Positions 1 through 42,214 of a DNA stretch of 42,214 nucleotides are shown in pieces. Origin of the DNA: an uncultured Planctomycetaceae bacterium (lineage in GTDB: Bacteria > Planctomycetota > Planctomycetia > Pirellulales > Pirellulaceae); assembly GCA_903863885.1 (NCBI GenBank), contig CAIPEB010000091.1:1-42214 (forward strand). The letters run 5' to 3'. The notes beneath the pieces are model-generated. The model worked only from the letters and a program-made list of their open reading frames with translations. It had not been told where the DNA came from and did no database searches. Numbering within the stretch: the first letter of the stretch is position 1; the number at the start of each line of letters is the position of its first letter. Both the position numbers and the translations under genes were made by a program.

Positions 1-494
1 CCGGGCGAGCCGACCTCGTAGTCGTAGCATTGCGGCGTGGCGTTCAGGCTGAACTTCGGCGGGCCGTAGCGGAAGTGGTTCCCGGCCCAATAGCCCAAAC
101 CGCCTTCCAGCGTTTGAAAGACGCTGCCCCAAGTGGGCCCTCGCTCCTTCCAGGTGCGTGCGAGCGTTCCCTCGGGTGCCAGCGGTTTGTCTTTGTTGTC
201 GGAGTTGTCCGGCGTGACCCACGAACTCGGCAGGCCGATCTGAAAATCGGCCAGCGGCTGGTCAATGAGCGGCCAGACCGCGGCGTAGAATCCCATCCCG
301 GCACTGTAGCCCGATCCGGCAGGGGGTTGGTCGTGGCTGAAGCCGATATACCCGTGCAGACCTTGGGAGTGCGAGGTGACGACGCCGGTCTTGTCAGCCG
401 CACTGACGGTCGTGACACCCATTGCTATGGCAGCAAGCAGGTGGCAGAGCCGCTCGGTGGTTGTGCGTTTCATAGTCGTGTGTTTGAGGGTCAT
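1..494 (-). CDS. Exported protein of unknown function (3' end beyond left edge)
   Basis: The reading frame is open from an ATG at 494 to the window edge, so only the first 164 residues are visible. The upstream AAGGA at 501-505, six bases from this ATG, decides the start; a second in-frame ATG at 473 (MKRTTTERL) has no such site. The N-terminus has a basic stretch, then a hydrophobic segment (LCHLLAAIAMGVTTVSA) with a plausible signal-peptidase site before ADKTG, so export is likely. The mature part is rich in Gly, Trp, Tyr and Pro (GLHGYIGFSHDQPPAGSGYS, WAGNHFRYGPPKF), which suggests a beta-rich secreted domain, but I do not recognise the family. It lies 176 nt downstream of the homocysteine methyltransferase gene on the same strand, so it may be the last visible gene of the leftward run or have its own promoter. 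Confidence is high that it is a gene and low on any function. Confidence 0.75.
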   Translation of the reverse strand, partial: MTLKHTTMKRTTTERLCHLLAAIAMGVTTVSAADKTGVVTSHSQGLHGYIGFSHDQPPAGSGYSAGMGFYAAVWPLIDQPLADFQIGLPSSWVTPDNSDNKDKPLAPEGTLARTWKERGPTWGSVFQTLEGGLGYWAGNHFRYGPPKFSLNATPQCYDYEVGSP

Positions 495-500
495 ATCAAG

Positions 501-505
501 TCCTT
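501..505 (-). promoter_or_regulatory. Shine-Dalgarno site fixing the start of the left-edge gene
   Basis: The minus strand reads AAGGA here, six bases before the ATG at 494. It favours the longer start (MTLKHTTMKRT) over the internal ATG at 473. Confidence 0.6.
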
Positions 506-670
506 AGGTATCGATTCGTTCAAGCGCCCAGGTCAATGAAAGTGCGTCGTTTCATGGTGAAAATCGGATCTTGTTTGATCTCCCTCCATTTGCCGCGCGC
601 CTGAGTCTCCGCGCCGCCCCATTCCAAAGGAGATAACGAGCAGAAGCTCTTCGCGCCTTGTGGTTCTGAT

Positions 671-1534
671 TCATGTCGTACCGTTTCTTCCCGCTCTCAG
701 CTTGCGAATATGCTCCGGCGTGGTGCCACAACAGCCGCCCACAATTTGCGCCGGCCAAGTTTGAGCGTATTGCAAATAGCAATCCGGGTTTACGGCGTCC
801 GTGTTGATCCAGCCTTGCGCCTCGTCGGCATAGCCAATGTTACCATAGGCAATGAGCGGAAAATCGGGGCCGCAGACCGCCCGCAATTCGGCCAGTGGCT
901 TAGCCAGAGTGTGAGCCGGGCCGCAGTTCACGCCCAGGGCCTTTACCCCCAGCGGTAACAACACTCCGGCGGCAACCGCCAACGACTCGCCGGATAGGAT
1001 CCGGCCTTCGCAATCGCACACGAAACTGACCCAAGTGGGCCGGCCCGTGATCGTCGCCAGTTCAGCCGCAATGACGGCTTCCCGAATTGAATTCATCGTC
1101 TCGATCAACAGCAGGTCAACTCCCGCTTCCACGAGATGCTGGATCCGCTCGGAGTGCTCGGCGCGGCATTCGTCATCGGGCGGCACTAGGTCGTGGCGAT
1201 AACAGTCTTCCAGTGGGGCCACCGAGCCGGCCACTTGCGCAGGTTGACCAAATTCAGCGACAGCCTCTTGGGCGGTCGCCACCGCGCGTCTGGACAATTC
1301 GCGCGCGGCGTGCGCTTCGCCCGCCAGCGCGCGGCGATGGGTGCGAAAGGTGTTGGCGGTGAGGATGTCCGCGCCCGCGTTCAAGTAGTCCAAGTGAATC
1401 TGGCGCAACACATTCAACCCGGCATCCGTGGTGAGCGCATTTGCGGACCACATTGGCAAGCCGGTGTCCACTCCGCGCCGGTTCAATTCCGTGCCGGTTG
1501 CGCCGTCAAGCAAGAGAAGTTCAACATTCATCAT
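671..1534 (-). CDS. Homocysteine S-methyltransferase family protein
   Basis: This 287-residue cytosolic protein has the length and layout of a single-domain homocysteine S-methyltransferase (MmuM/Pfam S-methyl_trans type). The family transfers a methyl group from S-methylmethionine, betaine or a similar donor to homocysteine to make methionine. Visible motifs are the N-terminal barrel strand with LLLDGATGTEL (residues 7-17), ADILTANTFRTHR (55-67), LLLIETMNS (141-149), GVNCGP with Cys204, and GGCCGTTPEHI (266-276) with Cys268 and Cys269. The three cysteines are the expected zinc ligands. There is no cobalamin or folate domain, so it is not a full MetH. The start is the first of two adjacent ATG codons (1532-1534), with GGGAG seven bases upstream. 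It follows the glycosidase genes on the same strand, but a metabolic link to them is not obvious. The methyl donor cannot be told from sequence. Confidence 0.9.
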   Translation of the reverse strand: MMNVELLLLDGATGTELNRRGVDTGLPMWSANALTTDAGLNVLRQIHLDYLNAGADILTANTFRTHRRALAGEAHAARELSRRAVATAQEAVAEFGQPAQVAGSVAPLEDCYRHDLVPPDDECRAEHSERIQHLVEAGVDLLLIETMNSIREAVIAAELATITGRPTWVSFVCDCEGRILSGESLAVAAGVLLPLGVKALGVNCGPAHTLAKPLAELRAVCGPDFPLIAYGNIGYADEAQGWINTDAVNPDCYLQYAQTWPAQIVGGCCGTTPEHIRKLRAGRNGTT

Positions 1535-1548
1535 TTACCGACTCCCGT

Positions 1549-1686
1549 TCACCGGAGGATCTGCCTGAAGGCAGTGGTGCTCATGGTCGGCTGTCCACGC
1601 AGCGCTCCTGGAGATTGATGGCCACTCCCGGCAAAAACGCAGACGATCAGGCTGAGAACAGCAATGGGGAGTGACGGGTGTTTCAT
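1549..1686 (-). CDS. Possible small secreted peptide or decayed gene start (45 aa)
   Basis: An ATG begins one base after the TGA of the GH95 gene (TGAGATGAAA) and opens a 45-codon frame ending in TGA at 1549-1551. The N-terminus is signal-like: MKHPSLPIAVLSLIVCVFAG, a basic pair followed by about 14 hydrophobic residues. The remaining 25 residues (SGHQSPGALRGQP...FRQILR) show no motif. GGAG is present upstream but rather far away. It could be a small exported peptide made by coupling with the gene before it, or the surviving signal-peptide stub of a gene lost between the glycosidase and the methyltransferase. I do not recognise it. It is listed because its position and hydrophobic profile are better than expected for a random short frame. 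Confidence 0.3.
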   Translation of the reverse strand: MKHPSLPIAVLSLIVCVFAGSGHQSPGALRGQPTMSTTAFRQILR

Positions 1687-1687
1687 C

Positions 1688-4135
1688 TCACATTCTCTCC
1701 GCGCGGAGGGTCTTGACCTCACCGTTGACGCGCAGCTTCACCTCGCGTGGTTCCGGTGAGCGGATGCGATAGGCTGTGACCTGCCCGTCCTTCCACGCCA
1801 AGTCCACGGTGAAGTTGCCGCGCGCACGCAATCCCCTGACACTGCCACTTGCCCACGCCTTCGGCCAGGCGGGAAGCAAATCAACCAGGAAGGCCGAATC
1901 CTGCCCGCTGACTTCCACCCGCTCGTGGCTTTGCAGCAGCATCTCGGCGAGGCCGGCGCAGCCGCCGAAGTTGCCGTCAATCTGAAACGGCGGACAGACA
2001 TCGAGGAGATTGGGCAACGTACTGCGGCGCAGCAGGGCGAGGAGATGCTCCCGCGCGGCATCGCCATCGCGCAGCCGCGCAAAGTGATTGATGATCCAGG
2101 CGCGGCTCCAGCCGGTGCCGCCGCCACCATGAGCCAGCCGGTAATCCAGCACCTTGCGTCCGGCGGCCAGCAGTTCCGGAGTGGCGGGCGTGATCAGGTT
2201 GAACGGATGCAGGCCGACCAGGTGCGACATGTGGCGGTGCCCCGGTTCGCCTTCCTGATAAGGTTCGGCCCACTCAAGCAAACGACCGTCGGGACCGACC
2301 TTGAGCGGCGGCAGTTTGGAGGTGGTTTCCGCAATCCGCCGCCGCATCGCTGGATCCGTTCCGAGGATGGCGGCGGCCCGGTCGGTCGCGCTGAAGATGG
2401 CGCGCACGAGACTCTGGTGATAGGTCGAGCCGGCGGTGATCCGGATGCGTTCCTTCGTGCCGGCATCGAGGTAGGTGTTTTCCGGCGACTCGGACGGGGC
2501 GATGACCAGCGTGCCGTCAGGCGCGGGCACGAGGGTGTCGAGCACGAATTCGCTGGCGCCCTGCAGGATGGGATAGAGCCGTTGCAGGAACTCGCGGTCG
2601 CCGGTGAACTGGTAGAAGTCAAACAACTGTGCCGCCATCCAGGCGCCGCAGAGCGGATCGAGCACCCCGTTGACGAATTGCGAATTGGGCGTTGAAGCGC
2701 TGGGGGTGACGCGGCCGAACGGATTCGTGGCGAGGAAGGCCACCCAGCCGTCGGACCCGTAGAGCCGGCTGGCGGATTCCCGGCCGCGCTGAGCCAATAG
2801 CTCGAACCAATCCATCAAGGGCGCGACGGTTTCCGCGAGATTGGCCGGACCGGCGGGCCAGTAGTTCATCTGCAGGTTGATGTTGAGGTGGTAATCCGCC
2901 TCCCACGGCGCCCATAGGCGATCGCTCCAAATCCCCTGAAGGTTGGCCGGCAGGCGCGCGGGCCGGCGTGAGCTGTTCATGAGGAGGAAGCGTCCGAACT
3001 GGAAATAGAGCGCGGCCAACCCGGGATCATCGCCACCCTTGCGGACCGCTGCCAGTCGGGCATCGGTCGGTAACTTCGCCAGCGCGTCGTCCGTCCCGTC
3101 GAGTTGCAGCGAGACGCGATTGAACAGGTCGCCGTGTTCGGCCAGGTGAGCTTGGAGCAGCTCTGGCCAAGACTTCTTCGCCGCGTTCGCCAGAATGCCC
3201 GCACTGACTTGTGCCGGATCAATCGCGCGATCGAAGTTGAGTTTGGCCAGATTGTAGTCGGTAGCGGCCGTGAACAGAATCACCGCCTCGCCAGCGCCTT
3301 CGAGGCGCAACAGGCTGCCCTCCGCACTCACCTTGCCGCGATCCACGCGCACCAGCAGGCGACCGGCGAACTTCATGTGCGCTCCGCCCGGGCCGGAGCC
3401 GCCCGGATTGTCTTCGTAGCCGCCGTCTTTCTTTTCCACGTCCACAATTTGCCCGTCGAGGTGGAGCTGACCATCGGCTGTGGCGATAACCGCGGCGTTC
3501 CGCTGGCGCGTCAGACTTACCCCAAATGCCAGCGTGCCGGGTTTGTCGGTTTTCACGCGCATCGCCAGCACGTTGTCGGGCGCGGAGATGAACGTCTCCC
3601 GCGTCAGCGTGGCTTCGCCCTGGCGGAAGGTCACCCGCGCGATGCCGTCGGCGAGGAAGAGTTCGCGCCGGTAGCCGGTCACGCTCTCCACGGCCCCGAA
3701 ATCGAGCCACAAGTCGGCGAGCGGCTCGTAGGAGCGAAACGAAGTCGGCGTCGCCGTCATGTGGGCGACCCCATAGGCCTGCGCCTCGGCGTTCTTCCCA
3801 GCGAATAGCAGGCGGCGGACTTCGGCGAGGCGTTCGGGAAAATCCCGCGGCCACGCCTCGACGGGACATCCGGCCCACAGGCTCTCCTCGTTGAGCTGCA
3901 AACGCTCCTTGCCGGGAGTCCCGAAAACCATCGCGCCCAGCCGGCCGTTGCCGAGGGGCAAGGCCTCGTTCCAGTTCGTGGCCGGCTGGCGATACCACAG
4001 ACACAATGGGGCTTCCTGAGTTGCAGCGTTGATACCAGATTCAGCCAGTTGTGCGGGCGCAGGCAACTCGGCGGCGGAAAGCGAGGAGCACGCAGTTAGA
4101 AGTGAAGCCAAGAGAAACCGGATGCGTGTTTTCAT
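1688..4135 (-). CDS. GH95 family glycoside hydrolase (alpha-L-fucosidase / alpha-L-galactosidase type)
   Basis: This 815-residue secreted enzyme matches GH95 along its whole length. The family uses inverting hydrolysis to release terminal alpha-1,2-linked L-fucose, or L-galactose in some members. The order is: signal segment (1-21, with LTAC at 13-16 that could be a lipobox, or cleavage after SLSA); N-terminal beta-sandwich beginning YRQPATNWNEALPLGNGRLG (48-67) with LNEESLWAG (81-89); (alpha/alpha)6 barrel from about 320; and a C-terminal beta domain from about 735. Conserved motifs are LPANLQGIW (395-403), DYHLNINLQMNYW (414-426), APSESPEN (546-553) and PPFQIDGNFGG (715-725). By analogy with the Bifidobacterium 1,2-alpha-fucosidase, Asn418/Asn420 with Asp720 would form the base system, and Glu552 the acid. 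The start 23 nt after the esterase gene's stop indicates co-transcription. No clear Shine-Dalgarno precedes the ATG. Family assignment is firm; fucose versus galactose specificity is not resolved. Confidence 0.93.
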   Translation of the reverse strand: MKTRIRFLLASLLTACSSLSAAELPAPAQLAESGINAATQEAPLCLWYRQPATNWNEALPLGNGRLGAMVFGTPGKERLQLNEESLWAGCPVEAWPRDFPERLAEVRRLLFAGKNAEAQAYGVAHMTATPTSFRSYEPLADLWLDFGAVESVTGYRRELFLADGIARVTFRQGEATLTRETFISAPDNVLAMRVKTDKPGTLAFGVSLTRQRNAAVIATADGQLHLDGQIVDVEKKDGGYEDNPGGSGPGGAHMKFAGRLLVRVDRGKVSAEGSLLRLEGAGEAVILFTAATDYNLAKLNFDRAIDPAQVSAGILANAAKKSWPELLQAHLAEHGDLFNRVSLQLDGTDDALAKLPTDARLAAVRKGGDDPGLAALYFQFGRFLLMNSSRRPARLPANLQGIWSDRLWAPWEADYHLNINLQMNYWPAGPANLAETVAPLMDWFELLAQRGRESASRLYGSDGWVAFLATNPFGRVTPSASTPNSQFVNGVLDPLCGAWMAAQLFDFYQFTGDREFLQRLYPILQGASEFVLDTLVPAPDGTLVIAPSESPENTYLDAGTKERIRITAGSTYHQSLVRAIFSATDRAAAILGTDPAMRRRIAETTSKLPPLKVGPDGRLLEWAEPYQEGEPGHRHMSHLVGLHPFNLITPATPELLAAGRKVLDYRLAHGGGGTGWSRAWIINHFARLRDGDAAREHLLALLRRSTLPNLLDVCPPFQIDGNFGGCAGLAEMLLQSHERVEVSGQDSAFLVDLLPAWPKAWASGSVRGLRARGNFTVDLAWKDGQVTAYRIRSPEPREVKLRVNGEVKTLRAERM

Positions 4136-4158
4136 GAATGCACCATTGTGATGTGCCG

Positions 4159-5421
4159 TCAGGGGCGCCCGGACTGCAGCATCTTGAGGTTGGCCTCGGC
4201 GAAGCTCTTGCCCATCAGCGCGAAGGTCTTCGCGCAGCCGAGGTAGTGGTAGCCGGCGTTGGATGCGCCGCGTTTCCAGAGCGCGGTTTCGGCTGGCGTA
4301 ATGAGGTCAGCCTCGAACGTCTTCACAAACTCCCGCTTTTGCTCCTCCGTCATCTTCCCATCCGCGTTGGCATGGTCCCTGTGCTTTGAATCGAGAAAGT
4401 AGCGCATCTGGCCGACCTTCTCGTGCTTCTTGTCGATGGCTGCGAGTTCATCCGACCAGAACGGCGCAGTTTGCACGGCGACGACACTGCCCTTGAACTC
4501 GGGCATGGCCGCGGGCGCTGCCATCGCCCGCCGGAAAGCCACCATATCCACTGACTCGTCCTTGAGTCCGCCAACCCCCATCACGCCGATCACGAATGGC
4601 AGGTTGGGGGCGGCCAGATCCTTGCGCACGTCACGGATAAAATGTGTGAGTAATTCCGAGTAAAGATCGAAGCGGTTCGGCGTGTTGTGGTTCGGATAGA
4701 CATGGCCATCGACCATGTCATTGAACCCCTGAAGCCAGACAAACCCCGCGAGTTCGAAGCCCTTTGCGGCATCATAATCCGGACAGACCCGCTTCGGATC
4801 GGCGAGCACCTTTTTCACATGCTCGATCATCAGGCGGTAGTAGTGACCGGTCGCTTTCGCTTTATCGGCTTTCCACTGTTCGAAGTCCTTCGGGATGCCA
4901 TGCCCTGTCTGCTTGGGATAGTTCTCCCGCTGAAAAGAACTCAGTTCATAAGGCCCCGCGCTCGGCGAGCGGAAATCCGTGTGCAGGCTCTTGCCGCCCC
5001 ACGCCGCCTTGACGATGAGCACCGGCTCCGCGAGCGCAGCGTCCATCGTGATACCAAAGGTGAATTCGGGGCCGATCTTGTCGCCGGGCTTCTTGGAGTC
5101 CAGGCCCCACATGGACCCGTAGCCTGCCGTCAGTTTACCGGTGATTTCGAAGTCTTTCTCGCCGTCGCCCGTGAGATACGAAATCCACGTGTGATCGCAC
5201 ACCGTCGGCTTCCCGTCGGCACCCCGCATCAACTTCAGCAGCGGGGCGGTCGCCGGATCGTCGCCGATGTAGTCAAAGGTCGTGATACTCGCCGGCCCTT
5301 CCATGTTGGACTGGCCCGCGAGAATGAAGACTTTAAGCGGCTTCGCATCCGCAGCGGCGCCGGGGGCTGCCAGCAAAGCGGCCAGAGAGAATGCGTGAAT
5401 CAGTTGAAATGTGTGCTTCAT
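4159..5421 (-). CDS. Secreted SGNH-type sialate O-acetylesterase-like carbohydrate esterase
   Basis: The 420-residue protein begins with a clear signal peptide (MKHTFQLIHAFSLAALLAAPGAAA) and continues into an SGNH/sialate O-acetylesterase-like (SASA) fold. Block I is VFILAGQSNMEG, with the presumed nucleophile Ser38. AAWGGKSL (139-146) supplies the oxyanion-type glycine block, WLQGFND (229-235) matches the W-Q-G-x-N-D block, and the late YHYLG (His392) is the likely catalytic histidine. Such enzymes remove acetyl groups from sugars of complex glycans. A frame extension to a GTG at 5466 would add 15 polar residues before the signal peptide, so the ATG at 5421 is preferred. It sits directly upstream of the GH95 gene (23-nt gap), which fits deacetylation of a fucosylated glycan before the glycosidase acts. 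The exact substrate (sialic acid, xylan, fucan or other) cannot be read from the sequence. Confidence 0.85.
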   Translation of the reverse strand: MKHTFQLIHAFSLAALLAAPGAAADAKPLKVFILAGQSNMEGPASITTFDYIGDDPATAPLLKLMRGADGKPTVCDHTWISYLTGDGEKDFEITGKLTAGYGSMWGLDSKKPGDKIGPEFTFGITMDAALAEPVLIVKAAWGGKSLHTDFRSPSAGPYELSSFQRENYPKQTGHGIPKDFEQWKADKAKATGHYYRLMIEHVKKVLADPKRVCPDYDAAKGFELAGFVWLQGFNDMVDGHVYPNHNTPNRFDLYSELLTHFIRDVRKDLAAPNLPFVIGVMGVGGLKDESVDMVAFRRAMAAPAAMPEFKGSVVAVQTAPFWSDELAAIDKKHEKVGQMRYFLDSKHRDHANADGKMTEEQKREFVKTFEADLITPAETALWKRGASNAGYHYLGCAKTFALMGKSFAEANLKMLQSGRP

Positions 5422-5859
5422 GGTCGAACTCGGGTTCGGCTGGTCTATTCGCTCGCGGCTTGGCACATGACGATGGGAACATAGCCCGCCTCCATGCCCT
5501 TGCGCGGCGTGACAATCAGGGCTGGCGCGGCTGTCAGGAACTTTGATTTCTCCTGAGTCTACGGTGGAGACTGGCTAAATCAAGGGAATCCAGGCGAGCT
5601 TACGTTCCAATGCGGGCCGCACTCCTTGGAACATTAGCACCTCGCGGCCGTTTCTGGTGGCGGGGAGCCGAGTGGGGGCCTGCCGGAGTGCACCATGCCT
5701 GCCGATGCACGCAAAATACGGGTCGATCCCAAATCCGGGGCGCAGCGTTGCCTCCCGACGCGAGTCGAGGATGCGTTAGAAGTTCGCCAGGAAGGTGTTG
5801 ATCTGAGAAGTAGTCGATTTCCCTGAAACGGAGCGCCACAGTTTCAAGCCGTATCAATC
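5422..5859. other. Divergent intergenic region
   Basis: This 438-nt stretch lies between the leftward esterase gene and the rightward FSxRT remnant. It must carry the promoter of the leftward enzyme run, but I see no convincing sigma-70-like box pair. The short frames on both strands (for example 5600-5857 minus) lack a ribosome site, a signal sequence and any recognisable motif. No tRNA-like or riboswitch-like fold stood out. Confidence 0.5.
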
Positions 5860-6129
5860 ATGGACAGGGATCGAAAACGCCGTCGAATGCAATTCAGCAC
5901 GCGGACAATGCTGATCGCGGTTTTCGCGGCGTGTGTTGTCTTGGGCGTAGCCGCGTCTCTCCGAGACGCGTTGACCTCGCGTCTCGGAGAGACGCGGCTA
6001 CGCGCACGCTCCGGCCGACTCTGTCACTTCCCCATACTCCAACGGCTCGCCAACCTATTCCCGGAACTCCGCCTGCGCTGTCATGAAGTCTTGTTCGGCG
6101 GAGAATCGCGGTCGGCGTGCCTCGATTAG
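5860..6129 (+). pseudogene. FSxRT-type small membrane protein, truncated by palindromic element
   Basis: The first 30 codons read MDRDRKRRRMQFSTRTMLIA then VFAACVVLGV: a basic N-terminus, the 'FSxRTxLIAV' motif and one transmembrane helix. This is the typical opening of many small planctomycetal membrane or secreted proteins. Right after the helix (codon 29 onward) the frame enters the 59-nt inverted repeat at 5945-6003 and then continues as Arg/Leu-rich sequence with no domain (AASLRDALTSRLGETRLRAR and so on) until a stop at 6127-6129. I read this as a gene whose C-terminal part was lost or replaced when the palindrome arrived; the tail is translation of the repeat plus flanking DNA. ATG codons at 5860 and 5887 are both possible and neither has a strong ribosome site. 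It could still be expressed as an 89-residue single-pass membrane peptide. Confidence 0.45.
5945..6003. repeat. REPIN-like nested palindrome (two inverted 26-nt arms)
   Basis: Positions 5945-5970 and 5978-6003 are perfect reverse complements (26 of 26), separated by the 7-nt spacer TTGACCT. Each arm itself contains a smaller hairpin, CGCGTCTCTCCGAGACGCG (8-bp stem, 3-nt loop; 5952-5970 on the left). The element is thus two REP-like hairpins in inverted orientation, the layout of a REPIN. Because it is palindromic, both strands encode the same peptide pattern (AASLRDA...TRLGETRLR). There is no T-run after it, so an intrinsic-terminator role is doubtful. Confidence 0.85.
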
Positions 6130-6189
6130 ATTTGTTATCTTTTCTTGAGCACCCGCGCGGATTCACTGCGGAATTGACTCAGAAAACGA

Positions 6190-6194
6190 AAGGG
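6190..6194 (+). promoter_or_regulatory. Shine-Dalgarno site selecting the GTG start at 6201
   Basis: AAGGG lies six bases before the GTG at 6201. The open frame extends upstream to another GTG at 6117, but that start would place 28 extra residues ahead of the signal peptide and overlaps the FSxRT remnant. The internal GTG is therefore preferred. Confidence 0.6.
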
Positions 6195-6200
6195 CGAACC

Positions 6201-9200
6201 GTGTTTGCATCTGGCGTGCACGTTGGGCGACCGGCAGGGATTTCGCGGCTGATTCTGGCGTCATTGATCGGGAGTGCGCTGCCGATTGCGGCCCATGCGC
6301 AAGAACTCGTGAAGCAGTCCGCGGAAGTGCGGACGGAGGCCGACCGGATTGTCATCCGCAACGGCCAGAACGAGTTGCCGGTAATGGTCGCCTGTCCCAC
6401 GTTTGTTTTGGATGGCCAGACCGTGGGCGGAAAGCAGGCGTCTGCGGCCCCGAAGGGCGACATCGCTTCGGGCGAGCCGGTGCAGATCGATCTGCCTCCC
6501 GTGGATTTGCAGGACGGCAGCCGGATCGAGGCCAAGTTGTTCCTGCAGTGGTCCGCGAAGGAATCGGTCCTTCGAAAGTGGACGAAGTTCCGGATCGCCG
6601 GGGGAGCCAAGCCGGAACTGGTCAGCGAGGTAGTTTTGGAGCGGATGGACCCGGCCCTCGGAGGCAAGCAGTTCTACCGTGCCTCGCCGCAGAGCTATCC
6701 GGTGTTCGTGAAGGGATTTTTCGCGGGTATCGAATACCCGGTGGCGAGCACGCGAGTCGAGAAAGGTGCAGCAATCTTAGCGCACAGGCCGGGCATCAGG
6801 CTTCAGCCGGATCAGTGGTACGAGAGCCGGAAAGCCGTGTACGGAGCAGTTCCCGAAGGCCGGGAACGAAACGGCTTCGGCGTATACATCGCGCGGCATT
6901 ACCCCCATCCCAAGCGACTGCACCTCAATTACTGCAGTTGGTGGTCAACCGGCATCCCATACAGCGAGCAGGAGATCCTGGACCTGATGGGAATCGTCAA
7001 GCAGAAGATGTACGACCCTTACGGCATCGGATACCACACGTTCGGAATCGACATGGGCTGGTCCGATCCGCACAGCATCTGGGAAGTCAGCAAGAAGATG
7101 TTCCCCAAGGGGCTGAACCCGGCGCAAGCCGCCGCCAAGACGATGGGGACCCGTCTGGGTGTTTGGATATCGCCATGCAGCGCCTACCCCGATGCGTTGG
7201 ACAATAAGTGGGCGAAGGAAGCGGGCTACAAGACGTTCAACAGCAAGCTGGGCGACGCCGACTATCCGTTGCTCTGCACTACCGACGAGCGTTACATGGG
7301 CGAGTTGACCCAACGCATGATCGACATGACCGAGCAGTACGGCGTGCGGCATTTCAAGCTCGACAATTTCCGATTCGCTTGTCCTGAAAAGGACCACGGA
7401 CACGAGCCGGGCGACCTTGCAGCCGAAGCAACGGCCGGCGCCATCATCAAACAGTTTGAGGAATTGCGCAACGCCTGCCCGGACGTCTGCATCGAATCCT
7501 GTGCGTTCGGCCCTTTCGAAAGCCCGTGGTGGCTATTCCACGTCGATGCGCTGCTGGGCGAGTACGGGGATGATTATCCATACGGATTCACTCCGTGCCC
7601 CGTCTACCATGAAACATATACGACTTCGCGCGATTTCCATTTCTTCCAAAGCGTATTGCTGAACACAAGTCTGCCGCGGGACCAGCACGTCTGCGGTATC
7701 TGCCAGCAGGAGCCCGGGACCTGGATCAATGACGCAGTGGTGTGCGTCATGCGGGGCCCCATGTTCCTGGCCAGCTACATAAACCCCAACTACATCAGCG
7801 ATCCGCAATGGGCGGCCTACGCGGCGACATTGAAGTGGGCAGTAGCCAATCAGGACGTTCTTCACAACACCGAACTGCTACTGCCGGTTTCGATGGCCCA
7901 AGGCAAAGTCAGCGGCGTGCCGGGGGGGCGCGACCCCATGGTGCGCGAAGCATATGGCTACGCTCACCAGAACGGCGGGCGCGGACTGGTGATGCTGCGC
8001 AATCCCTGGATCAAGCCGCAGAGTTACGCGTTGCGACTGGACGAAACGACCGGCGTTCAGGGCGCGGAGACCGTGAGTCTGGTGAGCCTGTTTCCGCAAG
8101 TGCGAGTCTACGGGCGCGACGTCAAGGCAGGGGGCGTCGTGAACATCCCGCTGGCCCCGTACGAGACCATTGTGCTTTCGATTGCTCCCCGTCAGAACCT
8201 CGAGGGGCTGCCTGAGGCGGCGAATGCCACCGGCGAACGGATTAAGGTATCTGATATCAAGAGCAAGGCCGCCCGCGTGGCGTTGACCGGCTCCACCGAG
8301 GCGCTGGGGTCGGACTGGATCAGCCCGCTGTCAGGAATCACGGAAACGCTGGACGTGAAGCTGGAGGCTAAGGTCTCGGTGCAGGCTCCCCAGTCACAAC
8401 TACTGGTCCTGATCGAAGACGATAAGAAGGTGGCCGATCCACTCTGCAAGGTCTGGATCGACGGCAGGGAAACGCCGGTCACGATCAGCGGATCGGATAC
8501 GGGATGGGCAGCCTCCGGCGCTCCGCCAATCGAACACTGGCTGTTCTTGATGGCCGACCTGGCCCCAGGGGATCGCGACGTGCGTGTGGAGTTGACCAAC
8601 CGCAGCGGCACGGCCAGCGCCGCCGTGTGGGTGTGGGCCAAGCAGCCCGGCAAGACCGGCCACACGCCCGGCTATGCCAATGCGCTGCCCGAACCCGAAA
8701 CCATTTCATTGGATGCTGTGCCGCTGCTGGAGCCGGTGAGTCTCGGGACAGCCGGCCTCGAGTCAATCAGCCAGTCGCGGCCCGTGGAGAAGATTGCCGG
8801 TATCTTCCTGGATGCTCTGGACGGCAAGCGAGTGGCGTCCTCGGTGGAGATGCTGGGCCGACGCTCGGCCGATCAGTCCGTGGTGCTGGGCGCCGTTCAG
8901 GCGGTGGAGAAACAGGCGGCGGCGGTGCAGCGTAACAAGAGCATCGGCGAACAATCGATGACGATCTTCGGCCGGCATTATCTGCGCGGCTTGGGCGTAC
9001 AGGCGCCGTCGACAATGGCCGTGGCATTGAACGGAGAATTCAAGCGATTCCAATCGCACGTCGGGCTGGACGGGGCACTCAACGTGTGGGACGAATCCAC
9101 GTTGACGTTTCAGATTTGGGTTGACGGTCAGAAAAGATGGGAATCGGGCAAACTCAAACGTAACATGGCGTCCGACTGGGCCGATGTGGACGTGAGCGGC

Positions 9201-9299
9201 GCCCAGACACTGGAACTGATCGTTGTCAAGGAACCCAGTCAATCAGGCCGAACGGTGTCGCCATGGGCGAATTGGGCCGAGGCGCGGTTGTTGCGATAG
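6201..9299 (+). CDS. Secreted clan GH-D-like glycosidase with C-terminal NPCBM domain
   Basis: With the GTG start at 6201 the product has 1032 residues. A signal peptide (SRLILASLIGSALPIAAHAQ, about residues 15-34) is followed by a beta-sandwich domain to about 230. A TIM-barrel domain of GH27/GH36 type runs from about 240 to 590. It contains LHLNYCSWW (240-248), FGIDMGWSD (281-289), LGVWISP (319-325), VRHFKLDNF (382-390) with Asp388 the likely nucleophile, CIESCAFGP (430-438), and VDALLGEYGDD (448-458) as the candidate acid/base region. A beta-rich module follows (about 600-660 and 680-815). The last about 190 residues form an NPCBM carbohydrate-binding domain: HYLRGLGVQAPS (926-937), FQIWVDGQKRWESG (970-983), and the ending WANWAEARLLR. 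The likely role is removal of alpha-galactose-type residues outside the cytoplasm. The exact GH family and sugar are not certain. It is convergent with the giant gene. Confidence 0.82.
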   Translation: MFASGVHVGRPAGISRLILASLIGSALPIAAHAQELVKQSAEVRTEADRIVIRNGQNELPVMVACPTFVLDGQTVGGKQASAAPKGDIASGEPVQIDLPPVDLQDGSRIEAKLFLQWSAKESVLRKWTKFRIAGGAKPELVSEVVLERMDPALGGKQFYRASPQSYPVFVKGFFAGIEYPVASTRVEKGAAILAHRPGIRLQPDQWYESRKAVYGAVPEGRERNGFGVYIARHYPHPKRLHLNYCSWWSTGIPYSEQEILDLMGIVKQKMYDPYGIGYHTFGIDMGWSDPHSIWEVSKKMFPKGLNPAQAAAKTMGTRLGVWISPCSAYPDALDNKWAKEAGYKTFNSKLGDADYPLLCTTDERYMGELTQRMIDMTEQYGVRHFKLDNFRFACPEKDHGHEPGDLAAEATAGAIIKQFEELRNACPDVCIESCAFGPFESPWWLFHVDALLGEYGDDYPYGFTPCPVYHETYTTSRDFHFFQSVLLNTSLPRDQHVCGICQQEPGTWINDAVVCVMRGPMFLASYINPNYISDPQWAAYAATLKWAVANQDVLHNTELLLPVSMAQGKVSGVPGGRDPMVREAYGYAHQNGGRGLVMLRNPWIKPQSYALRLDETTGVQGAETVSLVSLFPQVRVYGRDVKAGGVVNIPLAPYETIVLSIAPRQNLEGLPEAANATGERIKVSDIKSKAARVALTGSTEALGSDWISPLSGITETLDVKLEAKVSVQAPQSQLLVLIEDDKKVADPLCKVWIDGRETPVTISGSDTGWAASGAPPIEHWLFLMADLAPGDRDVRVELTNRSGTASAAVWVWAKQPGKTGHTPGYANALPEPETISLDAVPLLEPVSLGTAGLESISQSRPVEKIAGIFLDALDGKRVASSVEMLGRRSADQSVVLGAVQAVEKQAAAVQRNKSIGEQSMTIFGRHYLRGLGVQAPSTMAVALNGEFKRFQSHVGLDGALNVWDESTLTFQIWVDGQKRWESGKLKRNMASDWADVDVSGAQTLELIVVKEPSQSGRTVSPWANWAEARLLR

Positions 9300-9377
9300 G
9301 ATGGCCGGTCTGACGACATTCGCCATCAGTCCGCTGCGGCGCATTACCATACGGAACAGGCAACCACGAACATCCGG

Positions 9378-9395
9378 CCGCATTTTGAAATGCGG
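9378..9395. terminator. Short hairpin between convergent genes, possible bidirectional terminator
   Basis: CCGCATTTTGAAATGCGG folds into a 7-bp stem with a TTGA loop (8 bp if the loop is TG). It lies in the 130-nt gap between the stop at 9299 (plus) and the stop of the giant gene at 9430 (minus). There is no clear T-tract on either side, so it is only a weak terminator candidate. Confidence 0.3.
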
Positions 9396-9429
9396 ACCGA
9401 ATGCCGCCCGTGCAGCTCTTGCGCGCCGG

Positions 9430-10570
9430 TTACTTTCCGAATACGTAATTCAGCAGGTTCGTATCAAAGCCCTGCCAGACCGTACCGTTCGACCAGTTGA
9501 TCTTGTTCTTCTTGAGCGTACCGGTGAGGTTCCAATTCAGTGCGACAATCGTGCCGGGGCTCACGAGTTGCGCCGGCGAGGTATTGCCCGCCTTATCCGT
9601 CAGGAAGATCTGGTTCTGGCGCACTTCGATGCTGACCGTTGTGCCCTTTCCGCTATTGCCCGTCAGGAACAGATTGGGGAACGGCAAAGTCCGGATGTCC
9701 GAGAACGCCGCATGCAGAGCATTGAAGCCGAACTCCTTCCACACCGTGCCATTGGACCACTGAATCCGGTCGCCCGAAATCGTTCCCGTAATGCGCCAAT
9801 CGATGGCATAAATGGTGTGGTCGTCGACCAGGCGAGCCCGCGACGAGGGGCCTTTGGTGTTGAACAGCGTTATCGAATCCTGACGCACTTCGATGGCAAC
9901 CTTGCCGCCCGTCGCAGTCGTGCCGTTGATGTGCAGGTTCTTGGTCCACGTCGTACCGTTCGACCATTGGATGCGACCATCCTGAACGAGCCCCGTCACA
10001 CCGCCCCACTCGGTCTGGACCAGATGAGTGGCATCGATCCAGTGGCTGACCGTTGTCGCACCCGAGGCGTTGACCAGGACCAGATCACCCGCACCATTGC
10101 TGAGAATGCGGACGCGCCCGCCGGCCGAGTCTTTGTACTCTCCCGACAAATCCAGCTTCCGCCACGTCGAGCCATCCGACCAGTCGATCCGACCGAGGCC
10201 CAGTTGACCGACGAGGTTGCCGAAGTTCGCGGCGACGATCGTCCTGACCGAGGTGAGCGAAGCCGCCGAAAGCTTGCCGTCTCCGTTCCAGATTCGAACC
10301 GTTTCGCCCTGTTGCTGAACTCGAGCCAGCTTGCCGTTGACCACGTACGTGCCGGTCAGATCCAGTCGCTGCCAATTCGCTCCATTGGTGAATCGCAGGA
10401 CATCGCCGTCCAACCGGGCCAGCAGCCGGTTGCTCGTGGACATTATTTGACCTGAAGCCGAGATCTTCGCTGCGGTGATCTGGCCTCGTTCGTCCGTCAA
10501 TTTGAGGCTCGTGCCAACCTGCGTAATGCTCGCCGATTGGCCGTTGACGACCCACATTCCGCCGAGGTCC
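9430..10570 (-). repeat. Five C-terminal 'IxWSNGTxW' repeats ending the giant protein
   Basis: Five units of about 70 residues end near 10365, 10150, 9935, 9725 and 9450 with RFTNGANWQRLDL, IDWSDGSTWRKLDL, IQWSNGTTWTKNLHI, IQWSNGTVWKEFGF and INWSNGTVWQGFD. Each begins with a G-x-Y/W-x-V-N-G or GGKVAIEVRQ strand, then a xLxLxNxxG strand and a TIxAxxW strand. The last unit carries an extra 25 residues (SDIRTLPFPNLFLTGNSGKG). The protein ends TNLLNYVFGK. Confidence 0.75.
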
Positions 10571-13500
10571 GCAAAGTCGCCGACGTTGGCGTGGAACGAG
10601 CCGAGTGGCGCGCCGTTCACCGAGAATTTGCGCACGTCGCCGGTGATTCCGCTGGGGCTCTCCAGCGAGGTGATCATATCCACCAGGCCGTCGCCGGTCA
10701 GGTCAAACGCGTCGATGAAGACCGAGTCGACGGCCTTCAGGGCGGCGGAAGTGAGGAATTCGTTGTCCAGCGGCACGCCATAATCCGCGCCGTCGAAAGT
10801 GCGAATCACCGGCGGCCGGCCGGGGCCGAGACTGGCGATGATATCCTCGATGCCATCGCCGTTGACGTCGCCCGCAGCGAGTCGGCCTCCCTGGCCGCGA
10901 TCGGGGCCGAACGGCTGGAAGCTACTGCCGAAAACCGCATCGTAGGCGTTGGCATTGTTCATGCGGAAGCCTTCGATCGTGACGACGTCGTCCACCGCAG
11001 CACCAACCCAAATCACGCCGCGATTCGGTTCGCCATTGACGTTCTGATCGGCAACCGTCAGGGAGACGAACATATTGCGGTGCTTCTCGAAAGGCCGCAG
11101 GTCGGGACCAAGTTGCTGGAAGTTGGCGCCGGGGGCGCCGCTGAACACACGAATCGGATTGGCATCGACACAGCCGCGACTGACCACCAGGTCGTTCCAA
11201 CCGTCGCCGTTGACGTCACCGATCGCCAACTCCACTCCGCCCTTGCAGTAATTGAGGTCCGTGTAGGGCAGCACCGAACCCAACTGCCGGCCGTCGATCC
11301 CGTCAAACACTTTAACGACCGCGTCGGCTTTGTTGTCAGGACCAACCGCGATATCGGGAACGCCGTCGCCGTTCAAATCGCCTGTGGCAGCACGAATTCC
11401 ACCATGGTAGGCCTCGCCGAACAGCCGAACCGCTGGAATCACAAACCGCAGCAGTCCGGACTTGGGATCGAAGACTTTGACTTCCGCGGAACTGTTCAGC
11501 CCCGCGTCCGAAAACACAGCTTGGACTTCGACGCCGTTGAACCGCTCGATGCTCTCGAACTCAACTGGTTGGTGGCCGCTGGTGAATTGCCAGTTGCCGG
11601 TACCCGGCGTGCCGGGAGTCAGAGTCAAGTTCTCGCCGTTCACGGCGGAAAAATCGATCCGCAGGAAATCACCCAACCGCGGCGGCACTGCGCCGCTGGC
11701 AGGAAGCCTCCCGTTCAAGTCGAAGCGGGTGTTCAGGCTGGGAGTCACATCCAGCGTATTGGCCGCATTTGTGGCATCCAGTAACAAAAGTTCCGTCGTG
11801 GCATCGTAGGTGATACCGGCGAATGTTCGTAACGACTGGCCTGCGCGCGCCGTCGAGGTTACCGCGGCGGGAGTCACTCGATAGTCCACGCTCTTGGACG
11901 TGCCGCCATCGTTGACCGTGATCGAATCACTGCCGACGCCCGATACCAGATGCACGCCTCCCTGGATCGCATCGAGATCATCCGCGCCGACGTTGAACGT
12001 GTCATTGCCGCCGCGTCCTTCCATTCTGTACGCCGTCGTGGCGGTCGTGCTCAACACGGACAACGTGTCGCCGGCAGCGCCCAGATAGAGGTTCAACGTT
12101 TCAATTGTGCCGTAGGCGATGCCGCTGGCCATGCCGAGGCCGGTGAGGCTGGTGGCGCTCAGATTGCCGGCGCTGGCCTGCGTCGAGCCGCTGTCGTCCA
12201 CATTCAGCAGGTCGCCGCCGGCGGCAGAGTCATCGCCGTTGACCGTCAACAGGGCAGCGATGCCGCTGACCGTGCCGCCCGCGCTGTTGATCACTCCCGC
12301 GCTGCTGCCGACGCTGATCGTATCCGCATCGTCGCCGCCGCTCACCATCGTGGGACCGGCGATCGTACGCACTCGAAGCGCATCCTCGCCGGCGTTGCCC
12401 TGGATGCTGGTCAGGCCGGTATGGGTACTCTCGACGGTGAAGGTATCGCTGCCCGAACCCAGAGCGATGTTCAGCGTCTCGATGGTGTCATAGTTGATGC
12501 CGCACGGCATGCCGAGCCGCGTGATACTGGTCGAGGTCAGTGTGCCGATGCTGGGCTGCGTGTCACCGCTGTCGTCGATATTCAGCACGTCGCTGCCCGT
12601 GGCGGGGTCCTTGCCGCTGATGGTCAGCAGCGCACTGATTCCGCTGACAGTGCCGCCCGTGTTGTTATTGGCATCGCCTCCGACACCCGCAGCGTGGCTG
12701 CCCACGTTGATCGTGTCGGAACCGGCGCCCGCATCCACGGTCGTCGTGCCGCCGATCGTACGGATATTGATGATGTCGTCGCCGGCACCCAAAGTCAGGC
12801 TGGTGCGTGCCGCATGGGTGCTGTCGATCGTGAATTCGACATTGCTGGTCGAATCCAGGACGATCGTCAGATCCTCGAGTCCGGAGTAGGTGATTCCGTC
12901 CGGCATTTGCAGGCCGGTCAATTGCGTCGCGGTCAGGTTACCTGGCGCGACGGCGGCAATTGTGGAATTGAACGACATTTGGTCCGTGTCGCCTGCCGCG
13001 CCTTCTCCATTGACGACCAGCGGGCCGTTGATGGCCGAGCCGCCGCCCACTGCAACCGGGCTGCCATTCACCGGGCCGCCGGCGTTGGGAATCACCCGGA
13101 TGGTATCGGAGCCGTCACCCGCGTTGATCGTAGCGGGGCCGTTGATGGCGAAGACGTCGATCAGGTCCGCTCCGGCGCCGGCATTCAACGTCACAGCGGT
13201 TCCCTCCGGCGTGCTCTGGAACGTGAACCGATCGGCGAATCGCCCGAGCCATATATTCAGATTCTCGACCTCATACGAAAGGTCCGCGACCAAGCCCAAT
13301 CCGGTCAGACCGGCAAGAGTGATTTCGCCGGTACTCGGAGCCGACTCGCCGGTGTCGTCCAGGTTGAGGGTATCCGCGCCGAGGGCTCCGACAATCGAGA
13401 GCGGCGCGTGCAGGCCCGTTAGCACTCCGCCCGTGCCAGGCGCATAACTGCCGACACTCACGGTGTCGTCGTCGTCCCCGGCATCGACAGTGAGCGAGAA

Positions 13501-16500
13501 TCCGTTCGACCGTATGTTGATCGTGTCGTTATCGGTGCCTGTAAAGATGTCGAGCAAACCGGAAGTGGCTTCGATCGATACCGTGTCGGCACCGTCGCCG
13601 GTTCCCAGGGTGGTCGATCCGCCGTGGGTGTCGGTGACGTTGACGCGATCCGCTCCTCCGCGAGTCTGCAGATCAAGCGTGGCAAAATGAACGTAATTTG
13701 CGGTGAACGCCCCTGTGACCACGATCCTGTCGGAGGAGAGCGTCGCAGTTTCGGTATCGTCGCCCAGGTTTACCGCGAGGGCGTTGGTGCCGGTCCCGCC
13801 GTCGACGATGAAACTTCCGCCCGCATTGACCTGATGCAGTTCGATCGTGTCGTCGTCGCCTTCTCCCAGCAGGCTGATGGCGCCGGTGACCGCCGTCCCG
13901 GTCAAACTCAACCGGTCGTTTCCGCCGTGGCCGGCGATCGTCAGGTTTTCGATTGCCGTCAATCCGATTTGCAGCGAGTCAAACGTCACAGCGGATCCGG
14001 TCGCCGATATGACGTCGGCGCCCGCCGTTCCATTGACAACCAGCGTATCGCTGGCCGAAGGCTCGCCGCCGTCGATATCAATCGTGGTGGCTGCATCGGC
14101 CAATCGATTGACGATGAACGTGTCGTCATCGCTGCCGGCGCTGATGTTCACGTTTGCGGGGAAATTCGCGGCGACATTCACCGTGAAATTGTCGGTGCCT
14201 GCCAGCGTGTCGAAATCGAGGGTGCCGATCCGGGCATAGGTGGTAACGACGCCATTGACGGTCACGCCGGGAATGGCCACGACGACCGTATCGGCACCGG
14301 TCGTGCCGGTAAATGAAATGCGGTTTTCGCCGTCTCCGCCATCGATCGTTCCGCTGATCACCGCGGCGGCGTTCAGCGCGAAGTCGTCCGCGTCCGTTCC
14401 GCCAGTCAGGTTCTCGAAGTTCGAGAAGGCCACCCCGCCGACGTCGCCGCGATTCGTTCCTGTGATGTGCCAGAGATTGGCCGCGTTCGGGCCAATCAGG
14501 TAATCATTGCCCTGACCGCCGACGAGCGTTTCGATGTCTCGGTAGCTTCCGCTGCTGAGGTCGATCGTCACACTGACCGTGTTGGCCGAGTAGTCGACGA
14601 CGTCAGCGCCGTCACCGCCATCCAGATCGCCGCTGATCGAACCGCCGCTGCCGAAATTGAACGTGTCGGCGCCGGACCGGCCGATCAGATGTTCGATGCC
14701 GGTGAAGTCCAGCGGCGGAGTTCCCGCGAGGCGACCGCTGTCCGGACCGGTGATCGACCAGGCGTTCGCTTGATCCGGACCAATCAGCGTATCATCTCCG
14801 CCGTCCGTGGCCGTGAGCGAGAATGTCGTAAGCGACGAGCGGATCTGATCGACTTGAATCGTACTGCCACTGCCTGTCGTGACGATGTTCAACGTGGTGA
14901 CACCGACCAACGGGAACGTGGACCCGTTGAACAGCACGGCGTCGTTCGTCACTCGGAATCTGCCGTTCCCGATGATGTTCAGGACGGGGTCGATCGATTG
15001 TTGTATGACCTCTTCAATCGAATTGTTGTACCAGAGCGCCGAGGCCGAGTGGTTGTAGTAAACGTCGGCCGACGCCAGGCCGGCATAACCGCTCGTGCCG
15101 ACAATCACGCTGACCGTATCGATCGTTCCGTCGTTGAGCCCCGAGTCGAAAACACGGGTTTGCGTGGACGCGTTGGACGCCGACAGACGATAGATATCGC
15201 GTGCCGCGCCGCCGTCGAGTTCCAACTGGGTCGTACTGGTACCGACCACGCTGATGTCGTCGATTCCGCCGCCACCCGAGATGCGAAGTACACCGCTGGG
15301 AGATGCCAGACCCACATGGTAGTCCACATGCAATATGGACACGCCCGATCCATCGGGAAACACATCGACCGTGCTGGCCGCGACTTGGATCTGGTCGCGG
15401 ACATCGGTGCCGACGATGCTCAGTTCATCGGTTGATCCTGTATCGAGCACGGTGACATTCGCCCCGGATCCGGCATGCAGGATGATCGAGTCGGTGCCGC
15501 CTCGGCCGTCGATGATCACGTTCCCGGGCCAGTACATGACTTCAATCCGGTTATTGCCGGCACCGCCGCGCAATTCGACATTCGTGAAGCCCGCCAGATT
15601 GATGGCCTGCCGCCCGTCGCTGGCCGTCAGGAAGCCGTTGAACAGAGTCCAATCGGTATCGGCATCGGCCACATAGGTGGATTCCGGTCCGCCGAGGAAA
15701 TCGTACGTGCCGGCGATGGCCTGTGAACCCGTGCCCGGCACGACGGACTGGGAATCCGTGTTAAGCACCACGTCACCGACGATTCCGGTGCGGCCGTCGG
15801 TGCGAGCAAAACCTGCCTGCCCCAGCACAGTGACAGCGCCCGAAGCGGATGTGCGCCGGACGTTGTCGCTGACCAGGTTGATTGATGCGATGCCGGCGGC
15901 GTTCAGCGTCACGACTTCGTTGGCCGTGCTGATCCCGTCCTGGTTCAGATCCTGCCAGATGCGGAAGTCGGACCACCGGGCATCCAGTGGGTCAAGCATG
16001 TTGTTGTGATTGCTGTCGAACCCGATCGCGAGGGCCTCCAGGTCCGACGAGGCGGTCGGCACGAGAGCCACGAAGCTCAGTTCATTGCGACTGACCTGTC
16101 CCCCGGGCACCAGATCGATGAACAACCACCCGTCGCCCGCCGCGAGCCACGCAGTCGACTCCGGCGTGCCGTCCCCGTCGAGATCGAACTTGGGACCGGA
16201 CGGTGATTTGGCCACGAACTCCAGGCCGTTTCCGTTCAGATCCAGTGCGATGGGAGCCGTGCCCTGGGATTGGACGCTGGCCACATATTCGAACAGGCCG
16301 TCTGTGGGCATTTGCAGACCCGGCGCATGATCGGTGAACGTGATGTTGCCCTCGGCCGTGAAACTCTGCAAACCGAACGCGTTAAACCCGGCCTGTTCGA
16401 TGGTCAGCGTGCTGATAATCGGCGAGCCGCCGACGGCGTTCGCGGTACTCATCCGGAGCGTAACGTCGGCGATATCGAAGAACTGCAGCGTCGGATTCAC

Positions 16501-19500
16501 GAGCGTGCCGCTCAGCATCGTGCTGGCGATGGTGTTGGTCTGTGCGCCGTCAATCAATTCGATCTGAGTTTCGGGCAGGATCTTGTTGCCGGGCGCGGTG
16601 ACTCGACGCAAGAAGGCGTATCCGCTGCCGTCCGAATCGATCACGCCGACCGCCGGAGGTCGCCCGTCGCGTTGAGGGGCACCGATGAGCGCCAGATCGC
16701 CGCTGATCGCCACGGCATAACCCGCATTGTCGCCGGCCGATGCCGACGCGCCGGTGAGCACATGGACGTCCGAACGATCAGCGGGAGTTTCCAGAACCCA
16801 CAGACCGTTCGACTTGAGCCCGTAGCTGAAGGCTTCGCCCTGCGTGTAAGTAACGCCGTCAGTTCCGGTCGTCTGCATGCGCCCGGGAGCGCCGACGATG
16901 ACTTGTGTGCCGTCGATGGCGACGGAGGCGCCGAACCGATCGCCACTGACTGCTCCGGCCGAAAAATCCAGTCGCGTTTCGATCCATGACGTGGTGGCGG
17001 TGGGCCGCGCGAAGACATAGGCGGCGCCGGTATCGGATGCCGTGCCGGGCGCGCCAACGATCAGGTAATTGCCACTGCCATCCAGCGACGCACCGAACTG
17101 ATTGCCGTTGGCTCCGTCGCTGGCCAGCAGCGTAGTAGGTCCACCCGCGCCGGGCGGAATCACGTTGGATGCCACGTTCGCCGGATGCGGCGCGAGACCA
17201 TAGACAACCACTCGCCCCGTGCTCGTGCTGCTGCCCGGCGAGCCAACGAACAACGTCGAGGCATCCAAGTGGACCGAGGCGCCGAAGTTGCTGCCGGACG
17301 TCCCCGTCAATTTGCCGTCCGCGGACCAAACCGAGCCGAGCTTCCGATAGAGATACACGGCGGGGGTCGAACCGTTCGGCGCGCCGGCCACCGCATACTC
17401 GTCGCCAATATCCACCGAGGCACCGCGATGCTCACCGGCCACGGTGCCGTTCAGTTCCGCAACGAGCGACCATTGACCGTTCAGGCGATGATAAATGTAT
17501 GCGCCGCCGATCCCGCCTTTTCGCCCCGGAGCGCCGACTATCAAGTTGTCGCCGCTCAAAGCGATGCTGGCCCCAAACTCATCTCCGGTCTGGAACCCGG
17601 GCGCTTCGATCTGGGCCTCGAGTTCCCACTCGGGATCGGTGCTTTGATTGGCGGCCGAGATCTGCCTGTAAATGAGAATCGCACCGTGGTTGCCGAAATC
17701 CGGGGCGCCGAGAACGGCCGTCGTGCCCGAGATCGCGACACTGTGCCCCATTTCGGCCAGTTGGAGCGGCGCCGGGATGTTTAGGTCGATCCCCGAACTT
17801 GGACTCCAGCCTGGGCCTCGCTGCCGGAAATTGTAGACAAGACGATTACTGGCAATGCTCGAATTATTGCCGGCCAGATAGAAACCGTCGCTGACAATCG
17901 AAGGCGCGGTACCGAACCCGACGGCAGAGGAATCGACGACCGTGCTGCTGTTGTCGAACTTGTAGGGCTGGAGTTCAATGCCCTGATAGGTACCGGTGGT
18001 GTTATAGAGATACGCCACGCCGGCCCCGGACGAAGCGTTCGGCGCACCAATCAGTACCAGATTTCCGGTCTGAGCGATGGTGTGCGCTGCGCCCAGGTTT
18101 CCGGAGGGCAGCGAAGTCGGAACGGCGAATGTGGAATTGAGCGCCCAACTCGTGCCGCTACCAGTGTAGGAGTACACGGCGCTATTGCCCGGAGTTCCGG
18201 AATAGAACCGACCTGCAGTCGCCGTGACATCGGACCCGAATCCTCCAGAGAAACTGTTCGTCGGATTGAGAATGCCCGCGCGTGCGATGTAGACCGAGTC
18301 GGACAGTCCCGCGACCTTCACATCCCATGCGGTGTAATCCGCTGTGCTGTTGGCCAGGCTGACGTCATAGACCGCGGTCCGCGATCGGCCTGCGGCGCCA
18401 ACTATGACCGTCGAGCCGACGATATCAACGCTTGAACCCCATTGAGCGCCTGCCATCGAGAACTTGTAGTACGTCGACGTAGACGGAATGGATGTCGTGG
18501 CGAGAATTGACGAGCTGATGTCATCTATTTCATTGCGGTAATTGCTCAGATCGCCGAGGTTACTGCCGCTGTCGTTTTCTCGGAAATAGATCGTGCGAAA
18601 ATCCGTGTAACTGTTGTTATTGAAAGTCGTATCCCCGAACCCGCCGACGATGCGACTGTCTTTGACTACAACGCTGGTTCGAGGTCCGATGCTCATTTGC
18701 ACCGTGTTATCTTCCAGATCATTCCCGCCCGCGTCATTGTAATTGCTCAAATCGTAGTTGCCGGCCGACGTGAAGTACGAGAAGACCGAGTCCGAGTCGT
18801 ACACTTTGAAGCCGACATAACCCACGTAAGCCGACGTTGCGACGCCGGGGTCGTACGTGGAGGTGGTTACGGGCAGATTGGGATCATCCGGCATCAGCAA
18901 CCGGTTGTAGCTCCAACTGTTTCCGCTGAGGGTGTAGTAATGGGCCGCACCGACCGAGGTGGTCGCGCCGGTCGGCACCGAATTTACGGAAGTCGATGAA
19001 GTGGTAGTGGCGGAACCCAGTCCCAGATCCAGCGCGTAGGAGCTTACGCCCTGGTTCGTCGAATAGTACTTGACGCTCGCCGTCGGAGCGCCGATGACCA
19101 GGCTACTGCCGGCGATCGCCACGGACGTGCCGAACGACCCGCCCATGGCCGTGCCCGCCGTGCCGGTGTCACTGATCGCCCAACCTTGGCCCCAAGCGCC
19201 GGTCGACTGGCGCTGGAAGATGTATACGTAATTCGATTCCGTGCCGACGACGAGCCGGCCGTTGGTCGAATCGAGATCCATGTCGACACCAAACCCCGCC
19301 GTCCTGTTGGTGGTCCAGCCAGTCAGCGTCGTGGAAAGTCGCCAGTACAGACCTTCGTTCACATACGTTTGGATACTTGCCGCCGCCTTGTCGGCGATGA
19401 ACAACGTGCGGGACACATTGTCGTAGAGCGTCATCGACGTGGGATTGACGAACGACAGCGTCTCGGCCCACAGCGGATAATTCGTGGGGTTGGGAACAAC

Positions 19501-22500
19501 GCCCGTGGTTGTGAACGTGCGCACCGCTCCGAGATTCTGCCGGGACAGTCCGGCGGTTTCGTCGCGGTTGGGAATCCCGGCCATCATGCGGCCAGCGCCT
19601 GTGGCTGCGTCGTGCCACACAGCGACAGCCTGGCCGAAGTTGTCGCCCGCAGCCGGACTGTCCGCCTCGAGACGACCCGAGCCGGTGCCGCCCGTCGAGC
19701 GCGTCCAGCTTGAAGCGTTGGAGCCCGCCGTTCCGTTGTGCAATTCGTAGAAAACGTAGGCCGCTCCCGTTTGCAGACTGGCCCCCGACTGGTGGTTCGG
19801 AGCGCCAACTACGACGTATTGGCTGTCGAGCGCAACGGCCGCGCCAAAGTGGTCGCCAGTTCGAGCTTCCGTGGCCGCTTCGGCGCGGGGCAATCCGCCG
19901 TCGGCGGTCAGGCGTGCAACGGGCACCCAACTGGTGCCGTTCAGGTCGAAGACAAACGCCCGCCCTTGTTGGTCATGAGCCGTATCGCCTGTGTAGACTG
20001 CCGCGCCGTCCCACAGCGGCGCGCCCACGACAATGCGATTGATCTGCGTCGTCGTGGACACCCCGTTCACAAGGTCGGTGCGGGGCTGCGACGTCGCGGC
20101 AACGGCAGCGCCAAAGTGCTCGCCCGACTGCGGCTCCGTCGCTGTCAACGTCGTCCACAATGACAGGATCGCAGTGCTGGCTGTGTACCGGTACACCAAC
20201 GCGGAATCCGCTTCCGGCGCGCCGACCACAGCAAAATCGTTCGCAGGCGATCCGGACTGGCCAAAATGACTGGTGCCGAAATTTCCGGCCAGTGCGACCG
20301 TACGGCCAAAATCGCCGGTGCCCGTGATCGCGGCTTGCGGCCGCCAATTGCCATTACTCAATTGGAATGGATATACGGCCTCCGAAGTGTTCGTGCCCAA
20401 TGGGCCGGGAGCGCCGACGAGTATCTCGTTCCCCCGAATCGCGACTGCTGCGCCGAAATAGCGATCGGACGCCGAATCGCTGGCAAACAACTTCTGAGTC
20501 TGGACCCAGACGCCATCGGCGCTGCTCCGCTCAAAGACGTACGCAGCGCCGTAGTTCGTCAGCGTAAGCGAATCAGCCGCCAGATTGATGGTTGGCGCGT
20601 TGAGCGTCACCGGCGTTCCGCCGATGGACGCCGCCAACTGGATCGCGTTCGAATTCCCGCTCACCGTTTTGACAAAATAGACTTGCCCGTCCACCAGGCC
20701 GATCGAACTGTTGCCCTCGCCCTTGTGGTATGTCACTGCCTGCCCGTTGGCGAAACCGGGGGAACTCGCAAAGACGATGCGGTCATTTGCAGCGTCCAGC
20801 GACAACGGATCGAACGTCGAAGCAGGTGCGGCTGACGGCGCGTCGCCCGGCGATCCGACCACCAATCGGTTTCCATCGATCGAAACCGAGGCCCCAAAGT
20901 CGCCGCCGAAGTTCAACCCCAGATTCACGTCGTTCGGCACGAGTCGGGCCTGTTCGACCCAGGCGCTCGACGAAGTGCTCCAACGATAGACAAACACCAT
21001 CCCATCGGGCAGATTGTCGTCTGTGGCGCCTCCGGCCGTAGCCTTGGCACCTACCAGCAATGTCAAACCGTCATCGCTGACGGCGATCGACCGGCCGAGT
21101 TGGCGGGGATCGAGCGCCGGGTTCTCCATGGCGAACTGCGCCTTTTGCGTCCACGTAACCTGGCCATCGACGGTCAGCGTGTGCAACTGCACTTGCTGCC
21201 GATAGACGGCCGCCAGTTGCGCGCTGTCGATGACCGCGTCGACTGCCAGATCAGGCGTCTGCATCTCGAAATCGGGCAAACCGTGAACGATCAGCGGTTC
21301 GATGCCGGTGAACGTGAACACATTTCCGGACACAGAGACCGTTCCTCCGCCCGCCACGGTGCTGCTCGGCTGGTAAACGGCGCCCGCGGCATGCCCATCC
21401 CCGGCAATCCGCAGCGTATCGCCCGCACCGGTCGTGGTTTGCGTGCCGCCGTTCAGGCTGAAGGAAACCTGTGCGTCGGGCACTCCCAGCAGGAGCTCGA
21501 CGGCGCCCCCGGAATTCTCTTCACCCGACTGATACTCGGCAGCGAACTCGATGACGAGTCCGGTCCCCGAATGAAAGACGCGGCGTCCGTCCACCTCGGC
21601 GGCCACACTGCGAATATTCTGCCATTCATGTGTGAAACTCGTGCCGGATGCATCGGACAGGTCAATCACTTCAATCGCATTGCCTGTGCCTCCCATCACG
21701 CGGAACTGCCAAGCCGTGCCGGACCAGTTCGTCTCGATGTAGTACGCTCCGGGATCTAACGCGTGGCCCGAAACCACATCGTCCACCGAGAAGCTCACGT
21801 CTGCGACGGTCTGAGCCAGAACTCCGCGCTTGGCCAATGACAGACCATTCACGGTGTTGCCGGAATCCGCAAACAAATCCAGCCGCACGGCGCCGGCAAT
21901 GGTCGGACCGGTCGACAGGTACTGACCGCTGAAGTCAATCACCAAACCGCGATGGGAATGGAAACGTGAAACCAGCGGATGGCTGGCATCGGGCTGACCA
22001 ACCACCGGCACCAGACTGATATCCTGCCAATTCGCCAGCAATGCAACGCCATTGGTATCGGTCAAGTCCGCCACCGCCACCGGCAGGCCGCCGCTGTCGA
22101 CAACCCGGAATTGCCACTGCGATCCGTTCCACCGCGTCTCGACGAAATACGTGCCAGGCACCAGCGGCGCGTGACCGGCGAGTCCTGAGTCCGCGTCTTC
22201 GCGAGACCACGTCACTTTCGTGACCGTCTGGTTCAGATCGCCGCGATCGATAACCGAGACGCCGTTGAAGTCAACGTACGTAGTGTCATCGCCGCCGCCG
22301 CTGTTGAGCGACAGAGTGTGGCCATGCGTCATTCGGACGCCGTTTTCCAGACTGATCGTGTCGTTCCCGTCGCCCGCATTGACGATCAGGTCTGTTTCAT
22401 AGGCAGCGCTCGTCACCTGCACCACATTGCCTTGAGTGCCGCCGTTACCCAGTGAGACGGTAAGCACCAGATTCTCTCCGGCCAGTCGTTCGGCCTGGCC

Positions 22501-25500
22501 CTGAGTCTCCCGAATACTGATATTGACGGGCCGCTGAGGATCGTGGGCCAAGGCGACCGTGGTGAAAGGCCGGCTCACAGGATCATCGCCGAACACAGCG
22601 GTGAACACATCGACGGAATCAAACGCGGCGTCGGGAGCTGCAGGAAACAGGTCGCGGAACTGCACCACGGTGAATGCCAGATTGGCGGCGGTGCTGCCGG
22701 CCGTATCGCGAACGGCAACCGAGTCGGTACCGCCCTGGCCGTTGATCAGAATCGGAATACCTCGCCGACTGGGCGACGGACCCGTGAAAGTCGGCGCCGC
22801 GATATCCTGCTGGAAACCGTCCATTGAGAACAGACCCGCACCGCCAACCGGCGCACCCAAAGTAATCGCGTCGCTGCCGGGTCCTGCATTGATCGAGAAA
22901 CTCGAACTCGTACTGCCGTCGGTGCTTTGTTCGCGGTGAGTCTGCTGAATGTCGATGGTATCGTTTGCCCAGCCCGCGCTGAGCGCCACGATTTCCTCGC
23001 GGGAGTACTGAACGATTGTCCGACCAGATCGCCTGATCGTCGTCGTATCAACGGTGCTCGCGCTGTTGGTTCCCAGGGTCCAGTTGTAGTCGTTCGTGAC
23101 GGTGTAGGTTTGCGCCGTGGTGGTGTCCTGATCGTTCAGGAACAGCCTGTTCACGCCCGTCAGCACGTCGCCGCCATCAATGACCAGATTGCCCAGCATT
23201 CCGGCCAGAGACCCGGCCGACTCGGCACCGTAACGAGTCCCGATATAGACCGTGTCATAACCGCCGCCGGCCTCCAGCCGAACGGACTGGCCATTCACAG
23301 TCGCCGGCACATAGAACGTATCGTCGTTCGCTCCCAGTTTGATCGTGGTTGACGGTGTGCCGATGAATGTAACAGTCCCCGGCATGCCCAACCCGGTCAC
23401 TTGATTGCCATCGAAGGTCCCCGTGGTCGATTGGTCGTTGCCGGAATCATCCAACACGATGTGGCTGGCGTTGAGTGAAACGTGTCCGTCGATGAACTCG
23501 ACGCGTTTGGGCGTCGCCGGATGCAGGCCGCTCGTCGAACTGCCGAGCGTGATCGTTGTATTGGATCCGCCATCCACTGAAGTGCTTCCGCCAAACGTGC
23601 TGTCGACCTGCAGCGCATTGTCGGTTCCCGACAGATGAACTTGCACGCTTTCCACGGTGCTGATAACCGTCTCGTTGCCCGCCCGATTGACAAACCGCTG
23701 CGCAAAATAGACTGCGGCGGGAAAGTTCGGAGTCACGTTCGGTATGCGTGGCAAGCTCTGCAGGTACGCGTCCTCGAGCAGCAAGCGATTGAGGAGGCTG
23801 TTGCCCTGCGGATACTGCGAGAGCAGTTGACTCGTTTCCGCACGCAGCGACACACCGGCGAACCGCTCGGCGTCGTAGACTGACGCGCCGGAAATCAATT
23901 CGTTCAAATCCTGCAGCAGCAGTTCGGACACCGGTGCCGTCACCACCGGCGTGAGGCTGGCAGTGGATTCGGTTTCAAAACGAATGGGCTCTCCGCCGGC
24001 CGTATTGGCCAGCTTGATGGTCGTGTCGTCGATTCGGATCACGTAGTACGGTTGACCGCCCACCAGGTGTCCGATCGGCGTGTTGCCGTTGCCCGGCTGG
24101 TACAGCACGCGATCGCCGTCCTGCAGATTGTGATTCTCCGCAAAGCGGATCTGGTCGCCGTGAACGTGCAAGGCGGAGGGATCGAACGACGCAGCGGGAG
24201 TCAACGTGTCCACTGCGGTATTGCCGCCGGCCGCAGTGAGTGTGAGGTTTGTTCCACCCGGGGTCAGGGCCAGCCGAATGGCGTTGTTATTGCCGGAAAC
24301 CAGGCTGACGAAATAGACCTGCCCATCCACGAGGCCGATGTCCGCGTTGCCACTGCCGCGGCTGTAAACCACGGCCTGCCCATCGGCGAAACCGGGATTG
24401 CCGGAGAATACGATCTCGTTGTTGGTGATTCCAGACTGGATAAATGACCGGGCCGTCGTCAGCGAATCGGAGTTCGTCGTCGAGGTTCCGATGGCCGAGA
24501 GCGTATTGATAAACGTGCCACTGCTGGCATCGGCCAGCGACACTGCCAATCGGATTGTCGTCGAGTTTACGTAGATAACATAATAGATCTGGCCGTCGGT
24601 CAGACCGCCGACGCTCGTCACGTTGCCGGACCCGTCGACATTTCCGGCGTGGTAAACGACCGCCTGGCCATTGCGGAAGTTGTGGGGACCCGCAAACGAT
24701 ATCTGATTGTTCGAGACGCTGGTGTGCGCGTTGAAAAGCGCGGTGCCGGACAAGACCAACGTATCCTGCGGGCCCTCGCTCGGATCGGACAGTGTCAGCG
24801 GCGTGGTCTTATTCGACGGAGACGCCAGTTGAATTCTCCTGTCATCCACCTTGATGACGTAATACAACTGGCCGTCGACCAGGCCACCGATAGGCGCGTT
24901 GCCAATTCCACGGTGGTAAACGACCGCCTGCCCGGTGGTCAGATTGTGATTACTCGAAAAGACAATCTCGTTATTGTCGATGATCACATTGCCGGCAAAC
25001 TCAGTCGTCGGCGACACCTGGATTGCGACACGATGGTCCGGATCGATCTGGGCGAGCGTTACCAGCTCAGTTTGGCCGATGGAAGACTTGGGGACAGAGA
25101 TGGGATGACTGACGTCGCTCAGGCTCGTCACCAGATAGACGGAAGCCGCATCAACCGCGCTGACGAAATAAACCGACTCGTCGGTCAGTCCGGCGATTGG
25201 CGTGGTCCCCGTCGCGTTCACTCGATAGACAACCTCGTCGCCGGCTTGATAGCCAAACAGGGCGCCGGAAGTGGCCACCGACAGACTGTTGGCCACGAAC
25301 GCATCGATGTTGCGCACCGGTGCAGCCAGCTGGCTGGCCAACAAACCAATCTGATCCGGAGTCAACGCCGTCAACAGGGACGGAATGCTCAGAACGTCCT
25401 TGATCGTGTACCCGGCGCCGAACATTCCGTTGTGCGTCGCGATCAGCTTGTTGGTTCCCGAGCCAAGACCGGTCAGGGCAATCGCCGTCAGTTGATTCGG

Positions 25501-28500
25501 GTTGACTTCGCCCGACGCGGGCGGAGTGGCAACGCCGAACACATGCAGCGTGTCATTCGTGCCGCGTTCGCCAAAGAAGGCGACGATGCCGCTGATCGCG
25601 CTTAGCGGATCGCCCGAGTTGCCGACGTTGACTGTGTCGTCGCCATCTCCGCCAAAAACGAACACCTGGGCATTGGCCACCGCGCCGGTGACTCGCAATT
25701 GATCGCTCTGAGAGCCCAGTTTCAACAGCAGGCTGGCCCCGCCATCGGTCGTTGTGCTGTACGCGATCGTGCCGGTATTCCCGAGTCCCGCGATCTCGCT
25801 GCTTGTCACGAGCCCGTTGGTGAGCGCCGCCGAACTGCCCGCAGCGCTCAGGTAAATCGCGTCCTTCTGGCCGCCGTTGCCGCCGTCGCCTGTTTGAATG
25901 GTCAGCGCCGCGGTAATGGATGTCAGGACTCCCGACGACAAATGACCATCGGAAAACGGGAACGCCGTTCCGTCACCAAGGTCATCGAATACGTCGCCCG
26001 TGACAAACAGCGCGCGTGCCGCGTTGCTTGAAACATAGTAACGGTTGGCACCGCCGTTGCCGTTGACAGTCATCGCGGCGGGAACCGCCTGGATGAAGAA
26101 CCGATCGTCACCCGCGTAACCCGTCAACGTGGTCGGCGCATTGATTCCGGCCGGATTGATGAGGTCGAAATAATCCAGGTTGCTGCCACCGTGGATCTCC
26201 ACTGCCTTGGCCGTGATCGTACCGGCTATGGTCAGGATTGCCCCCACCGGATCCGGATCACTCGACGCGCCAATCGTCTGACCGCCGCGAATGATGACCT
26301 TGTTCCCCGAGGCGCTGCCGCCTTGAATCACCGTCCCGGCGGGCAGCAGGAAGTCGTCTCCGGCCGCGGCGGTAATGCTTCCCGAAGTGGCAAGAATACG
26401 TCCATAAGCCAGAGCTTGAGTTCCATTGACCGCGCCCAGGAACGTCTGTCCGCCGTTCTGAAGCAGGATGACGTCTTCACCGGCAAGCACTGTATCGCGA
26501 ACCGTCAGCACCACGTCGCCGGTCGCCGTTTGGACCTTCAGCACGTTCACCGCGCCACTGACCTCAGACAGATAAACGCCCGCGTCGGCTTCCGCCACGA
26601 GGCGACCGGTACTCGGTGCGAACTGATCAATTTGAAGACCATCGTTGGGCGACTGGCCGGTTCCCGCTCCCAAGAACTCGATCAGGTTGCCTGCGTCCCC
26701 GATGCGGCTGCCGACGGACGTGGCCACGACATCGAGATTCCGCCCCTGGATGTCGGCCTGTTCGTCCGAGCCCCATTCAAGAATCGAGCCTTGCCGGGCA
26801 ATCAGGACCACGTCGTCAAGACGCGAAAGAACCTGGTCGATTTTCAGATCGCCCTGTGTTTCGGTCAGAAACACGCCATCTGTGGCCAGCGCGATAACGC
26901 CGCCCGCAGCCTGGTTCCCGGAGTTGATTTCGAGGAAATCGCCCGCCAAGCCGATGCCGCCGTCCCGCGAGATCAGCGTAACGCTGTTTCCGTTCACCCA
27001 CGGCGTTGAACCATACACGGCCGAAGCGGGCAATTCGGTGGACACATCATAAATGGAGCTGTTATCTCCGGCAGCGGTGAGAGACACGTCGCCCGCGGAT
27101 GACGTCACAACTTGAATCCGGACATCGCCACTTCGTTCGGACAGAATGATATCGCCACTCGACACAGCGATGAGCACGCCGGTAGTGCCCATGTCGGTGC
27201 CGGACACAAAATTCACTTTCGGATCGGTGGCGAGCGGATGGGCGGCATTGATAGTGATATTTCCGCTCGCCGAACCGGCCAGCACCTGGTCGAACTCGAA
27301 GGTTCCCTCGATAGACGAAGTGGTGTAGGTCGGCGGAGCGAGCACATTGGTTGCCAGCGGCGACAGTACGCCATTCACATAGCGCTGCACCGAAATCGTT
27401 CCCGATGTGGCCGACGATGGAACCATGTGCACCGTGGACTCGAGCAGCAGATTGATCTCGCCCGCAGTGTCAGACGTTTCGATGGTGCCTCCGCGGAACT
27501 CGGGAACCGCCGAATCGCTGGAAATGTACCGTCCTTCGAGATCAAGGAAGACGCTGGCGTCGCTGTCGATATTCAGATCGGTTTGCCCTGACGACTGAAC
27601 CAAGTGCACATTCAGCCGGCTGCTGACAGTGCCGACGGCCCCCGCAGCGTCCAGATTAAGCGTCCGCGTCCAGATACCGGGAGTCTGTGGAGATCCGCCT
27701 GCATTCACAACACTGCCGTGCGCGGCGGTGATTTCCGTCGTCCCGATCGGGTTGTAAATCACAAAGCCGTCACTCGATCCCGGCAGCACGCTGGGCGCAT
27801 TGAGCCGGATGTCGCCACTGCTTCCTTTTTGGTCGATCTTAATCGCCGTGGGCGAAACGTCGTTGCCCACGCTGAAGCTGAACGACTGCCAGTCGGTGGC
27901 GTTCAAGAAGATGGTCGGCGTGGCGCTGTTGGTCACTACATTGATGCCGTTCAGAACCAGCGGTTTGTTCGTCGAATTCGTGATGTTCACCGAGCGATAC
28001 GCGGTTGCGGCACTGATCGTGCCTCCCGAACCGGAAATGGTGTCGGCTGTGAATGTCGCGGCTCCGCCAGTCATCCACGTGCCGCCACTGCCGGCGGTTC
28101 CAGCACCGGTCGTTCCGAGCAGCGTGAACGAAGTGTCGGCAACGACGTTCCCGATTACAAACGTCCCGTTAGCGTTGGGGTCGGCAGCGCCCGTGATGGT
28201 CACTACTCGACCGGCGACCAAGCCCGTCGTGTTGGAAGTGCTCACGACAATCGGCGAAGTGCCGGCACCGGTCGTGTTGGTGATCGAGCCGGTGTAGAAG
28301 CTGTTGTTGTTGATGATCGGATCGACAGAGACAGTCGACGCGACTACCGTTTGTCCCTGTCCCAAACCACCCACGGTCACGCCGACCGCCTTGGTGATCA
28401 AACCCGAGTTGTCGATGACTAGTTCCGGATCCGGACCGGACAGGATGACGATGTTCCCGTTCCAGACGATTTCGCGCGTCGCGTCGTTGTCGCCCGTGGT

Positions 28501-31500
28501 ATCGCCAGGGTCGCCGCCGGAACCATTCTGCCAGGCATACTCGGTGGCCGTTCGCGTGATGCTGACATCCTGCATCGTATTGATATTCACGACGCGTCCG
28601 GAAACAGTAGCACCAGCGGCCGAGACAACCCGCGCCTCGCTGTTATTATCTACCTTCGCCTCGGCGTTCGGGATTCCGACCAGGGCGTAGGCCGTGGCCG
28701 ACGCGGTGGACGTGAGACTTACCGCCTCATGATTGGAGTTGATGATCACGATGTCGCCGGACACGGCCGAATTCGCGGCCAAACTGACTTCGGTCTTGTC
28801 GTAAATGGTAGTAAGGGCATTGGCCGTGGCGCCGGATCCCAACCCGTCGGCTTCCTCATCGGCCGAATTGGTCAGTGTCACGCCCGTGACCCGCGCACCA
28901 ACCGTAACGGTCCCGCCTTGAAGCAGGGCCCGTTGGCCGATCGTGGTGGTCGTGATGGCCGGGCTGCCATCGGCGCCGAAGTTCAGCGTGGTGGTATTGT
29001 CTGAGACGGCAACACCTCCACCGGCAACGATTGACGAGTCTGCTGTGGCCTTGGTATCGCTGAGTGACTCGACCAGCAGAATTCCGCCGGATTGGAGCGT
29101 CGCGGAGTTGCCGATATCGATGGTCGATGAATGGGAAACGGTCGTGGTAACCGTAGCCGTCGCAACCGCCACGAGCCCGCCGCTGACGCCTCTGCCCTTT
29201 GCATAGGCATCGGTCGACGTCGTCGATAAAACAGTGACGCTGCCCACGGTGCCCGCGCCATCCCCCGTGGCATGAATCACCGCGTTGGCGTTGATCTTCA
29301 GGGTGCTTTCGGGATTGACCGTCACGTCGGAGTTCGACACACCGACGGAAACGACGCCGCCTCCGTCACTCGCGGAAATGGCCGATGCATTGCCAGTCGA
29401 CTTCGATTCAATATCGATGTCACGAACGGCAGTGAGTTTGGCGCCCGTGCCGATCGTGAGTTCAACCGAAGGAGTCGCCGACAGCGTAGTCGTAACGGAT
29501 GAAACCTGGACGACTCCGCCCGAGGCTCCGCTGGCATTCGAACTTGCCGTTCCATCGGCCGCGTCCGGCGTTTGATCCGCCTCCAGCACCGCCGCGCTCA
29601 CAGGCGCTGTCTCGCCGTGAATCGCGTTGACGGTGATATCCCGTCCCGCGGTAAGCTTAGCTGATGCTGCGACGCTTGTGCTCACGGTGGGCTCAAGCGT
29701 TGCGGTTCCGTGCAGCACAGTGACTGCCACGACGCCGCCTCCAGCGCTGTCGTTGGTGGTATCGACGTCGGTTCGCGAATCCGCTACGACGGTGATGTCG
29801 GTGGTTACCTCGACGGTGCCCCCGATCTTGGCGTTGACCGTCGGTTTCGTATTGGCCGTTACACTGGCAACGCCCACCTGAACGAGCCCTCCGCCCCGGG
29901 TGTCGGAACCCGCCAGCGATCGATCATTGGCCGTCGCTCGGACGACAACGTTCGACGCCCCGGACCTGCCGCCGTCGACTCCCGTCACATTGCCGAGCAT
30001 CAGGGCTTCCGTCGTACTCTCGTCGGTCGCGGTGGGCGTGCTGTTCTGGACATTCACTCCGCCGCCGCCGTAGTTCACCGTGTTGGCGTAGGCCAGGTTC
30101 TTTGATTCGGCGGTAACCGTGATATTGCCGGTCAGATTCGTGGCCGGGACGAGGATCGCGGCGCCGGAGGCTATTTTGGCCCGCGTTTCGCTCTCGACGG
30201 TCGAGTCGATATCCAGATTGGCGACCGCGATGACGCCGCCGCCGTCGGACCGGCTGCTCGTGTATGACGTCGAATCGGAGTTTGCGTCGACGATCAGCGA
30301 ACCCGTGGCCAAGGTGATGCGGGCATCGCCGGGAATAATTGCCTCGGTTCGACGTTCAAGGCTTGCCTCGGTGTCGGCTACGGACACACCCACTCCGCCG
30401 ACGCTGCCGACGTTCGTTTCGGGCGTGGCGGTACTGGAATCGTGTGCCCTGACCGTCACCGTGTTTGCCGCCAAGGTTGTCCGTCCGGTCAGCCGCGCCA
30501 CAGTCGAACCTTCCACGGTCGCTTCGGACAACATCACGCCGACCGCGACGACGCCGCCGGCTCCGCCCCGAATCAGCGGGCTGATGTCCTCGGTCGAGTT
30601 GGCGGTGACCGAAATGTCGTGGCCGGTCGCGGTCAGTACCGAGTCCAACACATAGGCTTGGGTTGTGCCTCGCACGGCGGTCGTCGCGGAGAAGACCGCA
30701 GCGCCTGCCCCGATCGAGATCGAGACCGCCACGGCCGTGGCGGTCGTCGTGATGGTGGGAGTTGAGGTGGCCGTGACGGCGATGTTGCCGGACTGGGCCG
30801 TAATCGTTGAGCGGTCCACGTAGGCCGACACGTTGTCCAGGATGGTGTCTGAGCTGGACCCCAGGGCGGCGCCGATTCCCGCCACGCCGCCGGAAATCGC
30901 CAGCGAGAGACCGTACGACGAAATGACGCCCGTATCGCTCGCCGACACGGTAACTCCACCGGCCGACGTGACGGAACTGTCGGCAATGTAGGCGTTCACA
31001 TCGTTCGACAAGTCATTCGTGGATACGAGCAATCCCTCGGCTGCCCCGAAGCTCACGATGCCGACGGCAACGGCCACTGCGGCCGAGAAAGTCGTCGCAT
31101 CAATCGACGCGGTCTCGGATGCCGTCACGCTGACCGAACCAGTTCCCGTGGTCGTGACGTTATCCGCGTTTGAGATGTAGGCATCGATAACGTTGTCGAT
31201 CACGTTTTCAGAGATCGCAACGCCGATGGCCAAGGAAATTGCGCCTTCCTTGCCGAACGCTACGGCCAGCGTTGCCGCGCCCGTGATCGCCGAGATGGAC
31301 GACGCGTCGGTGGCCTGAAGCGATATACCCCGCGCATGGATGCCGGCGGCCCCATCTCCATCGATGGACGCGTTAACGTCAATGGAAATACCGTTAGTGG
31401 CCCTGGCACCGGCGCCGCTGCCGGCCAGTCCGACGGTTCCCGAACCGCCAACGGCCGCTGCAAACGCGCCGACAAACGCATCGATCGATTGCTGTGCCGT

Positions 31501-34500
31501 TGCGGTCAGTGACAGATTGCCCGCCGTCGAATTCACGCTGGAATCGACGATTCGCGACTGAACCTCCGCTGAATCGTTCGAAGTGATGATTGCCGAGTTC
31601 CTCATCCCGGACGTGTCATCCTGATTGGCACCGATGAGGTTGCGTGCAACCGAGGCACCGATCGCCAAACCGGCGCCGACTTCCTTGCCCACCCCGATCG
31701 CCAACGACGCGCCAACGACCGTGGCCGATATCTGGGGCTCGAACACCGTGAAATTGCCGCTGCTATCCTTGGAAATAATGACCGATATTCCCGACGTACG
31801 GTCGGTCACCGACCACTCGATGCCCGTATCGTCGTCCGGATCGATCAGATCCGTTCCGGTGTCCACCTTGCGGATGGTAACCGATAAATCGTCCGGTTCC
31901 GTCGACATTTCGATACCGGCGGCGTCGAGCACCGATTGCAGCGTTTCCTTGAACGTATTGTCGGCATCGACGTCGTTTGGATCGGGCGTCCCTTCTTCGT
32001 AAGTGATGCCGCCGATGGTGACAGCGGATTCCAGCAAGTCCGTATTGCCCGCATCGTCCAGTCCGGCCGTAAGGTCGCCGCTCGGAGCCAGAGCTTGACC
32101 GCCTGCGGCCGAACTGGCGCTGGCAAAGACAGTCACAGCGCCGCTGGCGGTCAGTGCGCTGTCTTCCACCAGCGCATTGGTCCGCGTATTGATCACATTG
32201 GTCGACTCGGCGCCGGCGCCGGTGAGTGCTACTCCGACTTCCTTGGAGACACCGGCGGCCAGAGAGGCCGCAACCGCCACCGAATGAATTGCCGAATGAT
32301 CAGTGGCCCTGACCGTTATGCCGCCCGTACTCACCACGTCATCGGCGTTCTTGATTTGGGCATCGATCTGGCTGGCAATCACGTTTTCGGACAACGAGAC
32401 ACCGATGGCGAGCGAGACCGCCGCATCGCCGGCGAAGGACGCGGCCAGCGAGGCTCCCACCGAGACGGACGTGATCTTGGACGTATCGTCAGCCGACAAT
32501 GTGATGGCCGTCGCATGGATTCCGCCCGAATTATCATCGTCGATGTAGGCTTGAACCTTGCTGGCGACCTGATTGACCGCATCGGAGCCCGATCCGCCGA
32601 GCGAAACTCCTACTTCCTTGCTCGCCGCAATTGCTGCCGAGGCGGCAACCACCGTAGCTTCGATCGTCTCGGTGGCGTTTGCCGTGGCGGTAAATGCGCC
32701 GCCGATCACGATACTCGACTGTTCGACGTAGGCTCGCGTCTGTCCCGATGTCTGCAGAGCGCCCGTATCGGGATCCCAACCGATGTAGTTTCTTGCCAGA
32801 GCTGCGCCGATCGCAACACCGACGCCCGCGTCCTTGCCGCCTCCGACGGCGAGCGACGCACCCACGATGATCGCCGTGATGTGCGAGTCGTTGGTTGCCG
32901 ACAGGGACACTCCGCCGGTACCGGTGCCGTGCACCCGGCTGCCCTGGATCGAGGCATTGGCGTTGGTGAGGATGATGTTCGTCGCTTCGGCGCCCGCGCC
33001 GCTGAGCGCTACGCCAGGTCCCTTGCTGAATCCGGCGGCCAGCGATGCAGCCACGGCCGTCGCCGTGATCGTGGCGTCTTCAATTACTTCCGCTGAGAAG
33101 TTCCCGCTGTGGGTGATCCCGTATTTGCTGGCCAGCGAACTGTTCTGGTCGGCGTTCAGGACAAAGGCCTCGACCTCGTTCCGCACGTCGTTCCGGGCCA
33201 GCGAAACGCCGATCGCAATGGATACTCCGCCCTTGTCGCCGTAGGAACCGGCCAGCGAGGCACCGACGGCCGTCGCTGTGATTTGCGACGTGTCGTTGGC
33301 CAACAGGGTCACATCGTGAGCCGTAACGGTTCCATCGAACGACTCATCCGTTCCTGCGGGGGCGCCCGATTTCTGCACACCGGACTCGTAATCGACGAAC
33401 GATTTGACCGACATCGAGATCTTGTTTTCAACATCCACGCCCGAACCGGCCGCAGCGATCCCCACATTTCGGCCCGCCGCGATGGCGGCCGTCGCTGCCA
33501 CGACCACCGCGTCGATCGTCTCATTGGCAGCCGACGCAGTTATCGTCAGGTTGCCCTGAGCTTCGATCGTCGAGTTCAGTGCGTAGGCCTGAACTTCGGC
33601 CGACGTCGGCGTATCGCTGTCGTCGTCGAAGCCGATCAGGTTCGTCGATACCGACGCGCCGACCGCCACACCGACCCCGGCCTTTTTCCCGAATCCAAGT
33701 GCCAGCGCCGCCGACACAACCACTGCATCGATATCGGACGAATTCGTGCTGGTCAGATTCACATCGCCGCTGGAGACGATGAGGCTGTTTTCGAGGTAGG
33801 CGTTGGTATTCGTGAGAATCACGTTCTTCGATTCGGAACCGCCGCCGCTGATTGCAAACGCATTTTCCCCGTTGGCAAACGAGACCGAAGCGGCCACCGC
33901 CGTAGCGGTCACCGTGCCGGTGCTGGTCGCGGATACACCAACCGCGTGGCCCGCACCGATTTCAGAGTTCAGCACAACGGCCGCCACGTTGTTGTCGATG
34001 CGGTTCTGAGCGATCGAGATCCCGATCGCGACACCCGCCGAATAAGTCTCGCCCGCCGCAAAGGCGATGCTCGCGCCGATCGCTTCGGCCGTCACAGCCG
34101 ACGTGTCGGTTGCTGAAACCAGAATACTGCCGCTTTGGGAACGGACCGGCGGCGGATCGGTAACCAGCGTCTTGGCGGGGGTGTCGGTGATTGCCGCCTT
34201 GACGGTCATTGCGATCTCATTGTCGGCCCCGGCACCGGCGCCCGACACGGCCGCTGCGACTCCCTTGCCGGATGTGCCGACCGCCAGCGATCCGGCGAAT
34301 GCGGTCACGTCGATGGTGGGAGTAGACGTGGCTGTCACCGAGATGTTGCCGCCAGCCACGACGGAGGAGTCGTCGATCGTGGCCTGAATCCCGACGCCCG
34401 CCGTCTTGTCCTTGACGTTGTTGATGGATACCGATGCGCCCACTGCGACTCCCACGCCCGCGCCGCCGCTGCCGCCCAATCCGGCGGCCAGCGCGATCGA

Positions 34501-37500
34501 GCCGGTTAACGACTTGATCGTCGATTCGTCGGTGGCGCTGACCGTCACGGTCTGGCTGCCGGCGGCGGTTATCGCGCTCTGGTTCTTGATTGAAGCAGTC
34601 ACGTCTTTCCGAATATCGTTGAACGCGAACGAACCGGCGCCCGCGATTGCCGCGGCGCCGCCGGTCCCGCCACCTTTGGCGCCGGACAGAGCGCCACCGA
34701 TGGCATACGCTTCGATCTTATCTTTGGAGTGAGAGCTGACGATTACGCCGCCGGTCGTCGTCGTGACCACTGCGTCGTCGATGTAGGCGGCGACGGCGCT
34801 CTCGATCTCATTGATGGCGAAAGCAGCCCCGCCGGCGCCATTGGCCGACCCAGTCTGCGCGCCTTTGGACAGTCCAACCGCAACGCCGCCTGCCACCGTC
34901 ACAATCCACGAGTCGGAGTCGTCGGCGGTAAGTGCCAGACTACCCGCGGTGACCACGTGAGAACCGTCGTCGTCAACGTACGCGGTGACGTCGGCCGAAA
35001 TGAAATTGATCGACAGGCCGATGGCCAGCGCCAGGCCTTTCGGTTTGGAGGCCGGATCATCCTCCGAAGGCCTCGCAACGACAACCGCGACCCCGGCCGC
35101 GACAGCCGTAATGTGCGTGTCGTTGTTCGCATGGACGGTGATGGCGCCGGATACGGTGCTCCCCATGTTCTTCAGGTGAGCGTCCACGGTTTCGCTGATC
35201 GAATTGATGGCGATTCCGGCTCCTATTCCGATCTTGCCGCCAAACGCCAGGCTGCCTGCCACGGTGATGATTCTGGTCGAATCGTCCGCCGTCACCGCCA
35301 GGCCGCTGGCGGTGATCGAACCATCTTCGAGGTAAGCGGCCGTTTCGCTGTCGATCGTGTTGTAGGCCACAGAACCGGCGATGCCCGTGCCGCGGGACGA
35401 ACCACCCAGGCCCGCCGCGATCGAAATGATGGCCGCCGAACCCTCGGCCTTAACCGTTGCGGCGCCGACATTCGTCAGCGTCGAATCGGAAATGAAGGCG
35501 TGAGTGTGATTGTCAACGATGTTGACGGTCACGGCGCCGGCGAGTCCTACGTTCTTCGCCGAGTTGCTGGAATTCGTCGACAAAGCCGCCGCGCCGGACA
35601 CGGCGATGATCGAGGGAGTGTTTTCGGCCCACACTTCCATGCCGCCGGCGTTTGTCACGGACCTGCCGCGAATGTACGCCTCCGTGGTGTCGGTCATGTA
35701 ATTGATCGACACACTGCCCGATACGGCCTTCCCCGTCTTCTGGCCGCCCTTGGCTTCCTCGGATTCTTCGTCTTCCTCGGTCGGCGACGGATCGCCGACT
35801 TTGGACGCCGCGAGAGTGACCGTCACGACCAGGCCTTCGTTCTTCGCATGCAGAGTCGTCTTGCCGGTCGAACTGAACGAGCCGACGCCGCTCGTGGGCG
35901 AGGCCAGGAAATGTCCGGAGCCTGTTGCTGCGCTTGGATCGAGTTGTACGACCGTCGCCGCTCGATCGCTGGCGTTGGTGTTGCTCGTCGACAACTTAAT
36001 CGTGGATTCATTAACAACGGTGACGTAATAGTGATTGTGCTGGGTGAGGCCGCCGATGCTCGTACCGCCGCCGTTGTCGTAGATCACTTCATCGCCGTCC
36101 GCGAATCGGTTGGCGTTGGGCATGCGGATCGTGTGGCTCGTGGCATCGACGACCGGCAAGGCTCGGAACGGGACGGCGATGGAGTGTTTCGTTCCCGTAG
36201 CGACCGCTGCGTCAAGGTCGATCGGCACGCCGCGTTGGGCGTTGGCAGAAGAATCGGCCAGGCGGATCGTCGTCGAGTTGACAACAATCACGTAGTAGCG
36301 GTTCTTGCTGGCCAGACCGCCGACGCTGTCGCCCCCGCCGTTGCTGTAGACCACCTGCTGGCCGGTGCTGAATCCGTGCGGGTAGCCGAGGTTGATTGTT
36401 TCGGCGGTTGATTCATCTCCGCCCGTCACGGCGGCGCGTGCGTCGATTGCGACACGCAGACTGTGCTGCACGCCGGTGGCGCCCGTCGGGTCCACACCGA
36501 TATAGGGTCCGCTGGCGGCGCCGGCGGCCGTGGGCGACAAACGAATGGTCGTGTCGTCGACGACTTTGACGTAATAGGTGTTGCCGTTGACGAGGCCGCC
36601 GATACTGGTTCCGCCGCCATTGCTGTAGATGATCGCGTCGCGATCGGAGAACCCGTGGCTGTAGCCGAGATCGATCGTCCCATCCGTGAGACTGACGGCG
36701 GAACCGGGATCGAACGCCACGCCGAAGCCGGAGACCGAACCTGCTGTTAACGGCGCCGATAGACTCAGCAATTCCGGCGTAACGCGCATCGCGTCGAACT
36801 GGGATGCCGCCAGGTGGAACGCATTAGGACTGCTCGAATCGGGAACGATGTAGTAGACCGTGTTGTTTGACAATCCGCCGATCGCCGCATCGGTCCCTGC
36901 GGTGTAGACCACCGCCTGGCCTTTTTGGAAGCCATGTGCGTACCCCAGATCGATGCTGTCATACGAATTGGTCACGACGGCGGCAGGCGTAAAACTCCGA
37001 CCAATATTGTGCAGAACGCCTCGATTAGCGGTCGGATCGAGCGCCACACGCAGGCTGTGATTCGTCCCGGAACCAGTCGGATGCGTTCCCAGCTCCAGTT
37101 CAGTTCCATCGGCCGCATGGCTGGCCGTATCGGCAAGCATCACGTGAGTGGCGTCGACTCGGATAATGTAGTAGGTTTCGCGGTCGCTTAGAGTTCCAAG
37201 CGCCGTGCCGCCACCATCGTCGTAGACTACTGCGTCGCCCGTCTGGAATCCGTGGGCGTAACCGAGGTCGATGGCGTTGCCGACGATTGCCGTCGACCCG
37301 AACTTCGGCGCCGTGCCGTTGGCCTCGACCAGCGACCGTCCAAGGCCGATCGTGGTCGCATTGACCTGTCGTACGAAATACGTGCCGCCGTCGTCCAGCC
37401 CGCGGATGGAATCGTCGCTTCCGTTGCTGTACACGACCTGATCGCCGGTCATGAGGCCGTGGGCATAGCCCAGGTCGATCGTTCCGGCCGCAGCATTCAC

Positions 37501-40500
37501 CCCGGTATTGGGCGCGAAGTCGCCGCTGCCAATCGCGACGTCGGTGTTCCCGATGATCGCCTTGGTGTCGCGGTCGATGACGTTGACGCCGGCGGTCAGA
37601 CCGAACCCGACGCTTGTGCCGATCGCCACACCGCCCGCAAGGTTGATCACCAGAGGATCGTCGTTCGCCGTGACGTCGACTTTCCCCGTCGCGGAGACAA
37701 TGGCCCCCTGGCCGATTTGCGCCAGGGTCAAATCGTCGAGACCGACGTAGTTGACGGCGCCGTTAACGGCCGTTTCGCCGGCCTTTCCCCATGTTATTCC
37801 GAGCGAGACATTCTTGACCTCGGTGTTGGCATCGACGACCAGATCGTGAGCCCGCACCTTCGCTCCCGATTCGATGACGGCCTGGGCCGTGTCGTTGTAC
37901 AGCAAGACCGAAAAGGCGCCGCCGAATCCGGATTCCTTGCCCGAATTGCTGACGGTCTGCTTTCGATCCTGTCCCAGCACGGCGTCGAGAATATTGGGAA
38001 AATTACCCGTCAGATTCAGCGCCATGACATCGATTTTTGAAGTGACGCTCACGTCGCGCGCGTTCGTCACCGTACCGTTCTGGTTGATCAGGGCTCCCGA
38101 CTCGATACGCGATTCGGCGTCATTGGTCAGGGCCAGGATATTCGCCGAGACGGCGAAGCCCTTCTTGTTTCCGGTGGCCGTACTTTGCGCGAACGTCGTG
38201 AAGTAGTCGTTGGCCCCCAGATTGTCGTCACCCAGTGTCTGCAGCAGTCGGGCAACCACCTGTTCGCTCGTCTTGAGCACGCTCGACAGTTGGAGGTTCT
38301 GCCAGGGAATCTCGTAAGGGATCTGCGTATTGGCGGCGACGTCCAGCTTGCCTGCCGCATCGATTTGGGCGCCGCTTTCGACCTTGGCGATCGCCTTGTT
38401 GGTGTAGTCGCCGTAACCGACGGCGATGCCGACACTGAGCTTTCCGTCCGTCGACAGCGTTACGCCGGGCAATTTCATCACGGCGGCAAGGCCTTGAGCC
38501 GTCATGTCGGGGCGATCAACGACGTTGGCATGGACGTCGACCGTACCGGTGGCATCAATCACCGCCGTGCCCGTAACCCTGGCTGTGGAAATGTCGGAAT
38601 GCCAGCCGAAAGTCGCCGAGATCACACCCACGGAATGTCCATCCTTGGTTGTGTCGCCCACTTTCTTGGCATCGATGCCGTAATTCCGGTCGCTGCGAGT
38701 CTTGAGTAGAGCACCGATAAGCGAGCCGATTGCGGCCGTGACGTCGGGACTTCCTGCGGCTGCATCGGTTCCTGCCCGGGTGAGTTCCAGCAACGTGGTG
38801 GCGTAGTTGAAGCCGTTGGCGCGGATAGGCTGCCCGTTCTGGAACTTGGTCGCCATCTTGTCCTTGTCGGCCATCGTCTGCGCGACAATGTCCACATTCG
38901 TCGCATCGACATGGCCCGATACGATGACGTCGGCCGTGGCATCGTCGAGCGCCACCAGAAATGAGATGCCGAGCTTGGAATCGTCGCTCGACGCCGAGAC
39001 TTCGGTCGCCATGTTCTTGGCATTGGCGGCCCAGAAATTCGCATCGTCCTGGGCGCTGATTACAGCGGACTGGCCGATCGTGACCGTCGAGTGGGAGTAG
39101 CCTTCGGTTACGGCCCCCGAAACTGAATATGGCTGAAGTCGTTTCAGCGGGCCGGCACTGGTGGTCTTGGTCGTTATGTCGACCGTGTTGGCGGTGGTGG
39201 CGACCACGCTGACGCTTCCCGTGTGCGACTTCACCGTCCCTTCCACATCGACGTCGGCCGTGGCGTCGCTGCGACCATAGTTGAATCCGACGGTCAGCCC
39301 GAGTGTGAACCCTTGGGCCTTGGACCGCGCAAAAGCCTCCGTGAACACGCTGCCGCCCAGCGCCTCGACCGTCGATCCCGCCACCAAATCAACCGTGGCC
39401 GAAGCCTCAGACAGGCTGACTCCGACGAGCAGGCGGAAATTGATCAGAAAATCGATCAGCGCCTCTGAAACCTGCTTTAGGTACGAATTCGGGTCATTCA
39501 GGCCGTCGCTCAGCAGCCCCAGTTGATCCTGCGAGTCGTCGAAGATGCGGGTATTGTCAGCGTCGGCAATGATACTGACATCGCGTCCTTTGATCAGTGC
39601 GTTGGTGCCGACCGTGACGTTGACGTCGATCGGGTTATACGAATAGGCGATCGCCTGCGCGTGGTGGTAGGCCGAGATAGTGATGCTTCCGCCCAGGCCC
39701 TGCACGCCGTTCACCTGCACGGTCAAATCACTGCCGTTATGAAATGACGTGCTGCCGGTCAGGTATTTGTTCGGATGGGTGATGGTGACGGTGTCGCCGT
39801 CGGCGTAACCCGATCCGGGAGAACGAAGGATCACCGACGGATTCCCGTCGTTGTCGGTCATGACGTCGACGCGCATCCCCGAACCGGTGCCGCTGGTGGT
39901 GGTGGGAATGTCGCGGTACAGTTTGCCCGGCAGCCATTTGATGGCGGGCGTCGACTGATTGTGAATCCCCAGCGGAATCCCGGCGCTCGACGCAGTCGTC
40001 CGATCGTCGAAGCTCAAGAGCTGCGCTCGGCTGCCGATCGTCACCTCATTGGCTTCGAGCGTGATGTCGCCCGATTCGCCGATGGATGCGCCCAGGTTAT
40101 TCGTGTGACGAGTATCCAGTACGATATCGGCAGCAACACTGATCGTACTGCTGACATTGCGGCTCGTCTCGTTATTGAATCGGTCCGGCGGCGTGATGCG
40201 GATGCTGCCTCCGCCCGTGCTGATGTTGCCGGTGAATAAATAGGTGCCGCCATCGTTGCTGGTCAGATCGGCGCCGTTCAGGACCAGGCTGCCGATCGTA
40301 TAGCTGCCGCCGCCGGCCAGTTCCACTCGCTGCGTTCCGGCGAGAAGGGCGGCCGTCAGCAAGCTGTTGGTGAATTGGCTGGTGGCGTAGTTCCAAAACG
40401 TGACCGACGGGTCGGCCGAGCCAAACACTAGATTTCCATTGACGTCCTGGGTCAGCGTGAGTTCTACATCGGTCAGGTTGTTGCGCAGCGCCAGAACGCC

Positions 40501-42214: not shown

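Follow-up and report, generated by a model that had tools for sequence, protein, structure and literature searches.

The palindrome at positions 5945–6003 of the window, a 42,214-nt stretch of DNA that forms contig C91 of its own draft genome (G000), is a REPIN composed of two inverted GTAG-tagged REPs with the core CTC-TCC-GAG. We consider it very likely that the window copy is a non-autonomous element placed by a RAYT, and that the G000 copies largely multiplied as the passenger of a MITE moved by an IS66-family transposase. A REPIN is in itself a known kind of element. The second carrier, an IS66-type MITE in a draft where no RAYT of the matching clade was found, is unusual.

The palindrome and the frame around it

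The inverted-repeat search, with spacers of 3–20 nt considered, returned 5945–6003 as the longest perfect inverted repeat of the window. Its arms (5945–5970 and 5978–6003) are exact reverse complements of 26 nt and form a head-to-head dimer in which the GTAG tags lie outermost. Each arm holds GTAGCCGCGTCTCTCCGAGACGCG, which consists of an unpaired GTAGC, an 8-bp stem (CGCGTCTC/GAGACGCG) and the 3-nt loop TCC. Folding and the 24-mer count placed the left REP at 5947–5970 on the plus strand. The right REP (5978–6001, minus strand) is its exact inverted copy, separated from it by the spacer TTGACCT (5971–5977). The 24-nt unit 5947–5970 folded with −9 kcal/mol (z = −3.6), and the single strand 5940–6008 reached −41.9 kcal/mol (z = −11). 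The 24-mer of the REP unit occurs twice in the window, as compared with a mean of 0.00 over 100 shuffles. The locus combines the inverted REP pair, the short spacer, the single-hairpin fold and the GTAG beside the stem by which REPINs are recognized. The perfect 26+7+26 inverted repeat with a hairpin in each arm, described in the sequence-only reading, was confirmed, and its arms proved to be GTAG-tagged.

An 89-aa open frame on the plus strand (5860–6129), a host gene or gene remnant, runs through the REPIN. On the opposite strand, a 90-aa ORF covers 5894–6166. Both read VAASLRDA...RLGETRLR through the palindrome, in line with the earlier remark that the element puts the same peptide on both strands. 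When peptides like SLRDA/RLGETRL turn up in predicted proteins, they can stem from translation of a repeat. The first 29 codons of the plus-strand frame (5860–5946) provide an FSxRT-type membrane start, a motif of planctomycetes that makes such a bacterium the likely host. When the query was ended at residue 29, residues 5–29 or 6–29 matched the starts of larger frames in relatives (L237, L238, L241, and L251) with an identity of 52–58%. A profile search of the ORF yielded no Pfam or NCBIfam family. The codon scores in its frame were 0.01 before the element and −0.08 after it, as compared with 0.43 and 0.50 in the correct frames of two control stretches taken from a gene on which the score had been trained. 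The claim that an FSxRT membrane-protein gene is interrupted held for the FSxRT-like start, but the open frame is a mechanical one whose weak codon score does not demonstrate a gene. An FSxRT-type frame broken by REPIN insertion, perhaps already a remnant, is a plausible but unproven reading of these sequences.

The repeat-searched family genomes included no same-genus genome for an empty-site comparison, and no true empty site was seen. Both flanks were searched against 80 loci that hold a relative of the upstream gene, and no match spans the site. The hits were a 58-nt piece with 81% identity in the outermost part of the upstream flank (L107) and one weak protein match (L105). As for the wider surroundings, positions 671–9299 encode, in a row, a homocysteine S-methyltransferase, a GH95 glycosidase, a SASA-type esterase and a 1060-aa NPCBM protein, which is a small sugar-degradation neighbourhood. 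On the minus strand, one uninterrupted frame of 10,927 codons (9430–42213) extends to the contig edge. Its product, with FG-GAP repeats in the C-terminal half, is probably a giant secreted or surface protein.

Dispersed copies and their IS66-type carrier

The draft genome G000 comprises 11.0 Mb in 789 contigs and is 96.26% complete. With up to 3 mismatches, the 24-nt unit gave 61 matches in it, 38 of them exact, and the reversed control gave none. Some of the matches overlap, wherever units have collapsed pairwise into one palindrome. Grouped within 300 nt, the matches correspond to 39 places dispersed over the genome, as is characteristic of REPINs, and 14 of these lie at contig edges. The sequence-only reading had named uniqueness in the genome as the outcome that would speak against a mobile element; this objection fails on the above count. 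The window copy differs from its siblings in some respects. Its spacer is unlike the AAGTCCG-like spacers common among the G000 copies, and the flanking CAC/GTG common at other copies is absent. The exact 24-mer was absent from the viral contigs scanned.

Most of the G000 places carry the ends of a second element. Using the 22-nt sequence GTAACCGTTCACGGGGTGGGCC with up to 6 mismatches, we found MITE ends at 27 of the 39 places, as a pair at 16 and singly at 11. Some of the single-ended places may be the two halves of one copy split across contigs. The remaining 12 places, including the window, have no MITE ends, and 3 of these are at contig edges where one side is unseen. Five of the 12 (L001, L007, L017, L039, and L045) have a second flank in common, as judged by eye and weak in L001; the window copy has neither this flank nor the MITE ends. 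In total, 21 end pairings were obtained in G000, 18 of them with the repeat. Dropping two cross-pairings at L005 left 16 complete REPIN-bearing MITEs, ten of 125 bp, five of 99 bp and one of 97 bp. In the 99-bp variants L002, L015, L034, and L041, both REPs are collapsed into one short palindrome.

Exact 9-bp target duplications border 10 of the 16 complete MITEs, and 4 others have a duplication with one mismatch. Of the remaining two, L026 shows an 11-bp direct repeat and L037 shows no duplication. Two repeat-free end pairings of 369 and 367 bp have 3 mismatches in the 9-bp duplication. The same ends also enclose a 465-aa protein on contig C175 (L080). The element there measures 1490 bp between its outer edges and is bordered by an exact 9-bp duplication. 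Its protein belongs to the IS66 family, with 112 bits to PF03050 and 269 bits to NF033517 (cut-off 180). The inverted ends in common with the G000 IS66 element, together with the target duplications, mark the small elements as IS66-family MITEs. They resemble IS66-family insertion sequences and their MITEs in the DDE_Tnp_IS66 transposase, the common inverted ends and the target duplications. The usual IS66 target duplication is 8 bp long, whereas it is 9 bp here, and the core of the present MITE is a REPIN. According to this arrangement, the IS66-family DDE transposase would move the MITE with the REPIN as a passenger, which would account for much of the present copy number in G000.

Among the family genomes, the repeat (up to 1 mismatch) was found in 17 of 241, G000 included. 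Of the 16 copies read in G244, 9 consist of opposed pairs and the others are single or degenerate. Five or more repeats were present in 4 of the 6 stretches read in G036. G244, G072, and G117 contain 26–40 repeat copies each without an intact close RAYT, so the number of copies is not a simple function of the RAYT, and G000 is not an isolated case. In G072, each of the 12 copies read adjoined one or both ends of another element, CAATACCGTTCAACGAAG. This element is complete, with a length of 124 bp, in six cases, and 9–10-bp direct repeats are found at the borders in five of the six, one of them with a mismatch. The border repeats (L230, L231, and L265–L274) mostly contain GTTTAAC, GTTAAAC or near variants, and such a target preference may add to the match of the border repeats. 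The capture of REP dimers by another element appears comparable in this other genus.

A RAYT clade flanked by the repeat in relatives

The RAYT that belongs to the repeat was found in relatives. G036, which holds 339 matches of the repeat (up to 2 mismatches), contains a REPtron. Its RAYT ORF (L314:1088–1753, 221 aa) is preceded by 11 repeats and followed by 6 (up to 5 mismatches), and it takes its stop codon from the GTAG of the adjoining repeat. The protein scored 54.7 bits to NF047646, which does not reach the cut-off of 80, and it also fell below the Pfam Y1_Tnp cut-off. It has the HUH motif NHAHF (NHxH) and the tyrosine motif YIAENP (YIxxN). Both motifs recur in an alignment of 15 sequences, the tyrosine end missing from one broken frame (L322). 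Relatives of this RAYT at E 1e-20 or better were present in 102 of 240 family genomes, and G000 was not among these.

To characterize the flanks, we surveyed 31 fetched loci at which the match to the G036 RAYT was near-full-length and at least 40% identical, further matches being left out. All five RAYTs at least 50% identical to it (G036 itself included) are bordered by GTAG repeats with the core CTCTCCGAG, as compared with none of the 26 at 40–48% identity. The five (G036, G028, G188, G196, and G109) represent five genera. The shuffled control gave 1 match in 2.1 Mb. Four of the five have repeats on both sides; the G028 contig starts before the RAYT gene, and only one side is visible. The association of a cognate RAYT with the same repeat, a further hallmark of REPINs, is therefore present in the relatives. 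A RAYT fragment in G105 (L365; one stop, 55% identity over 96 residues) also has core repeats on both sides. Its locus contains seven GTAG or GCAG repeats with the CTCTCCGAG core and adds a sixth genus to the association. No core repeats were found at the fragments in G244 (61% over 89 residues) and G071 (49% over 125).

GTAG hairpins of other kinds, in many cases likewise containing CTCC, occur at several of the 26 RAYTs at 40–48% identity. The more distant RAYTs of the same group at L346, L350, L351, L354, and L319 adjoin such other GTAG hairpins, with CTCC in the loop region in four of the five. This pattern suggests a co-evolution of RAYT and repeat around a conserved loop.

For G000 itself, the search for a RAYT of the G036 clade gave no match at E 0.001 or at E 1e-20, in a draft of 789 contigs. 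A repeat-flanked RAYT could lie in an assembly gap, because the draft is so divided and 14 of the 39 repeat places are at contig edges. The NF047646 profile gave four matches in G000, all below the cut-off of 80 bits. Two long HUH-like proteins (L078 and L079) reached 28.1 and 27.6 bits, and their loci contain no repeats; they were rejected as RAYTs. Y1_Tnp (PF01797) matched two genes only, both assigned to IS200/IS605 by NF033573. The proposal that a RAYT mobilizes the element in trans was borne out for the repeat family, whose relatives contain a RAYT clade flanked by such repeats, but not for G000, where no member of the clade was found.

As a RAYT detector, Y1_Tnp was discarded. Beyond the two G000 genes it gave 13 matches in G036 and 42 in five other genomes. 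No repeat (up to 5 mismatches) was found near the 4 G000 Y1_Tnp/NF047646 genes or at the 13 G036 Y1_Tnp loci. For the 42 matches, 30 loci were fetched; three of these contained the repeat (up to 6 mismatches), and each was rejected as the site of a cognate RAYT. L191 (G244) is surrounded by a different GTAG repeat, other inverted repeats border the gene at L199 (G244), and the repeat lies more than 1 kb from the gene at L188 (G117). The tree of HUH proteins, built from 30 of 47 loci, showed no clade common to all repeat-bearing genomes. These Y1_Tnp negatives are misleading, because the cognate RAYT clade scores below the Pfam cut-off; it was found through NF047646. The hairpin GTAGCCGTGGGTCGCCGAAGGCGCACCCACGG that surrounds the IS200-like Y1_Tnp gene of L191 lies in a 96-nt repeat present there in four copies.

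Origin of the window copy and persistence of the repeat

The prevalence of MITE ends among the G000 copies raises the question of whether the window copy arrived with an IS66-type MITE and later lost the ends, with no RAYT involved. Such ends flank 27 of the 39 places, and the MITE-borne REPINs have the same arms as the window REPIN. We nevertheless regard this course of events as improbable. No trace of the 22-nt ends was detected within 80 nt of the window REPIN, and its spacer differs. The window is also one of 12 places without ends (3 at contig edges), and all 16 copies read in G244 have the repeat without IS66-type ends.

Whatever its origin, the palindrome might have been kept as a regulatory hairpin of the gene at 6117–9299, acting as a terminator or an mRNA-stabilizing REP. 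It forms a very stable hairpin shortly before a long ORF, and REPs are described as often adjoining genes (PMC3733652). This role is very improbable in light of the sequence, where inspection revealed no T-run after the hairpin on either strand. Moreover, copies are located at many different sites, and with up to 1 mismatch allowed the repeat is missing from 224 of the 241 family genomes. We disfavour most strongly the notion that the palindrome belonged to the coding sequence of the FSxRT protein from the start, which we consider hardly credible. The frame does stay open through the palindrome, and a few weak matches of relatives cross it (27–40% identity, E 6e-4 to 0.009). The best-looking of these, in G060 (L239), aligns over residues 6–59 with 38.9% identity and E 0.002, and it has 10/24 identities before the palindrome part, 5/19 within it, and 6/11 directly behind it. 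We take these matches as probable chance or compositional likeness, although this is not proven. The 61 matches in G000 are at odds with a coding origin, and among the relatives whose FSxRT start is clearest, identity drops at the junction: for L237 and L251, from 13/25 before it to 4/19 in the palindrome part, and for L241, from 14/24 to 1/6 after it. The L238 alignment ends at residue 29. The palindrome part is matched strongly in G000, G117, and G138, by what look to be copies of the repeat; for G138, the repeat was checked at the locus. Twelve of 13 loci with an FSxRT start hold no repeat, and the thirteenth (L240) is itself a repeat copy. Conservation of the 89-residue protein through the palindrome, which the sequence-only reading had set against its own proposal, was not seen in any convincing relative.

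We return to placement by a RAYT as the preferred reading. A RAYT of the G036 clade, an HUH tyrosine transposase, would act in trans on single-stranded DNA. It would read the GTAG tag and the hairpin, and it would place the copy at the end of the membrane segment in the FSxRT-type frame. Because MITE ends are absent, the window copy would either date from an earlier placement by a RAYT or owe its position to a RAYT that the assembly lacks.

The window element resembles the REPINs of Pseudomonas fluorescens SBW25 (PMC3116915) as described there: an inverted REP pair with a short spacer, folding into a long single-strand hairpin, dispersed and linked to a RAYT. In contrast to these, the RAYT was found here in relatives and not in the host draft, and most places have MITE ends. 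Compared by description, it also fits the super-family of GTAG-tagged REPs (Di Nocera 2013, PMC3733652) in its GTAG tag, 8-bp stem, short loop and head-to-head dimer. According to that report, GTAG REPs occur in planctomycetes, with several families in R. baltica, and intragenic REP units as well as REP dimers inside longer palindromes are known. Unlike the G000 MITE, its palindromes are tied to no IS family or target duplications in the portions of the text available. The G036 locus parallels the REPtrons of TnpA-REP (PMC8266576), where a HUH tyrosine transposase gene is bordered by GTAG repeats and where GTAG and a stem-loop are given as the recognition features. It departs from them in the scores of its clade, below both the NF047646 cut-off (54.7 of 80 bits) and that of Pfam Y1_Tnp. 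Among the matches listed from the openly licensed literature, no title or abstract opening presented a REPIN enclosed by a MITE or IS66 element, or a REPIN that lacks a RAYT and uses another carrier.

Genomes with REPs but without a REPtron have already been reported (PMC3733652). The present case ties one REP to its own RAYT clade through consistent flanking in five genera, and in G000 the same repeat is found mainly in an unrelated DDE-type element. With the RAYT-clade tie and the carriage by a DDE element in hand, the persistence of REPINs without a RAYT by riding other elements is now testable. The lineage of G000 may have lost its RAYT or never had one. We give even weight for and against the view that such a REPIN population survives by a change of carrier, as the DDE-copied core of an IS66-type MITE. 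If this is true, hairpin repeats may outlive their transposase by parasitizing other mobile elements.
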